From Ornithinimicrobium cerasi (GTDB taxonomy: Bacteria; Actinomycetota; Actinomycetes; Actinomycetales; Dermatophilaceae), in the NCBI RefSeq assembly GCF_003702705.1, contig NZ_QZMN01000006.1, forward strand, positions 184,667 to 248,666: a stretch of 64,000 nt of DNA, read 5' to 3'. Shown one piece after another: positions 1 to 64,000 of the stretch. Each line of letters starts with the position of its first letter. Positions within the stretch are counted from its first letter, which is position 1. The notes beneath the pieces are model-generated. The model saw only the letters and a program-made list of their open reading frames with translations, was not told the DNA's origin and did no database searches. The position numbers and the translations under genes are program-made.

Positions 1-48
1 ATGCATTCGTGGCACCGTGCGGCGGCCAGGTGCGCAACCAGTACCGCG

Positions 49-819
49 CTAGGAGGTACTCCCCTCGACCAGGATCACGTCATCACCCTCGAGGTCGGCG
101 CGGAACCCGTCGTCCCGGACGTCGACCTCCAGCAGCACCAGACCCTCGGGCAGACCCTCGATGGCGTGCTCGATGGTGACGAACCGACGCACCACCGAGG
201 CCGTGGCGCGCGACAGGACGCCGGGACCCCCCAGGTCGATGGACTGCGGCTCGACGACCAGGAGGCCGTCCTCGACCTCCACCGTGCCGGTCGCCGCGAC
301 GGTCAGGTCCCGCCCCAGGACCTCCACCGTCCGCACGACCAGCGCCTGACCGTCCGCGGCCGCCCGTACCTCGGAGTCCCCGCCCAGCTCGGCCGCGATG
401 TCGTCGAACGGCACCGTGGCCTGCACCTCCAGGCGGTCGGCCACGAGCCCGTCCGGTCCTGACCGCACCCCCTGACCGGTAGCCCGCACGTCGGTCAGCG
501 TGGAGTCGGGCAGCACGAGGGTGCCGGCGTCCAGCCCCAGGTCGGCGATCCAGACCTCCTCCGGCGTGAGGTCGGCCGGCGGGGTCGCCGAGCCGCGCGT
601 CGTGACCGCGCCGGGCGTCGTGACAGAACCGGGCGTCGTGACAGAACCGGGCGTGGTGACCGAGCCGGGGGGCCGCCCGGACCCCGGCTCCCCGGCGGAA
701 GGGCCGTCCGACCCCGCCGGCACGGTCATCGTCCACCACACCACCGCCAGGACCCCTACCTGCACCAGCGCCAGGGCCAGCGCACCGATCAACCAGTCCC
801 GGGGCCGTGATCGCGTCAT
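49..819 (-). CDS. DUF2993 (LmeA-like) membrane-anchored protein
   Basis: 256 aa. Residues about 9-31 form one hydrophobic segment that acts as a membrane anchor. A Pro/Gly/Ser/Thr linker follows, containing a PGSVTT repeat, and then a DUF2993 domain of about 165 residues reaching the C-terminus. The family is typical of actinobacterial envelopes; LmeA of mycobacteria supports lipoglycan mannan elongation, but that role is not shown here. I chose the ATG at 819 because the protein then begins with a short basic stretch before the anchor. A GTG at 846 in the same frame is also possible, and neither has a good ribosome binding site. The next gene upstream, ldh, is separated by a long G-rich tract. 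Confidence 0.75.
   Translation of the reverse strand: MTRSRPRDWLIGALALALVQVGVLAVVWWTMTVPAGSDGPSAGEPGSGRPPGSVTTPGSVTTPGSVTTPGAVTTRGSATPPADLTPEEVWIADLGLDAGTLVLPDSTLTDVRATGQGVRSGPDGLVADRLEVQATVPFDDIAAELGGDSEVRAAADGQALVVRTVEVLGRDLTVAATGTVEVEDGLLVVEPQSIDLGGPGVLSRATASVVRRFVTIEHAIEGLPEGLVLLEVDVRDDGFRADLEGDDVILVEGSTS
598..669. repeat. 18-bp tandem repeat (4 copies) inside the DUF2993 gene
   Basis: Four consecutive 18-bp units start at 598, 616, 634 and 652 (plus-strand unit CGTCGTGACAGAACCGGG with a few substitutions). On the minus strand they encode PGSVTT repeats in the linker between membrane anchor and DUF2993 domain. The length is a multiple of three, so copy-number changes would lengthen the linker without breaking the frame. 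Confidence 0.85.
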
Positions 820-916
820 CGGGCCAGTCTGCGGGATGTCCACCACAACTCACAGGCGCAAACCTCCACTGGCGGCGGGATGCATCCCCCCTGAGGAACG
901 CTTCGGTCCTGTGAGT

Positions 917-1005
917 TTGTGGGGGGCGGGGGGTGAGGGGGGTGGCGGGGGCCGGGGGGTGGCCGGGGGGGTGGGCGGGGGGTGGCGGGGGGTGCGGGGC
1001 CTCGG
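917..1005. repeat. G-rich low-complexity tract
   Basis: About 90 bp of almost pure G with isolated C, T and A, with many runs of 4 to 7 G, lying directly downstream of the ldh stop codon. G-runs this dense can form G-quadruplexes and may help end transcription. A related tract lies at 18990-19105. No gene is visible here. Confidence 0.6.
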
Positions 1006-1007
1006 CC

Positions 1008-1970
1008 TCAGACGCCGACCTGCTCCACGGTCGCCCGGATCGAGGCGGCGCTGAGCCGCAGCTGCTCCAGCTCGGCGTCCGACATCGGCACGGAGAGCCG
1101 CTCGAGCGCACCCCCCGCCCCCACCACGGTGGGCACCGACAGGCAGACCCCCTCGACGCCGTGCTCGCCCTCGAGGAGCGTCGACACGGGCAGGACGCGC
1201 CGCTCGTCCCGGAGGACGGACTCGACGATCTGGCAGCAGGCGAGGGCCACGGCGTAGTTGGTGGCCCCCTTGCCGGCGATGATCCGGTAGGCCGCGTGCA
1301 CGACCTCGTCGGCGATGTCCGCGAGCGCCTGCTCGTCGAGGGCGCCGCCGTGCATGCGCGACCAGTCGCGGATCGGCACACCGCCGACGCTGGCCGAGCT
1401 CCACAGCGGGAACTCGGTGTCGCCGTGCTCGCCGACGATGTAGGCGTGGACGTTCTGCACCGCGACCCCGATGCGGCTGGCGATCGCGTGCCGCAGGCGG
1501 GAGGAGTCGAGCACCGTCCCGGAGCCGAAGAGCTGCTGGGGCGGCAGCCCGGTCAGCCGCAGCGCGGCCGTGGTCACGACGTCCACCGGGTTGGTGACCA
1601 TGAGGTATGTCGCGTCCGGCGCCACCTCGAGGAGCCGGGGCATGATGCTGCGGGTCAGCGCCACGGTGCTCTCGGCGAGCTCCATCCGGCTCTGGCCGGG
1701 CTTCTGCTTGGCCCCGGCGGTGACGACGACGACGCGCGCGTCACGGCATACCTCGACGTCGTCGCTGCCCTCGATCGACCCCATGGGGGTGAAGGAGAGC
1801 CCGTGGCTGATGTCGAGCACCTCGGCCTCGAGCTTGGCGCTGTCGATGTCGTGCAGGACGACGCGGCGCGCGCTGCCGCGGACGAGGGCGGTGTAGGCGA
1901 TGGTGGCGCCGACGGCACCGGCGCCGACGACGGCGACGTCCGGGCGGCCGGGGGCGGTTCGATCGGTCAT
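1008..1970 (-). CDS. ldh: L-lactate dehydrogenase
   Basis: 320 aa, normal for the family. It reduces pyruvate to L-lactate with NADH in the cytoplasm. The Rossmann motif GAGAVG lies at residues 16-21. In the substrate loop AKQKPGQSR the Gln marks a lactate rather than malate dehydrogenase. The catalytic His is residue 182 in GEHGDTE, and the substrate-binding Arg lies in DSSRLR near 158-160. The gene appears to be a single transcription unit, with the ABC-transporter genes starting 49 bp away on the same strand. Its position next to the exporter suggests no functional link. Confidence 0.95.
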   Translation of the reverse strand: MTDRTAPGRPDVAVVGAGAVGATIAYTALVRGSARRVVLHDIDSAKLEAEVLDISHGLSFTPMGSIEGSDDVEVCRDARVVVVTAGAKQKPGQSRMELAESTVALTRSIMPRLLEVAPDATYLMVTNPVDVVTTAALRLTGLPPQQLFGSGTVLDSSRLRHAIASRIGVAVQNVHAYIVGEHGDTEFPLWSSASVGGVPIRDWSRMHGGALDEQALADIADEVVHAAYRIIAGKGATNYAVALACCQIVESVLRDERRVLPVSTLLEGEHGVEGVCLSVPTVVGAGGALERLSVPMSDAELEQLRLSAASIRATVEQVGV

Positions 1971-2019
1971 GGGGACAGTGTGTCGGAGTCGGCCCGCCCC
2001 GTGGGACCGCCGGCCCCGC

Positions 2020-3159
2020 TCACATGGCCCTCCCCAGCGAGCGACGCAGCAGCCAGCCCCCGGCGAGGAGCACGGCGGCCGCCATCGCGGCGAGCACCCC
2101 GAGCTGCGGCAGCACGTCGAGGACGCCGCCGCCGCGCCGCTGGATCTCCGCGAGAGCCTCGTAGGCCCAGCCGTGCGGCGTCGCCATGGCGACCGTCCGC
2201 AGCCCCTCGGGGAAGAACTCCAGCGGGACCATGCAGCCGCCGAGCGCCGCGAGGATCAGCCCCCCGCCGACACCGATACCGCTGGCCAGCCCGTCCGAGT
2301 CGACGACCACGCCGATGACGAGGGCGACCCCGGCGGCGACCAGGCCGAAGAGCGCCAGCACGGTGAGGACGGCGCCCAGGTCACCCCAGCGCACGTCGAA
2401 GAGGAGGCTGCTGGCGACCATGATGTAGGCGCCCTGGAAGACCGCGATGACGAAGCGGCCCAGCGCCAGCCCGGCCACCGCCTGGGTGCTCGTGATGGGC
2501 GCCGCCATCGTCCGGCGGATCGCCCCCGACCGGCGCGCGTTGATCATCGCGCTCGCCGCGGTGAGGGTGTTGAGGAAGACGAAGAGCAGCAGCTGCCCGC
2601 CGGCCCCGATCTCGAACCGCCCCATCGCGGCGAACTCCTCCATCACCGGGTCGGTGCCGCCGACCTCGACGCCGGCCGCGGACCAGCCGTCCGGAGCCCC
2701 GTCCAGGGCGGCCGCCGCCTGCTCGGGCGAGAGCCCCGCACCGGTCAGGACGTCCTCCTGGGCGCGGGCGACCGTCACCCGGTCCGCGGCGCTGCGGACC
2801 AGCTGCCCCAGCCCCGCGGCCGTCTGCTCGTCGGCGACCACGAGGTCGAGCTGCAGCGGCTCGGCCGAGCGGACGACGATACCGACGTCGGCGGTGCCCA
2901 CGCTCACCAGCTCCTCCACGGTGGCGGCCTCGGCGTGCCGGGAGGTGTCGAGGTCGATGGTGGCCAGCTCCGCCTCGAGCGCCGCCACCGTGCCGGCGTC
3001 GCCGCTGAGGGCGACCTGGGCGGTCCCGCCCCCGCCGCCGGACTGCAGGCCGAGGACGACGACGAGGACCATGGGCAGGACCAGCACGAAGAAGAGGTTG
3101 AGCCGGTCGGCGAGGAACCGCCGCAGCTCGAGCACGGCGAGGGCGACGACGGATCTCAC
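2020..3159 (-). CDS. ABC-2 type exporter permease (second subunit)
   Basis: 379 aa. The N-terminal membrane segment (about 18-38) is followed by a large extracytoplasmic loop (about 40-190) and then five hydrophobic segments to the end, the usual ABC2_membrane_3 layout. The GTG start at 3159 overlaps the stop codon of the preceding permease (GTGA), so the two are translationally coupled. A much longer reading frame continues upstream, but that part is the antisense shadow of the neighbouring gene. With 3156-4331 it probably forms a heterodimeric membrane pore driven by the ATPase at 4334-5317. The substrate is unknown; close families export drugs or lipids. Confidence 0.88.
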   Translation of the reverse strand: MRSVVALAVLELRRFLADRLNLFFVLVLPMVLVVVLGLQSGGGGGTAQVALSGDAGTVAALEAELATIDLDTSRHAEAATVEELVSVGTADVGIVVRSAEPLQLDLVVADEQTAAGLGQLVRSAADRVTVARAQEDVLTGAGLSPEQAAAALDGAPDGWSAAGVEVGGTDPVMEEFAAMGRFEIGAGGQLLLFVFLNTLTAASAMINARRSGAIRRTMAAPITSTQAVAGLALGRFVIAVFQGAYIMVASSLLFDVRWGDLGAVLTVLALFGLVAAGVALVIGVVVDSDGLASGIGVGGGLILAALGGCMVPLEFFPEGLRTVAMATPHGWAYEALAEIQRRGGGVLDVLPQLGVLAAMAAAVLLAGGWLLRRSLGRAM

Positions 3160-4331
3160 AGCGCGTCCTTCCGGCCCGGCACCAGCCGGGCGAGCACGAG
3201 GATGACCAGCGTGAAGGCGAGCAGGGTGAGCAGGACCGGCGCGAGGTCGGGTATGCCGCCGCCGCCCGCCGTGATCCCCAGCCCGCGCACGAGGGCCGCG
3301 ACCGGGTTGACCTGCAGCAGCGTCCCGACCAGGCCGTCGGTCGGCACCCGGAAGAAGGTGCCGCCGGTGACCCCGAGCGAGATCGCGATGACCGACATGA
3401 GCAGGCTGGCCTGCTCGGCCGTCCGGGCGTAGCGGACCACGAGCGCGATGACCGACGTGGCGGCGGCCACGGTGGCGACGACGAGCACGAGCACCGCCGG
3501 CCACCAGCCGAAGTCGACGCCGTCGAAGAGCAGCTGGCCGGAGGCGAGCAGGACACTCGTGGAGACCGTCCCCAGGATCAGCCCGACGACCGCCTTGGCG
3601 AACGGGATCTGCCAGGCCGGGATCGGCATCGTGCGCAGCCGCGGGAGGGTGCCCCACTCCCGCTCGGTGAGCAGGGCCAGCACGGCGAACCCGACGGTGA
3701 AGAAGAGGAACATCCCGGCCTGACCGGCGACGATGCCCCCGGCGAGACCGAGCTGCTCGCCGGCCACCGTGCGCTCGGCCCACTCGACCTGGGGGGCCGC
3801 GGCGGCGAGGTCGGCGGCCAGCGCCCCCAGGGCCGCCTCGTCCAGACCCGCCCCCGCGGCGCCGGCCACGGTCGCCGCGTCGGCGTCCAGCCGCTGGACG
3901 GTGGCGGTGACGATGCCGGAGACGACGTCCGCCGCGAGGCCGGTGTCCGCGCCCTGGGCCAGCTCCACGCGGGCGCCCTCGCCCGCCGCCACCGCCGCGC
4001 CGAAGCCCTCAGGCACGGTCACGCCCAGGTCCGCCTCCCCGGAGGCGACGAGGTCGGCCACCTCGCCCGGGCCGGCCTCGAGGACGGTGACCGGGATGCC
4101 CTGGTCGGCGAGCGCCCCCAGGGTGCCGACCACGGCGTCGGCGGCGGGGTCGCCGGTCGGGGCCGACACCACCACCGCGACCTCCCCCAGCTGGGGGTCG
4201 TCGAGGCCGGAGAAGGCGAGGTTGAAGACGTAGGACAGCGCGAACGGGATGAGCAGGCCGAAGAGGAGCACCGAGCGGTCGCTGACGTGCTGGCGCAGGT
4301 CGCGGGCGACGAGGACGAGGAGGGTGCGCAT
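3156..4331 (-). CDS. ABC-2 type exporter permease (first subunit)
   Basis: 391 aa, with the same architecture as its downstream partner: one N-terminal membrane segment (about 20-40), a long soluble loop (to about 190), then a C-terminal bundle of five to six membrane helices. The ATG at 4331 lies 2 bp after the stop of the ATP-binding protein gene. The paired permeases differ in sequence, pointing to an obligate heterodimer rather than a recent duplication. The protein family is recognised; the cargo is not. Confidence 0.88.
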   Translation of the reverse strand: MRTLLVLVARDLRQHVSDRSVLLFGLLIPFALSYVFNLAFSGLDDPQLGEVAVVVSAPTGDPAADAVVGTLGALADQGIPVTVLEAGPGEVADLVASGEADLGVTVPEGFGAAVAAGEGARVELAQGADTGLAADVVSGIVTATVQRLDADAATVAGAAGAGLDEAALGALAADLAAAAPQVEWAERTVAGEQLGLAGGIVAGQAGMFLFFTVGFAVLALLTEREWGTLPRLRTMPIPAWQIPFAKAVVGLILGTVSTSVLLASGQLLFDGVDFGWWPAVLVLVVATVAAATSVIALVVRYARTAEQASLLMSVIAISLGVTGGTFFRVPTDGLVGTLLQVNPVAALVRGLGITAGGGGIPDLAPVLLTLLAFTLVILVLARLVPGRKDAL

Positions 4332-4333
4332 CG

Positions 4334-5317
4334 TCAGTCCCGCAGGGCCTTGCCGGTGAGGTGCAGGAAGACGGACTCCAGGTCGGGGCGCTGGATCACC
4401 ACGTCGCTGAGGTTCATCCCGGCGTCGGAGACGGTGCGGACCACCCCGGCGACCGCGGTGGGGGCGTTCTGGACGACGAGGCGCAGGTGGTTCCCGTCCC
4501 GGGCCACCTTCTGGACCACGGGTATGCCGCGCAGGCTCACCTCCGCGGCGGCCACGTCCCCGCCGCCGCTGAGCACGATGGTGTCCACGCCGCCGGTGAG
4601 CTCGATCAGCTCGTCCTGGGTGCCCTCGGCCTGCACGCGGCCGTCGTCGACGATGGCGACCCGGTCGCAGAGCCGCTGCGCCTCCTCCATGTAGTGAGTC
4701 GTGTAGAGCACCGCCATGCCCTGCCCGGCGAGCGCCTCGACCGACTCGAGGATGGCGTTGCGCGACTGCGGGTCGACCCCCACCGTGGGCTCGTCGAGGA
4801 CGAGGAGGTCGGGGTGGTGGAGCAGTCCGATGCCGATGTTGAGCCGGCGCTTCATCCCCCCCGAGAACTTCTTGCTCGGCTCCTTGGCCCGGTCGGACAG
4901 CCCGACCAGCTCCAGCACCTCCCCGACCCGCGTCCGCAGCTCGGCCCCGTGCAGCCCCTGCAGGCGGCCGAAGAAGGTGAGGTTCTGCCGTGCCGAGATC
5001 TCGGGGTAGACCGCCAGGTCCTGCGGCACCAGGCCGAGCCGGCGCTTGGCCGCCAGCGGTTCCTGCGCCATCGGCACCCCGGCCACGTGCACGCTGCCGC
5101 CGTCGGGCGACAGCAGGCCGCAGATCATCGAGATCGTCGTGGTCTTGCCCGCGCCGTTCGGCCCGAGCAGGCCGAAGGTCTGCCCCGGCTCGATGCGCAG
5201 GCTCACGTGGTCCACGGCCGTGACGGGTCCGAACCTCCGGACGAGGTCGACGGCCTCGAGCACGGGGGTCGAGGACAGCACCGGGGTCGACGCGGGCGCC
5301 GGGGTGGAAGTGGTCAT
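4334..5317 (-). CDS. ABC exporter ATP-binding protein
   Basis: 327 aa, DrrA/CcmA-like. Walker A GPNGAGKT lies at residues 52-59. The signature is FSGGMKRRLNIG, Walker B is LLVLDEPTVG and the H-loop His is in TTHYMEEA. A C-terminal domain of about 80 residues typical of drug/lipid-exporter ATPases follows. I chose the ATG at 5317 because the earlier in-frame codons encode low-complexity sequence. There is no clear ribosome binding site, so the mRNA may be leaderless. It is the first gene of the three-gene exporter operon and is divergent from the carotenoid methyltransferase. Confidence 0.92.
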   Translation of the reverse strand: MTTSTPAPASTPVLSSTPVLEAVDLVRRFGPVTAVDHVSLRIEPGQTFGLLGPNGAGKTTTISMICGLLSPDGGSVHVAGVPMAQEPLAAKRRLGLVPQDLAVYPEISARQNLTFFGRLQGLHGAELRTRVGEVLELVGLSDRAKEPSKKFSGGMKRRLNIGIGLLHHPDLLVLDEPTVGVDPQSRNAILESVEALAGQGMAVLYTTHYMEEAQRLCDRVAIVDDGRVQAEGTQDELIELTGGVDTIVLSGGGDVAAAEVSLRGIPVVQKVARDGNHLRLVVQNAPTAVAGVVRTVSDAGMNLSDVVIQRPDLESVFLHLTGKALRD

Positions 5318-5474
5318 GCAGCCAACGTACGGCGGCCCACCGACCCGCCGGTGTGACATCCGTGACGGATTCGCTGTGGCGTTCGCGACACCGTGACCCG
5401 GCGGTCCGGGCGTCGGTGCGCCCGGAGCGGAGACATAGGGTGGGAGCCCGACGCACGAGGCACCGAGGAGACCC
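5318..5474. promoter_or_regulatory. Divergent promoter region, ABC exporter / carotenoid arm
   Basis: 157-bp gap between two divergent operons. A possible -10 element for the rightward genes is TAGGGT at 5436-5441, followed by a GAGGAG ribosome binding site just before the ATG at 5475. I could not find a convincing -35 element. Confidence 0.35.
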
Positions 5475-6203
5475 ATGCAGCTCGCTGAGCAGTTCGACCG
5501 CGCGGCCGGCCGCTACGACCTCCTGACCCGGCTCAACCCCGGCTACCACGGGGCGCTGCGCTCCGCCGCGGACGCCCTGGTCGCCCGGCTCGGCACGCCG
5601 AGCCGGCCGACCCTGTGGGACCTCGGCTGCGGCTCCGGGCTGTCCACCCGCGCCCTCCTCGACGCCCTCGCCGCCGCAGGGTTCGACCGGCCCCGGGTGG
5701 TCGGCCTCGACGCGTCGGCCGGCATGCTCGACCAGGCCCGGGCCAAGGGGTGGCCGCAGGGCGTCAGCTTCGTCGAGGCGGTGGCCCAGGACCTGCCCGA
5801 GGTGGCCGCGCGCGAGGTGGACGGGCCCGCCGACGGCGCGCTGGCGGCATACCTGATGAGGAACGTGCCGCAGGACCAGCGCGACGCGGTCGTGCGGGCG
5901 ATCCGTGACCAGCTCCGCCCCGGCGGCTGGGTCGCGCTGCAGGACTACCACGTCAAGGGCGAGGCGGTGCCGACCGCGATCTGGACGGTCGTCTGCTGGG
6001 CGGTCGTGCTGCCGCTCGCCGCCGTGGTGCGCGGCAACCCGGCGATCTACCGCTACCTGTGGCGCAGCGTGCTCGACAACGACAGCACCGCAGACCTGCA
6101 GGCCCGGCTCGAGCGCGCCGGCCTCACCGACATCACCTGGAGCACCGCCCGCGGCTGGCAGCGCGGCATCCTGCACACCGTCCTCGCCCGCCGTCCCGCC
6201 TGA
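5475..6203 (+). CDS. SAM-dependent methyltransferase, carotenoid-cluster (CrtT-like)
   Basis: 242 aa, class I methyltransferase of the UbiE/COQ5 type. The SAM-binding motif LWDLGCGSG lies at residues 47-55 and the acidic residue after strand 2 is in VVGLDAS. The start has a GAGGAG ribosome binding site. It sits directly before a CrtU-like gene, the order seen in Streptomyces isorenieratene clusters where a methyltransferase gene (crtT) neighbours crtU. A role in tailoring the carotenoid is inferred from this context only; a quinone or other small-molecule methyltransferase cannot be excluded. Confidence 0.7.
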   Translation: MQLAEQFDRAAGRYDLLTRLNPGYHGALRSAADALVARLGTPSRPTLWDLGCGSGLSTRALLDALAAAGFDRPRVVGLDASAGMLDQARAKGWPQGVSFVEAVAQDLPEVAAREVDGPADGALAAYLMRNVPQDQRDAVVRAIRDQLRPGGWVALQDYHVKGEAVPTAIWTVVCWAVVLPLAAVVRGNPAIYRYLWRSVLDNDSTADLQARLERAGLTDITWSTARGWQRGILHTVLARRPA

Positions 6204-6220
6204 ACCCGCAGGAGCCGCTG

Positions 6221-7840
6221 ATGAGCCGTCCCCTCCCCCCCGGCCGCGACCGACGCGCCGTCCGGCACCCGGCGGCCCCCGGAGCGCCGCAGGTCACCGA
6301 GCCGCGCTCCGTGGTGGTCGTGGGCGGGGGCATCGCCGGTCTGGGGGCGGCCGTGGTGCTGGCCGAGCGCGGCGTGCGGGTGACGCTCCTGGAGGCGTGC
6401 GGGCAGCTGGGCGGGCGGGTGCGGGCGTGGCCGCTGGAGGACGGGCGGACGATGAGCCGCGGCTTCCACGCGTTCTTCCGCCAGTACTACACCCTGCGCG
6501 CCCTGCTCCGGCGCGTCGACCCCACCCTGCGGCACCTCGTGCCGGTCCCGGACTACCCCCTGCGCCGGGGCGACGGGCTCACCGACAGCTTCGCCGCGCT
6601 GCCGTCGACGCCGCCGGCCAACCTCGCGGCGTTCGTCGTGCGCAGCCCGACCTTCCCGCTCGCCGAGCTGCCCTCGGTGCACCTGCCCAGCGCGCTGGAG
6701 CTGGTCGGCACCTCCTACCCCGCCAGCCACGAGCGCTACGACGGCGAGTCCGCCCAGGACTTCCTCGACCGGCTCCGCTTCCCCGAGGGGGCGCGCCACC
6801 TGGCGCTGGAGGTCTTCGCGCGGTCGTTCTTCGCGCACCCGAGCGAGTTCGGGGCGGGCGAGCTGGTCGGGATGTTCCACACCTACTTCACCGGGTCCTC
6901 CGAGGGCCTCCTCTTCGACGTGCCCGACGACGACTACGACACCGCGCTCTGGGCGCCGCTGGGACGCTACCTGGAGGGGCTCGGCGGGGAGGTGCGTCTC
7001 GGCGTCCGCGCGGACTCCGTGCAGCCCGGGCCGGACGGGGTATGGCGTGTCCGCGCCGGTGACGAGGAGCTCACCGCGGACGCCGTCGTGCTGGCGGCCG
7101 ACCCCCGCGCCACGCGCGCTCTCGTGGCAGAGCTGCGGGTCTCCCACGACGTGGATCGTGCTGCGGCGCAGCAGGACTGGCTGCGCCGCGCGGCCGCCGG
7201 CCGCAACGCGCCACCGTTCGCGGTGCTGCGGCTGTGGCTGGAGGGGACGGTCGACGCGGGGCGGGAGGCCTTCCTGGGCACCAGCGGCTACGACCTGCTC
7301 GACAACGTCACGGTGCTGGAGCGGTTCGAGGAGGGCGCGGCGCGCTGGAGCGCCGAGCACGGCGGGTCGGTCGTGGAGCTGCACGGGTATGCCGTCGACC
7401 CGGTCCGCGACCCCGACCTGTCGGGCGACGGCCCGCTCGGGCTGGACCTCGCCCGGCTGCGGGAGCGGCTGCTGGCCTCCCTGCACGAGGTCTACCCGGA
7501 GACCGCGGGGCTGGGGATCGCCTCCGAGGAGCTGCTCGTCGAGGACGACTGCGCGCTCGTCGGGACCGGCCCGTGGCGCGAGCGGCTCACCGTCGACACC
7601 CCCTACGACGGTCTCGTGCTGGCCGGGGACGGCCTGCGGGTCGACTACCCCATCGCCCTCATGGAGCGGGCGGCCGTCACCGGGGTGCTCGCGGCCAACG
7701 CGCTGCTCGCCGGCTGGGGGGTGCGCGGCGAGGACGTGTGGACCGTGCCCCTGGAGGGCCTGCTGGCCCGCCCGCCCCGCGCGGCGGCGCGGCTCGCGGG
7801 GAAGGTGCGCGACGCCATACCCGCCCTCGGCCGGCGATGA
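6221..7840 (+). CDS. CrtU-like carotenoid desaturase/methylase (FAD flavoprotein)
   Basis: 539 aa. The FAD-binding motif GGGIAG lies at residues 35-40 and a second flavin motif is at the C-terminus (LAGDGLRVDYP). The stretch GFHAFFRQYYTLRALLRR strongly resembles the CrtU (isorenieratene synthase) family, which desaturates beta-carotene end rings and shifts a methyl group to make aromatic rings. The ATG at 6221 has GGAG 7 nt upstream and starts 17 nt after the methyltransferase stop; the stop overlaps the P450 start (ATGA). CrtU needs a beta-ring substrate, but no lycopene cyclase gene is in the window. A different phytoene-desaturase-like oxidoreductase is the alternative. Confidence 0.78.
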   Translation: MSRPLPPGRDRRAVRHPAAPGAPQVTEPRSVVVVGGGIAGLGAAVVLAERGVRVTLLEACGQLGGRVRAWPLEDGRTMSRGFHAFFRQYYTLRALLRRVDPTLRHLVPVPDYPLRRGDGLTDSFAALPSTPPANLAAFVVRSPTFPLAELPSVHLPSALELVGTSYPASHERYDGESAQDFLDRLRFPEGARHLALEVFARSFFAHPSEFGAGELVGMFHTYFTGSSEGLLFDVPDDDYDTALWAPLGRYLEGLGGEVRLGVRADSVQPGPDGVWRVRAGDEELTADAVVLAADPRATRALVAELRVSHDVDRAAAQQDWLRRAAAGRNAPPFAVLRLWLEGTVDAGREAFLGTSGYDLLDNVTVLERFEEGAARWSAEHGGSVVELHGYAVDPVRDPDLSGDGPLGLDLARLRERLLASLHEVYPETAGLGIASEELLVEDDCALVGTGPWRERLTVDTPYDGLVLAGDGLRVDYPIALMERAAVTGVLAANALLAGWGVRGEDVWTVPLEGLLARPPRAAARLAGKVRDAIPALGRR

Positions 7841-9048
7841 GCACCTCGCGGCGCGTCGCCCTCCGGCCCGACGAGCCCACCGACCCCCGGGTCGAGCGGG
7901 TGGCCGGGGACGAGGACGCGGGCGTGAGCACCGTGTGGCGGGTCCGCTCGCTCGGCGCGGCGCGCCAGCTGCTGCGCGCCCGCCACGCGACGACGCAGGC
8001 GGGGTTCACCGCCGAGGCGATCCCGCAGGGCTACCTCCGGCATCACCCGATCCTCGTCTCCGACGGGCCGCAGCACGACGAGCAGCGCCGCAAGGTGGCG
8101 CGGTTCTTCGCCCCCACCGTCGTGGCGGAGCGCTACACGACGCAGATGGAGGACTGCGCCGACCGGCTGCTCGGCGCGGCCGACGCGCGGGGCGGCTGCC
8201 GGCTCGACGAGCTGGCGCTGCTCTACACGGTGGAGGTGACGGCGGAGGTGGTGGGGCTGACCGAGTCGTCGGTGCCGAGGATGGCGCGCCGGCTGGAGTC
8301 GTTCTTCCGGCAGCCGCCGTTCGACATCACCCGGCGCGACCTGGGCCGGAAGCCCCGGGAGTGGGCCCGGGCCGCGGTCAACGGGCTGGTGCCGGTGGCG
8401 CGGTTCTGGTGGGCGGACGTGCGACCCGCGGTGCGCAGCCGGCGGCGCCGGCCCCGGCAGGACGTCGTCAGCCACCTCCTCGCCGAGGGCTACAGCGGCA
8501 CCGGGATCCTCGTCGAGTGCGTCACGTACGGCACCGCCGGGATGGTGACGACGCGCGAGTTCGTCGTGATGGCGGCGTGGCACCTGCTGCGGGACGAGGC
8601 GCTGCTCGAGCGCTACCTCGTGGCGGAGGAGGTCGAGCGGCTGGCGATCCTGCACGAGGTCATCCGGCTCGAGCCGGTCGTCGGGCACCTCTACCGCCGC
8701 GCCCAGGTCGCCGTGCCCGTGTCCGACGGCGGGCACGAGTGGACCGTGGAGCCGGGCGACCTCGTCGACATCTGCGTGCGCTCGGCCAACGCCGACCCCG
8801 AGGCGGTCGGGGCGGACCCGCTCGACCTGTGCCCCGGCCGCGCGCTCCCCCCGGGGGTCAACGCGGCAGGGCTGGCCTTCGGCGACGGCGAGCACCGCTG
8901 CCCCGGGCAGCCGCTCGCGCTGCTGGAGTCGGACGTCCTGCTGCGCCGTCTCCTCGCGCGCCGCCCGCAGATCGTGCGCGAGCCCGACCTGGGCTGGGAC
9001 CACCTCATCGAGGGTTACTGGCTGCGGGGCCTCCACCTCACCTGGTAG
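7837..9048 (+). CDS. Cytochrome P450, probable carotenoid hydroxylase
   Basis: 403 aa, usual for a soluble bacterial P450. The haem-ligand Cys is residue 355 in FGDGEHRCPG, the ExxR motif is E274-R277 and the I-helix threonines lie in AGMVTTREF (234-242). Its ATG overlaps the CrtU-like stop codon by four bases, so it is co-translated. In Brevibacterium linens a P450 beside the aromatic-carotenoid genes has been proposed to hydroxylate isorenieratene; the same ring-hydroxylation role is inferred here. No ferredoxin or reductase gene is adjacent, so the electron donor must be encoded elsewhere. Confidence 0.85.
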   Translation: MSTSRRVALRPDEPTDPRVERVAGDEDAGVSTVWRVRSLGAARQLLRARHATTQAGFTAEAIPQGYLRHHPILVSDGPQHDEQRRKVARFFAPTVVAERYTTQMEDCADRLLGAADARGGCRLDELALLYTVEVTAEVVGLTESSVPRMARRLESFFRQPPFDITRRDLGRKPREWARAAVNGLVPVARFWWADVRPAVRSRRRRPRQDVVSHLLAEGYSGTGILVECVTYGTAGMVTTREFVVMAAWHLLRDEALLERYLVAEEVERLAILHEVIRLEPVVGHLYRRAQVAVPVSDGGHEWTVEPGDLVDICVRSANADPEAVGADPLDLCPGRALPPGVNAAGLAFGDGEHRCPGQPLALLESDVLLRRLLARRPQIVREPDLGWDHLIEGYWLRGLHLTW

Positions 9049-9111
9049 TCCGGCACACTCGGGACGTCCGGCGCACGTCCGACACACTCGGGCATGTCCG
9101 GCACACTCGGG
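9049..9111. repeat. Three copies of a 15-bp repeat before a small gene
   Basis: TCCGGCACACTCGGG occurs at 9049-9063 and 9097-9111, and with one change at 9078-9092; a degenerate fourth piece lies near 9066. Spacings are 29 and 19 bp. The block fills the space between the P450 stop and the ATG at 9114, so it could be an operator array or simple repeat expansion. Confidence 0.7.
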
Positions 9112-9113
9112 GT

Positions 9114-9536
9114 ATGCCGTGGAACCCGCCGCCCACCGACGTCCCGCCCCACGACGCCCGCCTCGACCCCTTCCGCGACCGGGCCGGGGTGCTGCTCACC
9201 AGCGACGCCGTCGAGGTCGGCCGGGTGTTCGTGGCGGCCGAGACGTGGTGGACCCGGAAGGCCGGGCACCTGTGGTGGAGCCGGTGGTCGGCGCCGACCG
9301 AGATCGTGCACGGCCACCTCGTCCTGGCCGACGGCGCCGGTCCCGCCACCGCCACCGACTGGCTGTCCAGGGGGGATGAGCTGACGGAGGACCTGCGCGA
9401 GTGGGCGTCCGGCTCCTTCACCTACGCCGGCACGGCATACCGCGTGGTGTGGCTGGACGAGGATGAGTCCGCACGCGTGCGGGAGGACATTCTCGAGGGC
9501 ACGCCGGACGGCCCCGACCGGGACAGGGCAGGATGA
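9114..9536 (+). CDS. Conserved hypothetical protein
   Basis: 140 aa, soluble, with no signal peptide or membrane segment and rich in Trp (WWTRKAGHLWWSRW near residues 43-56). I do not recognise the family. The ATG at 9114 immediately follows a 15-bp repeat array and lacks a clear ribosome binding site. Codon use matches its neighbours. It ends 35 bp before the PspC-domain gene and could be co-transcribed with it. Confidence 0.65.
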   Translation: MPWNPPPTDVPPHDARLDPFRDRAGVLLTSDAVEVGRVFVAAETWWTRKAGHLWWSRWSAPTEIVHGHLVLADGAGPATATDWLSRGDELTEDLREWASGSFTYAGTAYRVVWLDEDESARVREDILEGTPDGPDRDRAG

Positions 9537-9571
9537 GAGGGACGGGAACAGCACCGACGAAGGGAGCCGTC

Positions 9572-9754
9572 ATGTCCAACGTCCTGGTCCGACCGCGCAG
9601 GGGCAAGATCATCGCGGGGGTCTGCGCCGCCCTGGCCGAGCGCTTCGGGCTGCCGGCGTTCCTGGTCCGCGTCGGCTTCGTGATCTTCGGGGTGACGGGC
9701 ATCGGGGAGATCGTCTACCTCATCCTGTGGGTGATGATCCCCAAGGAACGCTGA
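9572..9754 (+). CDS. PspC-domain small membrane protein
   Basis: 60 aa, essentially a single PspC domain. It has a basic N-terminus (LVRPRRGKIIAGVCAAL), an amphipathic helix and one membrane segment (about 33-55) ending in a charged tail. PspC proteins sense or respond to envelope stress; stand-alone short versions are common in actinobacteria. The ATG at 9572 has AGGGAG upstream. Confidence 0.85.
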   Translation: MSNVLVRPRRGKIIAGVCAALAERFGLPAFLVRVGFVIFGVTGIGEIVYLILWVMIPKER

Positions 9755-9775
9755 GGCGCCCAGGGTCACGCGCCA

Positions 9776-9981
9776 CGTCAGCCAGTCAGGTCACCAGCCG
9801 CGTCAGCCAGCCAGGTCACCAGCGACATCAGCTTGACGTCCGCGTCCGCGGCGGTTGGTGGCCCCCAGAGGGGCCATGAGTCGCCGCAGTACGGAGTCGC
9901 CGCAGTACGGAGCCGGCTCCAGGCGGGAGGCTTCAGGCGGGGAGGAGGACGTGGCCGTCAGGCGGGGAGGAGGACGTGGCC
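9776..9981. repeat. Three pairs of direct repeats downstream of crtB
   Basis: The 227-bp gap between two convergent genes holds three separate duplications. A 22-bp unit is present at 9776-9797 and 9801-9822 (one mismatch). A perfect 16-bp tandem AGTCGCCGCAGTACGG is present at 9879-9894 and 9895-9910. A 24-bp unit beginning TCAGGCGGGGAGG is present at 9933-9956 and 9958-9981. No gene is visible. Slippage-type duplications in a spacer are the simplest reading. Confidence 0.8.
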
Positions 9982-9982
9982 A

Positions 9983-10891
9983 TCAGGCCGGCAGGCGGCG
10001 GAGGGGACCGCGGGTGAGGACGTCGGCGAGGATCGCCACCTTGGTGCCCCGGCCGACACGTCGCCGCTGGGAGAACACGTCGTAGTCGGCGTCCTCGATG
10101 CGGCGCAGGATGAGGGCGTACATGCGCAGGGCGGTCGCCACGCAGCGGGCGCTGGGCGGGGGCAGCATGGCCACCCCGCGGGACGCCTCGCGGTAGAGCT
10201 CCCGGTTGCGCTCGATCTGCTCGGCCATCATCGCCCGCCACTGCGGCGTCACCCGGCGCTCCCACGGGTCGGCGCCGTGCCGGGCGAGGTCGTCCTGGGG
10301 GAGGTAGACGCGGCCGCGGTCGAGATCCTCCCCGACGTCGCGCAGGAAGTTGGTCAGCTGGAAGGCCAGCCCGAGGGACCGCGCCGGGCCCCTCGCCTCG
10401 GGCGTCAGCGGCTCGAGGACCGGCAGCATCATCTCGCCGATGACCGCGGCCGAGCCCTCCATGTAGCCGTCGCGCAGCTCCTCCCAGGACGCCCAGGTCT
10501 CCCGGTCCAGGTCGAGCTCCATCGCCCGGAAGAACCGGTCGAAGCACTCCCGGTCCGTCCCCCGCCGGCGCAGGCTGTCGGCCACCGCGGCCATCACCGG
10601 CTCGTCGCTGCCGCCCTGGTCGAGGGCGGTCGTGAACAGCTCCTCGAACAGCCGCAGCCGCACCCGCGGGTCGGGGTGGTCGGGCACCGAGAGGTCGACC
10701 TTGTCGGGCTCGTCCACGATGTCGTCGGCCAGGCGGCACAGGGCGTAGACGGCGTAGACGTCGACCCGCTGCGCGGGCGGCAGGAGGCGGGCGCCCCAGT
10801 AGTAGGTGGTGCCGTGGCGGCGGGTGAGCTCGGCGCACCGCTGGTAGCCCTGCTCGAGCAGCTGGTCGCGCGCGCCGTCCACAAGGGTCAT
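9983..10891 (-). CDS. crtB: Phytoene synthase
   Basis: 302 aa. It joins two geranylgeranyl diphosphates into phytoene, the first committed carotenoid step. Both Asp-rich motifs are present: DDIVDE at residues 56-61 and DVGEDLD at 185-191, the latter within the family hallmark that continues RGRVYLP. The ATG at 10891 overlaps the crtI stop (ATGA), placing it last in the idi-crtE / crtI / crtB operon. A squalene-synthase-like relative is unlikely given the CrtI partner. Confidence 0.95.
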   Translation of the reverse strand: MTLVDGARDQLLEQGYQRCAELTRRHGTTYYWGARLLPPAQRVDVYAVYALCRLADDIVDEPDKVDLSVPDHPDPRVRLRLFEELFTTALDQGGSDEPVMAAVADSLRRRGTDRECFDRFFRAMELDLDRETWASWEELRDGYMEGSAAVIGEMMLPVLEPLTPEARGPARSLGLAFQLTNFLRDVGEDLDRGRVYLPQDDLARHGADPWERRVTPQWRAMMAEQIERNRELYREASRGVAMLPPPSARCVATALRMYALILRRIEDADYDVFSQRRRVGRGTKVAILADVLTRGPLRRLPA

Positions 10892-12366
10892 CCCACCATC
10901 TCCCGCACGCGCAGCGCGGCAAGACGCCCCGAGGGCAGCACCATCGGCACCCCGACGCCCGGGACGGTGCCCGACCCGGCGAACACCAGACCGGGGACCC
11001 GCCGGTCCACGTTGGGCGCCCGGAACGGACCGGTCTGGGGGAAGGTGTGTGCCAGAGCGAAGGGCGTGCCCGCCGCCATCCCCTGCCGCTGCCAGTCCAG
11101 CGGGGTCACCAGCTGCTCGGTGACGACGTCGGTCGGGTAGCCCGACTCCTCGAGGAAGCCCAGCAGCCGCTCGCGCATCGGCTCCCGCTCGCGCTCCCAG
11201 TCGATCCGGCCGACCTCGAGGTTGGGCACCGGCTCCAGCACGTAGAGCGTGCTGCAGCCCTCCGGCGCCGCCTCCTCGTCGTCGAGGGAGTGCACCGTCA
11301 CCAGTCGCGACGGGTCGCCCATGAGGGTGCCGCGCTTGAGGAGGTCCTGGAAGGCCCCGGACCACTCGTGCCCGAAGTGGATGTTGTGGTGCGCCTTGCC
11401 CTCGGGCACCCCCCGGACGCCGACGTGCCAGACCACGGCCGACGGGGAGTAGTTGCCGCCGAGCAGCCCGCCGACCGCACGGGGCGGACGCACGTCCGGC
11501 AGCAGGTACTTGTACGCCGTCGGCAGGTCGAGGGTGCACACCACCGCGTCGGCGGCGATCCGCTCGCCGTCGTCGGTGACCACCCCGCGCACCCGGCCCG
11601 AGGGGTCGCGCAGCAGCTCGGCGACCGACGTGCCGTAGCGCAGCTGCGCCCCGGCGTCCTCGGCCGCGCCGGCCAGCGCCTCCGGCACCGCCCGCATCCC
11701 GCCCTTGGGGAAGAACACGCCCTCGATGGAGTCCATGTAGGTGATCACGGCGTAGATCGACAGCGCGTCGTCCGGCGCCAGACCGGCATACATCGCCTGG
11801 AAGGAGAAGAGCCGGTGCAGGCGCTCGTCCTGGAAACGGCGCCGGATCATCGGGCCGAGCCGCCCGAACCCGCCCAGCGCGAACAGCTGCGCGGCGGCGC
11901 GCGGCCGGGCGAGCAGGTCGGTGGGCCGGTCGAAGTTGCGGTCGATGAAGTTGGGCATCTCCGCGATGTAGAGCTTGCGCAGCCAGGCCACGAACTCGTC
12001 GAAGGCGGCGGCGTCGACGCTGCCGCACTCCCGGTGGATCTCGGCGCGCATCGCCTCGTGCCCGTGCCGCACCTCCAGCTGCGAGCCGTCGGCGAAGAAC
12101 CCGCGGTAGGCGGGATCCAGCAGCTGCAGGTCGAGGCGCTCGGCCAGGCTCGACCCGGCCGCGCGCAGCGGCCGGTCGATGAGGTCCGGCATCGTCAGCA
12201 CGGTCGGGCCGGTGTCGAAGATGAACCCGTCCTGGTGCAGCTGGCCGGCGCGGCCGCCGGGGACGCTCTCGCGCTCCACGACGGTCACCCGGTGCCCGTC
12301 GCCGACGAGGTGGCACGCGGCGGCGAGGCCGGCCAGCCCCGCGCCGAGGACGACGACGTGGCTCAT
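10888..12366 (-). CDS. crtI: Phytoene desaturase
   Basis: 492 aa, normal length. It converts phytoene to lycopene (or a related polyene) at the membrane using FAD. The N-terminal dinucleotide motif VVVLGAGLAGLAAACHL lies at residues 4-20 and the C-terminal FAD segment ends in GVPMVLPSGRLAA. The ATG at 12366 overlaps the stop of the Idi-CrtE gene, and the stop overlaps the crtB start, so all three are translationally coupled. The number of desaturation steps cannot be read from sequence. Confidence 0.95.
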   Translation of the reverse strand: MSHVVVLGAGLAGLAAACHLVGDGHRVTVVERESVPGGRAGQLHQDGFIFDTGPTVLTMPDLIDRPLRAAGSSLAERLDLQLLDPAYRGFFADGSQLEVRHGHEAMRAEIHRECGSVDAAAFDEFVAWLRKLYIAEMPNFIDRNFDRPTDLLARPRAAAQLFALGGFGRLGPMIRRRFQDERLHRLFSFQAMYAGLAPDDALSIYAVITYMDSIEGVFFPKGGMRAVPEALAGAAEDAGAQLRYGTSVAELLRDPSGRVRGVVTDDGERIAADAVVCTLDLPTAYKYLLPDVRPPRAVGGLLGGNYSPSAVVWHVGVRGVPEGKAHHNIHFGHEWSGAFQDLLKRGTLMGDPSRLVTVHSLDDEEAAPEGCSTLYVLEPVPNLEVGRIDWEREREPMRERLLGFLEESGYPTDVVTEQLVTPLDWQRQGMAAGTPFALAHTFPQTGPFRAPNVDRRVPGLVFAGSGTVPGVGVPMVLPSGRLAALRVREMVG

Positions 12367-14027
12367 GCGTCGCGCCAGGCGATGGTGCGCGCGGTCGCGC
12401 GCAGCCCCTCGACGCCGTCCGCGGTCAGCGGTGCGTCGAGCAGCACGGCGTCGGCGGCCTCGAGCTCGGCGGCGATCCGCCGCTCCAGCTCGAGGCGCAC
12501 CCCGGCCTCGTCGAGGGCCCGCTGCAGGAGGGGTATGTCGTCCGCGCGCGCCTCGGGCGTGCCGACGCGCTGCATCGCGGCCTGGGCCTCCCCCGTGAGC
12601 CGCGCGGTGCCGAGGACCCAGATGAGCGTGGTCTTGCCCTCGCGGAGGTCGTCGCCTGAGGGCTTGCCGGTGAGCGTGTGGTCACCCCACACGCCCAGGA
12701 CGTCGTCCCGCCAGGCGAAGGCCCGGCCGAGGTGGCGGCCGTAGCGGGCCAGGGCGTCACGCTGCTCGAGGGTGGCGTTGGCGGCGAGCGCGCCGAGCTG
12801 GAGGGGGCGCTCGATCGTGTAGGCCCCCGACTTCAGGGCGGCGACGGCCTCGGCGTGCTCGAGGTCGGTGCGTCCGGCGGCGGCACCGGTGAGGTCGGCA
12901 CGCTGGCCGATGATGAGCTCGAGGTTGAGCTCGTACCAGAAGTCGCGCATCTCCGAGGGCAGGGTGTGGACCATCCGGTCGGCCTCACAGTGGGCCAGGT
13001 CGCCGAGCAGGATCGCGATGTTCTCGCCGAACCGGGCCGAGAGGCCGTGCGCGTCGGCGGCCAGGTGGCGCCGGGTCGCGACGACGTGCGCGGAGGGCCG
13101 GCCGCGACGCTCGTCCGACTGGTCCATGACGTCGTCGTGGATCAGCGCGAAGAGGTGCAGGGTCTCCAGGGCCGCGGCGGCCCGGACCACCATGTCGTGG
13201 CCGCGGGTGCCGACCCGGCCGCCCGAGGCGATGAAGCCCCAGTGGCACATCTGCGGGCGGATCCGCTTCCCGCCGCCGACCAGCAGGCTGTGCAGCCAGG
13301 TCGGCAGGTCGCCGGGGTCGTCGCCGAGCACGTCCGGCGGCCCGGCCGGGGCGAGGGTGTTCCACACGTGGTCGATCCAGGCGTTCTCGTGGCGCAGGAC
13401 CTCGTCCACGCGGAGCAGCGTGTGCTCGACCCCGGTGCGGGAGGGGGGCGCTGCGGGGGCGGAGGACGGCGCGGACGTGAGGGGCAGGCGTGAGCGCTCG
13501 GCCTCCAGCAGCGGGACCTGCATCGCCGACCAGGGGCTGTAGACGTCGGGGGTGGCGCGCACGGCGGACACGAGGTCGGGCCAGGCGACCCAGGTGTGCT
13601 GGCTGACCTCGTCGGGGTCGCGGCGCACCTCGCCGTCGATCCGGGCGACGAACACGGGGCAGATCTCGTTCTCCACGACGCCGCTGGCGTCGACGGCCCG
13701 GTAGCGGAAGTCGGGCAGGACCAGCTGCAGGTCGTCCACGGCCAGGCCCAGCTCCTCGGAGACCCGCCGGCGCACGGCGTCCTCCAGCGGCTCGTCGGGG
13801 CGGGGGTGCCCGCAGCAGGCGTTGGTCCACACGCCCGGCCAGGTGAGCTTGGACAGCGCCCGCCGGGTGATGAGGACGCGGCCCCGCTCGTCGAAGACGT
13901 AGAGGGAGAACGCCTGGTGCAGGGGGGTGTCGGGACCGTGCACCTCGAGGCGCGGGGCGCTCCCCCGAGGCGTGCCGTCATCGTCGAGGAGGATCACCCG
14001 ATCCGTCTCGGTCTGTGTCACGCTCAT
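12363..14027 (-). CDS. Idi-CrtE fusion: IPP isomerase fused to geranylgeranyl diphosphate synthase
   Basis: 554 aa in one uninterrupted frame. Residues 1 to about 178 are type I isopentenyl-diphosphate isomerase, with the catalytic Cys in TNACCGHP (C71/C72) and acidic residues in VVENEICP (E119/E121). A Ser/Pro/Ala linker spans about 184-198. Residues about 200-554 are a trans-prenyltransferase with both Asp-rich motifs, DDVMD at 298-302 and DDVLG at 441-445. The enzyme would isomerise IPP to DMAPP and extend it to GGPP for CrtB. The two functions are normally separate genes. No internal stop is seen between the domains, but an internal translation start cannot be excluded. It is first in the operon with crtI and crtB. 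Confidence 0.9.
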   Translation of the reverse strand: MSVTQTETDRVILLDDDGTPRGSAPRLEVHGPDTPLHQAFSLYVFDERGRVLITRRALSKLTWPGVWTNACCGHPRPDEPLEDAVRRRVSEELGLAVDDLQLVLPDFRYRAVDASGVVENEICPVFVARIDGEVRRDPDEVSQHTWVAWPDLVSAVRATPDVYSPWSAMQVPLLEAERSRLPLTSAPSSAPAAPPSRTGVEHTLLRVDEVLRHENAWIDHVWNTLAPAGPPDVLGDDPGDLPTWLHSLLVGGGKRIRPQMCHWGFIASGGRVGTRGHDMVVRAAAALETLHLFALIHDDVMDQSDERRGRPSAHVVATRRHLAADAHGLSARFGENIAILLGDLAHCEADRMVHTLPSEMRDFWYELNLELIIGQRADLTGAAAGRTDLEHAEAVAALKSGAYTIERPLQLGALAANATLEQRDALARYGRHLGRAFAWRDDVLGVWGDHTLTGKPSGDDLREGKTTLIWVLGTARLTGEAQAAMQRVGTPEARADDIPLLQRALDEAGVRLELERRIAAELEAADAVLLDAPLTADGVEGLRATARTIAWRDA

Positions 14028-14054
14028 CCCGCCGCCCTCACTCGCACTGCCGCG

Positions 14055-14097
14055 CTGTCCAAAGTTTGTCCACAGTCTGTGCAGACCTTGTGGACAG
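14055..14097. promoter_or_regulatory. Nested palindrome with DnaA-box-like arms upstream of idi-crtE
   Basis: Outer arms TGTCCACA (14067-14074) and TGTGGACA (14089-14096) are exact inverted repeats and enclose an inner exact palindrome, GTCTG-TG-CAGAC (14075-14086). The left arm extends to TTGTCCACA, the actinobacterial DnaA-box consensus. A further partial half-site CTGTCCAAA lies at 14055-14063. A possible -10 TACACT on the minus strand lies at 14095-14100. The site lies in the 104-bp space before the carotenoid operon, so it is an operator candidate for crt control; DnaA binding is the alternative. Confidence 0.6.
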
Positions 14098-14131
14098 TGT
14101 AGCCGTCTGCCTGTCCCGCGTATTCCCCTCA

Positions 14132-15388
14132 TCATGCCCGCAGCCCCAACATCAGCTCCGCTCCCTCGCGCGGCGGGTCGTGCCTCGCCAGGGCGGCGGC
14201 GAGCCGCCGGGCCCCCTCCCGGTAGGCCGGGTCGCCCAGCACGGCGTCCAGCGCGCGGCGCAGCGCACGACCGTCCCGGCCCGGCGCCGGGACGTGCAGC
14301 CCGGCCCCGGCCCACTCGACCCGCCTGCCGATGTCGGCCTTCTCCTCGGTCCGGCCCACCTGGACGACCGGCACCCCGTGGGCGAGCGCGAGGAGGACCC
14401 CGGTCCAGCCGCCGTTGGTCACGAAGGCCCCGGCGTGGGGGAGGACGCGGCCGTACGGCACGAAGCTCTCGACGGCGACGGAGCCACCGCCGGCACCGAG
14501 GTCCGGTGCCGACGCGGTGAGCGACGCCGGGTCCGCCGCCCCCGTCGTGAGCACCCCGGCGCGCCCGCTCTCCAGGAGCAGGTGCAGCGCCGGTCGCAGG
14601 ACCTCGGCGGAGTCGTCCCGGAGGGTGCCCTGGGTGACGAGCACCACCTGCCCCGGGTGCTGCTCCACGACGCGCTCCCACCAGGACGGTGCGGCCCAGC
14701 CGGGGGGCTCGGGCGGGCGCAGCGCGCCGACGAAGCGGACGTGCTCCGGCAGCCGCTCCCGGGGGTACTCGAGCTCGGGAACCCCGCAGTGCAGGTGCAG
14801 GTGGGGGGAGAGGCAGGCCTCGAGCACCGGCACGTCCCGGGCTGGCAGGCCGAGCGAGGCGCGCAGCTCGGCATACCTGCGCTGCGGGGCAGCCATGACC
14901 ACGTGCCTGCTCGCCGCCTGCACGACGACGTTGCGCCATACCCAGGGGGCGGGCGTCCGGTAGGGGAGACCGGCCCCGAACGGCGGCGTGCGCCGGTCGG
15001 GGAAGTGCAGGGGGCCGTCGCCGAAGCTCACCCACGGCAGGCCGACCTGCTCGGCGGCGAGGGCGGCGGCATACCCGAGGGAGTCGGTGAGCACGAGGTC
15101 GGGGGTGAGCCGCTCCAGCACCTTGCGCACGGCGCCCACCCGGGTGCGCGCGTCGTCGACGAGCCAGCTGTAGCGGCGCCCCACCTCGGCCACCCGCCCG
15201 CCGCCGCCCGGCCCGAAGTCCGGGGCGGGGCCGGTGTCCCAGGCCCCCACCCCCTCCGGCACGACGTCGAGCAGGGGGGTGGCGACGGCCTGGTGCACCT
15301 CGACGCTGCGGGCGGCGAGCCCGGCGAGGAACGGCGTGGCGTTGACGGTGTGGGCGTAGATCGGGCTGCCGGCGGCGACGACCCTCAC
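14132..15388 (-). CDS. UGT-type glycosyltransferase, possible carotenoid glycosyltransferase
   Basis: 418 aa, GT1 family (MGT/CrtX type). The C-terminal donor-binding half carries VTQGTL, then SFVPYGRVLPHAGAFVTNGG and GVPVVQVGRTEEKAD, the UDP-sugar signature. The N-terminal half begins with the usual beta-strand and acceptor domain. The GTG start overlaps the stop of the second glycosyltransferase gene (GTGA). CrtX enzymes of this family glucosylate zeaxanthin, so with the P450 nearby a glycosylated hydroxycarotenoid is a reasonable inference. Macrolide-type acceptors remain possible. Confidence 0.8.
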   Translation of the reverse strand: MRVVAAGSPIYAHTVNATPFLAGLAARSVEVHQAVATPLLDVVPEGVGAWDTGPAPDFGPGGGGRVAEVGRRYSWLVDDARTRVGAVRKVLERLTPDLVLTDSLGYAAALAAEQVGLPWVSFGDGPLHFPDRRTPPFGAGLPYRTPAPWVWRNVVVQAASRHVVMAAPQRRYAELRASLGLPARDVPVLEACLSPHLHLHCGVPELEYPRERLPEHVRFVGALRPPEPPGWAAPSWWERVVEQHPGQVVLVTQGTLRDDSAEVLRPALHLLLESGRAGVLTTGAADPASLTASAPDLGAGGGSVAVESFVPYGRVLPHAGAFVTNGGWTGVLLALAHGVPVVQVGRTEEKADIGRRVEWAGAGLHVPAPGRDGRALRRALDAVLGDPAYREGARRLAAALARHDPPREGAELMLGLRA

Positions 15389-16623
15389 TGCGCCATCGCG
15401 TCCACGAGCCGCGCCGCGGTCCCGAGCCCGTCCTCCCCGGAGAGCCGGGAGGCCGCCGACCGGACCTGAGGGGCGCCCTGCCCCAGCTCCAGCGCCGTGC
15501 GCACCCGCGCCACCAGCCGCGCGCGGGTCGCGAGGGGACGGGGCAGCGGCGGGGGACCCAGACCGGCCCGGTGCACCGCCCGCGCGTAGTGCGGCTGGTC
15601 GCCCAGGTGGGGCACCACCACCTGCGGGAGCCCGGCGGCGGTGACGGCGTGGGTGGTGCCGGAGCCGCCGTGGTGCACGACGGCGGCGAGCCTCGGCAGC
15701 AGGGCGCGGTGGTCGACCTCACCGACGACCAGACCCCCCGGGAAGGCACGGGTCGAGGCGCCCCGGACCTGCACCACCGCGGGGCTGCCGACCGAGCGCG
15801 CGACGTCGCCCAGCCGCTCGAGCGTGCGCCGGGTCGAGGAGCCCGGCATGCTGCCGAACGCCATGAGGACCGCGCCCGGGTGTCGGTCCAGCCAGCGGTC
15901 GACCTCCCGGGGGAGGGTGCGGACCGGGGAGGGGTCCGGCCACCAGCCGGTGCTGACCGCGTGGGGCGCCGGCCGGGGGTCGAGGACCGCGCTGGTGGCG
16001 AGCAGCGGCGGCCCGGCGGGGGGCGCCGTCACGGGGAGGGCGGCCCGGCGGGGTCCGTGGAGCAGGGACGCCAGCGGGGTGGACAGCGCGGTCGTCATCC
16101 GCCACAGCAGCGCCTGCCGGGCGGACTCGAGGGGGTGCGGCAGCCGGTCCCAGGCGCTGGTGGACCAGGTCGCGGTGCCGCCCGGGTGGGGGAGGAGGGG
16201 GGCCAGCAGCACGAGGCGCGCCGGCACCCCGGCGGCGGTGACGACCGGGACCAGGCCGGCCGCGGCCAGCCCGACCAGCACGACGTCGGCGCGGCGCAGG
16301 AGCGGGGCGAGGTGGCCGGCGACCGTGGGCGCGACCACCTCCAGGGCGCGGCGCATCTGCAGCCACATCAGGCCGGGGTTGAGGTGCGCGGCGGCCCGGA
16401 GGAACGCCGACCCTGACCACATCGCCTGTGCGGCAACGGGTCCCACCACGGCAGGACGCAGGCCGGCGGCGCGGACCCGGGCGGCGCCGTCCTCGAGGAC
16501 GGCGACGGTCACGGCATACCCCTCGGCGCGCAGGCGCCAGCCCAGGCGCACGAACGGCTCCACGTCGCCCCGGGTCCCGAGCGCGACGAGCAGCACCGAC
16601 CGCCCCCCGTGCCCACCGTTCAT
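15385..16623 (-). CDS. UGT-type glycosyltransferase (paralogue)
   Basis: 412 aa, GT1 family with the N-terminal motif LLVALGTRGDVEPFVRLG. The C-terminal UDP-sugar region contains LLPRLAAVVHHGGSGTTHAVTAAGLPQVVVPHLGDQ (given here only as the HHGGSGTTH core). It is more canonical than its downstream neighbour, in which this core reads VTNGGWTGV. The ATG at 16623 overlaps the xthA stop (ATGA) and its stop overlaps the next start, giving a tight three-gene run. The two tandem enzymes could add sugars to the two ends of one carotenoid, but the link rests only on location. Confidence 0.82.
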   Translation of the reverse strand: MNGGHGGRSVLLVALGTRGDVEPFVRLGWRLRAEGYAVTVAVLEDGAARVRAAGLRPAVVGPVAAQAMWSGSAFLRAAAHLNPGLMWLQMRRALEVVAPTVAGHLAPLLRRADVVLVGLAAAGLVPVVTAAGVPARLVLLAPLLPHPGGTATWSTSAWDRLPHPLESARQALLWRMTTALSTPLASLLHGPRRAALPVTAPPAGPPLLATSAVLDPRPAPHAVSTGWWPDPSPVRTLPREVDRWLDRHPGAVLMAFGSMPGSSTRRTLERLGDVARSVGSPAVVQVRGASTRAFPGGLVVGEVDHRALLPRLAAVVHHGGSGTTHAVTAAGLPQVVVPHLGDQPHYARAVHRAGLGPPPLPRPLATRARLVARVRTALELGQGAPQVRSAASRLSGEDGLGTAARLVDAMAQ

Positions 16624-17579
16624 GCGCTCACGGTCCCCCGCGCGGCGGGGCGAGTCAAGGCGGGGAGGTCGTAGTCGACGACGACCGGGGCGTGGTCGGA
16701 GAGGCGGACGCCCCGGTGGTCCCGGTCGACGACGGCGGTCAGGGCGGTCCTCGCGAGGCGGGGTGTGGCGAGGTGGTAGTCGATCCGCCAGCCGGCGTCG
16801 CGGTCGTGGGCCCCCGGCAGCCAGCTCCACCAGGAGTACGGCCCCTGCCGGTCGGGGTGCAGAGCCCGGACCACGTCGACGAGCGTGCGCGGGGAGAGCT
16901 GCGCCGCGATCCACGCCTGCTCCTCCGGCAGGAAGCCCTCCGACCTCTGGGCCCGGCGCCCGGCGGCCACGTCGAGGGTGGTGTGCGCGACGTTGAGGTC
17001 ACCCGTGAGGAGGAACTCGCGGCCCCGTGCCGCCGCCGCGCGGCGGGTGCGGGCGAGCTGGCGGGCGAACGCGGCCATGAACCGCATCTTGCGGTCGTGG
17101 CGCGCCCCGCCGTCGGGCTCCTCGCGCATCCGGCCGGGAACCTGCAGGTGCGCGGGCAACCCGCCCTTGGGCAGGTAGAGGCTGGCGACCGTGACGGGCG
17201 CCTCGGCCAGGTCGACCTCGACGTAGCGGCCCTCGGCGGCGTGCCGGGCCAGGCCGCGGGCGAGGGGCACGTCGTCGGGGGCGGGCACGGTGTGCAGGTG
17301 CGTCTCGTCCGGGGCGCGGACGAGCACGTCGGCGTCCCACGTGCGGACCGCGACGGGACGCTCGCGGGTGAGGACGGCGACGCCGTTGCGGCCCGGGACC
17401 TGCCCCGGCTCGTAGACGACGTGGTAGTCGCCGAAAGCACCCTCGGGCAGCGCCGTGAGCGGCGCCCGCACCTCCTGGAGCGTCACCACGTCGCAGCCCC
17501 GGGTCGCGAGCCAGTCGCCGAGACCTCGGCGGTGGCCGGCCCGGACGCCGTTGACGTTGAGGGTGGCGATGCGCAGCAC
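16620..17579 (-). CDS. xthA: Exodeoxyribonuclease III
   Basis: 319 aa, slightly longer than E. coli ExoIII. It cleaves DNA at abasic sites and degrades 3' ends. Family residues are visible: Asn in LNVNGVR (residues 6-12), Glu in TLQEVRAP, Asp/Asn in GDLNVAH, and the C-terminal SDHAPVVVDY with the catalytic His. The start is a GTG at 17579, where the beta-strand VLRIATLNVNG begins; no clear ribosome binding site precedes it. It overlaps the downstream glycosyltransferase gene by four bases. Confidence 0.92.
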   Translation of the reverse strand: MLRIATLNVNGVRAGHRRGLGDWLATRGCDVVTLQEVRAPLTALPEGAFGDYHVVYEPGQVPGRNGVAVLTRERPVAVRTWDADVLVRAPDETHLHTVPAPDDVPLARGLARHAAEGRYVEVDLAEAPVTVASLYLPKGGLPAHLQVPGRMREEPDGGARHDRKMRFMAAFARQLARTRRAAAARGREFLLTGDLNVAHTTLDVAAGRRAQRSEGFLPEEQAWIAAQLSPRTLVDVVRALHPDRQGPYSWWSWLPGAHDRDAGWRIDYHLATPRLARTALTAVVDRDHRGVRLSDHAPVVVDYDLPALTRPAARGTVSA

Positions 17580-17614
17580 CGCTCGAGGGTATGTCGCGCG
17601 CGGCACCCCTCCCG

Positions 17615-18559
17615 TCACGCTCCCGCGGCCTCCACCTGCGCGCAGGCCCCCAGGATGAGGTCGACGGAGCGGCGGGTGAGGGGGTCGTCCACCCCCTCGG
17701 CGACCCAGGCGGCGTCGATCTCCCGCTCGGCGGGGTCGGTGCCGTTGAGCCAGCGCAGAGCCCCGATCTCGATGATGTGGCCGAGGGTGGCGATCAGCAT
17801 GGAGCAGTCCGCCGGGGAGGTGACGCGGGCCGGGCCGCCAGCGGCGACGTACGCGGCATACAGGGAGCGGGTGCGGCCCGCGTCGTGGACCCCGAAGTCG
17901 AACATCACCATGGGCAGCTCGCCGACAGGGTCCGCCGGGCCGGAGTTCTCCCAGTCGAGGACGACGACGTCCTGGTCGGCCGACGCGGAGGCACGGACGT
18001 TGTCGGCCCAGAGGTCGCAGTGGCAGCGTCGGACCGGGCCCGGGGGCCCGAGCAGCTGCTCGAGCGCGACGAGCTCCGGGACGTGCGCGGCGAGGCGGGG
18101 GGCGAACGGGGCGTCGGCCGCGAGCGCCCGCTCGGTGAGCTCGCGCCACCGGTCGACGCCGACGGGTTCGGTGTGCCAGGGGTGGGGCGGGCGGTCGTCG
18201 GGGACGTCGGCGGCGTGGATGGCCGCCACCGCGCGCCCGACCGCCCCGGGGTCCAGGGTGCGGTCGGCCGGGCGGACGTCCACCCACTCGTAGACGCGGA
18301 CGACGGTGCCGTCGGCCAGCTCCCGCAGGACGTCGCCGTCGGGGGTGCGGACCACGCCGGGCAGGTGCACGCCGGCCGCGCGAACGGTGTCCTGGTATGC
18401 CGCGTCCGCCGCGACCGCGGCCGGGTCCGGGCGCGCGAAGGGGACCTTGACGGCATACCGGCCCCGGGTGGTGGTCAGCCGCCAGACCCGACCCTGGTGT
18501 CCCTGCTCGGGCGTGACGGCCGCGGTGGCGTGGCGGCCCAGGTCGTAGGCCGCGGCCAC
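17615..18559 (-). CDS. Phosphotransferase (APH/choline-kinase fold)
   Basis: 314 aa. The kinase-like fold is recognised by the ATP-binding Lys in YAVKVPF, the catalytic loop CHCDLWADNV and the metal-binding Asp in VLDWENSG. The family phosphorylates small molecules such as aminoglycosides, choline or homoserine. Nothing points to a resistance role, as the gene is embedded in a housekeeping run between DUF5709 and xthA. The start is a GTG at 18559, 23 bp after the upstream stop. Confidence 0.85.
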   Translation of the reverse strand: MAAAYDLGRHATAAVTPEQGHQGRVWRLTTTRGRYAVKVPFARPDPAAVAADAAYQDTVRAAGVHLPGVVRTPDGDVLRELADGTVVRVYEWVDVRPADRTLDPGAVGRAVAAIHAADVPDDRPPHPWHTEPVGVDRWRELTERALAADAPFAPRLAAHVPELVALEQLLGPPGPVRRCHCDLWADNVRASASADQDVVVLDWENSGPADPVGELPMVMFDFGVHDAGRTRSLYAAYVAAGGPARVTSPADCSMLIATLGHIIEIGALRWLNGTDPAEREIDAAWVAEGVDDPLTRRSVDLILGACAQVEAAGA

Positions 18560-18582
18560 CTCGCGGGCGAAGGAGGAGGACG

Positions 18583-18948
18583 TCAGGCCGGACCCTCCAG
18601 GACGTCGCGGTCCGCGGGGATCGCGTCGGGGTCGTCGCCGCCCAGCATGTCGGTCTCGCCGGCCTCGGCCCGGGCGTCCGCGCCGCTCTCCGGGGCGCCG
18701 TAGGCGGTGCCCTGCTCCGGCTCCTCCTGCAGGATGCGCTGGTCGATGGTCTCCTCGGCGAGGTCGTCACCCTCCAGCAGCGTCGCACCCATGGGGCGCT
18801 GCTCCGGCGGGCTCCAGGGGACGTCGTCGACCGAGTCGGGCATCTCGAGGTCGACCTCGGCGCGCGCCCGCTGGTCGGGGTCGAGGTCGAGGTCGTTGAT
18901 GTCCTCGCTGTAGGTCTCCGGCTCGGTGGGGTCGGGATGCTGGGTCAT
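18583..18948 (-). CDS. DUF5709 family protein
   Basis: 121 aa, very acidic, with no membrane segment. The N-terminal EDINDLDLDPDQ, the central LLEGDDLAEETIDQRILQEEP and the terminal ESGADARAEAGE / DAIPADRDVLEGPA blocks match the actinobacterial DUF5709 family. The function is unknown. The ATG at 18948 is preceded by G-rich sequence. It is the first gene of the leftward group that includes the phosphotransferase. Confidence 0.85.
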   Translation of the reverse strand: MTQHPDPTEPETYSEDINDLDLDPDQRARAEVDLEMPDSVDDVPWSPPEQRPMGATLLEGDDLAEETIDQRILQEEPEQGTAYGAPESGADARAEAGETDMLGGDDPDAIPADRDVLEGPA

Positions 18949-18989
18949 GCCCCCCACCCTGACCTCCCGGGACGGTGGGAGCAACCGCT

Positions 18990-19105
18990 GGGGGGTGGTG
19001 GGCGGGGTGGGGGCGGGCGGGGTTGGGTGGCGGGCGGGGTGGGGTGGCGGGCGGGGTGGGGTGGCGGGCGGGGTGGGGGCGGGCGGGGTGCAGGCGGGCG
19101 GCGAA
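18990..19105. repeat. G-rich tandem repeat, divergent intergenic region
   Basis: About 115 bp made of GGCGGGCGGGGTGGGGT-like units of 17 bp, with three near-perfect copies around 19027-19078 and degenerate flanks. It lies between the divergent DUF5709 and GNAT genes, close to both promoters. It is like the tract at 917-1005. G-quadruplex formation on the plus strand is likely from the spacing of the G-runs. Confidence 0.7.
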
Positions 19106-19171
19106 GGTGGTGGGCAGCTCCGCGGTACGGCCGGGGTGCCTCGCGGTGCCGCGGCTGGCAGGGTGGAGGTC

Positions 19172-19492
19172 ATGGAGACGTCAGTGAGTAGGCAGACCGA
19201 CCCGGACCGGTTCGAGATCACGGCGGACGGCGAGGTCGCCGGCTTCGCGCGGTTCGTCGACGAGGAGGGGCACCGGATCTTCTTCCACACCGAGATCTCC
19301 GAGCAGCACGCCGGGAAAGGGCTGGCCGGGACGGTGGTGAGGCACGCTCTCGAGGCGACCCGCAAGGAGGGGCTGCGGGTCGTGGCGGTGTGCCCGTTCG
19401 TGAAGAAGTACATCAACACGCACGAGGAGTGGTCCGACGTCGTCGACAAGGCGACGCCGGCGATGCTCGCGGCGATCCCGCGCCGAGCCTGA
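19172..19492 (+). CDS. Small GNAT-like N-acetyltransferase (YjdJ/NATD1 type)
   Basis: 106 aa, the short Acetyltransf_CG family. The core has AGFARFVDEEGHRIFFHTEISEQHAGKG (key part TEI....GKGLAGTVV, the CoA-binding loop) and the C-terminal VCPFVKKYINTHEEW typical of this subfamily. The substrate is unknown. The ATG at 19172 has a GGAGG sequence only 2 nt upstream; a GTG twelve bases further in is the alternative start. Confidence 0.88.
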   Translation: METSVSRQTDPDRFEITADGEVAGFARFVDEEGHRIFFHTEISEQHAGKGLAGTVVRHALEATRKEGLRVVAVCPFVKKYINTHEEWSDVVDKATPAMLAAIPRRA

Positions 19493-19530
19493 CCGGGGAC
19501 GATTGAGACTCCGAGCGAGAGCGACCCGGG

Positions 19531-19588
19531 GCTAGGGGGCCGGGACGAGCTAGGGGGCCGGGACGAGCTAGGGGGCCGGGACGAGCTC
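19531..19588. repeat. 18-bp tandem duplication across a stop codon
   Basis: GCTAGGGGGCCGGGACGA starts at 19531, 19549 and 19567 with a fourth partial copy. Read on the minus strand it is the last codons plus the TAG stop of the B12-domain gene (LVPAP-stop) repeated three times, so the gene is followed by in-frame copies of its own end. Confidence 0.85.
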
Positions 19589-20218
19589 GGGGCTGGCGAA
19601 GACCTCCGCGGCGAGGCAGCGGGTGAGCTGGTCGGCGGCCTCGACCATGTCCGGAGGGAGCACGATCCCGGGGAGGTCGGCGCCCACCTCCTGCGCCGCA
19701 CGGCCGCCCAGTGCCACGACGGTGTCGTGCGACATGAGATCGAGCGGCACGGAGCAGGCGCTCAGCTTGTCGGGGTCGTCGGCGGAGACGACCACCAGCT
19801 CGGGTCGGTAGACCCGCACGCCGCGGAGAAGGTCGTGCAGCGGCGTGCTCGCCCCGAAGAAGCGCACGTGCCAGCCCCGCTCCTGGAGCAGCAGCGCGAA
19901 CGCCGCGAGCGGCAGGTCGTGCAGCTCACGGGGCGGACAGGCCAGCCAGGCCTGGGGGCCGGCTGCCTGGGAGCGGATCCGGAACGCCTCCAGGTAGCCG
20001 CGGACCAGCTGCGTCGCGAGGTGCTCCTGCGCCACGGACACCTCGCCGCGCTCCCACGCCAGGCCGATCTCGCGCATCACGGGCATCACGAGGTCCTGGA
20101 CGAGACCGGACAGCCCGATCGTGTGCCGGCCCTCGTCGAGCAGCTCGACGGCGCGGATCTCGTCCAGCGACACCAGGGCGGAGAGCAGGCCCGGAGGCGC
20201 GGGGGGAGCAACGGGCAC
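19568..20218 (-). CDS. Stand-alone B12-binding (CarH/LitR-like) sensor domain protein
   Basis: 216 aa. The helical cap carries WERGEVSVAQEH, an exact W-x9-EH motif, which in CarH-type photoreceptors packs over adenosylcobalamin. The following Rossmann domain contains PRELHDLPL, matching the E-x-H-x-x-G-L segment with the lower-ligand His, and then VRFFGASTPLHDLL. The MerR-type DNA-binding domain of about 70 residues that CarH and LitR carry is absent, and no HTH lies upstream. The GTG start is 12 nt after the MFS gene stop, so the two are probably co-transcribed. LitR/CarH proteins control light-induced carotenoid genes, and a crt cluster lies 5.5 kb away. It could work by protein-protein contact; a B12-dependent enzyme subunit is less likely. 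Confidence 0.82.
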   Translation of the reverse strand: MPVAPPAPPGLLSALVSLDEIRAVELLDEGRHTIGLSGLVQDLVMPVMREIGLAWERGEVSVAQEHLATQLVRGYLEAFRIRSQAAGPQAWLACPPRELHDLPLAAFALLLQERGWHVRFFGASTPLHDLLRGVRVYRPELVVVSADDPDKLSACSVPLDLMSHDTVVALGGRAAQEVGADLPGIVLPPDMVEAADQLTRCLAAEVFASPELVPAP

Positions 20219-20230
20219 CAGAGGATCGTC

Positions 20231-21847
20231 TCACCCGTGCCTGGGTGTTTCCGCTCCTCGCCGCTGCCCGTCGGTCCCGGCACCGGTCTCCACGTCGGCC
20301 GGGGTGTCGACCTCGTCCTCCGGCTCGACGTCCAGGAAGGACAGGACCGCAGTGGCCGCGGCCCCGGAGGCGGACGTGACCACCTGACCCGGTGCCGACG
20401 GTGACGGCTCGGCGGTGTCCCCGGGCTCCGCGTCGGATCCTCGACCTCCTGCCGACCCCTCCTCGTCCTCGGGTGGTGGCGCGGCCCGCACGTAGGTGCG
20501 GGCCAGGTCACGGTAGGCCGGGCTGGCCAGCGCCAGCAGTGCCACGAGCGCCATGATCAACCCCGCCACCAGGAAGACCAGGGCGATGCCGCGTGAGGAA
20601 CCGGTCCCGGTGCCGAGCAGCGGCTCCAGGGCACGCTGCCCCTCCGGCGACGAGGCGAACGGGATGATCCACCGGTCGGCGAGGGGTGCGATGAGGAAGG
20701 CGGTCAGGGGGGCGGCCGCCGTCTCGACGGCCATCGCGAACCCGAAGACCCGGCCCTGTCGCTCGAGCGGGACGACCCGCTGGATCACGGTCTGCTCGGC
20801 CGCCTCCACGGCAGGGATGAGGCACATGTAGAGGAAGATCCCGACGGCGTAGAGCCACCACAGCTCGCGCACGGTGAACAACGCCCCCAGGACACCCATG
20901 GCCGCGCAGCACAGGAGGAGGGTGCGCACCGGCTGCCGCCCGAGACCCACCTTGGCGATGACCGCGCCGCCGATGATGAAGCCGAGGGAGGTCACCCCCA
21001 GCACCGCCCCCCACACCTCGACCGGGAACAGCTCCAGGCCGTACGGGTCCATCAGCGCCATGTAGACGCCGCCGATGAAGTTGTTGAAGGTCGAGAAGAG
21101 GATCAGCGCGAGCAGACCGGTCGACGCGCGGATGACCAGCAGGGAGCCGCGCAGGTCGATCCCGGAGCTGCCGCCCGGAGCCGCCGCGGAGCCTCCGCCG
21201 GCCGCGGCCGTGTCGGCAGCCATCTGGGCGGCTGGCACCGGCTCCTCCGGCATCCGCACCGTGAGGAGATGGAGCAGGCCGAGGGCCACCACCCCGGTCG
21301 CCAGGCCGAGGGTCCAGCCCATGCCGAGCAGGCCGATCGAGAGGCCGGAGAGGAAGCTCGTGGCCATGAAGGTGATGCCCTGGGCGGTGCCGACGAGGCC
21401 GTTGGCCCGGGCGCGGTGCGCATCCGGAACCAGGATGGTCACTGTCGTGGACAGCGCGATGTTGCGCATGTGCTCGACGACCGACCCGGCGAGGATCAGC
21501 AGAGCCAGCAGCCAGAACCAGGGCTCCCCGAGGTCGGTGAGCGACTCCTCCGGGATGGCCAGGTAGAACAGGCAGGCCATCGAGAAGAGGGTCAGGGTGA
21601 CGACGGTCGAGAACCGCATCACGACGATCTTGCGGTGGTGGTCGACGACGGAGCCGAACAGGATGCTGCTCACCGACACGAGGAGCATGTAGGCGCCGCC
21701 GATGATGCCGGTCGCCAGCACCGATCGCGTCTCGAGGTAGGCCCAGAAGGTCAGGCCGAACCAGAGGTAGCTCGTCGTCAGCCCCGCCACCGCGGTGTTG
21801 ACCAGCAGGTGCAGGAAGGTGCGGCCCAGGACGGGCGAGGTGGTCAT
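20231..21847 (-). CDS. MFS transporter
   Basis: 538 aa. About twelve hydrophobic segments are spread through residues 10-460, with the loop motif GSVVDHHRKIVVMR after helix 2, as in DHA3-type efflux proteins. The last 70 to 80 residues are a soluble, acidic, low-complexity tail (PPPEDEEGSAGG and similar) not typical of the family. It probably exports a small molecule at the cell membrane; the substrate is unknown. It is upstream of, and probably co-transcribed with, the B12-domain gene. Confidence 0.88.
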   Translation of the reverse strand: MTTSPVLGRTFLHLLVNTAVAGLTTSYLWFGLTFWAYLETRSVLATGIIGGAYMLLVSVSSILFGSVVDHHRKIVVMRFSTVVTLTLFSMACLFYLAIPEESLTDLGEPWFWLLALLILAGSVVEHMRNIALSTTVTILVPDAHRARANGLVGTAQGITFMATSFLSGLSIGLLGMGWTLGLATGVVALGLLHLLTVRMPEEPVPAAQMAADTAAAGGGSAAAPGGSSGIDLRGSLLVIRASTGLLALILFSTFNNFIGGVYMALMDPYGLELFPVEVWGAVLGVTSLGFIIGGAVIAKVGLGRQPVRTLLLCCAAMGVLGALFTVRELWWLYAVGIFLYMCLIPAVEAAEQTVIQRVVPLERQGRVFGFAMAVETAAAPLTAFLIAPLADRWIIPFASSPEGQRALEPLLGTGTGSSRGIALVFLVAGLIMALVALLALASPAYRDLARTYVRAAPPPEDEEGSAGGRGSDAEPGDTAEPSPSAPGQVVTSASGAAATAVLSFLDVEPEDEVDTPADVETGAGTDGQRRGAETPRHG

Positions 21848-21913
21848 GCTCCAGTGTGACTGGCGCGACCGACAGAACTCATCGGCTTTTCGTCAGGAGC
21901 AGGGGACGAGGAG

Positions 21914-22486
21914 TCAGCGCAGGGGGACGAACCGGTAGTAGCCCGGCGCCTGCGAGGTGCGGACACCGGACGGCGTGCGGTCGACGACGAGCAGGCGCCC
22001 CTGGACGGGGGCGACCAGGCGTCCGCCGACGCGCAGCTGCGCGACCAGCGCCTCCGGCAGCTCCTGGGCCATCGCCGAGACGAGGATCCGGTCGAAGGGG
22101 GCCCGGTCCGGATCGCCGAGGACCCCCGCGGCCGGGACCTCCACGGTCGCCCAGGTGAGGTCGTGACCGCTCATCCGCTCGGCCGCTACCTCGGCGAGGT
22201 CGGGGACGATCTCCAGCCCCAGGACCGACCCACCGCTGCCGACGAGCCGCGCCAGGATGGCGGTGGTCCACCCCGAGCCCGCACCGACGTCCAGGACACG
22301 GTCGCCCGGTCGTGGGTCGAGCAGCTGGAGCATGGCGGCAACCGTGCTCGGCTGGGAGTTCGTAGCCCCGTGGCCGATCGGGAACGGCGCGTCCTCGGCG
22401 GCACGGTGCCGCACGTCGGGCGGCAGGTAGTCGGCCCGCGGGGTCGCGTTCATCGCGACCGAGACCCGGCGACCTGCGCGGTTCAT
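21914..22486 (-). CDS. Protein-L-isoaspartate O-methyltransferase family protein
   Basis: 190 aa. GATNSQPSTVAAMLQLL followed by the SAM motif VLDVGAGSGWTTA is the PCMT signature, and the C-terminal VGGRLVAPVQ matches. The family methylates damaged isoaspartyl residues for repair. The ATG at 22486 is 8 nt downstream of the DUF2237 stop; an internal ATG at 22453 is possible and would remove 11 residues. The protein is slightly short at the N-terminus compared with E. coli Pcm. Confidence 0.85.
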   Translation of the reverse strand: MNRAGRRVSVAMNATPRADYLPPDVRHRAAEDAPFPIGHGATNSQPSTVAAMLQLLDPRPGDRVLDVGAGSGWTTAILARLVGSGGSVLGLEIVPDLAEVAAERMSGHDLTWATVEVPAAGVLGDPDRAPFDRILVSAMAQELPEALVAQLRVGGRLVAPVQGRLLVVDRTPSGVRTSQAPGYYRFVPLR

Positions 22487-22494
22487 GGTGCAGC

Positions 22495-22878
22495 TCAGAC
22501 CAGGCCGGAGAGGTCGTCGGGGACGTCCACGGCATACAGCTGGAGGATCTCGAGCGGCACCAGGGCGAGGACCGCCTCGGAGGTGCTGGCGAGCACCACG
22601 GGGGCGGCGCGTCCCGCGCGCTCGGACTGCAGCCACCTGACGGCCACCACGCACCAGCGGTCACCGGGGCGCAGGCCGGGGAAGCGCCACTCCGGGACCG
22701 GCGTGACGAGGTCGTTGCCGAGCTCGACCTGGTGCTCCAGGAAGTCCTCCGTCATCACGGCGCAGATCCCGTGGACCCCGATGTCGTCCGGGGTCACCTC
22801 GCAGCGACCGGAGCGGGTGAACCCGGTGACCGGGTCGGCGCTGCACTCCTCCAGCTCGCCTCCGAGCACGTTGCGCAT
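22495..22878 (-). CDS. DUF2237 family protein
   Basis: 127 aa, matching the whole DUF2237 family. It starts RNVLGGELEECSADPVTGFTR, has HGICAVMTEDFLEHQ and GNDLVTPVPEWRFPGLRPGDRWC (recognition core FPGLRPGDRWC) and ends LVPLEILQLYAVDVP. The function is unknown, although conserved Cys residues suggest metal binding. It forms a two-gene unit with the PCMT gene downstream. Confidence 0.92.
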   Translation of the reverse strand: MRNVLGGELEECSADPVTGFTRSGRCEVTPDDIGVHGICAVMTEDFLEHQVELGNDLVTPVPEWRFPGLRPGDRWCVVAVRWLQSERAGRAAPVVLASTSEAVLALVPLEILQLYAVDVPDDLSGLV

Positions 22879-22916
22879 GGTCTGATCGTCGCACCACGCA
22901 GCCTCGTCGGCGAGTC

Positions 22917-25076
22917 TCAGTCATGACCGAGGAGGTCGTCGAGGGTGGGGTGGTCAGGATGTGGCCCCGGCCGGCGCGAGCCGTCCGGCCCGACGTGGGT
23001 GACGGTGACGTAGCCGTCCCCAGCCCGACCCAGGCGGGTGCGAGGGTCCTGCGCCGAGGCCGCGTAGGTGAGCCTGTTGGCGCGGTCCCGTCGGTCGTCG
23101 AGGTCCTCGGCATCGCGGACGTGGAGGTACTGGCGGTAGTCGTGGACGCGGGTCGTGACGATCTGGTCCAGCACCGTCGTCACCGTGAGGTCGCGACGCG
23201 CGCCCAGGCTCAGGTGCCAGTAGCCCTGCGTCTTGAACCGGTGCGGCTGGCGCGCGAGGAGGGCCAGGTTGACCTCGCTGGTCGGGCCGCCGGCCCACCC
23301 GTACGGGGTGACGTGGTCGAGCTCGCCGGCGTGCCCGCCCAGCCGCGACCCCGGCGTCCGGCTGTAGACGTCCGCAGCGAGCACCTGGCGACGCATCTCG
23401 GCGTCGGGGCGGTAGGCCGCGATCGACCTCTCCACCAGACGGCCGTCCGCCGGGTCGACGAGCAACCGGTGCATCGTCGTGCCCGGTAGCAGAGCAAGCT
23501 CACGGGCGTGACCGGGGCTCAGGAAGAAGGGGGAGGGGCCGAGCGCCTCACCCACCAGACCTCTGCCTGGAGGGCCGGGGTCGGGATACGGGTCGAGGTC
23601 GAGGGCAGAGTCCTCCCCCGGTTCACGAGTGCTGCGTCGGTCCGGGCCGCTCTCTGGGCGCGGCCGCACCACGGTGGCCGGCTGGTCTTCGATGTCCAGC
23701 CGTTGCGCGCAGCCGGAGCAGATGGGAAATCCGAGCCTCAGGGTGTCCACGGGGACGACCACCTGGAGCTGCACCGCGGGCTGCGCGTTGATGACCCGCG
23801 CCAGGTGCTCGAGATCTTCCGGAGCCAGGACGTCGTCGACGATCCCTGGGCAGCTCTCGGGCGAGCACCTTCCTGCTGCGCACGTCCCCGCCGGGCACAC
23901 CGTCGGCGATCCCGCCGGGCCGGTGGAGCCCGTGGTCGCAGGGCTGGAGGGGGCAGGGCTCGGGGGCTCGGGGCTCGTGGAGTCGGGGCTCTGGGCGTCG
24001 GGGGCGGGGGAGGGCAGCGCGAACGTGCCGTAGAGCAGCAGCGCCTCCGTCACGTCCGCGCGCAGCTGCTGCAGCGTGCGTGAGTCACCGGCGCGGCGCA
24101 GCACCCGCGCGCACCGGTCCACGCGCTGCCCCGCTGCGACCACGGTTGCCGCCGGACCGGTCACCGACAGCGTCGCCGTGCCGTCCTCGTGGAGTCGCAC
24201 GCTGGCGCGCCGCCTCGCGTAGGCGCGTCGTCGCGCCTCACGCTCACCCGCCACGTCCTGACCACGGCAGGCCTCCACCTCCCGGCCCAGCGCAGCGTCG
24301 AAGCACGACTGCGGCCAGGGGCCCACCCGCAGCTCACCATCAGGGTCCAGCCGTTCCTCCGCCGCCGTCGCCGCGTCCTTCCCGAACAGGGCCCACGCCA
24401 CCAGCAGCCGGGCCTCGGGACCCAGGGAGGCCGTCCGGTCCCAGAACGAGCGCACCATCCACCACGAGACCTCGCCGCGGCGCAGGGCGTCCATCACCAG
24501 CCCGAGCAGCTCTGAGCCTGAGGACACCACCGCCACCACGTGCCGGGCCTCCGTCACCGAGAAGCCGAGCGCGACCTCGACCTCGGCCACCGCCAGGCGC
24601 CGCACCTCGGCGTCCACCACACGTGCCTGCGACCGCCGCAGCTCAGCCCCGATCAGCCCCTTGCGCTCGAGCACGGCGACCTCCACCGCGGCGATCAGGT
24701 CGGCCACCGCCTCCAGCAGACGGGCGTCGTCCTGAGCGCGCTGCACGCCGACCTGACGAAGCGCCGCCACCGACGGCGCGGGGTCATCCCCCCGGACAGC
24801 CCCAGCATCGTGCGAGGTTGACGGAACACCTGGTGCCGGTCCTCGTGCCGGTCCTGGTGCGGGTCCTGGTGCGAGGTGCGGCGGCAGGTCCGGCTGCAGG
24901 AGCATCGAACCTGCACCGGTCCCTGCCTGCGGCCGGACCCGCTCAGCAGTCGCCAAAGCGAGGACAGCCGCCCGACGTCGCTCGTCCTCGACACGTCGGA
25001 GCGTCTCCTCAAGGTCACGCTCCCCGGGGGAGCGGACCAGAGGTGCGTCGGCCGAGGACCACTCGAAGAGCGCCAT
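22917..25076 (-). CDS. DUF222 / HNH endonuclease family protein
   Basis: 719 aa. The N-terminal two thirds are DUF222 (helical, from about residue 100, including ARRRAYARRRASVRLHEDGTATLSVTGP). The C-terminal HNH nuclease has ELDHVTPYGWAGGPTSEVNLALLAR as its core (DHV, GG, N, H). Pro/Ala/Gly and Pro/Ser/Asp low-complexity inserts near residues 65-80 and 350-385 make it longer than usual. A Cys-rich stretch lies in between. These proteins are multicopy in many actinobacteria and resemble the mycobacterial 13E12 repeat family; their role is unsettled. The ATG at 25076 has GGGGAGG about 8 nt upstream. Confidence 0.85.
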   Translation of the reverse strand: MALFEWSSADAPLVRSPGERDLEETLRRVEDERRRAAVLALATAERVRPQAGTGAGSMLLQPDLPPHLAPGPAPGPARGPAPGVPSTSHDAGAVRGDDPAPSVAALRQVGVQRAQDDARLLEAVADLIAAVEVAVLERKGLIGAELRRSQARVVDAEVRRLAVAEVEVALGFSVTEARHVVAVVSSGSELLGLVMDALRRGEVSWWMVRSFWDRTASLGPEARLLVAWALFGKDAATAAEERLDPDGELRVGPWPQSCFDAALGREVEACRGQDVAGEREARRRAYARRRASVRLHEDGTATLSVTGPAATVVAAGQRVDRCARVLRRAGDSRTLQQLRADVTEALLLYGTFALPSPAPDAQSPDSTSPEPPSPAPSSPATTGSTGPAGSPTVCPAGTCAAGRCSPESCPGIVDDVLAPEDLEHLARVINAQPAVQLQVVVPVDTLRLGFPICSGCAQRLDIEDQPATVVRPRPESGPDRRSTREPGEDSALDLDPYPDPGPPGRGLVGEALGPSPFFLSPGHARELALLPGTTMHRLLVDPADGRLVERSIAAYRPDAEMRRQVLAADVYSRTPGSRLGGHAGELDHVTPYGWAGGPTSEVNLALLARQPHRFKTQGYWHLSLGARRDLTVTTVLDQIVTTRVHDYRQYLHVRDAEDLDDRRDRANRLTYAASAQDPRTRLGRAGDGYVTVTHVGPDGSRRPGPHPDHPTLDDLLGHD

Positions 25077-25131
25077 CTCCACCCCTCCCCTCATCCACCC
25101 TCGTCGCGGCCCGGCCCGCTGTCTGCGCCCC

Positions 25132-25164
25132 AGGCTAGCACACCTGTTCGAAGATTTCGAGGTG
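25132..25164 (-). promoter_or_regulatory. Candidate promoter/operator of the DUF222-HNH gene
   Basis: CACCT and AGGTG arms (25141-25164) flank GTTCGAAGATTTCG, which contains TTCGAA and resembles a degenerate LexA-type site. A minus-strand -10-like TAGCCT lies at 25132-25137. The symmetry is imperfect. Confidence 0.3.
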
Positions 25165-25244
25165 CCGTTGCGCCCTGGGGACAACGTGCGGGCCACCCAT
25201 GGGTCCGTCGCCCCGACCCACGTCGTCAGGGCAGGATGGTGCCC

Positions 25245-26063
25245 ATGAGCTACGACATCCTCCTCTACCCCCGCACGCCCGGACAGGACTGGGACGAGAT
25301 CGTCGCGGCCGACGGGGAGGACACCGACGACTCGACCCTGGCGGACGCCGGCGCCCTCGAGCGGGGTGTGGCGACCTTCCGCCGGATCGAGACCCGGTTG
25401 CGCCAGGCCCTCCCGGACGACCTGGAGACGTGGGTCGCGGAGGAGACGGGCGGTGACGTCTACGGGGAGCTCTCCGTCGGCGACACCGGACTCCAGGTGG
25501 AGCTCTTCGCCGAGTCGGCGGCCGTCAGCTTCCCCTACACGGACCAGGACGACCTCGACGCGTTCCACGAGCAGGTGCGTCAGACCGTCCGGATCGTCGC
25601 CGAGGAGACGGGTTACGAGGCGTACGACCCCCAGACCGGTTCCTCCTTCGACGGCACCTTCGCCGACGAGGTGGGTCGCGCCGCGACCCGTCGCCTCTCC
25701 GCAGCGGACACGGAGCAGCCCTCGCCCCTCGAGGACACCTCGACCTCGCCCGACCCCTCGACCCCGACGGACCCCTCGACGCCCCACCCTTCCGACGGCT
25801 CTGCAGCGACCCCCACGGTGACGACCCCCGCCGACCCGCGTCAGGACCCGGCCTTCCTCCGCAAGCGAGGTGTGCTCTACCTCGTCCTCGGCGTCCTGCT
25901 CACGGTCTTCGGGCTCTGGCGCCTCGTGACCGGAGACTCCGGGTGGCTCACCATCCTGGTCGTGGTCATCGGCGTCATGGACCTGCTGGGTGGGGTGTTC
26001 ATGCTCTCCCTGTCCAGGAGGGCCCCGCGGGCCGGCTCCGCGTCCGCCACCACCGCTGACTGA
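25245..26063 (+). CDS. Hypothetical protein with C-terminal membrane hairpin
   Basis: 272 aa. Residues 1 to about 150 form an acidic soluble domain starting MSYDILLYPRTPGQDW. A Ser/Thr/Pro/Asp linker (about 155-200) joins it to two membrane helices (about 210-230 and 236-256) and a short basic tail. The N-terminal opening resembles small actinobacterial proteins of unknown function. The ATG at 25245 has AGGA 10 nt upstream. It is transcribed alone, divergent from the DUF222 gene. Confidence 0.75.
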   Translation: MSYDILLYPRTPGQDWDEIVAADGEDTDDSTLADAGALERGVATFRRIETRLRQALPDDLETWVAEETGGDVYGELSVGDTGLQVELFAESAAVSFPYTDQDDLDAFHEQVRQTVRIVAEETGYEAYDPQTGSSFDGTFADEVGRAATRRLSAADTEQPSPLEDTSTSPDPSTPTDPSTPHPSDGSAATPTVTTPADPRQDPAFLRKRGVLYLVLGVLLTVFGLWRLVTGDSGWLTILVVVIGVMDLLGGVFMLSLSRRAPRAGSASATTAD

Positions 26064-26186
26064 GGGACCGACGGTCCTCACCCCGCGCGGCCGGCGACGT
26101 GAGGACACCCTGTCGGTCCACGGTGCCATGCTGGGGACGTCCGCCTGAGCCGGGCGGACACGGCATACCCGACGGAGGAGCGGAGC

Positions 26187-26549
26187 ATGGCGCACGGAGA
26201 CATCACCCACATCGACATCCCGGTGGCCGACCTGGAAGCCGCCACCCAGTTCTACGGGGGACTGTTCGGGTGGCAGATCGCAGAGATTCCCGGGTTCGAG
26301 GGCTACCCCATGTGGCAGGCCCCGAACAAGATCAGCGGGGGTGGGCTGGCGCCCCGCTCGGAGGGCTTCACCCAGCCGCGCTCGTACGTCGAGGTCGACT
26401 CCATCGACGAGACGCTGGCGAAGGCGGTCGAGCTCGGCGCCGAGGTCGTGATGGAGAAGCAACCCATCAGCGAGACGAGCTGGTGGGCGATCTTCAGCGA
26501 CCCCGACGGCAACGTGGTGGGTCTCTACGAGGGGACCACCGAGGCCTGA
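26187..26549 (+). CDS. VOC (glyoxalase/bleomycin-resistance fold) protein
   Basis: 120 aa, one VOC module pair. It has THIDIPVADLEAATQFYGGLFGWQI at the start (core IPVADLEAATQFY), EVDSIDETLAKAVELGAEV in the middle and FSDPDGNVVGLYEG at the end, the standard order. These proteins bind metals and act on small electrophiles, or have lost activity. The ATG has a strong GGAGGAG ribosome binding site. It is followed by an ArsR promoter, so it is probably a single-gene unit. Confidence 0.88.
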   Translation: MAHGDITHIDIPVADLEAATQFYGGLFGWQIAEIPGFEGYPMWQAPNKISGGGLAPRSEGFTQPRSYVEVDSIDETLAKAVELGAEVVMEKQPISETSWWAIFSDPDGNVVGLYEGTTEA

Positions 26550-26574
26550 GAGGAGGGTCCGCCCGTCGGACCCC

Positions 26575-26605
26575 TTGACAACATACAACCGATCGGTTGT
26601 ATGTT
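26575..26605 (+). promoter_or_regulatory. ArsR promoter with a perfect 26-bp palindromic operator
   Basis: The -35 box TTGACA (26575-26580) is followed by a perfect 26-bp inverted repeat at 26580-26605 with half-site AACATACAACCGA. The right arm contains -10 candidates TTGTAT (26597-26602) or TATGTT (26600-26605). The first codon is only 7 nt further on. An ArsR dimer bound here would block RNA polymerase, so the site is a clear autoregulatory operator. Confidence 0.85.
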
Positions 26606-26611
26606 GGTGTC

Positions 26612-26938
26612 GTGGACGAGACGGACGAGCAGCGCGCGGACGCGTTCTTCCACGCGCTGTCCGACCGCACGCGACGCGACATCCTGCGTCGGGTGCTGGC
26701 CGGGGAGCACTCCGTCTCCGCCCTCGCGGCGAAGTACGACATGAGCTTCGCCGCGGTGCAGAAGCACGTCGCCGTCCTCGAGCGGGCCGGCCTGCTCACC
26801 AAACGTCGCCAGGGCCGCGAGCAGCTGGCCACGGGCGACGTGCAGGCCGTCCGCTCGGTCGCCTCGATGCTCTCCGAGCTCGAGGACATCTGGCGCGGTC
26901 GCGTCGACCGCATCGACACCTACCTCAAGGAGAACTGA
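26612..26938 (+). CDS. ArsR-family transcriptional regulator
   Basis: 108 aa, a single winged HTH with FHALSDRTRRDILRRVLAGEHSVSALA and MSFAAVQKHVAVLERAGLL (recognition helix). No Cys-rich metal site is visible, which fits the branch paired with SRPBCC proteins. The GTG at 26612 lies 7 nt after the likely -10 element, so the mRNA is probably leaderless. It overlaps nothing and is followed 1 nt later by the SRPBCC gene. Confidence 0.92.
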   Translation: MDETDEQRADAFFHALSDRTRRDILRRVLAGEHSVSALAAKYDMSFAAVQKHVAVLERAGLLTKRRQGREQLATGDVQAVRSVASMLSELEDIWRGRVDRIDTYLKEN

Positions 26939-26939
26939 C

Positions 26940-27428
26940 ATGCCCGTCACCGACGTCACCACGGACCCGGACAGCAGGACCATCACCATCGAGGCGCGCT
27001 TCAACGCCCCGGTCGAGCGGGTGTGGGCGCTGTATGCCGACGCCCGCCAGCTGGAGAAGGTGTGGGGTCCGCCCACCCACCCGGCGACCTTCGTGGACCA
27101 CGAGCTGACGGTCGGCAGCACGTCCACCTACTTCATGACCGGACCTGAGGGCGAGAAGTACGCCGGCTTCTGGGAGATCACCGGAGTCGACGCCCCGCGC
27201 AGCTTCTCCTTCGAGGATGGCTTCGCCGACGCGGACGACTTCACCCCCACGCCCGGTCTCCCCGTCTCCCACAACGTCTTCACGTTCGAGGCGGCCGACG
27301 GTGGGACCCATGCCGTCTACACGTCCACCTACGACACGGTCGAGGCGCTCCAGCAGGTCCTCGACATGGGCGTGGAGGAGGGGGCTCGCTCCTCGATCGA
27401 CCAGATCGACGGTTTCCTCGCAGCCTGA
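26940..27428 (+). CDS. SRPBCC (AHSA1-like) protein
   Basis: 162 aa. The hydrophobic-pocket fold is recognised by TITIEARFNAPVERVWALYAD at the start, LEKVWGPPTHPATF, and the C-terminal long helix VLDMGVEEGARSSIDQIDGFL. These proteins are commonly the partner gene of ArsR repressors like the one just upstream; ligand and function are unknown. The ATG at 26940 directly follows the ArsR stop, so the two are co-transcribed from the palindromic promoter. Confidence 0.92.
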   Translation: MPVTDVTTDPDSRTITIEARFNAPVERVWALYADARQLEKVWGPPTHPATFVDHELTVGSTSTYFMTGPEGEKYAGFWEITGVDAPRSFSFEDGFADADDFTPTPGLPVSHNVFTFEAADGGTHAVYTSTYDTVEALQQVLDMGVEEGARSSIDQIDGFLAA

Positions 27429-27469
27429 GCCGCCCAGGTCCTCGACCCAGGGCCTGACCGGCCCGTGCC

Positions 27470-27958
27470 TCAGCCCGGGGGGTCCTGCTCACGGGCCGGG
27501 CGCAACCCCTCCGACCACCCGGGTATGCCGTCGACGCCCGGCTCGCGCGCGACGCCGCCCACGAGGTCCTCGACGTAGGAGGCGAACCGCGGGCACTGCG
27601 CGACGTCGTGCGCCCGGCAGCGCAGGGCGTGCTCGGTCATCATCCGGGAGCGTTCCAGCTCGCGGGTCTGGGCGGCGAGCGCGTCCAGGTGCCCCTGCAG
27701 CACCTCGGCACGCCCCTCCGCGTCGACGTCGAGGAGGGCCCTGACCTGGTCGAGGCTCATCCCCGCCACCTTGCTGCTCTGGATCGTCAGCACACGGACG
27801 AGGTCGTCGCGGGAGTAGCGGCGATAACCGGAGGAGCTGCGCACCGGCGACAGCAGCCCCACGTCCTCCCAGTGCCGCAGGACATGGGGCGCGACACCGA
27901 CGCGGGCGGCCAGCTCACCGACTGACCAGGACACCGGGACGGTGGGGCTTGCCTTCAT
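27470..27958 (-). CDS. MerR-family transcriptional regulator
   Basis: 162 aa. The N-terminal HTH is WSVGELAARVGVAPHVLRHWEDVGLL with the wing SSSGYRRYSRDDL. A dimerising coiled coil follows (about 80-125) and a C-terminal segment with two Cys (CRAHDVAQC) that could sense redox or metal. It is divergent from, and 27 bp away from, a thioredoxin-reductase-like gene, its likely target. The ATG lies inside the shared palindrome, suggesting autoregulation. Confidence 0.9.
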   Translation of the reverse strand: MKASPTVPVSWSVGELAARVGVAPHVLRHWEDVGLLSPVRSSSGYRRYSRDDLVRVLTIQSSKVAGMSLDQVRALLDVDAEGRAEVLQGHLDALAAQTRELERSRMMTEHALRCRAHDVAQCPRFASYVEDLVGGVAREPGVDGIPGWSEGLRPAREQDPPG

Positions 27959-27978
27959 GTCAACCTGAAGGTACACCC
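27949..27978 (+). promoter_or_regulatory. MerR-type promoter between merR and the FAD oxidoreductase
   Basis: A 20-bp inverted repeat with arms CCTTCA (27952-27957) and TGAAGG (27966-27971) lies between TTGCCT (27949-27954) and TACACC (27973-27978), an 18-bp spacer close to the lengthened spacing that MerR proteins act on. The oxidoreductase ATG at 27986 is near the predicted transcription start, so its mRNA may be leaderless. Confidence 0.65.
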
Positions 27979-27985
27979 TCGAACC

Positions 27986-29089
27986 ATGAGCGAGAACATC
28001 ACCCGCAAGACAGGTCGACGCAGCCCCCATGGGGCACCAGCGGACAGCGACGCCGAGCACGAGGCGCGAACGGACAGCGAGGTCGAGCACGGGGCGCCAG
28101 CGGACAAAGACGGGGCACCGGCGGACAGGGACGTCGAGGTCGTCGTGGTCGGGGCCGGCCCGGCGGGGCTGCAGGCAGCACTCACCCTCGGGCGGGTCCA
28201 CCGGGACGTCGTCCTCGTCGACGCCGGCGAGGGGCGCAACGCCCCGGCGGCGCACCTGCACAACGTCGTGACCCGCGACGGGACGCCTCCTGCGGAGTTC
28301 CGCCGGATCGCCCGCGGGGAGCTCGCGGCCTACCCGACGGTCGAGGTCAGGGACGGCCGCGTCACCCGCCTGAGAGTCGCGGAGGACGTGAGTGCCGCGG
28401 AGGAGGAAGTCGGGGAGAAGGAGGGCGGGGAGAGGGGCGGGACGGCATACCTGGTCGAGCTCGCCGACGGGTCCCGGCTGAGCACCGCCAAGGTCGTCCT
28501 CGCCACCGGGGTGCGCGACGAGCTCCCCGACGTCCCGGGGGTCGCCGACCTCTGGGGTGACCTGGTGGCGCACTGCCCGTTCTGCCACGGTCACGAGTTC
28601 GCCGGACGGCGGGTGGCGATCCTCGGAGCGGCGCCGGCGCCGCACCTCGCGGCCCTCCTGCGGCCGGTCGCGAGCGAGGTCGTCGTGCTCACCCACGGGG
28701 AGGCGGCCCCCGACGGGCTCCCGGCCGTCGTCGTGACCGATCGCGTCACGGAGGTCACCAGGTCGGGCGACGGGGTGCTGGTGCGGCTCGCCGGCGGCGG
28801 CACGCTGGAGGTGGCGGGGGTCTTCGTCGCCACCACCCTGCACCAGGCCGCGCCGTTCGCGGAGCAGCTCGGCCTGGCCGCCAACGGCTCCGGCTGCGTC
28901 CGTGTCGACGAGCGCTGCCGCACGAGTCGGCCCGGCGTCTACGCCGCGGGCGACATGGCGCACGTCGAGGCGCTGCCGATGCCGATGACCTCGGTCGCCC
29001 AGGCCATCGCCTCCGGGTCGCTCGCGGGCGCCACCGCTGCGGCCGAGCTCATCGCCGACGAGCAGGCGGCGGTGGCGCGGGCCGGCTAA
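27986..29089 (+). CDS. Thioredoxin-reductase-like FAD/NAD(P) oxidoreductase
   Basis: 367 aa. The first 48 residues are an acidic repeat (GAPADSD, GAPADKD, GAPADRD) not found in the family. The FAD motif VVVVGAGPAGLQAAL follows, then the redox pair in CPFCHGHEF and the C-terminal GVYAAGDMAH. It probably reduces a disulfide substrate or acts as a flavin-dependent redox enzyme in the cytoplasm. The divergent MerR gene with its own Cys pair suggests redox-controlled expression. Its stop codon overlaps that of the convergent aldo-keto reductase gene. Confidence 0.87.
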   Translation: MSENITRKTGRRSPHGAPADSDAEHEARTDSEVEHGAPADKDGAPADRDVEVVVVGAGPAGLQAALTLGRVHRDVVLVDAGEGRNAPAAHLHNVVTRDGTPPAEFRRIARGELAAYPTVEVRDGRVTRLRVAEDVSAAEEEVGEKEGGERGGTAYLVELADGSRLSTAKVVLATGVRDELPDVPGVADLWGDLVAHCPFCHGHEFAGRRVAILGAAPAPHLAALLRPVASEVVVLTHGEAAPDGLPAVVVTDRVTEVTRSGDGVLVRLAGGGTLEVAGVFVATTLHQAAPFAEQLGLAANGSGCVRVDERCRTSRPGVYAAGDMAHVEALPMPMTSVAQAIASGSLAGATAAAELIADEQAAVARAG

Positions 29090-30117
29090 CCGAGCCGGGC
29101 ACCACGCCAGAGGTCGATGCCCGAGTCCACCTCGTGCCGGTCGATCTCGGCGAGCTCGTCGTCGGAGAGGTCCAGCCGCCCGAGGGCACCGACGTTCTGC
29201 TCGAGCTGCTCCGGGCTGCTGGCCCCGATCAGCACCGACGACATCCGGGGGTCCCGGAGCGCCCAGGCCAGCGCCAGCTGGGCCAGCGTCTGCCCGCGCC
29301 CGGACGCGACGGCGTCCAGCGCCCTGAGGTGCTCCACCGTCTCCTCGGTGATGAGGTCCGTCGACAGGCTCTTGCCCTGCGTGGCGCGGGAACCCTCGGG
29401 CACCCCGTCGAGGTACTTTCCGGTGAGCATGCCCTGCGCCAGCGGTGAGAACGCGATGCAGCCCGCGCCGACCTCCTCCAGGGTGTCGAGCAGCCCGTCC
29501 TCCTCCGTCCAGCGGTTCAGCATCGAGTACGAGGGCTGGTGGATGAGGAGCGGGGTCCCGAGCTCGTCCAGGATCGACGCGGCCCGTCGCGTGTCCTCGG
29601 CCGAGTAGGAAGAGATACCGACGTAGAGCGCCTTGCCGGCCCGCACGATCGCGTCGAGCGCACCCATCGTCTCCTCCAGCGGCGTGTCGGGGTCCGGCCG
29701 GTGGTGGTAGAAGATGTCGACGTAGTCCAGACCGGTACGGCGCAGCGACTGGTCGAGGCTGGCGACGAGGTACTTCCGCGACCCGCCCACCTTGCCGTAG
29801 GGCCCGGGCCACATGTCCCACCCGGCCTTGGTGGAGATGACCAGCTCGTCGCGCAGGCCGGCGAAGCTGCGGCGCAGGTGCCGGGCGACGTTCTCCTCCG
29901 CAGCGCCGTAGGGCGGGCCGTAGTTGTTGGCCAGGTCGAGGTGGGTGATGCCGAGGTCGAAGGCCTTGCGCAGCACCTGTTCCTGGCGCTCGAAGGGCAC
30001 GTCGTCCCCGAAGTTGTGCCACAGACCCAGGCTGACCGCCGGGAGGTCGAGGCCGGAGCGGCCGACACGGCGGTACTGCATGGAGTCGTAGCGGGACTCG
30101 GAGGGGAGGTACGTCAT
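29086..30117 (-). CDS. Aldo-keto reductase (YghZ-like, AKR14)
   Basis: 343 aa, NADPH-dependent. The catalytic set is present: Asp in THLDLANNYGPPYG with the Tyr, Lys in ISTKAGW, and His in FYHHRPD. The insertion WDMWPGPYGKVGGSRKYL is typical of L-glyceraldehyde-3-phosphate reductases. It likely detoxifies aldehydes such as methylglyoxal. The ATG at 30117 gives the full family N-terminus. It is convergent with the oxidoreductase gene. Confidence 0.92.
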   Translation of the reverse strand: MTYLPSESRYDSMQYRRVGRSGLDLPAVSLGLWHNFGDDVPFERQEQVLRKAFDLGITHLDLANNYGPPYGAAEENVARHLRRSFAGLRDELVISTKAGWDMWPGPYGKVGGSRKYLVASLDQSLRRTGLDYVDIFYHHRPDPDTPLEETMGALDAIVRAGKALYVGISSYSAEDTRRAASILDELGTPLLIHQPSYSMLNRWTEEDGLLDTLEEVGAGCIAFSPLAQGMLTGKYLDGVPEGSRATQGKSLSTDLITEETVEHLRALDAVASGRGQTLAQLALAWALRDPRMSSVLIGASSPEQLEQNVGALGRLDLSDDELAEIDRHEVDSGIDLWRGARLG

Positions 30118-30165
30118 ACCCCTCAGTCTGACGGCCCGGCCGCCGGGCGGCGCCCCCAGGACACG

Positions 30166-30203
30166 GAAGAGCCCCCGGTCGACTGGTCGACCGGGGGCTC
30201 TTC
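30166..30203 (-). terminator. Hairpin terminator downstream of tRNA-Leu
   Basis: A perfect 18-bp stem (30166-30183 with 30186-30203, left arm beginning GAAGAGCCCCCGG) has a 2-nt loop. It lies 11 bp past the tRNA 3' end on the minus strand, with no long T-run. Confidence 0.75.
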
Positions 30204-30214
30204 ACTCACCGTGA

Positions 30215-30301
30215 TGGTGCGCGAGGGGGGAGTTGAACCCCCACGTCCTTTCGGACACACGGACCTGAACCGTGCGCGTCTGCCTATTCCGCCACTCGCG
30301 C
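30215..30301 (-). tRNA. tRNA-Leu (anticodon CAG)
   Basis: The acceptor arms GCGCGAG (30295-30301) and CTCGCGC (30219-30225) pair exactly. The long variable arm (TCCGAAAGGA) marks a class II tRNA, the T-loop TTCAACT is present, and the anticodon loop carries CAG. The 3' ACCA is encoded (30215-30218), so CCA is genomic. It reads the frequent CUG codon. Confidence 0.95.
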
Positions 30302-30434
30302 AAGTGCCGGGCAAGATTAGCACGCACCTTCTGGAGGCCCGAAATCGTCGACAGGCCTCAGCAGGGCCCGACCGCGGCCCGCTCCGCGACGTCCCTAGGA
30401 TCGACGGACCGCCTCCCACCTACCAGGAGCACCG

Positions 30435-31319
30435 ATGTCGCGTGTCGCAGTCCTGACCGGTATGACGCTCACGCTCGCCCTCGTGGGGTGCGCGCAGGCC
30501 TCGGACGACCCGTCCGCCACGCCCGCGACGGAGGTGCAGCCCTCGACGTCCGCGCCGGCGGCGGGCGTGGGCGCGACGGCCACCCCCGAGCCGACCGACG
30601 GTGACGATCAGGACGCCACCAGCGAGGAGCCGACCAGCACGGCCGGTGAGCCGGCCGAGGACGAGGCGACCGATGCGGCCTACCCGCAGGATGCAGACGC
30701 CTACCTGGACGACCTCATCGCCGCGTGGGCGGGTGGCGACACCGACCGGGTGGCAGCCCTGGTCTCGCCCGCGGTCGAGGCCGGCATCAGCGCGTGGGGG
30801 ATCCCGGCCGAGGGCTGGGAGCCCTCCTCCACGAATCCCGCGACGCCCCACGAGCTGACGCGTGAGCACCCCACCGGCGGGTCGATCACGGCCTTCATGG
30901 ACACCGGCTCCCTCGGAGGTGAGGCCGCCGTGGTCGACCTCCGGTTCACCGTCGGCGACCCGGCGCTGCGGCGGGCGGACAGTGCGCTCAACGCCTACGT
31001 CGACACGTTCCACACGGCGATCATCGAGCAGGACGTCCCCACCCTGGAGAGGTATGCCACGCCCGACGTCGTCGCGGCGGCGACCCGCTACAGCCCGGAC
31101 ACCCACGGCTCACGGATCACCGACCTCGGGTTCGTCACCGGGGCGCCCGACGGCAACCTGACGATGACCTTCGACTACCCCGACAAGCAGCCGGACGAGC
31201 GCCCCGACGCCGATCCGTTCCACATGCACCCTCAGCTGCTCGTGCTCGACCCCGACGTGGTGCTCGACGGCGGCGACCACGGGGTGGTCCACATGGGCGC
31301 CTGGATCCCGGGACCGTGA
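30435..31319 (+). CDS. Putative lipoprotein
   Basis: 294 aa. The signal peptide ends in the lipobox LVGC (Cys at residue 19), so it is predicted to be lipid-anchored outside the membrane. A Thr/Ser/Pro/Glu-rich linker (about 22-80) leads to a soluble domain of about 210 residues with DAYLDDLIAAWAGGDTDRVAALVSP, an NTF2-like opening. I do not recognise a named family. The ATG at 30435 has AGGAG 5 nt upstream. It lies between the tRNA and the FhaA operon with no clear functional tie. Confidence 0.8.
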   Translation: MSRVAVLTGMTLTLALVGCAQASDDPSATPATEVQPSTSAPAAGVGATATPEPTDGDDQDATSEEPTSTAGEPAEDEATDAAYPQDADAYLDDLIAAWAGGDTDRVAALVSPAVEAGISAWGIPAEGWEPSSTNPATPHELTREHPTGGSITAFMDTGSLGGEAAVVDLRFTVGDPALRRADSALNAYVDTFHTAIIEQDVPTLERYATPDVVAAATRYSPDTHGSRITDLGFVTGAPDGNLTMTFDYPDKQPDERPDADPFHMHPQLLVLDPDVVLDGGDHGVVHMGAWIPGP

Positions 31320-31424
31320 GCCACTCCCACCCCTCTTCCTCCAGGGTGCTGCCAGCGCGGACAAGTACGATCGACGCTGACCCAGCATGCGCGTCCGGTG
31401 CCGAGGACGAGGAGAGGACAGGTC

Positions 31425-32300
31425 GTGGGAGTGTTCGACAAGTTCGAGCGCGGGCTCGAGCGCGCCGTCAAGCAGCCTTTCGCCCGCGTCTTCAAGGCCG
31501 AGGTGCAGCCCGTCGAGATCGCCTCCGCGATGCGCAAGTCGATGGACGACCGCGCCGCCGTGCTCGGGCCGGGCCGCACGATGGTCCCCAACGTCTTCAC
31601 CATCGAGCTGGCCGACACCGACTACGAGCGCCTCGACTCCTACTCCCGGGCCCTCACCGACGAGCTGGTCGCGGCCGCTGAGGACCACGCGGACGCTCAG
31701 CGGTATGTCGCGCCCGGCCCCTTCGAGGTGCGCCTCGTCTCCGGCGAGGACCTGGAGACCGGCATCTTCCGGGTGCGGCCCGCGGCCAAGGACGGACGCT
31801 CCGGCCGGGGCGGTGCCCGGGAGTACGCCCGGGCCACGCCGCGCAACGAGCGCCGCGAGCGCGACGAGCAACGGCCTCCCGAGGACGACCCGCACGCGGC
31901 ATACCGTCCGCCGGTCGACGAGGCGTCCGCCGCCGCGCGCGGCGAGCGCCGTCCGCAGACCCGCGAGTTATCGCCCGACCCCGCCCCGTCCCGGGCCCGG
32001 GGCCGCTCACCCCGCCCCGTCCTGGAGGTCGAGGGGCGCAGCGTGCCGCTGTCGGCGGCGGTGACCGTCCTGGGCCGCGACTCCTCGGCCGACCTGCCCG
32101 TCGACGACCCCGGCGTCTCCCGCCGGCACGCCGAGCTGCGCATCAGCTCCGACGGCCCCCACCTCCAGGTGGTCCTGCGCGACCTGGGCTCGACCAACGG
32201 GACCTACCTCAACGGGGAGCAGGTCGGCAGCGAGGAGCTGCGCACGGGTGACCGCATCACGATCGGACGGACGCACCTCACCTTCCGTCTGGAGAATTGA
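31425..32300 (+). CDS. fhaA: FHA-domain protein FhaA
   Basis: 291 aa. The N-terminal DUF3662 domain (residues 1 to about 115, starting GVFDKFERGLERAVKQPF) is followed by a charged disordered linker and a C-terminal FHA domain (about 203-291, motifs LGRDSSADL, VSRRHAEL and GSTNGTYLNG). It binds phosphothreonines on kinase targets; in mycobacteria FhaA meets PknB substrates in cell-wall synthesis. The GTG at 31425 has GAGAGGAC upstream, preferred over an ATG at 31398. It is the first gene of the fhaA-pknB operon. Confidence 0.95.
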   Translation: MGVFDKFERGLERAVKQPFARVFKAEVQPVEIASAMRKSMDDRAAVLGPGRTMVPNVFTIELADTDYERLDSYSRALTDELVAAAEDHADAQRYVAPGPFEVRLVSGEDLETGIFRVRPAAKDGRSGRGGAREYARATPRNERRERDEQRPPEDDPHAAYRPPVDEASAAARGERRPQTRELSPDPAPSRARGRSPRPVLEVEGRSVPLSAAVTVLGRDSSADLPVDDPGVSRRHAELRISSDGPHLQVVLRDLGSTNGTYLNGEQVGSEELRTGDRITIGRTHLTFRLEN

Positions 32301-32767
32301 TGGGTGAGCTGACCCTCAACCTCGTCCGGCTCGGCGTGATCGTCCTCCTCTGGACCTTCGTCTTCTCGGTGGTCGGGGTGCTGCGCGGTGACCTCTACGG
32401 CACCCGTGTCAGCCGCAACGCCGGCCCGGCCCGGCCCACCCGCGAGACGCGGGCCGAGCGCCGCCAGCGCCGCGACAACCCCCGGCACCTGGTCGTCACC
32501 GAGGGACGCCTGCGCGGCACGACGGTGCCCCTGCACGAGTCGGGGCTGCTCGTCGGCCGCAACCCCGAGTGCTCCCTCGTCCTCACCGACGACTACGCCT
32601 CCGGACGGCACCTGCGCATCTACCCCGGGTCGGACGCCTGGTATGCCGACGACCTCGGCTCCACCAACGGCACCCTCGTCAACGGCGAGCGCATCGGCAC
32701 GGGTGCCCGCCTCGACCCCGGTGCCCAGATCCGCATCGGCCAGACCGTGCTCGAGCTGCGCCGCTGA
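32300..32767 (+). CDS. fhaB: FHA-domain protein FhaB (FipA)
   Basis: 155 aa. One membrane anchor (about 8-30) is followed by a basic linker and a C-terminal FHA domain (LLVGRNPECSLVL, ASGRHLRIY, GSTNGTLVNG). In mycobacteria it links kinase signals to the divisome. The ATG at 32300 overlaps the fhaA stop by one base and has GGAGA 5 to 8 nt upstream. Confidence 0.95.
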   Translation: MGELTLNLVRLGVIVLLWTFVFSVVGVLRGDLYGTRVSRNAGPARPTRETRAERRQRRDNPRHLVVTEGRLRGTTVPLHESGLLVGRNPECSLVLTDDYASGRHLRIYPGSDAWYADDLGSTNGTLVNGERIGTGARLDPGAQIRIGQTVLELRR

Positions 32768-32769
32768 CC

Positions 32770-34191
32770 ATGCCGATCGCGCTCCGCTACGCCGCCCGCT
32801 CCAACGTGGGCCTGGGCAGCAAGTCCCGCAACGAGGACTCGGCCTACGCCGGGCCCGAGCTGCTGGTTCTCTGCGACGGCATGGGCGGGCACGCGGCGGG
32901 CGACGTGGCCAGCTCCCTCGTGGTCGGCGAGCTGGTCCACCTCGACGGCGAGTCGCACGGCGCCGACGACGCGCTCGACATCCTCGAGCAGGCCGTCGAG
33001 GAGGCCAACGACCGGCTGGCGGACGTCATGGAGGCCTACCCCGACTCCAGCGGGATGGGCACCACCTGCATCGCGATGATGCGCACCCAGAGCAAGCTGG
33101 CCGTCGCCAACATCGGCGACTCCCGCGCCTACCTGCTCCGCAACGGCCGGCTGACCCAGATCACCAAGGACCACTCCTTCGTCCAGAAGCTGCTCGACGA
33201 GGGGCGCATCGGCCCCGAGGAGGCGCTGCACCACCCCCAGCGCTCCCTGGTCACGCGGGTCCTCACCGGCCGTCCCGAGGACCGCCCCGACCTGTCTCTG
33301 CGCGAGCTCCGCCCGGGCGACCGGCTGCTGCTGTGCAGCGACGGCCTCACCGACTACGCCGCGGAGGAGACCGTCGGGGAGCTGCTGGCGCAGAGCGATC
33401 ACACCCCCGGCCAGGTAGCCGACGAGCTCATCCAGCTGGCCCTGCGCGCCTCGACCCGGGACAACGTCACAGTCATCGTCGCCGACGCCGTCCACTCCGG
33501 GGCGGGCACGCTCAAGCCCCAGGTGGTCGGGGCGGCCAGCGAGGGGCGCAGCTCTCCGGCCGCGGGCACCCTCACCCCCGCGGAGAAGGCCGCCCTGCTC
33601 AGCCGCGAGGCCTCCGGCAGCCAGGTCGGCGACGGCCCGGTGCTGGCGGAGGAAGGCCCGACGCACCCGGCCCTGCGCTGGCTGCGCCGGTCGGTGGTCG
33701 CCGCCGCGGTCCTCGTCGTCCTCGGCGGCGCCGGCTGGCTGGCGTGGGCGTGGACCCAGGACCAGTTCTACGTCGGCGAGCAGGCCGGGATGGTCACCGT
33801 CTACCGAGGGCTCGCGGAGGACCTCGGCCCGGTCGCCCTGGGCCGGGCGGAGGAGCAGACGGACCTCGCGGTGGAGGACCTCCCCGCGTTCTACCAGGAC
33901 CGCGTGCGCCGCACCCTCGCCGCGGACGACCGGGAGGGCGCCGACACCATCGTGGCCGAGCTGCGCCTCATCGCCGCCGGGCGGCAGGACTCGCTCAGCG
34001 GCGAGAGCGCCCCACCGGCCGCGGACGACGACCTCGCCACCGAGGCCCCCACCACGAGCGGGCCCGACACCTCGAGCCCCACCGGAGCCGGCGGGGAGCC
34101 GGACGGGTCGGTCTCGACGGGCCTGCCCCCCTCCCACCCGCTCGCCGACCTGCTCGACCTCGCCGCCACCCTCGGGGAGGAGCGTCCGTGA
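32770..34191 (+). CDS. pstP: PP2C-type Ser/Thr phosphatase
   Basis: 473 aa. The catalytic PP2C domain (1 to about 240) has NEDSAYAG, LCDGMGGHAAGD, GDSRAYLLR and the final RDNVTVIV metal-binding Asp residues. A linker leads to one membrane helix (about 302-325) and an extracytoplasmic region ending in a Thr/Ser/Pro-rich tail. It reverses PknB phosphorylation and controls cell-wall growth. Its start is 2 nt after the fhaB stop. Confidence 0.95.
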   Translation: MPIALRYAARSNVGLGSKSRNEDSAYAGPELLVLCDGMGGHAAGDVASSLVVGELVHLDGESHGADDALDILEQAVEEANDRLADVMEAYPDSSGMGTTCIAMMRTQSKLAVANIGDSRAYLLRNGRLTQITKDHSFVQKLLDEGRIGPEEALHHPQRSLVTRVLTGRPEDRPDLSLRELRPGDRLLLCSDGLTDYAAEETVGELLAQSDHTPGQVADELIQLALRASTRDNVTVIVADAVHSGAGTLKPQVVGAASEGRSSPAAGTLTPAEKAALLSREASGSQVGDGPVLAEEGPTHPALRWLRRSVVAAAVLVVLGGAGWLAWAWTQDQFYVGEQAGMVTVYRGLAEDLGPVALGRAEEQTDLAVEDLPAFYQDRVRRTLAADDREGADTIVAELRLIAAGRQDSLSGESAPPAADDDLATEAPTTSGPDTSSPTGAGGEPDGSVSTGLPPSHPLADLLDLAATLGEERP

Positions 34192-35573
34192 CCACCGCCC
34201 GCCCCTCCACCGTGACCAGCCTGCACGTGCGCAGCGGGCGCCTCGTCGAGCTGGTGCTGGTCCTGTTCGCCATCGGCATCGTGGCGCTCGCCTACGTCAA
34301 CGTCGGCATAGCGACCCGGGACGCGCTGCCCACCGACGTCTGGTGGCACGTGGGCATCTTCGGGGCGTTCCCGCTGGCGCTGCACGGCGTGCTCCGCTGG
34401 CGGGCCCGGTATGCCGACCCGCTCCTCCTCCCGCTCGCGACCCTCCTCAACGGGCTGGGTCTGGTGATGATCCACCGGATCGACGTCGCCCGCGGCCTGG
34501 GGGCCACCGAGGGGGTCGCCTCCCGCCAGCTGATGTGGACCGGCCTCGCGGTCGCGATGGCCGCGGCGACGCTCGTCGTCGTCCGCGACCACCGGGTGCT
34601 GCGGCGCTACACCTTCACGGCGATGGCGGTCGGGTTCGTCCTGCTCCTGCTGCCGATGCTGCCCGTGGTGGGTCAGGAGATCAACGGCTCCCGGCTGTGG
34701 GTGCGGGTCGGCCCGCTCAGCCTGCAGCCCGGCGAGCTGGCCAAGATCGCGCTGACGATCTTCTTCGCCGGCTACCTGGTCAGCACCCGCGACGCCCTCT
34801 CCCTCGTGGGGCGGCGGTTCCTCGGGCTGCAGCTGCCCCGGGCCCGGGACCTCGGGCCGATCCTCGTGGCCTGGGGCCTGTCGGTGCTGATCCTCGTGCT
34901 GCAGCGCGACCTCGGCTCCTCCCTCCTCTTCTTCGGGCTGTTCGTCGCCGTCCTCTACGTCGCCACCGAGCGGACCAGCTGGATCGTCATCGGGATGGCC
35001 CTCTTCGTCGCCGGTGCCGTGCTCGCCTGGCAGCTCTTCGGCCACGTCCAGCAGCGGGTCACCCTCTGGCTCGACCCGTTCGCGGCCGGCCAGTCCGACC
35101 AGGTCGCCAAGGGGTTGATGGGTCTGGCGCACGGCGGCATCTTCGGCACCGGGCTGGGCGAGGGCTACCCGACGATCACCTACTTCCCGGCCAGCGACTA
35201 CATCGTCGCCAGCTTCGGCGAGGAGCTGGGCATGATCGGGCTGTTCGGGATCCTCGTCCTCTACGGCCTGCTCGTGGAACGCGGGCTGCGCACCGCGATC
35301 GGCGCCCGGGAGGGCTTCGGCAAGCTGCTCGCCGCGGGCATGTCCTTCACCGTCGCCCTCCAGGTCTTCGTCATCGTCGGCGGCATCACCCGCGTCATCC
35401 CGCTCACCGGTCTGACGACCCCCTTCCTGTCCTCCGGCGGCTCCTCGCTGCTGGCCAACTGGGTCATCGTCGCGCTCCTGCTGCGGATCAGCGACCACGC
35501 CCGCCGCCCCGTCTCCGAACGCCGCCAGGACCCGACCAAGGACCTGGCCCACCCCCGCGAGGTCGCTCGGTGA
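34188..35573 (+). CDS. rodA: SEDS-family peptidoglycan polymerase (FtsW/RodA)
   Basis: 461 aa, about ten to twelve membrane helices. Family signatures are GSRLWVRVGPLSLQPGELAKI, LQRDLGSSLLFFG, WLDPFAA and the C-terminal PLTGLTTPFLSSGGSSLLANW. It polymerises lipid II glycan strands together with the class B PBP encoded next. The GTG start overlaps the pstP stop (GTGA) and its own stop overlaps the pbpA start. RodA rather than FtsW is inferred from operon context. Confidence 0.94.
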   Translation: MTTARPSTVTSLHVRSGRLVELVLVLFAIGIVALAYVNVGIATRDALPTDVWWHVGIFGAFPLALHGVLRWRARYADPLLLPLATLLNGLGLVMIHRIDVARGLGATEGVASRQLMWTGLAVAMAAATLVVVRDHRVLRRYTFTAMAVGFVLLLLPMLPVVGQEINGSRLWVRVGPLSLQPGELAKIALTIFFAGYLVSTRDALSLVGRRFLGLQLPRARDLGPILVAWGLSVLILVLQRDLGSSLLFFGLFVAVLYVATERTSWIVIGMALFVAGAVLAWQLFGHVQQRVTLWLDPFAAGQSDQVAKGLMGLAHGGIFGTGLGEGYPTITYFPASDYIVASFGEELGMIGLFGILVLYGLLVERGLRTAIGAREGFGKLLAAGMSFTVALQVFVIVGGITRVIPLTGLTTPFLSSGGSSLLANWVIVALLLRISDHARRPVSERRQDPTKDLAHPREVAR

Positions 35574-37027
35574 ACACCCCGATCCGACGCCTCGCGGTGG
35601 TCGCCATGCTGATGTTCGCGGCCCTGCTGCTGTCCACGACCTGGATCCAGTTCGTCCAGGCCGAGGACCTGCGCGAGACCCCCGGCAACCGGCGCACGCT
35701 CATCGAGGGCTACAGCCGCGACCGGGGCGCGATCCTCGTCGACGGCACCGCGGTGGCCCGGTCCGAGCGCACCGACGACGAACTCGAGTGGATCCGCCGC
35801 TACGACCAGGCGACCCGCTACGCCCACGTCACCGGCTACTACTCCTTCACCTACGGGGCCGGTCTGGGCCTGGAGCGCGCCCGCAACGCCGTCCTGGCCG
35901 GCACCGACGACAGCCTCTTCTACCAACGGGTGACCGACCTGCTGACCGGCGAACCTCCCGCCGGGGCCAGCCTGGAGATCACCATCGACCCCGACGTGCA
36001 GGCCGCCGCGCAGCAGGCGCTCGGCGACCGCCGGGGTGCCGCCGTCGCCGTCGACCCCCGCACGGGGGCGATCCTGGCGATGGTGAGCAGCCCCTCCTTC
36101 GACCCCAACACCCTGTCCAGCCACCAGCTCGCCGCCGTCGACGAGGCGTTCGTCGCGCTGACCGAGGACCCGGCCAGGCCCCTCGTCAACCGCGCGCTGG
36201 CCGGTGACCTCTACCCTCCGGGATCCACCTACAAGCTCGTCGTCGCGGCCGCGGCCCTGGAGAGCGGGGACTTCCAGCCCGACAGCGAGCTCGAGGGCGG
36301 TCTGACCTACACCCTGCCCGGCACCACCACCGAGCTGCCCAACTTCGGCGGCGCGGCCTGCGACCCGCAGGACCGCCCCACCCTCGCCGAGTCGGTGCGG
36401 GTCTCGTGCAACACCTCCTTCGCCTGGCTGGCCGGAGAGCTGGGGGCCGACGCCCTGCGGGAGCAGTCGCAGGACTTCGGCTTCGACCAGGACCTGCAGG
36501 TCCCGATGACGGTCACCCCGTCGACCTACCCGGAGGCGCCCGACGACGCCCAGCTCGCGCTCACCGGCATCGGGCAGCACGAGGTGCGGGTGACGCCGCT
36601 GCAGGTGGCGATGATCTCGGCTGCCATCGCCAACGAGGGGGTCGTCATGGAGCCCTACCTCGTCCAGACGGTGCGCAACAGCGACCTGGAGGTCATCGAG
36701 GAGACCGGTCCCGGTCAGCTGTCCAGGGCCGTCTCCGGCTCGACCGCGACCGCGCTGCGGGACATGATGGTCAGCGCCGTGGAGAGCGGGTCCGGTCAGG
36801 CGGCGGCACTGCCCGGCGTGGCCGTGGCGGGCAAGACCGGCACCGCCGAGTTCGGCACCGAGGGTGCGGCGCACGGCTGGTTCACCGGGTTCGCGCCCGC
36901 GGACGACCCGCAGATCGCCCTCGCGGTGGTCGTGGAGTCGGCGACCGACGACTGGTCCGGCGAGACGGGCGGGGTGGTGGCGGCCCCGGTCGCCCGCGCG
37001 ATGTTCGAGGCAGGAGTGCAGCGATGA
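35570..37027 (+). CDS. pbpA: Class B penicillin-binding protein (PBPA)
   Basis: 485 aa. A single N-terminal anchor (about 8-28) is followed by a short dimerisation region and then a transpeptidase domain with all three motifs: S219-x-x-K222 in PGSTYKL, SCN at 279-281 and KTG at 422-424. It cross-links peptidoglycan outside the membrane and is the partner of the SEDS polymerase. It overlaps both neighbours by four bases. The length matches mycobacterial PbpA. Confidence 0.95.
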   Translation: MNTPIRRLAVVAMLMFAALLLSTTWIQFVQAEDLRETPGNRRTLIEGYSRDRGAILVDGTAVARSERTDDELEWIRRYDQATRYAHVTGYYSFTYGAGLGLERARNAVLAGTDDSLFYQRVTDLLTGEPPAGASLEITIDPDVQAAAQQALGDRRGAAVAVDPRTGAILAMVSSPSFDPNTLSSHQLAAVDEAFVALTEDPARPLVNRALAGDLYPPGSTYKLVVAAAALESGDFQPDSELEGGLTYTLPGTTTELPNFGGAACDPQDRPTLAESVRVSCNTSFAWLAGELGADALREQSQDFGFDQDLQVPMTVTPSTYPEAPDDAQLALTGIGQHEVRVTPLQVAMISAAIANEGVVMEPYLVQTVRNSDLEVIEETGPGQLSRAVSGSTATALRDMMVSAVESGSGQAAALPGVAVAGKTGTAEFGTEGAAHGWFTGFAPADDPQIALAVVVESATDDWSGETGGVVAAPVARAMFEAGVQR

Positions 37028-39090
37028 CCGAGGACCCGACCCGGGCCACGCCCCCGCCCCCGGCGGAGGAGCCCCGCCTCCTCGGGGGGCGCTACGAGGT
37101 GGGCGAGCTCATCGGGCGCGGCGGCATGGCCGACGTCCACCTCGGCCACGACCTGCGGCTCGGGCGCAGCGTCGCGATCAAGATCCTGCGCACCGACCTC
37201 GCCCGCGACTCCTCCTTCCTGGCCCGGTTCCGCCGTGAGGCCCAGGCGGCCGCAGGCCTGAGCCACCCCTCGATCGTCGGTGTCTTCGACTCCGGCGAGG
37301 AGCCGATGGTCGAGTCCGGCGGCGCCCCGCTCCACGTCCCCTACATCGTCATGGAGTACGTCGAGGGCCGCACCCTGCGCGAGCTGCTCAACGACACCCC
37401 GGGCGGCCGCCTCGCCCCGGACGAGGCCGCCCGCATCACCGCCGCGGTCCTCGCGGCCATGGACTACGCCCACGAGCGGGGTCTCGTCCACCGCGACATC
37501 AAGCCGGCCAACGTCATGGTGACCGCCGCCGGCGGCGTCAAGGTCATGGACTTCGGCATCGCCCGCGCCCTCGCCGACACCGCGGCGACGATGACCCAGA
37601 CCTCCGCCGTCATGGGCACCGCCCGCTACCTCTCCCCCGAGCAGGCCCAGGGCCTCGACGTCGACGGCCGGTCCGACCTCTACTCCGTCGGCTGCCTCCT
37701 CTACGAGCTCCTCACCGGTCGCACCCCGTTCCAGGGCGACCCGGTCTCGCTCGTCTACCAGCACCTGGGCGAGACGCCCAGGCCCCCCTCGACGCACGCC
37801 GCGCACCTGCCCGAGTCGCTCGACGCCGTCACCCTGCACGCGCTCGAGAAGCGTCCGGAGACCCGCTACCAGAGCGCCGCGGACTTCCGCGCCGACCTCA
37901 CCGCGATCCGCGCCGACGAGCCGGTCTCCGACGGGGCCCGTGCCAGCTACGTCGCCGTCATGGGCGCCGGGGCCGCAGCGGCCGCCCGCGCCGCCCGCGC
38001 GGGCGAGCCCACGGCGGCGGTGCCGCTGGGTGGACCGGGGTATGGCGCAGCCGACCCGGGCGGGTACGCGGACGAGGGGACCGGTCCGCTCCTCCTGCCC
38101 GGCCAGCAGCTGTCCGAGACCGGGCCGGCCGCCCGCGCGGTGCCACGCACGGCCTACGACGACGAGCGCTGGGAGCGCACCGACGAGCTGCCCGTGCGGG
38201 AGCGCCGGCACCGCGGTGCCGCGCTGCTGCTCGGGGCCCTCGCCCTGCTCGCCGTGGCAGGGGTCGCCTGGGTGCTGTGGCAGGTCCTGGGCACGGGGCC
38301 CGAGGAGCCGCCGCAGGTGGCGGTCCCGAGCACGGTGACCCTGTCCGAGGAGCGGGCCCGCGAGGTGCTGACGGCTGACGGCTTCGTGGTGCCCGAGCCG
38401 GCCACGGAGCGGACCAGCGACGCCGAGATCGGCACCGTCATCGAGCAGGACCCGCCGGGCGGCCTGGCCCCGCAGGGGTCGGAGGTGCGCCTCGTGGTCT
38501 CCTCCGGCCCGGACGCCATCGCCGTCCCCCGGTTGGCCGGGGTCGAGGAACAGGCGGCCCGGGACCAGCTCGAGCGGGAGGGCTTCACCAACGTCCGCGC
38601 CGAGGCGGAGGAGGTCGACGACCCCGACGTCGCGGAGGGGCTGGTCATCGGCACCGACCCCGAGGCGGGCCAGGAGGTCGCGCCGGACGCCGAGATCGTC
38701 CTGCGCGTCTCCAGCGGCCGGGTCGCGGTGCCCGACGTGGTCGGCGAGGACCGCGACGTGGCGGTGCGGCTGCTGAGCGAGGCCAGCCTGCGCTGGACCG
38801 TGGAGACCGTGCAGACCTGGGAGGCCGAGGCCGGCACGGTCACCGAGCAGTCCGTGGAGCCGGGCGAGGTCGTCGACCAGGAGACCGAGGTCACCATCGT
38901 CGTTGCCGAGACACCGCCGTCGACGGCCACCGTGACGGTGACCAACGAGCCCCCGCCCCCGCCGCCGGAGCCCACCCCCGAACCCACGACGGAGCCCACC
39001 CCGGAGCCGACGACGGAGCCGACCCCCGACCCGACGACAGGCCCGCCCACCGACACCGGGCCGACCACCGGCGCTCCGGGTGGACGTTAG
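37024..39090 (+). CDS. pknB: PASTA-domain Ser/Thr protein kinase (PknB)
   Basis: 688 aa. The kinase domain spans about 24-290, with ATP Lys K53, catalytic HRDIKPAN (D158), DFG at 177-179 and an activation loop rich in Thr (189-199). A disordered linker, a membrane helix (398-422) and three PASTA repeats (about 432-626) that bind muropeptides or lipid II follow. The C-terminal 50 residues are a PTPEPTTEPTPEP-type Pro/Thr tail, possibly wall-spanning or glycosylated. Mycobacteria have PknA before PknB; here only one kinase is encoded. Confidence 0.96.
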   Translation: MTEDPTRATPPPPAEEPRLLGGRYEVGELIGRGGMADVHLGHDLRLGRSVAIKILRTDLARDSSFLARFRREAQAAAGLSHPSIVGVFDSGEEPMVESGGAPLHVPYIVMEYVEGRTLRELLNDTPGGRLAPDEAARITAAVLAAMDYAHERGLVHRDIKPANVMVTAAGGVKVMDFGIARALADTAATMTQTSAVMGTARYLSPEQAQGLDVDGRSDLYSVGCLLYELLTGRTPFQGDPVSLVYQHLGETPRPPSTHAAHLPESLDAVTLHALEKRPETRYQSAADFRADLTAIRADEPVSDGARASYVAVMGAGAAAAARAARAGEPTAAVPLGGPGYGAADPGGYADEGTGPLLLPGQQLSETGPAARAVPRTAYDDERWERTDELPVRERRHRGAALLLGALALLAVAGVAWVLWQVLGTGPEEPPQVAVPSTVTLSEERAREVLTADGFVVPEPATERTSDAEIGTVIEQDPPGGLAPQGSEVRLVVSSGPDAIAVPRLAGVEEQAARDQLEREGFTNVRAEAEEVDDPDVAEGLVIGTDPEAGQEVAPDAEIVLRVSSGRVAVPDVVGEDRDVAVRLLSEASLRWTVETVQTWEAEAGTVTEQSVEPGEVVDQETEVTIVVAETPPSTATVTVTNEPPPPPPEPTPEPTTEPTPEPTTEPTPDPTTGPPTDTGPTTGAPGGR

Positions 39091-39097
39091 GGACCGG

Positions 39098-39907
39098 TCA
39101 GCCGCCGGGTGTGGGGTCCTCGCTCGGCACCGGCGTGTCCACGGCCGTGGCGAAGCGTGGCCGGACGCCGCCGGTGAACCCCGGCATCTCCACCCGCGGG
39201 ATGTCCTGGACGGCGTAGCCGAGGCCGATGGCGTCCGCCCAGGCCCGGTAGTTGGCGACCTCGGGGTCGGCGGTCAACGCGGCCTGCAGCAGCTCCGGGT
39301 CCCCCACCGCCGTGATCGTGTAGGGCGGCGAGTAGACCCGACCCTGGAGGTAGAGGGTGTTGCCCACGCACTGCACCGAGCTCGTGGCCACGATGCGCTG
39401 GTCCTGGACCATCATCGCCTCGGCGCCGCCGGCCCACAGCGCGTTGACGACGGCCTGCAGGTCCTGCTGGTGCACCACGACGTCGTCGGGGGAGTAGCCG
39501 TCGGGGAGGGTGTCGAGGGTGTAGCCGGCGTCGTCGAGGGTCACCTGCACGGCCGGTCCCGCCACCGGGGCGAGACCGACGGTGGGGGCGATGCGGTCCG
39601 CCCGCAGCGACGCCCGCCGCGCCTCGCCGTTCTCCACCTGCGCCTGCAGGTCCCCGACCTGCGTCCGCAGCTCCTCCGCCTCCTCGTTGAGCTCGCGCAC
39701 CTGCTGGTCGCGAGCGGTGATGAGGGTGACGAGGTCGCTGGCGCCGCTGGGGGTCGGCGCCGCGCGGGCCAGCGCCGCGCTGGTGCCGAAGAGCAGACCG
39801 GCGAGCGCGCACACCGCGGTGACACCGGCGGTCCGCGCCCGGGCCCGCCCGGCGGGGGAGGACACCGCCGTGCCCCTGCCGGTCCGGTCGCTGGGTGCGT
39901 CGCTCAT
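39098..39907 (-). CDS. DUF881 family protein
   Basis: 269 aa. One N-terminal membrane segment (about 30-50) is followed by a coiled coil (about 60-100, RDQQVRELNEEAEELRTQVGDLQ region) and a DUF881 domain (about 120-250). DUF881 proteins sit at the membrane near division genes in actinobacteria and Firmicutes; their function is unknown. The ATG at 39907 is preferred over upstream in-frame codons, which are antisense to crgA. It is convergent with pknB (7-bp gap) and divergent from crgA. Confidence 0.88.
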   Translation of the reverse strand: MSDAPSDRTGRGTAVSSPAGRARARTAGVTAVCALAGLLFGTSAALARAAPTPSGASDLVTLITARDQQVRELNEEAEELRTQVGDLQAQVENGEARRASLRADRIAPTVGLAPVAGPAVQVTLDDAGYTLDTLPDGYSPDDVVVHQQDLQAVVNALWAGGAEAMMVQDQRIVATSSVQCVGNTLYLQGRVYSPPYTITAVGDPELLQAALTADPEVANYRAWADAIGLGYAVQDIPRVEMPGFTGGVRPRFATAVDTPVPSEDPTPGG

Positions 39908-39964
39908 CCGCACCAGCGTATCCGCGTATCCTGACCGGACCACCCAGTTTCGAAGGAGACCGTC

Positions 39965-40228
39965 GTGCCCGAGTCCCGCGGCCGAGAGGGCGCCAGGGAG
40001 CGCGCCCGTCGCACCAGCGAGCTGCCCTCCCAGACCCAGAAGATCCAGACCAACCCGGCATGGTTCGTGCCGGTGATGTGCGCGCTGATGATCGTCGGGG
40101 TGCTCTGGGTCGCGACCTTCTACATCACGGCGGGCGCCTGGCCGATCGAGTCCATCCGCTACTGGAACCTCGGCATCGGCATGGGCCTCATCATGGCCGG
40201 GTTCGCGATGGCGACCCAGTGGCGCTGA
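39965..40228 (+). CDS. crgA: Cell division protein CrgA
   Basis: 87 aa. A basic N-terminus precedes two membrane helices (about 33-53 and 67-83) with the conserved NPAWFVPVMCALMIVG and YWNLGIGMGLIMAGF stretches. CrgA helps assemble the division machinery at the septum in actinobacteria. The GTG start has an AAGGAGA ribosome binding site. Confidence 0.94.
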   Translation: MPESRGREGARERARRTSELPSQTQKIQTNPAWFVPVMCALMIVGVLWVATFYITAGAWPIESIRYWNLGIGMGLIMAGFAMATQWR

Positions 40229-40235
40229 CCCCACG

Positions 40236-40300
40236 TCGTCCACAGGTTGTCCCCACCCTGGGGATAATCACACCCGTGTAACTCCACCGCCTGTGGACAA
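40236..40300. promoter_or_regulatory. Cluster of DnaA-box-like sites
   Basis: TCGTCCACA (40236-40244), TTGTCCCCA (40247-40255) and a perfect inverted TTGTCCACA (TGTGGACAA at 40292-40300) flank the least GC-rich stretch of this gap (GGATAATCACA). The spacer lies between convergent crgA and rhomboid genes, so a promoter role is unlikely; DnaA binding near the origin is a possibility. Confidence 0.5.
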
Positions 40301-40326
40301 CCTCCTTCGCGGAGGTCGTCCGGCCC

Positions 40327-41274
40327 TCACCCGGTGAACGGGGTGAAGGCGGACGGGCCGAGCACCTGGACCAGTCGCCATACCGCGACGGCTGCGAGGA
40401 GCAGGGCGAGCGCGCCCAGCGCGGGCCACATCCACCGCCGCCGCCGCGCGGCCTCCGCGGTCCGCCCGGGCGCGGAGGTGAGCGCCAGCAGACCGCCGAT
40501 GGCGGCGCCGGTGACCGCCCCCCCGATGTGGGCCTGCCAGGCGATGTTGCTCACGAAGAACGGGAGCGCCAGGTTGAGCCCGATCATCACCAGCAGCGGC
40601 GTGGGGGACTGGCCGGAGCGCAGCGACACGACGACGTGGAGCAGGAGCAGTCCGAAGATCGCGCCCGAGGCGCCGACCACCTGGACGAACCAGCCCGGGT
40701 CGGGCGGGGCGAGCAGCAGGACGCCCACGGAGCCGCCGACGGCGCACAGCAGGTAGATCACGAGGAACTTCACCGGTCCCAGCAGGCGCTCCAGGAGCGG
40801 TCCGAACGCGTACAGGATGTACATGTTGAACGCGATGTGCAGGAAGCTGCTGGGCGAGTGCACGAAGGCGCTGGTCAGGAACCGCCACGGCTCGGCGCCC
40901 GCCAGCACCCCGACGAACGACAGCTCGCGGGTCAGGGCCGGGGAGGCCAGCTGGCCGGCGAAGACGAGCACGCACAGCCCGAGCAGGGTCCAGGTCACGT
41001 AGGGCGTACCGCCCGTGGAGGCCACCGCCCCGAAGCGGGTGCGGGGGGTGGGCACCGTCCGCGCGCCCTCCTTCACGCAGTCGACGCACTGCACGCCCAC
41101 GGCCGCGGGCCGCTGGCAGTCCGGGCACACCGGCCGCTCGCACCGCTGGCAGCGGATGTAGGACACCCGGTCCGGGTGGCGGGGGCAGGTCGGGGCGGAG
41201 GAGGTATGCCGCCCCGACCCGTCCCCGCCGCCGTCCCCGGGGGCGGCGGGGGACGAGGAGGGTGGGGTGCTCAC
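40327..41274 (-). CDS. Rhomboid-family intramembrane serine protease
   Basis: 315 aa. An N-terminal zinc-binding B-box-like module (CPRHPD, CQRCERPVCPDC, CVDC, residues about 30-67) precedes a six-helix rhomboid domain. Its catalytic Ser lies in GASGAIFG and the His in WQAHIGG. The rhomboid cuts membrane-protein helices. Location next to the cyclophilin and cell-division genes is conserved in actinobacteria. The gene ends inside a short gap with DnaA-like sites. Confidence 0.92.
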   Translation of the reverse strand: MSTPPSSSPAAPGDGGGDGSGRHTSSAPTCPRHPDRVSYIRCQRCERPVCPDCQRPAAVGVQCVDCVKEGARTVPTPRTRFGAVASTGGTPYVTWTLLGLCVLVFAGQLASPALTRELSFVGVLAGAEPWRFLTSAFVHSPSSFLHIAFNMYILYAFGPLLERLLGPVKFLVIYLLCAVGGSVGVLLLAPPDPGWFVQVVGASGAIFGLLLLHVVVSLRSGQSPTPLLVMIGLNLALPFFVSNIAWQAHIGGAVTGAAIGGLLALTSAPGRTAEAARRRRWMWPALGALALLLAAVAVWRLVQVLGPSAFTPFTG

Positions 41275-41284
41275 GGGGAGGGGG

Positions 41285-41803
41285 TCAGCGCTCGACCGAG
41301 ACGCGCTCGATGACCACCGGGTCGACCGGCTTGTCGTTGCGGCCCGTCTTGACGGCGGCGATGGCGTCGACGACGTCGCGCGAGGTCTGGTCGCTCACCT
41401 CGCCGAAGATCGTGTGCTTGCCCTGGAGCCAGGTCGTCGCGTCGACGGTGATGAAGAACTGCGAGCCGTTGGTCCCCTTGCCCATGCGCTTGCCGGCGTT
41501 GGCCATCGCCAGCATGTAGGGCTGGGTGAAGCTCTTGTCCGGGCTGATCTCGTCGTCGAACGCGAACCCGGGCCCGCCGGTGCCCTCGCCCAGGGGGCAC
41601 CCGCCCTGGATCATGAACCCGGGGATGATGCGGTGGAAGGTGAGGCCGTCGTAGTAGGGCTGGGGGTTGGTCCGACCGGCGTCGTCCCGGTACTCCTTCT
41701 CCCCGGTGGCCAGGCCGACGAAGGTGTCGACCGTCTTCGGCGCGGCGTGCTCGAAGAGCGTGACAGCGATGTCGCCGTGGTTGGTGTGCAGCGTGACGTT
41801 CAT
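41285..41803 (-). CDS. ppiA: Peptidyl-prolyl cis-trans isomerase (cyclophilin)
   Basis: 172 aa, a single cyclophilin domain. Active-site motifs are FHRIIPGFMIQGG, NGSQFFIT and LQGKHTIFGEV. It speeds proline isomerisation in protein folding and is cytoplasmic, with no signal peptide. Its stop is 11 bp before the rhomboid start on the same strand, so the two are probably co-transcribed. Confidence 0.96.
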   Translation of the reverse strand: MNVTLHTNHGDIAVTLFEHAAPKTVDTFVGLATGEKEYRDDAGRTNPQPYYDGLTFHRIIPGFMIQGGCPLGEGTGGPGFAFDDEISPDKSFTQPYMLAMANAGKRMGKGTNGSQFFITVDATTWLQGKHTIFGEVSDQTSRDVVDAIAAVKTGRNDKPVDPVVIERVSVER

Positions 41804-41905
41804 GCGCCCCAGTCTCGCACGCGACCCGACGCGAACCCCCGTTGGTCAAGCGGCGGCGGGCAGGGCAGGATGGGAGTCAACCCCACAGAACAAGGAGGGA
41901 CATCC

Positions 41906-43324
41906 GTGTTCATCAAGACCGACGCCGAGCGCGCCAGCGCCCAGGCGAGCAAGGCCCGTCACGACGCCGCCGTGGCCGGCAGCAACGCCGCCACCGGTGC
42001 CCGCAACCTTGGTGCCGCCGTCCTGGCCACCCTGGCCGAGGCGACCGCACCCGCGGACGACAAGAGCGGCAAGCGGCACGCCCGCAAGGCCCGTGCCAAG
42101 GCGCTCAAGCTCGCCGGCAAGGACAAGCAGGCCCTCGAGAAGGCCGCGCAGAAGGCCGCCACCCACAGCCGCAAGGCCGCGGGCCACGGCCGCAAGGAGC
42201 TCGACAAGCGCGGCTCCGAGGCCGGCGGGGTCGTGGCCGCCCTGGCCGGGACCGCCGGTGCGCGCGCCAGCGCGAGCGCCGCCCGAGCCGCCGACGTGGC
42301 CCGCGAGCAGGGCCACCAGGCCGCCGAGGCGCTGCGTCAGCAGACGTCCCACGCGGCCGAGGTCATCAAGGAGCGTTCCGCCCCCGTCGGGGAGGCCGCC
42401 GCCGAGAAGGCCGGCCTGACCGCCGCGATGCTCGGGGCCCTCGCGGCCGCCGCGCGCGAGAAGGCCCAGGAGACCCGCGTGCGCGCCGCCGCCGGCGTCG
42501 ACCACGGGATCGACGTGGCCGTGCCGCGCGCCCAGGAGGGCGTCGCCGCCGTCGGCCCCCGGGTCGACCACCTGCGCGACGTCATCAACGACGAGCTGCT
42601 GCCCAAGATCCAGGCCATGCTCGGCGAGGTGCAGACCGGTAAGGACCGCGTGCTGGCCAAGGACGCCGCCGTGGTGGCCGCGACCCGCGGCCACCGCAAG
42701 GGCGGGGTGCTCATCACGCTCGGCGTCCTGGCGGCGCTGGGGGCCGGTGTCGCCTGGTACCTGTCCCAGCAGCAGCGCAGCACCGCGCGCGACCCCTGGG
42801 CCAGCACCTCCGACGAGGACCCCTGGGCGAGCCGCGCCCCGGTCGGCACCGAGGACGTGGCCGTGGTGGACGGCAGCGACGGCACGGCGGTGACCCCGGC
42901 GTTCGCGGCCGGCGGGACCTCCGGTCTGGCGACCGCCACGACAGCGGGCACGTCCGGCGGCTCCGACCTCACCACGTCGGTCCCCGCGACGGCGGACACC
43001 GGCAGCACGACGAGCACTGCCCACGAGAGCACGACCTACGAGAGGACGACCGACATGAGCGACACCGGCCCGGTCGACTCCGGCTCGACCAGCACCGGAG
43101 CCACCGGCGACGGCACCGGCGGCGAGTTCCCGCACATGCTCGAGTCCGAGGAGATCGACGACCTCGGGTCGACCGACCCGCTGACGACCGAGGAGCAGAC
43201 CCCCGGGGAGACCCCGGAGGACCTCGACCGTCACACCACCGACGACGGTCTCGCGGGCACCGGCACCGACGAGCGGACCGACCTCGCCGCGGACGACGCC
43301 CGCCGCGACGGCGACACCGTCTAA
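41906..43324 (+). CDS. Ala/Lys-rich coiled-coil membrane protein
   Basis: 472 aa. Residues 1 to about 255 are Ala-, Lys- and Arg-rich helices with coiled-coil pattern (AEALRQQTSHAAEVIKERSAP and similar). A single membrane helix (about 268-287) follows, then a long Thr/Ser/Gly/Asp-rich tail. A similar gene (DUF5324-type) sits beside cyclophilin and rhomboid genes in Streptomyces; the relationship is inferred from position and composition. The function is unknown. The GTG at 41906 has a strong AAGGAGGG site. Confidence 0.75.
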   Translation: MFIKTDAERASAQASKARHDAAVAGSNAATGARNLGAAVLATLAEATAPADDKSGKRHARKARAKALKLAGKDKQALEKAAQKAATHSRKAAGHGRKELDKRGSEAGGVVAALAGTAGARASASAARAADVAREQGHQAAEALRQQTSHAAEVIKERSAPVGEAAAEKAGLTAAMLGALAAAAREKAQETRVRAAAGVDHGIDVAVPRAQEGVAAVGPRVDHLRDVINDELLPKIQAMLGEVQTGKDRVLAKDAAVVAATRGHRKGGVLITLGVLAALGAGVAWYLSQQQRSTARDPWASTSDEDPWASRAPVGTEDVAVVDGSDGTAVTPAFAAGGTSGLATATTAGTSGGSDLTTSVPATADTGSTTSTAHESTTYERTTDMSDTGPVDSGSTSTGATGDGTGGEFPHMLESEEIDDLGSTDPLTTEEQTPGETPEDLDRHTTDDGLAGTGTDERTDLAADDARRDGDTV

Positions 43325-43351
43325 GACGCCCGCCCGCACCAGCCTGACCCC

Positions 43352-43383
43352 GAGGCGCCCCGACCACCAGGTCGGGGCGCCTC
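43352..43383 (+). terminator. Rho-independent-like terminator
   Basis: A 14-bp perfect stem (43352-43365 with 43370-43383, left arm GAGGCGCCCCGACC) has an ACCA loop. It lies 27 bp after the stop of the coiled-coil gene. Confidence 0.85.
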
Positions 43384-43502
43384 CGGCGTTCCGCCGCCGG
43401 ACCTCCTGCGTCACACCCGTTGCACGACACACCGGGGGAGAAGGGCGTCCTCGCACGTCAGCGCACCTACGCTGCAGCTAGCCAGGTCGAGGAGGTGTGC
43501 CC

Positions 43503-45710
43503 GTGTCGGTCCCCGCACGCGCCCTCGTCGCGCCCTCGCGGGACGAGCGGCGCACGCTCGACCCGCCCGAGCCCACGGCATACCCGCCCGAGCTGCTGGA
43601 GCCGCAGACCCTCCAGGCACCGCCCCGACGCCGCCGACGCGGTGGACGCGGGCCCTCGGGCCTCGACCCCCGGCCCGGCCTCATCCCCGGGCTGGACGGC
43701 CTCCGGGCGATCGCCGTCGCCGCGGTCCTCGTCTACCACCTCGTGCCGGGGGCGCTGCCCGGCGGCTTCCTCGGCGTCGACGTCTTCTTCGTCGTCAGCG
43801 GCTTCCTCATCACCACGCTGCTGGCCCGCGAGCTCGCCGACCACGGCCGGCTCGACCTGCCCTCGTTCTGGCGGCGCCGCGCGCGCCGGTTGGTCCCACC
43901 CCTGCTCATCGTCGTCCTCGTCAGCGTCACCGCGGCCCGGTTCGTCGGCGGCGACCTCCTCGTCGGCATCGGTCGCCAGACGGTCGGGGCGCTGACCTTC
44001 ACCACCAACTGGCTCGAGCTGGCGGCGGGGGCGAGCTACTTCGCGTCCACGTCGCCGATCCTCTTCGTCAACTTCTGGTCGCTCGCGGTGGAGGAGCAGT
44101 TCTACCTCCTCTGGCCGCTCACCCTCGTGCTCGCCCTGGCGCTGACGCGGACCACCCGCCAGCGCGTCCTCGCGGTGGCCGGCATCGGGGTGGCGAGCGC
44201 GGTCGCGATGGCCGTGCTGGCCGACCCCGGCGGCGACTCGACCCGCGCCTACTACGGCACCGACACCCACCTCATGGGGCTGATGGGCGGAGCCGCGCTC
44301 GCGCTCGCCTGGGCCGACCCGGGGAACCGCGCCGGGCTGCGCACCCCGCTCTGGCGGCGCTGGCGCGGGTATGCCGTGCTCGGCGCCCTCGCGGTGCTCC
44401 TCGCCCAGATGCGCTGGATGGGCGAGGACAGCCCGCTGACCTTCCGCGGCGGGATCCTGCTGGCCTCGCTCGCGACCGTCGTCCTGGTCGCGGGGCTGCT
44501 CGAGGCCGACGGCCCGTGGCGGCGGCTCATGCAGCTGGCGCCGCTGCGCTGGCTGGGGGAGCGGTCCTACGGCATCTACCTGTGGCACTGGCCCGTCATC
44601 GTCATCCTCGCCGCCGTGTTCCCCTACGCGCCGGGGACGGCCACGGCTGCGGTCGTGATCACCTCCGCGCTCCTGCTCACCCTGACCCTGGCCGAGCTCT
44701 CGTTCCGGCTGGTCGAGCGTCCGGTGCGGCGCCGGGGCATGCGCCGGTCGGTGCGCGCCCTGGCCTCGTGGTTCACCACCCCCTGGCGGGTGAGCCGCGG
44801 GCCGCGGATCGTGGCCGGGATCCTCGCGCTGATGCTCGTGGCGACCGTGGTGGCGGTGCTGACCGCCCCCGAGAAGTCGGCCACCCAGGAACAGATCGAG
44901 GCCACCGAGGCCAGGCTCGCGCAGGGCGGGGCCGACCCGGGGACCGGCGCCCCGGAGGGGACGGGGAGCACGGCGGGCGTGCAGGCCGGTGCCCTGGGCG
45001 CCGGGCTGGGACTGACGACAGGCGAGGCCGCGGCTGCGGAGGGCACGGCGGGCGAGGCGGGGGCCCAGGACGAGGCGGTCGCGCCGCCCGTCGACGAGGC
45101 GGAGGGTGCGGGGGAGGACACGGCTGAGGACGAGGCGGCGGCCGAGGAGGAGGCCGACGGTGACGGGGCCGCCGAGGGCGACGGCACGGCATACACGGAG
45201 GACGAGCAGGGTCTGCTCGTCCCCGCCGGCGAGGAGATCACCGCGATCGGCGACTCGCTCGTGGTGACCAGCGCGGACGGCCTCACCTACCGCTTCCCGG
45301 GCATCGGCTACATCGCCAAGTCCAACCGCCAGTGGCCGGACGCCGCCGGTCTCATCGAGGCGGGGCTGGCCGACGGGACGATCCGCGACAACGTGGTCCT
45401 GCACTACGGCACCAACGCCGGGGTCGACGAGGCTGCGCTGCGCGGCGCGCTCGAGGCGCTGGGCCCGGAGCGGCGCGTCGTGGTGATGAACCTCTACGTG
45501 CAGGCCTCGTTCACCGAGTCCTCCAACGCCACCATCGAGCAGGTCGTCGCCGACTTCCCGCACGCCGTCGTCGGCGACTGGGCGGGCACCGTGAGCGCCC
45601 AGCCGCAGGTGCTGCAGAGCGACCGCGTGCACCCCGACCTCGAGGGCATGCACGTGTATGCCGAGGTCGTCGCCAGGGCCTTCGACGAGCTCGCACGACG
45701 CGACGCCTGA
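43503..45710 (+). CDS. OatA-like acyltransferase with SGNH domain
   Basis: 735 aa. After a basic cytoplasmic N-terminus (about 60 residues) comes an acyltransferase-3 domain with about ten membrane helices, including GLDGLRAIAVAAVLVYH with its catalytic His. A membrane helix, a Gly/Ala/Glu-rich linker (about 465-570) and an extracytoplasmic SGNH hydrolase domain (nucleophile in AIGDSLVV, SDRVHP near the end) follow. It probably O-acetylates peptidoglycan or a surface sugar. I chose the GTG at 43503 because GGAGG is 7 nt upstream; an overlapping GTG at 43497 is too close. Confidence 0.9.
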   Translation: MSVPARALVAPSRDERRTLDPPEPTAYPPELLEPQTLQAPPRRRRRGGRGPSGLDPRPGLIPGLDGLRAIAVAAVLVYHLVPGALPGGFLGVDVFFVVSGFLITTLLARELADHGRLDLPSFWRRRARRLVPPLLIVVLVSVTAARFVGGDLLVGIGRQTVGALTFTTNWLELAAGASYFASTSPILFVNFWSLAVEEQFYLLWPLTLVLALALTRTTRQRVLAVAGIGVASAVAMAVLADPGGDSTRAYYGTDTHLMGLMGGAALALAWADPGNRAGLRTPLWRRWRGYAVLGALAVLLAQMRWMGEDSPLTFRGGILLASLATVVLVAGLLEADGPWRRLMQLAPLRWLGERSYGIYLWHWPVIVILAAVFPYAPGTATAAVVITSALLLTLTLAELSFRLVERPVRRRGMRRSVRALASWFTTPWRVSRGPRIVAGILALMLVATVVAVLTAPEKSATQEQIEATEARLAQGGADPGTGAPEGTGSTAGVQAGALGAGLGLTTGEAAAAEGTAGEAGAQDEAVAPPVDEAEGAGEDTAEDEAAAEEEADGDGAAEGDGTAYTEDEQGLLVPAGEEITAIGDSLVVTSADGLTYRFPGIGYIAKSNRQWPDAAGLIEAGLADGTIRDNVVLHYGTNAGVDEAALRGALEALGPERRVVVMNLYVQASFTESSNATIEQVVADFPHAVVGDWAGTVSAQPQVLQSDRVHPDLEGMHVYAEVVARAFDELARRDA

Positions 45711-45761
45711 GGGCCGCGTCAGCCGCGCCGTGCAGGATCGATCTGTGGCAGGCTCGGACCC

Positions 45762-46979
45762 GTGAACATCGTCTTCGTCGAGCCGCACTTCCCCAAGAAC
45801 CAGCGTGAGTTCCCGCGGGCTCTCGCCTCGGTGGGTGCGCGGGTGATCGGCATCGGCGAGACCCCGTGGGACTACCTCGACGACGAGCTGAAGAGCTGGA
45901 TGGTGCACTACGAGCAGGTGGGCTCGGTGACCGACCGCGGGCAGATGACGGAGGCGGTCCGTCGGGTGCAGGGCATGGTCTGGGTGGACCGGATGGAGTC
46001 GACCATCGAGGCGCACCAGATGGTGGCCGCGCAGGTCCGCGAGGACCTCGGCATCCCCGGCACGTCGGTGCGCACCACCTGGCTGTGCCGTGACAAGCCC
46101 TCGATGAAGGAGGCGCTGCGCCAGGCGGGCGTCCCGACCGCGGCCTCGACCGGCGCGGACGACGCGGCGCAGGTGTGGGAGTTCGCGCGGCGGGTGGGTT
46201 ATCCCCTCATCCTCAAGCCGCGCGACGCCGCGGGCGCGGCCGGCACCTACCGCGTCGACGACGACACGCAGCTGCGGGCGACGCTGGACCGGATGGCCGG
46301 CTACGGCTCGATCGCCGTCGAGGAGTTCGTCGAGGGGCACGAGGGGTTCTACGACACGGTGGCCATCGACGGGCAGGTCGCCCTCGACTTCGCCTCGCAC
46401 TACTACCCCGGCGTGCTGGAGGCGATGCGCAACCGGTGGATCTCGCCGCAGTTCGTCGCCACCAACCGCATCGACGGGGGCGGCGTCTACGCCGAGATCC
46501 GCGAGATGGGCGAGCGGGTCAACCACGCGCTGGGGATCGGGACCTCGGCCACCCACATGGAGTGGTTCTACGGGCCCAAGGGTCTGAAGTTCAGCGAGAT
46601 CGGCTGCCGCCCGCCGGGGGTCGGCTGCTGGGACCTCTACAACGCGGCCAACGACATGGACGTGTATGCCGCGTGGGCGGAGGCGGTCGTGCACGGGCGG
46701 GTGAGCCAGCGCCCCTCGCGCAGCCACGCCGCGGGCATCATCGCGCTGCGGCCGGACCGCGACGGGCAGATCACCGGCTACTCCGGCCTGGAGGACGTGG
46801 AGAACCGCCTGGGCCGGTGGATCATCGACGCGCACATCCCGTCCCAGGGCACCCCGACCCAGCCGGTCGAGGCCGGCTTCATGGCCAACGCGTGGATCCG
46901 GATGAAGCACCCGGACTACGACCACCTGCGCGCCATGCTCGACGACGTCGGTCGGACCGTCCAGGTCCATGCCGGCTGA
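45762..46979 (+). CDS. ATP-grasp ligase of unknown substrate
   Basis: 405 aa, carboxylate-amine ligase fold. ATP-grasp features are VGYPLILKPRDAAGAAGTY, the hinge SIAVEEFVEGHEGF and the metal-binding KFSEIGCRPPGVGC. It would activate a carboxylate as an acyl-phosphate and join it to an amine or thiol. The partner genes downstream (S51-like and esterase, each overlapping) suggest one pathway making and trimming a small product. The start is a GTG at 45762. It overlaps the next gene by 11 bp. Confidence 0.85.
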   Translation: MNIVFVEPHFPKNQREFPRALASVGARVIGIGETPWDYLDDELKSWMVHYEQVGSVTDRGQMTEAVRRVQGMVWVDRMESTIEAHQMVAAQVREDLGIPGTSVRTTWLCRDKPSMKEALRQAGVPTAASTGADDAAQVWEFARRVGYPLILKPRDAAGAAGTYRVDDDTQLRATLDRMAGYGSIAVEEFVEGHEGFYDTVAIDGQVALDFASHYYPGVLEAMRNRWISPQFVATNRIDGGGVYAEIREMGERVNHALGIGTSATHMEWFYGPKGLKFSEIGCRPPGVGCWDLYNAANDMDVYAAWAEAVVHGRVSQRPSRSHAAGIIALRPDRDGQITGYSGLEDVENRLGRWIIDAHIPSQGTPTQPVEAGFMANAWIRMKHPDYDHLRAMLDDVGRTVQVHAG

Positions 46980-48054
46980 CCCCGCCTCCCCCCGCATCAC
47001 CCTCCTCGGGCCGCAGCGGCGGCCCCGGCTCAAGTCGGTCGTCTCCTCGCTCGGCCTGGAGGGAGCGCACTTCACCACGATCACCGCGGGGTGGCGCGAC
47101 CGTGAGTCCGAGGACGCGATCCTCGTCGAGGAGCTCGGCGGCCGCACCACCAACCTGCGCCTGTGGCACCTCATGCAGCAGCTGTGGGAGGTCGACCCGG
47201 AGCTGGAGCGGGCCGACCGCGAGCGCCGGGCCGTGCTGGGCGAGCTCCAGGAGCTCTACCTCGTCGGGCTGGAGAAGGCGGCCGAGGCGCTGACCCGCAT
47301 CACGGCCCAGCCGCCGCGCCACGCCTGGGTGCAGGAGATGGCGGTCGAGGACGCGCTGCAGATCATGCGCGACATGGACGCGCGCCACGTGGAGCGCGTG
47401 CAGCAGCTCCACCACGACTTCTACGAGCGCCACCATCCCCAGCACCGCGACGCCGTCGTCACCGCCCGCTTCGCCGTGGGGCGTGCGGTCGCCGAGACCG
47501 ACGCGGTGGTCATCCCCGGCGGCCACGTCGGGGTGCTCCTCGGTGCCCTGCACGTCTTCAACCTCGGGCCGGCGCTGGCCGACGTCGGCGCCGACGTCGC
47601 CAAGGTGGCGCCGGGAGACGCCGCACCACGGCTCTACCGACCGATCATCGCCTGGGGTGCGGGTGCGATGGCGGTGACCGAGCGGGTGCTCCTCTTCTAC
47701 GACAACGCCGTCGTCAGCCCGGGCGTCTCGGAGATGCTCATGCGCGGGCTGGGCCTGACCCGCGACCTCGTCGCGCTGCCCTCGCCGAAGGTCCGCCTCG
47801 ACCTGCGCAACACCCTGCGGATGCGGATGCTGGCCTCCCGGGTCGCCCCCGCCTCGGCCCTCCTGCTCGACGAGGGCGCGGAGGTGACCCTCGACGAGGA
47901 GGGCCGGCTGCCCGCCGGCGCCCGCGTCGTCGGCGCCGACGGCCTGCCGACCGAGCACCGGCCACCTCCTCGGGAGACCCCGTCGGACGCAGCCGGCGAG
48001 ACCCCCACGGACACCGCCACCGACACCCCCACGGACGGCGAGGAGCACGCATGA
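46969..48054 (+). CDS. S51/cyanophycinase-like (type 1 glutamine amidotransferase fold) protein
   Basis: 361 aa. The fold is seen in AETDAVVIPGGHVGVLLGALHV and the nucleophile-elbow region RPIIAWGAGAMAVTERVLLFYD (core AWGAGAM). In peptidase S51 and cyanophycinase this elbow has Ser (SAGA); here the position is Gly, so the classic Ser nucleophile is missing. The last 45 residues are a Pro/Thr/Asp tail. The gene overlaps both neighbours (11 and 4 bp), so it is co-translated. It may be a non-catalytic binder or use another residue. Confidence 0.7.
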   Translation: MPADPASPRITLLGPQRRPRLKSVVSSLGLEGAHFTTITAGWRDRESEDAILVEELGGRTTNLRLWHLMQQLWEVDPELERADRERRAVLGELQELYLVGLEKAAEALTRITAQPPRHAWVQEMAVEDALQIMRDMDARHVERVQQLHHDFYERHHPQHRDAVVTARFAVGRAVAETDAVVIPGGHVGVLLGALHVFNLGPALADVGADVAKVAPGDAAPRLYRPIIAWGAGAMAVTERVLLFYDNAVVSPGVSEMLMRGLGLTRDLVALPSPKVRLDLRNTLRMRMLASRVAPASALLLDEGAEVTLDEEGRLPAGARVVGADGLPTEHRPPPRETPSDAAGETPTDTATDTPTDGEEHA

Positions 48055-49241
48055 GCCTGCCCCCGGCATACCCGATGCCGCCTCGCCACAAGGGAAAGCT
48101 GGCGATCAACCTCCTGCGGGAGCGCGACCAGCTGACCGGCGAGGCCGTCGACCAGTTCCTCTCGGAGCACACCGTCCCGCTCGTCGAGGGGTCGCGGTGC
48201 ACCTTCCTCTACCGCGGTGACGTCGACGCGGTCGCGGTGCGCCACCGGATCGTCAACCAGCCCCAGCACGTGCCGATGAAGCGCCTGGACGTCGTCGACG
48301 GGGCGACGCTCTGGTACGTCACCATCGAGCTGCCGGCGCAGTCGCGGGTGGAGTACCAGGTCGAGGTCCGGGTCGGCGCCGCGATCGAGACCTTCAACGA
48401 CCCGCTCAACCCGCATGTCGCGCACTCCCCGATGGGGTCCTCCAGCGTGCTGCAGGCCGCCGGCTACGAGACGCCGTCGTGGGTGCTGCCCCAGGAGGAC
48501 GCCCGGCCCGGCGAGCTGGTCGACCTGCAGTTCCACTCCAAGGCGCTGCGGCGCACCACGCACAGCCAGGTCTACCTCCCCGCGCGGTTCCGACGCTCGA
48601 GCCAGTACCCGCTGCTCGTGGTCCACGACGGCGCCGAGTACATCACCTACGCGGCGATGAAGACGGTGCTGGACAACCTCATCCACAACCTCGACATGGC
48701 CGAGACGATCGTGGTGTTCTCCAACCCGGGGGACCGGCTCAAGGAGTACCCCAACCACGCCTCGCACTCCCGGCACGTGGCGACCGAGCTGGTGCCGGCG
48801 GTGGAGTCCCGGCTGCCGGTGATCCCGCGGGCAGACTCGCGCTGCCTCATGGGCGCCAGCTTCGGGGCGGTCGCCGCGCTGTCGACGGCGCACCGCAACC
48901 CGGAGATGTTCGGCAACCTCTTCCTGCAGTCGGGGTCCTTCGTCTTCACCGACATCGGCAGCGACCACGGCGGCGGGCCGGCGTTCGACCCCGTCGTGAA
49001 GTTCGTCAACCGCTACCGGGCCAAGCCGCGCAAGCTGGCGGACCGGATGTTCATCACCTGCGGCGTCTACGAGCCGCTCATCGTGCCGAACCGCTCGATG
49101 GTGCCGGTCTTCGAGTCGACCGGGGCGCAGGTGCGGTATGTCGAGTCCCGCGACGGTCACTCGTGGGAGAACTGGCGGGACCGGCTGCGGGACGGACTGT
49201 CGTGGATCTTCCCCGGCCCGCAGAAGCTCGTCTACGAATGA
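48051..49241 (+). CDS. Esterase of the enterochelin-esterase (Fes-like) family
   Basis: 396 aa. An N-terminal beta-sandwich (about 20-150) precedes the alpha/beta-hydrolase domain, with nucleophile in MGASFGAVAAL and catalytic His in RDGHSWENW. Family members hydrolyse ester bonds in siderophores or glycans. No signal peptide is visible, so it is cytoplasmic. The ATG at 48051 overlaps the S51-like gene stop (ATGA). No siderophore genes are nearby, so the substrate is more likely the product of the adjacent ATP-grasp enzyme. Confidence 0.88.
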   Translation: MSLPPAYPMPPRHKGKLAINLLRERDQLTGEAVDQFLSEHTVPLVEGSRCTFLYRGDVDAVAVRHRIVNQPQHVPMKRLDVVDGATLWYVTIELPAQSRVEYQVEVRVGAAIETFNDPLNPHVAHSPMGSSSVLQAAGYETPSWVLPQEDARPGELVDLQFHSKALRRTTHSQVYLPARFRRSSQYPLLVVHDGAEYITYAAMKTVLDNLIHNLDMAETIVVFSNPGDRLKEYPNHASHSRHVATELVPAVESRLPVIPRADSRCLMGASFGAVAALSTAHRNPEMFGNLFLQSGSFVFTDIGSDHGGGPAFDPVVKFVNRYRAKPRKLADRMFITCGVYEPLIVPNRSMVPVFESTGAQVRYVESRDGHSWENWRDRLRDGLSWIFPGPQKLVYE

Positions 49242-49277
49242 TCCGATAATTCCTTATATCTCGAGAGAGGCCCTGTC

Positions 49278-49829
49278 ATGGCCCTGACCTACCTGCTCGT
49301 CGACGGTGAGAACATCGACGCCACGCTCGGCAACTCGATCCTGGGCCGCCGTCCCACGCCGGAGGAGCGACCGCGGTGGGACCGGCTGCTCAGCTTTGCC
49401 CGGGAGACGTGGGGCCAGGGGGCGCAGGGGCTGTTCTTCCTCAACGCCAGCAACGGGCTGCCGATGTCCTTCGTGCAGGCGCTGCGCGCGCTGGGCTTCA
49501 CGCCGGTGCCGCTGTCCGGCGAGGACGACCAGAAGGTCGTCGACATCGCGATCCAGCGCACCCTCGACGCGCTGGCCGACCGCGACGACGACGTCATGCT
49601 CGTCAGCCACGACGGCGACTTCCTGGAGTCGGTGGAGCAGCTGCTCGGCGGCGAGCGCCGGGTCGGCGTCATCGCCTTCGAGGAGTTCCGCAACTCCGGC
49701 TTCACGGCGCTGCGGCACCAGGGGCTGGAGTTCTTCGACCTCGAGCACGACACCCTCGCGTTCAACACCACGCTGCCCAGGCTGCGGATCATCCCGATCG
49801 ACGAGTTCGACCCGCTGCAGTTCCTGTGA
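49278..49829 (+). CDS. NYN-domain (PIN-like) putative ribonuclease
   Basis: 183 aa, one NYN domain. The metal-binding Asp residues appear in order: LLVDGENID (residues 6-14), DDQKVVDIAI and LVSHDGDFLE. NYN proteins are PIN-fold nucleases that often cut RNA. The upstream sequence is unusually AT-rich here (TTATAT at 49255-49260) and a GAGAGG ribosome binding site is present, so it may have its own promoter. It lies 36 bp after the esterase gene on the same strand. Confidence 0.88.
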   Translation: MALTYLLVDGENIDATLGNSILGRRPTPEERPRWDRLLSFARETWGQGAQGLFFLNASNGLPMSFVQALRALGFTPVPLSGEDDQKVVDIAIQRTLDALADRDDDVMLVSHDGDFLESVEQLLGGERRVGVIAFEEFRNSGFTALRHQGLEFFDLEHDTLAFNTTLPRLRIIPIDEFDPLQFL

Positions 49830-49903
49830 GCTGAGCTGGGAGGGGCGGCCCGCGGGGAGGGTCCCGTAGGGGGCGTCCCGTAGGAGACGGTCCCGTGGAA
49901 GGG

Positions 49904-49954
49904 GGTCCCGTGGAAGTGCGGCGTAACGCCTCACTTCCACGGGACCTTCTTTCG
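49904..49954 (+). terminator. Strong terminator after the NYN gene
   Basis: A 15-bp perfect stem (49904-49918 with 49932-49946, left arm GGTCCCGTGGAAGTG) encloses a smaller GGCG-TAA-CGCC hairpin and is followed by TTCTTTC. Partial GTCCCGTGGAAG and GTCCCGTAGG copies precede it from 49860. Confidence 0.88.
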
Positions 49955-50085
49955 CAGACCTCTTGTGGAGGGGCCGGAGCCGGCTGGGGGCGGGACGCGT
50001 GTGACTGGTGGGGCTACAGTGGTCGGCGTCCGACGTCCACCACCGGCTGATCCACCTCCTGCGCGGGCGGCCATGGGAGCCCACC

Positions 50086-52236
50086 ATGCACCTGCACCCC
50101 CACCATCGACGAAGTCAGGGTGGCGCCGTCGCCGGGCTCGTCACCGCGCTGCTGGCCGTCGTCCTGGTCGTGCCTCCCGTCGTAGCCTCCTCTCCCGGCG
50201 GTGCGCCAGACACAGCCGGTGCGCCAGAGGTAACCGGTGCACCCGATGCCGATGTCGCCAGACCCGCGAGCACCGGCACGTCGTCCGAGGAGGCCGTGCG
50301 CACACGCGTGACGCTCGTCCCGACGTCGGACGCCCCCGTCGACCTGGCCACCTGGCATACACACACCACCGAGGAAACGGAGACGCACGGGGAGACGGGC
50401 GCCCCGGCATACCCGGACCTGGGGCCGCAGGCCCCGACCCGGGGGGCGGTCGTCGAGGTGGAGGCCGGGGTCACGGTGCTGGGGCTGCGCTGGGACGGCA
50501 GCAGCCCGGTCGTGCCCGCGCTGCGGGTGCGCGAGGTGGGCGAGGGGTGGTCCGGGTGGGAGCCGATGGCGACCGTCGTCGAGCCGGGTGGGGAGGGCGC
50601 GGCGACCGAGGGCACCCTGGTCGTGGGCGCCGCGCAGGTGCAGGTGCAGCTGGCGGGGGCGGCGGCCGGGGACGCGGTCCTGGAGGCGTGGACGACCTCG
50701 CCCACCGCCGCCGACGCCGAAGCGGTGGCCGCCCTGACGGGGAGCGAGGGACTCGCCGTGGGCACCCGGCGCGACTGGGGCGCGGACGAGGCGCTGCGTG
50801 GCACGCACCCCCGCGAGCTCGTGGCCGCCAACCCCAAGCTCGGTGTGACGGTCCACCACACCGCGGGCAGCAACGCCTACACGGCCGAGCAGGTGCCGGC
50901 CGTGCTGCGGGCGATCTACGGCTACCACGCGCAGACACTGGGCTGGGGCGACGTCGGCTACGGGCTGCTGGTCGACCGCTTCGGACGGGCCTGGGAGGGG
51001 CGCGCGGGGGGCGTCGACGAGAACATCCAGCTGGCGCACGCCACCGGCATGAACCGCGACTGGCAGGGGATCTCCGTCATCGGCGACCACGACGCCGTCG
51101 ACGTGCCCGCGGAGGTGATGTCCACCCTGGCCTCGCTGACCGCGTTCACCCTCGACACCCATGGCGCGGACGTGGAGGGTGAGGTCGAATACAGCAACCG
51201 CACGCTGGGCTGGACGCGCACGCTGCCGGTCGTCCACGGGCACGAGGACGTGATGGCCACGCTCTGCCCGGGGTTCCGGCTGTACTCCCGCCTGCCCGAG
51301 CTGCGTCTGATGGTCGCCGGGCTGCAGGGTGACGTCGTCGCCACCCAGCGGGTCGGGGGCACCGACCGGTATGTCGTCGCCGCGCGCCTCGCGCAGGACG
51401 CGTTCCTCGAGGGGACGCGCACGGCATACCTGACGTCGGGCGAGAGCCTGCCGGACGCGCTGGGGGTCGGCCCGGTGGCGCACGCGGGCGGGGCCGCCGT
51501 GCTGCTGACGCGGCGCGACGCGGTGCCGCAGGCGAGCCTGCTGGCGCTGGCGGGGCTCGGGGTGCAGGAGGTCGTCCTCGTCGGTGGCGACGCGGCGATC
51601 GCCGAGGGGGTCGCGGAGGACCTCGTGGCACGGGGCTACGCCGTGCGCCGGGTCGGGGGTGCGGACCGCTTCGTCACCGCGGCCATGCTCGCGACGTCGG
51701 TGGAACAGGCGCCTGTGGCCGGCACCGCCTACGTGGCCAGCGGGGTCGAGGTGGCTGACGCCCTGGGTGGTGCCGCCGCCGCGGCCGAGGTCGACGGGAG
51801 CCTGCTGCTGACCAGGCCCACCGGCGTTCCCGGCGCGACGGCCGCCGCCCTGCGCGAGCTCGGCCCCACCCGGGTCGTCGTGCTCGGCGGCGAGGGGGCG
51901 GTCGGGCCGCAGGTGCTGGACCAGCTGCGCTCGGTGGTCCCGGGGGCTTCGGTCGAGCGGGTCGGCGGCTCCGACCGCTACCGCACCAGCGCCCTGGTGG
52001 CGCGCGACGCGTTCCCCACGGCGACGAGCACGGTGGTGGCGTCCGGGCAGGCGCCGGTCGACGCCCTGGCGGGCACGCAGCTGGCCGCACGGTACGAGGG
52101 GCCCGTGGTGCTCGCCCGCACGACCTGTCTGCCCGCGGCGGTCTCGTCGGTCTACGCGGACCTCGGGGTGACGCTGTCCAGGCTGGCCGGCGGGTCCGAC
52201 GTGCTGTCCTGGGACGCGGGGTCCCGGACCTGCTGA
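50086..52236 (+). CDS. Secreted N-acetylmuramoyl-L-alanine amidase with cell-wall-binding repeats
   Basis: 716 aa. The signal peptide spans about 10-35. An amidase_2/PGRP domain spans about 225-405, with zinc ligands His257 (in VTVHHTAG), His386 (GHEDVMATLCPG) and Cys394. Three cell-wall-binding repeat 2 units follow (about 418-716), each opening with RVGGxDRY/F. It cuts the stem peptide from muramic acid. The ATG at 50086 has GGGAG upstream; an earlier ATG at 50008 gives an unlikely N-terminus. The final Cys is unpaired in the sequence. Confidence 0.93.
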   Translation: MHLHPHHRRSQGGAVAGLVTALLAVVLVVPPVVASSPGGAPDTAGAPEVTGAPDADVARPASTGTSSEEAVRTRVTLVPTSDAPVDLATWHTHTTEETETHGETGAPAYPDLGPQAPTRGAVVEVEAGVTVLGLRWDGSSPVVPALRVREVGEGWSGWEPMATVVEPGGEGAATEGTLVVGAAQVQVQLAGAAAGDAVLEAWTTSPTAADAEAVAALTGSEGLAVGTRRDWGADEALRGTHPRELVAANPKLGVTVHHTAGSNAYTAEQVPAVLRAIYGYHAQTLGWGDVGYGLLVDRFGRAWEGRAGGVDENIQLAHATGMNRDWQGISVIGDHDAVDVPAEVMSTLASLTAFTLDTHGADVEGEVEYSNRTLGWTRTLPVVHGHEDVMATLCPGFRLYSRLPELRLMVAGLQGDVVATQRVGGTDRYVVAARLAQDAFLEGTRTAYLTSGESLPDALGVGPVAHAGGAAVLLTRRDAVPQASLLALAGLGVQEVVLVGGDAAIAEGVAEDLVARGYAVRRVGGADRFVTAAMLATSVEQAPVAGTAYVASGVEVADALGGAAAAAEVDGSLLLTRPTGVPGATAAALRELGPTRVVVLGGEGAVGPQVLDQLRSVVPGASVERVGGSDRYRTSALVARDAFPTATSTVVASGQAPVDALAGTQLAARYEGPVVLARTTCLPAAVSSVYADLGVTLSRLAGGSDVLSWDAGSRTC

Positions 52237-52278
52237 CACGCTCGCCGGGTCGCGTGGTGTGACGGTGCCTCAGGAGCT

Positions 52279-52617
52279 TCAGAGGATGCCCATCTGGAGC
52301 AGCCACAGCCACGTCAGCACGGTGAGCACTGCCCCGACGACGAAGGCGGCCCGACCGCCATACCTCAGGAAGAGCGCCCACGGGACGGCGACGAGCAGCA
52401 CGCCGCCGACGACGACGCCGCCGAGGGCGAGGCCCAGGCCGTCGAACTTCTCACCCTGGGCCGACAGGTCCTCGAGGGCCAGCACTGCGCCGTATCCGCC
52501 GGGGACGAGGAGGGAGAGCAGGGCGAGCACCGCGACCACCTTCGCCCACCCGGCCGTCCAGCGATCCCGCCGCGCCGTCGGTGCGGTGCCGCGGTATGAG
52601 CGGTGCGCGGACGTCAT
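52279..52617 (-). CDS. Small membrane protein, hypothetical
   Basis: 112 aa. Three hydrophobic segments (about 27-47, 61-83 and 88-110) follow a basic N-terminal tail. No named family was recognised. The ATG start at 52617 gives the positive-inside orientation. It is convergent with the amidase and divergent from the SulP gene. Confidence 0.72.
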   Translation of the reverse strand: MTSAHRSYRGTAPTARRDRWTAGWAKVVAVLALLSLLVPGGYGAVLALEDLSAQGEKFDGLGLALGGVVVGGVLLVAVPWALFLRYGGRAAFVVGAVLTVLTWLWLLQMGIL

Positions 52618-52699
52618 ACGCGCCAGTGTCCCGCAACCGCACCCTCACTAGACTCAGGCAGACGCGGCGCACGGGGCGCGGCACCGGAGCAGGAGAGCG

Positions 52700-54484
52700 A
52701 TGGCCGCCCGGAGCACCACGAACGGCAACGGCGGGGCACGCGGCTGGGCGCGCTTCCTGCCGGGGGTGGAGGTGCTGCGCCACTACGAGCGGGGGTGGCT
52801 GCGCGGGGACGTCCTGGCGGGGGTGACCGTCGCGGCATACCTCGTCCCGCAGGTGCTCGCGTATGCCGAGGTCGCCGGCCTCCCGCCCGTCACCGGGCTC
52901 TGGGCGGTCCTTCCCGGACTGCTCGTGTATGCGGTGCTCGGCACCTCCCGCCAGCTCTCGGTCGGTCCGGAGTCGACGACCGCGCTGATGACCGCCGCCG
53001 GCGTCGCGGCCATCGTGGCGGCCGGGGCGGGGTCGGTCGGGGCCTCCGACGTGGCCGCGCTCATGGCGGTCGCCGTGGGGCTGCTGTGCCTCCTGGGCTT
53101 CCTCTTCCGCCTCGGCTTCCTCGCGGAGCTGCTGTCCAAGCCGGTCCTCGTGGGCTACATGGCCGGGATCGCGGTCCTCATGGTGCTCAGCCAGCTCGAC
53201 GAGATCATGGGGATCGAGGTCGAGGGGAGCCTCGGCGGGCTGTGGTTCGCCGTGGTCCACCTGACGGACGCGCACGTGCCGACCCTGACGCTGGCGCTGA
53301 CGACAGTGGTCGTGCTGCTCGCCTTCCAGCGGTATGCCCGCCGCTGGCCCGGCCCGCTCATCGCGATGCTCGCGGCCGCCGCGGTGGTGCAGCTCCTCGA
53401 CCTCACCACGCAGGGGATCCGCCTCGTCGGCGAGGTGCCACGCGGCCTGCCGGACGTCCGGGTGCCCCAGGTGGCGTCGGTCGACCTGTGGCAGCTCCTG
53501 CCGGCGGCGCTCGGGGTGGCGGTCGTCGCCTACTCCGACAACATCCTCACCGGCCGGGCCTTCGCGCTGAGGCGGCGGGAGGAGATCGACAGCAACCAGG
53601 AGCTCCTCGCACTCGGTGGTGCGAACGTCGCCGCCGGCCTCATCCAGGGCTTCCCGGTCAGCTCGAGCGGGAGCCGCACCGCGATCGCCGACAGCATGGG
53701 CGCGCGGACGCAACTGCACTCGCTGGTGTCGATGGCGCTCGTCCTGGCGACCCTGCTCTGGCTGGGGCCGGTCCTCGCCACCTTCCCCAAGGCGGCGCTC
53801 GGCGGGGTCGTCGTGTATGCCGCGATCCGCCTCGTCGACATCGGCGAGTTCCGGCGGTTCGCCTCCTTCCGCGACAGCGAGCTCGCCCTGGCCCTCGTGA
53901 CGACGGTCGCGGTGCTGACGCTCGGCGTGCTGGGCGGGATCGGTGCCGCGATCACGCTGTCGCTGCTCGACCTGCTGCGGAGGATCGTCAAACCCCACGA
54001 CGGCGTCCTCGGCTACGTCCCCGGCGTCGCCGGCATGCACGACATCGACGACTACCCCGACGCGGTGCAGGTGCCGGGGCTCGTGGTCTACCGCTACGAC
54101 TCGCCGCTGTTCTTCGCCAACTCCGCCAACTTCCTGACACGTGCGCTGGACAGCGTGAAGCAGGCGCAGGAGCAGGGACCGGTCTACTGGCTGCTGCTCA
54201 ACGTCGAGGCGAACACGGAGGTGGATCTGACGGCGGTCGACGCCCTCGACTCGCTGCGCCTCACCCTGGACGACCTGGGCGTCGAGCTCGCGCTCGCCCG
54301 CGTCAAGCAGGACCTCCGTGTGCCCCTCGCCGCGACCGGGTTCCTGGACCGGGTCGGGGAGGACCGCGTCTTCCCCACGCTGCCGACCGCCGTCGCCGGG
54401 TATGCCGCGTGGTACGAGTCAAGGCACGGTGAGCCGCCGCCGGGACTGACCATCCCGCCGCCCCCGTGGCCGCCCGTCCTGTGA
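52700..54484 (+). CDS. SulP (SLC26) anion transporter
   Basis: 594 aa. The transmembrane domain spans about 30-430, with the family signature YLVPQVLAYAEVAGLPPVTGLWAVLPG (core VPQVLAYAEVAGLPP) and GVVVYAAIRLVDIGEF. A C-terminal STAS domain (about 450-575) follows, with LNVEANTEVDLTAVDAL. It transports sulfate, bicarbonate or another anion. The ATG has an AGGAGAG site. The final Pro-rich tail is short. Confidence 0.93.
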   Translation: MAARSTTNGNGGARGWARFLPGVEVLRHYERGWLRGDVLAGVTVAAYLVPQVLAYAEVAGLPPVTGLWAVLPGLLVYAVLGTSRQLSVGPESTTALMTAAGVAAIVAAGAGSVGASDVAALMAVAVGLLCLLGFLFRLGFLAELLSKPVLVGYMAGIAVLMVLSQLDEIMGIEVEGSLGGLWFAVVHLTDAHVPTLTLALTTVVVLLAFQRYARRWPGPLIAMLAAAAVVQLLDLTTQGIRLVGEVPRGLPDVRVPQVASVDLWQLLPAALGVAVVAYSDNILTGRAFALRRREEIDSNQELLALGGANVAAGLIQGFPVSSSGSRTAIADSMGARTQLHSLVSMALVLATLLWLGPVLATFPKAALGGVVVYAAIRLVDIGEFRRFASFRDSELALALVTTVAVLTLGVLGGIGAAITLSLLDLLRRIVKPHDGVLGYVPGVAGMHDIDDYPDAVQVPGLVVYRYDSPLFFANSANFLTRALDSVKQAQEQGPVYWLLLNVEANTEVDLTAVDALDSLRLTLDDLGVELALARVKQDLRVPLAATGFLDRVGEDRVFPTLPTAVAGYAAWYESRHGEPPPGLTIPPPPWPPVL

Positions 54485-54521
54485 CGTCCGAGGTGGTGAC
54501 GGCGGTGGGATAGTTGGGGGC

Positions 54522-55424
54522 ATGTCCTCGCCGTCCGCGGACAGGTCCGCACAGGTGGTCGCCGTCGTCGGAGCCACCGGTCGTCAGGGTTCTGCGGTCG
54601 TCAGGCACCTCCTCCGGGAGGGGTGGGCGGTGCGGGCTCTCACGAGGAACCCCGCGAGCGAGACCGCGCGATCGCTGCAGGCGGGCGGGGCCTCGCTGGT
54701 CACGGTCGACGCGGAGGACGTCGGCACCCTGCTGACGGCCTTCGATGGCGCGTACGGGGTGTTCAACGTGCAGAACCCGATGACCGTGGGGATCGACGGC
54801 GAGCTGCGGCAGGGGGCGAACGTCGCGACGGCCGCTGCCCGGTGCGGCGTGCAGCACGTGGTCTACGGCGCGGCGGGGATCGGCCCGGGGAGGACCGGGG
54901 TCGGGTCCTGGGATTCCAAGAACACGGTGGCGGAGCACTTCCGCCGGCAGGGCGTCCCGCTGACCGTCCTGCGTCCGATGGCGTTCATGGAGCTGATGAC
55001 GGATCGTGCCTACTACCCGGCGGTCTCGGTCTGGCACGTGATGCCCAGGCTCATGGGAGGGGACCGGCCGGTGGGCTGGCTGTGCACGGACGATCTCGGT
55101 GCCGTGGCCGCCCGTGTGTTCGCCGCACCCCGGCGATGGGTCGACACCGACCTGACCCTGGTCGCCGACGTCCGGACGATCGACGAGTGCCGGGCGCTGT
55201 GGGCCGAGCTGCACGGCCGCGCGCGCCGCTCGTTCCCCATGCCGGTCTGGCTGTTCGAACGGTTCGTGGGCACCGACCTGACCACGATGTGGAGGTGGCT
55301 GCGGACTGCGCAGTTCGAGATGTCGACCGCGACCACGCGCGAGATCCTGCCTGAGGCCCGGACCGTGCGGGAGTGGCTGGCGGCTCTTGACGGCGATGCC
55401 CGTGCGGAGGACATTCGGGGATGA
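54522..55424 (+). CDS. NmrA-family NAD(P)-binding protein
   Basis: 300 aa, an atypical short-chain dehydrogenase. The dinucleotide motif GATGRQGSAVVRHLL lies at residues 18-32, and the NmrA pattern YGVFNVQNP, HVVYGAAG and PMAFMELM follows. The active-site Tyr of true reductases is not obvious, as expected for NmrA-like redox sensors. It is transcribed in the same direction as the SulP gene 37 bp earlier. Confidence 0.9.
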   Translation: MSSPSADRSAQVVAVVGATGRQGSAVVRHLLREGWAVRALTRNPASETARSLQAGGASLVTVDAEDVGTLLTAFDGAYGVFNVQNPMTVGIDGELRQGANVATAAARCGVQHVVYGAAGIGPGRTGVGSWDSKNTVAEHFRRQGVPLTVLRPMAFMELMTDRAYYPAVSVWHVMPRLMGGDRPVGWLCTDDLGAVAARVFAAPRRWVDTDLTLVADVRTIDECRALWAELHGRARRSFPMPVWLFERFVGTDLTTMWRWLRTAQFEMSTATTREILPEARTVREWLAALDGDARAEDIRG

Positions 55425-55465
55425 GGACAGGAGGGGCCTGTCCGCATACAAGGAGGTGTGTGTTG

Positions 55466-56137
55466 ATGTCGCAACCACGACGGGCGGGAACCATGGTGGC
55501 GTGCCTGACGCTGCTTGCTGTGGGAGTCAGCCCAGCGGCCGCCGACCCGCCGACCACGGTCGTCGTCGATGACGTCTGGGCCACGATCGCCGACGGCACC
55601 AACGACCTGGTGGCGTTCGTCAACACCACCCGCGACGACTTCTGCACCGACGAGATGGTGGCCGCGGAGAACGCCTTCCGCGAGTGGGTGCTCGGTGGGG
55701 AGGTCGGAGACCCGCCGGAGTTCCCCGTGGTGGTCTCGGCGACGCCTGTCACCATCACCGAGAAGAACGTCGGGTCCGGCAACATCAGGGTGTCGTGGGA
55801 CGCCACGGTGCCGGTCGAGCTCTGGACCTTCGAGGAGGGCAAGTCACCGTCGCTGGGCAACATCTGGTCACCCTGCATCGACACCGACGGACTCGTCGAC
55901 GGGACGGACACGGCCATCGCGGCGGGAGAGCTGTTCGCGGAGGGGACGGGCCAGTGGTCGTTCAAGGACAACGACGCCCAGGCCAGCGGCCCCCGCGCGA
56001 ACATCTGGGGTGACCGGATCACCGCCTCGGTCTCGGGGCCGACCGGCGACTACTCCTACACCGTGGTGTTCAAGAACCAGATCCGCGACTTCGAGTACGT
56101 GAAGGGGTCCGCGACCTTCTCCCTCAAGCCCCGCTGA
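55466..56137 (+). CDS. Secreted protein, hypothetical
   Basis: 223 aa. A signal peptide ends near residue 27 (LLAVGVSPAAA-DPP), and the mature domain is acidic, with two Cys that could form a disulfide. No family recognised. A strong AAGGAGG site lies 9 nt upstream of the ATG at 55466. It is the last typical chromosomal gene before the island boundary. Confidence 0.78.
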   Translation: MSQPRRAGTMVACLTLLAVGVSPAAADPPTTVVVDDVWATIADGTNDLVAFVNTTRDDFCTDEMVAAENAFREWVLGGEVGDPPEFPVVVSATPVTITEKNVGSGNIRVSWDATVPVELWTFEEGKSPSLGNIWSPCIDTDGLVDGTDTAIAAGELFAEGTGQWSFKDNDAQASGPRANIWGDRITASVSGPTGDYSYTVVFKNQIRDFEYVKGSATFSLKPR

Positions 56138-56142
56138 CCACA

Positions 56143-56176
56143 AGAGGCCCCTCCCGGCTGAGCGGGAGGGGCCTCT
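56143..56176. terminator. Bidirectional hairpin terminator at the island boundary
   Basis: A 14-bp stem (56143-56156 with 56163-56176, left arm AGAGGCCCCTCCCG) with a 6-nt loop. It ends the secreted-protein gene (+) and sits where the terminator of the original tRNA-Ala (-) would be. Confidence 0.85.
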
Positions 56177-56184
56177 GACCTGGG

Positions 56185-56226
56185 TGGAGGCGAGGGGACT
56201 CGAACCCCTAACCCCCTGCTTGCAAA
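56185..56226 (-). pseudogene. 3' half of tRNA-Ala(TGC), integration-site remnant
   Basis: On the minus strand the sequence runs from the anticodon loop TTTGCAA through stem GCAGG, the variable region, T-stem AGGGG, T-loop TTCGAGT, CCCCT and acceptor CGCCTCC with discriminator A. Nothing matching the 5' half follows: beyond 56226 the anticodon stem should continue with GCAGG on the plus strand but reads GTCCA instead. The remnant is what is left when an integrative element recombines into the anticodon loop of a tRNA gene; the complete gene would be restored at the far end. Confidence 0.88.
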
Positions 56227-56235
56227 GTCCACGGA

Positions 56236-56332
56236 TGGGGTACGCAACGACGCATCCCTGCAGGTCAGGGCGTTGCAGAGCACACCGGATCGCGTCGATT
56301 GCGTACCCCACTGCAGTACTTTCTGGGGTACG
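56236..56332. repeat. GGGGTAC inverted and direct repeats, candidate integrase arm sites
   Basis: TGGGGTACGCAA (56236-56247) and its exact inverse TTGCGTACCCCA (56299-56310) are 51 bp apart, and a third TGGGGTACG follows at 56324-56332. Placed 10 to 106 bp inside the tRNA junction, they fit the arm-type binding sites of a tyrosine recombinase. Confidence 0.7.
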
Positions 56333-56893
56333 GTCCGCGTGCGTGGGTGACGAAGCGGAGGGCCATCATCACGGCCCCGGGAGCGACCACGACTTGGCGC
56401 CGTCTCCTGCCCATCTGTGGAGTGCCGTCGATGCGGCGTCCAAGTGGGGCTCAGCGCCCGGAGGGCGCGACAGCGGACGCTTCGATGACTGGACGTTGTC
56501 CAACTCCAAGCATCCGTCTCGACGTCCGACCACACGCCAGTGGTGCGTCACTTCGCCCAGAATGGGTCACCGTCGCGTCCGGTGGTTTCACGCACCCCAA
56601 GGGCCTCCGCCACACCGGAGGGTCGTGACATCGCGACTCCGCCGATGAGCGGACGAGTGCTCCGCGCTCCTTCGCCACCTCGAAGATGCCGATGACGGAG
56701 CATCGCCGAACGCGAACAGGACTGATGTACCCGAATGCAGCACACGCGCTATGAACCTCCCTCCCTTCGGTCGTCCGGGTTAGCTTGATGGTGGTAGGAC
56801 GCGACGATGGGAGGATGCGGGCGTGGTCATCAAGGGCGATGACTGAGCCAGCGCTGCGGCGCGGGATCGGAACAACCTAAGGACGGGCTTAGC
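56333..56893. other. Gene-poor stretch before the caspase-helicase gene
   Basis: About 560 bp. Open frames on both strands here are short and match no protein I recognise. The last part probably carries the promoter of the gene starting at 56894, but no clear -35/-10 pair is visible. Confidence 0.5.
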
Positions 56894-59800
56894 ATGCTGC
56901 GGGCACTTTGTATTGGGATCGACGCATACCCGACGCCGATCAACCGCTTGTCTTGCTGTGTTGCTGATGCGACAGCGATTGGAAGTCTGCTGCTGGATAC
57001 GCACGGCGCCGGAGTGACTCTGCTGACTAACGCAAGCGCCACCCTTGACGGCATCCGCGGAGAACTCGGGGCACTGGCCGCCTGCGACGAAGACGACCTC
57101 GTCGTGGTGTCCTTCTCCGGACACGGCACGCCTGATCACGCCCTCGTGCCAGTCGACGCGGATGTGTTCGACCTGGCTGCCTCGTGTATGCCGCTCGATG
57201 AGTTGGCGCACCACCTCGATCGCATTCCGAGCAAGAACCTCGTGGTTATCCTTGACTGCTGCTTCTCGGGCGGCTTCGGGGGTGCACGAGTTTTTGCGCC
57301 GACCGCAAAGCGGCAGGTCGCCGAGGACCGCACAACGCTGCAGACGATGGTGCGCGGAGAGGGCCGGGTCGTCTTAACCGCTTCGGGAGCATCCGAGCCG
57401 GCGTTAGAGACGGCGGCCTTTGGCCATGGGCTGCTGTCGTATCACCTGATAGAGGGTTTGCAGGGTGTTGAGGGTCTTGCATCCGATGGCCTGATCGACC
57501 TCATGGGTCTGCTGCGATGGACCGTCGCCAAAGTCATTGAGAGCGCCAAACTCATCAACGAGGTTCAGACGCCGACGATCTACGGCTCGTTCGAGGGTTC
57601 ACCCGCCGTCGAAGCCCTGCGGCCGGGCACCGCATACGCGGCGGCCTTCCCAGAGCGCGTCACGGCCCCGGTCACTGCTGAGTGGCAGACGCTCAAGCCG
57701 TACGGGCTCAGCGAGCAGTTGATCGATGCGTGGACGACGTCGATGCCCGCCGGCCTCAACGAACTTCAGCAGGCCGCCATCAATGACTTTGGCGTTCTCA
57801 GCGGCAAGTCGGTGTTTGTCGTGGCGCCGACTGGATCGGGGAAGACACTGATCGGCGAGATCGCCGCCATCCAACAGGCGTTGACTGGCGGTCGCTCGGT
57901 CATGCTTCTACCTCTGCGCGCCCTCGTTAACGATAAGTTCGCGTACTTCGAACGTGTTTACGGTGACCGGCTCAGGGTTATCCGCGCCTCAGGCGAGTAC
58001 AGTGACCAGACCGCTGACCTCTACTCCGGTCACTACGACATCGCGTTGCTGACTTACGAGAAGTTCTTGAATATCGCCGTCGGCACCCCTTATGTCATGC
58101 GCTCGGTCTCAAGTGTCGTCATCGATGAAGTCCAGAATATCTCTGACCCGAATCGAGGGGCTTCGCTTGAGTTCCTGATCACGCTGCTGCGATCGGGGCA
58201 CGCTCGGGGTTCCGCTGTCCAGGTCATCGCGCTATCCGCAGTCGTTGGCGACACCAACGGGTTCGAGCAATGGCTGAACGCTGGGCTGCTCAAGACGGGA
58301 CACCGGCCGGTGCCGCTTCGTGAGTCCGTCCTCAACGGGCACGGCAATGCGGCGCACCACCACCCCGATGGCACGACGTCTGAGGAACGGTTCGTCGAGC
58401 CTGCCTTCGTGCCAGGCGGCGGCGGAAGCAAGCAGATCGTTATACCTCTGGTCAAGCGACTGGTTGACGAGGGCAAGAAAGCTATAGTATTCCGGGCGAC
58501 CAAGGGAGAGACGGAGGGTACGGCCGTTTATCTCGGGCGCTACCTTGGTCTCGCCTCCGCTGACTCAGCGTTGGGCGCGTTGCCAGCCGGTGACCTATCG
58601 GCCTCCTCGCGGGCTCTGCGCCAGTCTCTCGCGCAAGGTGTTGGTTTTCACAACTCCGACCTCGATCGTGACGAGCGGGCTGCCCTGGAGCGCGCCTTCA
58701 GAGATAAAGACTCAGACCTTCGAGTGCTCGTGTCGACGACCACCCTTGCGATGGGTGTCAACACTCCAGCCGAGGCGGTAGTGATAGCTGGCCTGCAGCA
58801 CCCTCAATCAAATCCCTATTCCGTGGCCGAGTACAAGAACATGGCGGGTCGTGCCGGTCGGCCGGGCTTCGCCGATGCTGGCGAGTCGTACATCGTCGCT
58901 ACAAGCCGCCCATCGCCAACTGAGGCGTGGCACCAGTATGTCCTAGGAACCCCGGAGCCTATCAAGTCTCACTTCCTCGGCGCGAACACCGATCCTCAGA
59001 CGATCATCGTTAGAGCCCTGACGGCTCTGGGCCGCTCCGTTGAGGAAAGGGAGCTCGTCGATCTTCTCGAGAACAGTTACGCCGTCTGGCACCTCAAGCA
59101 CGTCGGTCAGACAGATGGGTGGGACACAAACCAGCTCCGACGTGATCTCCAAGCATTGATCAACGCGGGCTTGATCGACCGCGAACCAACGGGCGCCATC
59201 ACACTCACAGCGCTTGGCCAATTCGCCGGGGAATCCGGTCTTGAAGTGCGATCCGTGGAACGAGTGTCGTCGGCGCTCCGCTTCATCGGAGAAAGGATCG
59301 ACCTCTCCGACCTGATTTTGTTGTCGCAAGTTACGGTTGAGCTGGATGACGTATACGTGCCCCGCAACAAGCGTTCACACCAAGAGATGCAGCGCTGGCC
59401 GAACACGCTGCTGCAGTTGGGCTGCTCGGTCAATCTAGTTCGCAATCTCCACATCGGAGGTGGCGATTCCACCGCCAGAGCCAAGCGCGCGGTCGCCGCT
59501 CTGAGATTCACCAGCTCAATGCCGCTCCAAGGTATCGAGGGCGAATTGACCCAACACATGCGCGAGTCGAGCATCGCGGGGCCCATCCGTGCGGCTGCAC
59601 AGCGCACGCGTGATGTGATCGCTTCCGTCAGCCAGATTGCCACGCTGCAGGGGCACCAACTATCAGATGAAGACATTGCCGATGTCGCGGTGGTGCTCCT
59701 CGAGACGGGTGCTCCGCGCGAGCTTGCGGGCTTGGCGATAAAGGCCGGATCGCGACTGACTCGTGCGGATTATCTGGAACTGCTAGGCGCTGGTGTGCGC

Positions 59801-59902
59801 AACCCGAGTGACTTTCTCGCCATGCCCGAACTAGAGATGCAAGAACTGCTTGGCGAAGAGCTCACGGCCGAGATGCGAGACATCCTTTTATCCGGCGACT
59901 AA
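56894..59902 (+). CDS. Caspase-like protease fused to a Ski2/Hel308-type helicase
   Basis: 1002 aa. Residues 1 to about 245 are a peptidase C14 (caspase/metacaspase-like) domain, with His77 in SFSGHG and Cys123 in DCCFSGG. Residues about 285-680 are an SF2 helicase core with APTGSGKT (311-318), DEVQ (411-414), SAV (448-450) and AGRAGRPG (651-658). A winged-helix region follows (about 700-790), then a helical domain and a C-terminal helix-hairpin-helix (LELLGAGVRNPSDFLAM, about 966-982), the full Hel308 layout. The natural reading is that the helicase senses abnormal nucleic acid and releases the protease to cut host or phage proteins. The domains are certain; the function is inferred. It lies on an island, which supports a defence role. 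Confidence 0.93.
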   Translation: MLRALCIGIDAYPTPINRLSCCVADATAIGSLLLDTHGAGVTLLTNASATLDGIRGELGALAACDEDDLVVVSFSGHGTPDHALVPVDADVFDLAASCMPLDELAHHLDRIPSKNLVVILDCCFSGGFGGARVFAPTAKRQVAEDRTTLQTMVRGEGRVVLTASGASEPALETAAFGHGLLSYHLIEGLQGVEGLASDGLIDLMGLLRWTVAKVIESAKLINEVQTPTIYGSFEGSPAVEALRPGTAYAAAFPERVTAPVTAEWQTLKPYGLSEQLIDAWTTSMPAGLNELQQAAINDFGVLSGKSVFVVAPTGSGKTLIGEIAAIQQALTGGRSVMLLPLRALVNDKFAYFERVYGDRLRVIRASGEYSDQTADLYSGHYDIALLTYEKFLNIAVGTPYVMRSVSSVVIDEVQNISDPNRGASLEFLITLLRSGHARGSAVQVIALSAVVGDTNGFEQWLNAGLLKTGHRPVPLRESVLNGHGNAAHHHPDGTTSEERFVEPAFVPGGGGSKQIVIPLVKRLVDEGKKAIVFRATKGETEGTAVYLGRYLGLASADSALGALPAGDLSASSRALRQSLAQGVGFHNSDLDRDERAALERAFRDKDSDLRVLVSTTTLAMGVNTPAEAVVIAGLQHPQSNPYSVAEYKNMAGRAGRPGFADAGESYIVATSRPSPTEAWHQYVLGTPEPIKSHFLGANTDPQTIIVRALTALGRSVEERELVDLLENSYAVWHLKHVGQTDGWDTNQLRRDLQALINAGLIDREPTGAITLTALGQFAGESGLEVRSVERVSSALRFIGERIDLSDLILLSQVTVELDDVYVPRNKRSHQEMQRWPNTLLQLGCSVNLVRNLHIGGGDSTARAKRAVAALRFTSSMPLQGIEGELTQHMRESSIAGPIRAAAQRTRDVIASVSQIATLQGHQLSDEDIADVAVVLLETGAPRELAGLAIKAGSRLTRADYLELLGAGVRNPSDFLAMPELEMQELLGEELTAEMRDILLSGD

Positions 59903-60365
59903 CTCACTTATGTGACCTACCTAGCAGCAACGTCCCGCGGCCATTCTCTTGAGCCATTGCTGAGTACATGGCTGCCTGTCTCGGGAGTTCAGCATTTGCG
60001 CTTGTTTACGGCTAGCCTGCCATACACGGTGTCCAGCCACTCGTACAGCCGGAGTCTCCTCCAACCGGCGCGAGAGCCGCAACCACAGCGAGCGCTCGGT
60101 CCTCCATATGGGACTCCCGTTGATCAATCCGGACGTACCGTTGCGGTCGCGCAGCGTCTGACGGCTCGCGTGGTGGCGGGGAAGGCTGCTGGCCCGTCCG
60201 CACTTGGTGGCGTGCGGCCAATGAGCCAGCGCCTGGGGCGCACGCGCTCTTCTGGGACCGACAGGCCCTTGACTGGGAACCCCTCGCGGTGAGAATTCCA
60301 GCTGCCCGGTTCGACGGCAGACCCATGAGCAACCGACTAACGATCCGAGGTATAGGGTCGCTCGC
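59903..60365. other. Intergenic stretch after the caspase-helicase gene
   Basis: 463 bp. Open frames exist on both strands (59912-60292 plus and 59921-60499 minus) but neither has protein-like composition or a family match, and the minus one overlaps the start of the next real gene. The promoter of 60366 is probably at the right end. Confidence 0.5.
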
Positions 60366-61049
60366 GTGACATTCCCTGAAGCTGTCCCGAGTGGCATTTC
60401 GTTCCCAGGAAGACCTACGTACGCTGAACTGCTCGAGAGTGACGAGCGCATCGCGTGGGTCCGTTTCAAAGTCTGGTCCGCGGACTGGTACACCGGCACC
60501 TTGGGCGGTCTGGGCGCAGAGGACGGCTACGACCGGTACATCGGCATCGAGATGGCCCTCGATGGCGCCCTATCGGCGTTGAGCGCTGCGTTCGACGCGG
60601 CAGTGGTGCTAATGATCGAAAGCGCTGAGGAGGCACTTCAGGTGCCCGAGGAGAAGCGTCTGGCCCCTCACAAGTACAACTGGGAAGCTTTCAAGAGAAC
60701 GGTACAGGGTACCCTGCTGACGGCTTCAAATGCCCTGAGCGAGCTGAGCGTCGACGTGGACGACGCTCTGGAGGGCGCAAATAGCGATAATCCGGTCGGC
60801 TGGCTCGCCGTGCTCCGGCGCCTCCGGAATCGGGCAACGCACCGCACCACACTAGCGCGGACATGGGCGATTGATCACGACGCACACATCGTCTTGGGTG
60901 TAACCGAGGTCCCTGAACTTGACCCGTTCGAGTATCTCAAGCTGTCATGTGACCAAGTGTCGGACCTGACGGAGCGCATGCATGGGATCGCGAATCAGTT
61001 TGGCTACGTAGGAGCAAGCACGCCATTAGCACGTACGCGATGGGGCTAG
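60366..61049 (+). CDS. Hypothetical protein with HEPN-like RxxxxH motif
   Basis: 227 aa, helical and soluble. The stretch LAVLRRLRNRATHRTTLAR (149-167) contains R154-NRAT-H159, the RxxxxH pattern of HEPN ribonucleases. Two long helices lie before it (about 62-90 and 105-140), as expected for a HEPN bundle. Overall similarity to a named HEPN family was not recognised. The start is a GTG at 60366. It lies 463 bp downstream of the caspase-helicase gene on the same strand and may be its partner or an independent toxin. Confidence 0.6.
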   Translation: MTFPEAVPSGISFPGRPTYAELLESDERIAWVRFKVWSADWYTGTLGGLGAEDGYDRYIGIEMALDGALSALSAAFDAAVVLMIESAEEALQVPEEKRLAPHKYNWEAFKRTVQGTLLTASNALSELSVDVDDALEGANSDNPVGWLAVLRRLRNRATHRTTLARTWAIDHDAHIVLGVTEVPELDPFEYLKLSCDQVSDLTERMHGIANQFGYVGASTPLARTRWG

Positions 61050-61240
61050 TCGAGCAGCACCCACGGGATCGGTCGTCGTTCGCTCGTTCTCAGTAGGTCG
61101 CGCCGACAAATGATGCGGATCTGTTAGCTCAGAGTCACTGCTGGGGCATTCCACCATGGCGCCTCTGGCAGCCGAGTGGTGGCCCGGTCTGCGCGCCCCA
61201 AGGAGGCATACGACTTTGCCGCCGTGCGCAAAGATGTGGC
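61050..61240. other. Intergenic stretch
   Basis: About 190 bp; no gene, RNA or repeat recognised. Confidence 0.4.
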
Positions 61241-61524
61241 ATGGCTCGAGTGGTCCGGTTCATGTTTGACCACGGACACGTGTGGCCGCTGTGGGAGGAC
61301 GGCACCGACAAGTACGCCATGGAACCCGCCGACTACGGCTTGTCACCTGAACTCACCGAGCGATTGCAGTCCTGTTACGAGTACTGGGGGCCCATCGCAA
61401 CCTTGACGGGCAGTGGGATGCGCCGGAGAACCGTCAGCGCTGGCACGCTGAGACGGACCAAGCCATCGCCATCTTGCGGTGGGAGGTCTCCGACCTCGCA
61501 GACGTCAGAGACGAACGCGACTAA
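61241..61524 (+). pseudogene. Frameshifted small gene
   Basis: The first part in frame from 61241 reads MARVVRFMFDHGHVWPLW...LQSCYEYWG. The second part, HRNLDGQWDAPENRQRWHAE...SDLADVRDERD and a stop at 61524, is in another frame. The break falls at a five-G run (61386-61390); one extra G would join the two parts into a protein of about 94 residues. The family was not recognised. A sequencing error in the G-run is possible. Confidence 0.6.
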
Positions 61525-61594
61525 CCATTCCGTACCCATCCGCCTCTGCCGGGGGTCGGTCGTGTCGATGGGCGGGCGGGTCTAGGTTTGGCGA

Positions 61595-62137
61595 GTGACT
61601 CACGAACTCGGCTTCGCGGAGTATGACCCCAACTGGCCATCACGTTTCGAGCAGTTGCGCATTACACTTCTGACGGATCTTCCGGCGGGTGCCGTGGTTG
61701 AGCACGTGGGCTCCACCGCCGTGCCCGGACTGGCGTCGAAAGACTGCATCGACATCCTTGTGACGGTCCCCTCCGACCACCTGCAGATTGCACTGGCCGG
61801 GCTCACAGCAGCCGGCTTTGAGCACCGACCTACCAGCTTCTCCGAAGACTCGCAGCGGTTCATGCTGCGCCTTCTCGGACCACAACGCCAACGTGTGGCG
61901 CACCTGCACCTGATGGCAGAGGGGCACATCGCCGCCGCCCAAATGGTCGCAGTGCGCGACCTGCTGCGTCGCGACAGGAACTGGCGCGGGCGCTACGCCC
62001 TGATCAAGCGCAGCCTGGCAGACCAGTTTCCTCAGGATCGTCCTAGCTTTCGCGCTGCGTGTCAAGGGCGTGGTTCGGGCGCGTGTGATCGGACGGGCAC
62101 CGCGGGATTCGCTGTGCTCGACGAGGGGTCGCGATGA
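61595..62137 (+). CDS. GrpB/UPF0157 family protein with frameshifted C-terminus
   Basis: 180 aa. The N-terminal two thirds match the GrpB family (EYDPNWPSRFEQL, VEHVGSTAVPGLASKDCIDI, nucleotidyltransferase-like fold). After FPQDR the family continues with LA-A---KG-F-R, which is found in the next frame (LAFALRVKGVVRARVIGRA) from about 62043, so one base appears to have been gained near the CCT at 62041-62043. The encoded tail is therefore abnormal. Possibly a decayed gene, or a sequencing error. Confidence 0.75.
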   Translation: MTHELGFAEYDPNWPSRFEQLRITLLTDLPAGAVVEHVGSTAVPGLASKDCIDILVTVPSDHLQIALAGLTAAGFEHRPTSFSEDSQRFMLRLLGPQRQRVAHLHLMAEGHIAAAQMVAVRDLLRRDRNWRGRYALIKRSLADQFPQDRPSFRAACQGRGSGACDRTGTAGFAVLDEGSR

Positions 62138-62298
62138 GAGGGGGGAAGGGTCGGGGAGTTGGCCGCGCTCAAGAGGCCGCCGAGTTCGGCAGGCTGATCA
62201 GGCGCCGTCAGGCGGCAGGCTTTCGTGTGCGCCGTGAGGGGGGCGGCCCAGCGCGGACGGGCGGCAAGCTAGGTTGCGCCGTCGTGCGGCATAGCTAA
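62134..62298 (+). CDS. Short ORF, possible remnant of an XRE-type regulator
   Basis: 54 aa. EAAEFGRLIRRRQAAGF resembles the first helices of XRE-family HTH proteins, but no recognition helix follows. Its ATG overlaps the preceding stop (ATGA). It lies immediately next to the IS110 end, so it may be a gene cut by the insertion. Weak evidence. Confidence 0.25.
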   Translation: MRGGKGRGVGRAQEAAEFGRLIRRRQAAGFRVRREGGGPARTGGKLGCAVVRHS

Positions 62299-62306
62299 CG
62301 TGGCCG

Positions 62307-63542
62307 TCACCGTCCGCGGCTGAGCCTGCCTCGACGATACGCCTCTTCATCGAAGGGTTGTTGGGTCACCAGCATCCGGTAGGTCAGGCGGCAGGCGTTG
62401 CGGGCCAGGGCGACGCGCGCCTGGATCGGGGCCATGCCGCGGGCGCGCAGCTGGGCGTCGCGTTCGGCGAACGCAGGGGAGAACCGGGACAGGCCCCAGG
62501 CGATGCCCATCAGGGCGTCTCGGTGCTCGGCCAGGCCCTGGCGGGAGATCCGTCCACGTCGTCGCAGGGTCGCGGACTCATACATCGCCGGTGCCAGCCC
62601 GGTCGCCGAGTAGAGGTGCTCGGCGTCGGGGAACCGTGCGATCGGCAGACTGTGCGCGGCGAACGCCGCCGCCCGGACCGTGGCCACGCCGGGCAGGGTG
62701 GTGAGCACCTGGCCGTCGGTGCGCGCCAGCAGTGTCGTGATCTCCTCCTCCAGCACCGTGATGTCAGCCTGCAGAGCGCGGTAGCGCTGCAGGTCCCGGC
62801 CCAGACGGCTGGCGCGTGCCTGCGCGTCCGGTGGCGGAGGCAGACAGCCTTGCCACCTCTGGGCCCAGTAGCGTGCGGTGGCCGGGCTCATCCGGCCCGG
62901 CGACCTGGCGGTCAGGGAACGGGTGGAGGCCGGCCGTCCGGCGAACGCGGCCGCGCAGGCCAGCACGGCCTGCCCGGTCGTTCCTTCGATCGCGAGCGAG
63001 CGGCCGTGCCCGGCCGGTGCCGACAGTCCGGGGACGAGCGCGTTGAGCTGGTCATGCAGCCGTTGCTGCGCCTTCTTGCGGTCCGCGACCAGACCACGTC
63101 GGTGCCGGACCGCGGCGCACAGTTCCTCCACGACCGACTCCTCAGCCTGGGCCCGCCCGCCTCCTTGCCTGGCCAGGTAGGTCAGCGCGGCGCAGTCGCG
63201 GTCATCGGTCTTGAACCGGCCCGACCCCAGCTGGGTGCGTGCCGCCTTGGTCTCCGAGGGAGCGAACAACCGCACCGATCCCGGGTGCAGCCGTTCCAGC
63301 TCGACGGCCCAGGCACGGTGCAGGCTGCCGGTCGCCTCGATCGCGATCACCAGCCCGTCGTGACCGGCCACCTGCGAGCTGACAGTGCTCTCCAGATCCC
63401 CGATCCCGGCGCGCGAGACCGGCATCGACACCGGGTCGGTCACCAACCCAGCACCATCACTAACCCAGACCCGGTTCATCACCTTTCCAGGGTCGATCGC
63501 CACTACCAGAGCTGAAAGGCCCAAGGGCGCCTGAACCAACAT
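62307..63542 (-). CDS. IS110-family transposase
   Basis: 411 aa. The N-terminal DEDD RuvC-like domain has Asp in VVAIDPGK, Glu in VIAIEATG and the DD pair in KTDDRDCAAL. The C-terminal Transposase_20 domain has LTTLPGVATVRAAAF and the Ser-containing ATGLAPAMYESATLRRRG region. The ATG at 63542 has a perfect GGAGGAGG site. Members of IS110 use a bridge RNA from the non-coding end next to the gene. IS ends were not identified, as the family has few or no terminal inverted repeats. Confidence 0.92.
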   Translation of the reverse strand: MLVQAPLGLSALVVAIDPGKVMNRVWVSDGAGLVTDPVSMPVSRAGIGDLESTVSSQVAGHDGLVIAIEATGSLHRAWAVELERLHPGSVRLFAPSETKAARTQLGSGRFKTDDRDCAALTYLARQGGGRAQAEESVVEELCAAVRHRRGLVADRKKAQQRLHDQLNALVPGLSAPAGHGRSLAIEGTTGQAVLACAAAFAGRPASTRSLTARSPGRMSPATARYWAQRWQGCLPPPPDAQARASRLGRDLQRYRALQADITVLEEEITTLLARTDGQVLTTLPGVATVRAAAFAAHSLPIARFPDAEHLYSATGLAPAMYESATLRRRGRISRQGLAEHRDALMGIAWGLSRFSPAFAERDAQLRARGMAPIQARVALARNACRLTYRMLVTQQPFDEEAYRRGRLSRGR

Positions 63543-64000
63543 GACAGACCTCCTCCACCGCACGAACGGCGCTCAGCCCGCGCCACCAGGCGGTGCTCGC
63601 CGGTGATCACGGCAGGCCATCGCCTCGACGGCCCACCATCAGCCTGCGCTCCTCGACGTCAATGTCGTTCATGCTCGCTACGCTGCGCGTGCTCCACATT
63701 GACCTCTCCCACGCTCAGGCCGGTGGCTGGCCGCCTACCGAGGCGATGCCCCATCCATGGCCTATCAGCTACATCGCAGGCAAGGACGCATTCATTCGCG
63801 CGATGACCCAGGCCGCGTGGCCAGCCACTTCAGGCGCACCGATTCCGCCTGAACCAAGCTGATGACGACGGGCCCCGCGGGCACCACCCACTGCATCCGA
63901 CATCCCTCGTAGCCATGCACATACTCTTCTGCCGCGTGGCGCGCTCCGCCGCTCTTGCGTTTTGGGCGGTCGCAGTTCACTTGACCGACCTGCCGCGCAG
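63543..64000. other. Region upstream of the IS110 transposase, with possible PIN relic
   Basis: The first part (63543 to about 63630) may hold the bridge-RNA region of the IS. Beyond it, frames contain ALLDVNVVHA (near 63647) and, shifted, PWPISYIAGKDAFIRAM (near 63755-63805), which resemble the start and end of a PIN/VapC toxin broken by frameshifts. No intact gene is supported. A minus-strand frame at 63792-63980 has no recognised family. Confidence 0.3.

Follow-up and report, generated by a model that had tools for sequence, protein, structure and literature searches.

The 64,000-nucleotide stretch of the Ornithinimicrobium cerasi genome analysed here (the window) carries a gene at positions 56894–59902 of its plus strand that fuses a caspase to a helicase of the Hel308 type. 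The gene is a single open reading frame of 1002 amino acids that begins with ATG and is uninterrupted by stop codons. Pfam places Peptidase_C14 at residues 3–148 (E = 3.2e-12), DEAD at 290–451 (1.9e-24), and Helicase_C at 580–658 (1.8e-9), and the AlphaFold2 model of the protein has a pLDDT of 89.8 and a pTM of 0.81. The single reading frame and its Pfam domains bear out the preliminary description of this DNA, which had proposed that one protein combines a caspase with a helicase. Caspase and helicase also share a reading frame in 89 of 91 aligned relatives, which argues that the fusion is not a product of chance. The two exceptions (L020 and L021) are near-identical contigs of metagenome-assembled genomes with caspase and helicase in separate frames, and are taken to be split, decayed, or mis-assembled copies. 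Within the genome of O. cerasi itself, the fusion gene is the only full-length match, while four other places match the helicase only, at 31–34% identity.

The caspase/metacaspase-like domain occupies approximately residues 1–254 (56894–57655, plus strand). When 50 caspase halves are combined into a profile, 11 solved chains match it at E ≤ 0.01: ten are named metacaspase, and the eleventh is the uncharacterised protein GSU0716; MCA2 is matched at 1.1e-7 and the plant metacaspase-4 at 5.6e-7. The VIA matches listed for the structural model, filled by the helicase, include no caspase chain. The catalytic His and Cys of metacaspase-4 align with His77 (57122–57124) and Cys123 (57260–57262, both plus strand), and the alanine at the catalytic position of PDB entry 6w8r likewise aligns with Cys123. 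Among the 89 scorable sequences of the 91 aligned relatives, His77 is conserved in all 89 and Cys123 in 88, so that the dyad, described earlier as intact, is confirmed by both alignment and conservation. A verrucomicrobial member (L071, 9989–13015) carries Ser where the catalytic Cys would be and, judging by this substitution, is probably inactive. In the AlphaFold2 model, His77 and Cys123 end strands 69–78 and 115–123, respectively. Conservation, profile matches, and these strand-end positions together assign the domain to the clan CD metacaspases and caspases, with their His–Cys dyad and caspase-type sequence.

Two further residues, Asp25 and Asp121, are invariant in the 89 scored relatives. 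In metacaspases, such acidic residues form an S1 pocket that selects Arg or Lys. Directly after Cys123, residues 125–144 (57266–57325, plus strand) form the only segment of at least three residues in the model with a pLDDT below 50, and within it residue 140 is Arg in 87 of 89 relatives and Lys in the other two. With metacaspases as a guide, low pLDDT and conservation suggest that this segment may be an activation loop that the protein would cut after residue 140.

The helicase extends from approximately residue 262 to residue 1002 (57677–59899, plus strand) and has a Walker A motif (APTGSGKT, 311–318), motif II (DEVQ, 411–414), and motif VI (GRAGR, 652–656). Motif II reads DExQ in 89 of the 91 aligned relatives. 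The whole of this half is Hel308/Pol-theta-like in sequence and predicted fold, and it is thus an SF2 helicase of the Hel308 type over its entire length. The earlier assignment to a complete Ski2/Hel308-type helicase holds in this respect, but HamB, with which it had been compared, is far more distant: a helicase profile searched against the PDB gives 4.8e-99 for Hel308 (2zj2) and 1.4e-32 for HamB (8vx9). PADLOC matches the fusion protein to HamB1 at 1.1e-25, with Hel308 far closer by the PDB profile. Among the best 25 PADLOC matches, the caspase half alone matches only the ‘caspase’ model, and the helicase half matches other models.

The composition of the surrounding DNA is unusual. GC content is 0.60–0.64 over 56–62 kb, as against 0.69–0.77 in the other 2-kb bins, and the GC3 of the fusion gene is 0.71, as against 0.90–0.96 in four of the six left-hand open reading frames listed; the remaining two, at 0.73 and 0.79, were probably called in the wrong frame. 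By both measures, the fusion gene looks foreign. To its left, at about 56183–56227 on the minus strand, lies a 45-nucleotide 3′ piece of tRNA-Ala(TGC), read by eye, which is a probable copy of an attachment site. The 65 bp around this piece are 98% identical to positions 19927–19991 of another contig of the same genome (G000:C59), where ARAGORN finds an intact tRNA-Ala. This intact gene sits beside tRNA-Ile; a gene for a tyrosine integrase lies about 5 kb away, and past it one for a TrwC relaxase. The nearby region 9071–16300 of C59 (L108), with integrase, TrwC relaxase, and HipA genes, is probably an integrative element. Within the window, ARAGORN finds only a tRNA-Leu (30215–30301). The label ‘tRNA-anchored’, given to the locus before, therefore needs qualification, as the only intact tRNA is 26 kb from the fusion gene and what lies beside the gene is the attachment-site-like fragment.

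The contig of the window (C63) ends where the window ends, and the other end of the island is absent from it; the assembly may have broken here because of an IS110-family transposase gene near the contig end (62307–63563, minus strand; Pfam). It is plausible that C59 and C63 belong to one element. Six of 30 other genomes of the genus (G298, G308, G314, G319, G322, and G323) have two matches of at least 50 bp to the tRNA-Ala sequence on one contig, 12–33 kb apart, and G312 has two matches of 36–37 bp, 16 kb apart. Such pairs would fit an integration hot spot.

Other features of the flanks are less informative. The left-flank gene (55421–56137) has no match in the five other members of the genus tested. 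To the right, a reading frame at 59912–60292 is taken as non-coding, having flat codon-position GC and no Pfam, PADLOC, or NCBIfam match. It is followed by a 227-amino-acid gene (60366–61049, plus strand) with an RNxxxH motif seen by eye, a possible HEPN ribonuclease that also has no match in these three libraries, and by a GrpB family gene (61595–62137, plus strand; Pfam) in the same low-GC stretch. An Rfam scan of 54000–64000 returned nothing at the gathering score. Two promoter-like sites were found (0.9 ± 0.9 in shuffled sequence), neither upstream of the fusion gene, and the terminator scan gave the same result as shuffles.

Relatives of the fusion protein are widely distributed. Screening 84,980 species genomes for two peptide patterns that both lie in the helicase identified 143 loci that encode a relative. 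Caspase and helicase share one reading frame in 78 of the best 80, a proportion to be read with the ranking in mind, as full-length query match favours fusions and 63 of the 143 rank below this set. The examined loci, many of them metagenome-assembled, span 13 phylum names, and each of 30 re-searched genomes has one match at E ≤ 1e-40. Among plasmids, 141 records match, 12 of them over at least 80% of the query; ten of these full-length members were used, as H5 and H7 appear by eye to be near-copies of H4 and H6. Sixteen phage records match, none over 80% of the query, and viral contigs contain 12 relatives, of which one (L129) is full length and has a serine-recombinase-like reading frame nearby, recognised by eye. 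A protein identical over 993 columns occurs on nine contigs from Bradyrhizobium, Sphingomonas, Rhodopseudomonas, and relatives, which indicates that the family moves horizontally between genera. In a quick LG+G4 tree that leaves out L020 and L021, the window copy groups with L017, L018, and L019, all from Actinomycetota (SH-aLRT 100), with long branches flagged, including those of the window copy and L017. The family is real, conserved, and mobile, and probably anti-phage.

The last of these properties is suggested by the genes around the relatives. On plasmids, defence genes are recognisable near seven of ten loci (L007, L008, L010, L012, L013, L014, and L016, the first two being related) and in one of ten control stretches (L125; Fisher p = 0.020, sign test p = 0.031), with scoring unblinded and controls taken roughly opposite each locus on the same plasmid, one control being only 13.7 kb long and at a record end. 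Toxin–antitoxin genes alone (locus L015, controls L122 and L126), an SNF2 helicase (L011), and a GIY-YIG nuclease with a methyltransferase (control L124) were not counted as defence. On chromosomes, the 136 proteins nearest 20 loci match 175 PADLOC families at E ≤ 1e-15, as against 10 families, 7 of them Lamassu models, for a control set of 140 proteins from 20 regions of the same contigs, separated from the loci by 70 kb or more; these are counts of families rather than proteins, as one protein can match many models. Among the 25 of these 175 families that were listed are Gabija, CBASS, Shango, type I restriction, AriA, LmuA, and SAVED. The 20 loci are drawn from 30, the rest lying on short contigs or repeating another element, and some are related (L027/L034; L076/L077/L079). 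Reading frames of 120–700 amino acids were called greedily by length, seven per locus except for L047 and L092, which gave five each, and adjacent partner genes were included. The earlier suggestion that homologues might sit on defence islands is supported by both comparisons. Closer to the window copy, L017 adjoins a CBASS cyclase with a 2TM effector, and elsewhere L025 adjoins type I restriction genes and PDC-S53. The genes around the close relatives L018 and L019 look like housekeeping genes (Lnt beside L019, others by eye), and none of nine neighbouring proteins in the window has a PADLOC match.

The preliminary description had also presented the system as a single gene. This holds for the window copy, where no gene is recognisable over the 460 bp downstream or from position 56137 up to the start of the fusion gene, and for its nearest clade. 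In 46 of the 91 relatives (20 of 53 at 80% identity), however, a member of a recurrent gene family lies no more than 400 bp away. The protease may therefore work through a partner. The most frequent partners are DUF2158-like (19, a label from one plasmid annotation, L010, extended to 18 others by similarity), followed by a family of about 200 amino acids (7), NTase-like (6), Mrr (4), DnaQ-BRCT exonuclease (3), and KAP NTPase (3); Tle1-like phospholipase, AbiJ, membrane, C39-like, and 299-amino-acid families occur in pairs. The labels NTase-like (298 amino acids), C39-like (533 amino acids), and membrane protein (L009 and L042) were given by eye; the NTase-like partner of L076 has no Pfam, NCBIfam, or PDB match, and this family has a weak PDC-M21B match (3.8e-4). 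Mrr_cat is supported by Pfam in all four Mrr partners, three upstream and one downstream. The family of about 200 amino acids, found on either side of the caspase-helicase, corresponds in L059 (2806–4101) to the N-terminal portion of the candidate defence gene PDC-S54 (PADLOC 3.3e-158), which is also present by similarity in L094 (3316–4581). By eye, PDC-S54 in these two loci looks like this N-domain joined to a PD-(D/E)xK-like nuclease, and the N-domain also stands alone beside other caspase-helicases; the nuclease part has no Pfam match in either locus and no PDB match for L059. On the tree, partner labels for 11 groups require 14 changes, compared with a shuffled mean of 26.4 (L041 and L044 unlabelled, no KAP label). 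Partner families thus cluster by clade, with several switches. Short TIR genes occur near the caspase-helicase in L007, L008, L037, L072, and L078, and a second small caspase gene near L007, L008, and L078, an arrangement that resembles a TIR-caspase defence module.

The domains, conserved catalytic residues, predicted helicase fold, distribution, defence neighbourhood, and clade-wise partners lead, with moderate confidence, to a defence protein whose DNA-sensing helicase would switch on the fused protease and so stop growth or kill the cell. The Hel308/Pol-theta-type helicase would sense abnormal DNA, such as single strands, forks, and ends from phage or plasmid replication, and its ATP-driven movement or assembly on this DNA would activate the metacaspase-like protease. 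The protease would probably cut its own loop first, after Arg140, and then other proteins after Arg or Lys, and this cutting could bring about growth arrest or cell death. In many relatives the target may be the adjacent partner (a nuclease, candidate defence gene, lipase, or others), in the style of an initiator caspase; activation of a partner through cleavage is suggested by analogy with canu and HamMAB, for which it has been demonstrated (PMC12799240). The window copy would cleave proteins of the host or the phage, or else a partner encoded elsewhere. The family is most likely a DNA-triggered caspase. A more specific proposal, advanced tentatively and with somewhat less than an even chance of being right, is a widespread, undescribed class of bacterial initiator caspases, in which a Hel308-type DNA sensor and a self-activating metacaspase hub would share one chain and be served by interchangeable effectors that different lineages acquired beside it (nucleases, lipase, TIR, PDC-S54, and others), with a stand-alone form, the window copy, cutting cell proteins directly. 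Counting against the main reading are the window neighbours without PADLOC matches, the lack of a partner gene there, the housekeeping-like setting of L018 and L019, the Ser in L071, the split L020 and L021, and the fusion-favouring ranking.

The roles of the two halves could be reversed, with the helicase as effector and the caspase as regulator, so that a self-cut frees the helicase to attack invading or host DNA. The nearest NCBIfam model of the caspase is indeed the EACC1-associated caspase (NF047832, 4.8e-21), effector deployment by auto-proteolysis is proposed for the variable C-terminal domains of EACC1 systems (PMC7159879), and conservation is higher in the two RecA domains, at a mean of 0.65–0.68, than in the caspase, at 0.51–0.56. 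Such a reversal is nevertheless unlikely: the caspase scores 75.2 bits against a cut-off of 140, the four upstream reading frames have no NCBIfam match, and the disordered loop lies within the caspase domain rather than between the halves. The C-terminal domain is also constant, unlike that of EACC1 systems, partly by construction, as the search used helicase peptides.

Rather improbable, too, is a guard of the carrier plasmid or ICE that acts against plasmids or rival mobile elements, or addicts the cell to its carrier, and is not anti-phage. Full-length members in 12 plasmid records, serine-recombinase-like reading frames within 8 kb of 7 of 53 compared loci and Trb-like genes near three (both by eye), and the attachment-like fragment and integrase/relaxase element in the O. 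cerasi genome would suit it, but the neighbouring systems are typical of phage defence, which itself is usually carried on mobile elements, and no partner is constant. A DNA-repair helicase with a protease for housekeeping control, for example in a stress or cell-cycle response, is disfavoured as very improbable by its patchy occurrence (2 of 297 genomes in the window's order, O. cerasi included), horizontal spread, defence neighbours, and low GC and GC3 relative to the host.

If the DNA-triggered reading is correct, a single protein would join nucleic-acid sensing to caspase activation. Caspases are the enzymes behind cell suicide in animals, where the same logic is divided among separate sensors, adaptors, and caspases. 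With 13 phylum names and differing partners, the family would offer a test case for how caspases become death switches, and its caspase, Walker A, and loop residues lend themselves to clean mutants.

The family is widespread and apparently uncharacterised. No caspase-helicase defence protein was found among the literature matches listed, where subscription papers and preprints are thinly covered and an earlier description is possible; this and the best 25 PADLOC matches agree with the initial impression that no named system has this architecture. Hel308 and the helicase of DNA polymerase theta resemble the whole helicase half and share its fold; the fusion differs in its extra caspase and in the DExQ of motif II, which in Hel308 is DExH. 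A 2012 survey counted 12 of 671 bacterial metacaspases with a helicase-activity domain, and its relevant passages give no family, mechanism, or defence link for them (PMC3501461). HamMAB, in which a protease fused to HamA activates a nuclease, and Hachiman resemble the proposed reading in coupling a helicase-containing, DNA-responsive system to an effector (PMC12799240). The fusion differs in being one protein, with a caspase in place of the trypsin or nuclease and a helicase that resembles Hel308 more than HamB, and PADLOC finds no HamA among nine neighbouring window proteins at E ≤ 0.1. The idea that a protease replaces HamA thus survives as an analogy and not as a derivation, the helicase being far closer to Hel308. 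In canu (CanABC), a caspase-family protease in defence islands activates a partner nuclease; as described there, the system consists of CanA, with an Ig-like fold, CanB, and a pro-nuclease, with no helicase fusion (PMC12799240). The caspase-helicases instead have Mrr, PDC-S54, DnaQ, and other partners, and the window copy, unlike canu, has none: its nine neighbours include no Pfam nuclease family except the IS110 transposase and no PADLOC match to CanC, CanB, or a gasdermin, although the models might miss a distant gasdermin. EACC1-caspase systems share a related N-terminal caspase with a fused C-terminal domain, whereas here the helicase is constant, the caspase falls under the family cut-off, and no EACC1 gene is recognised in the four upstream reading frames by NCBIfam, a library that may lack an EACC1 model. 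Caspase effectors and helicase sensors are both known kinds, which the fusion protein would join in one chain.
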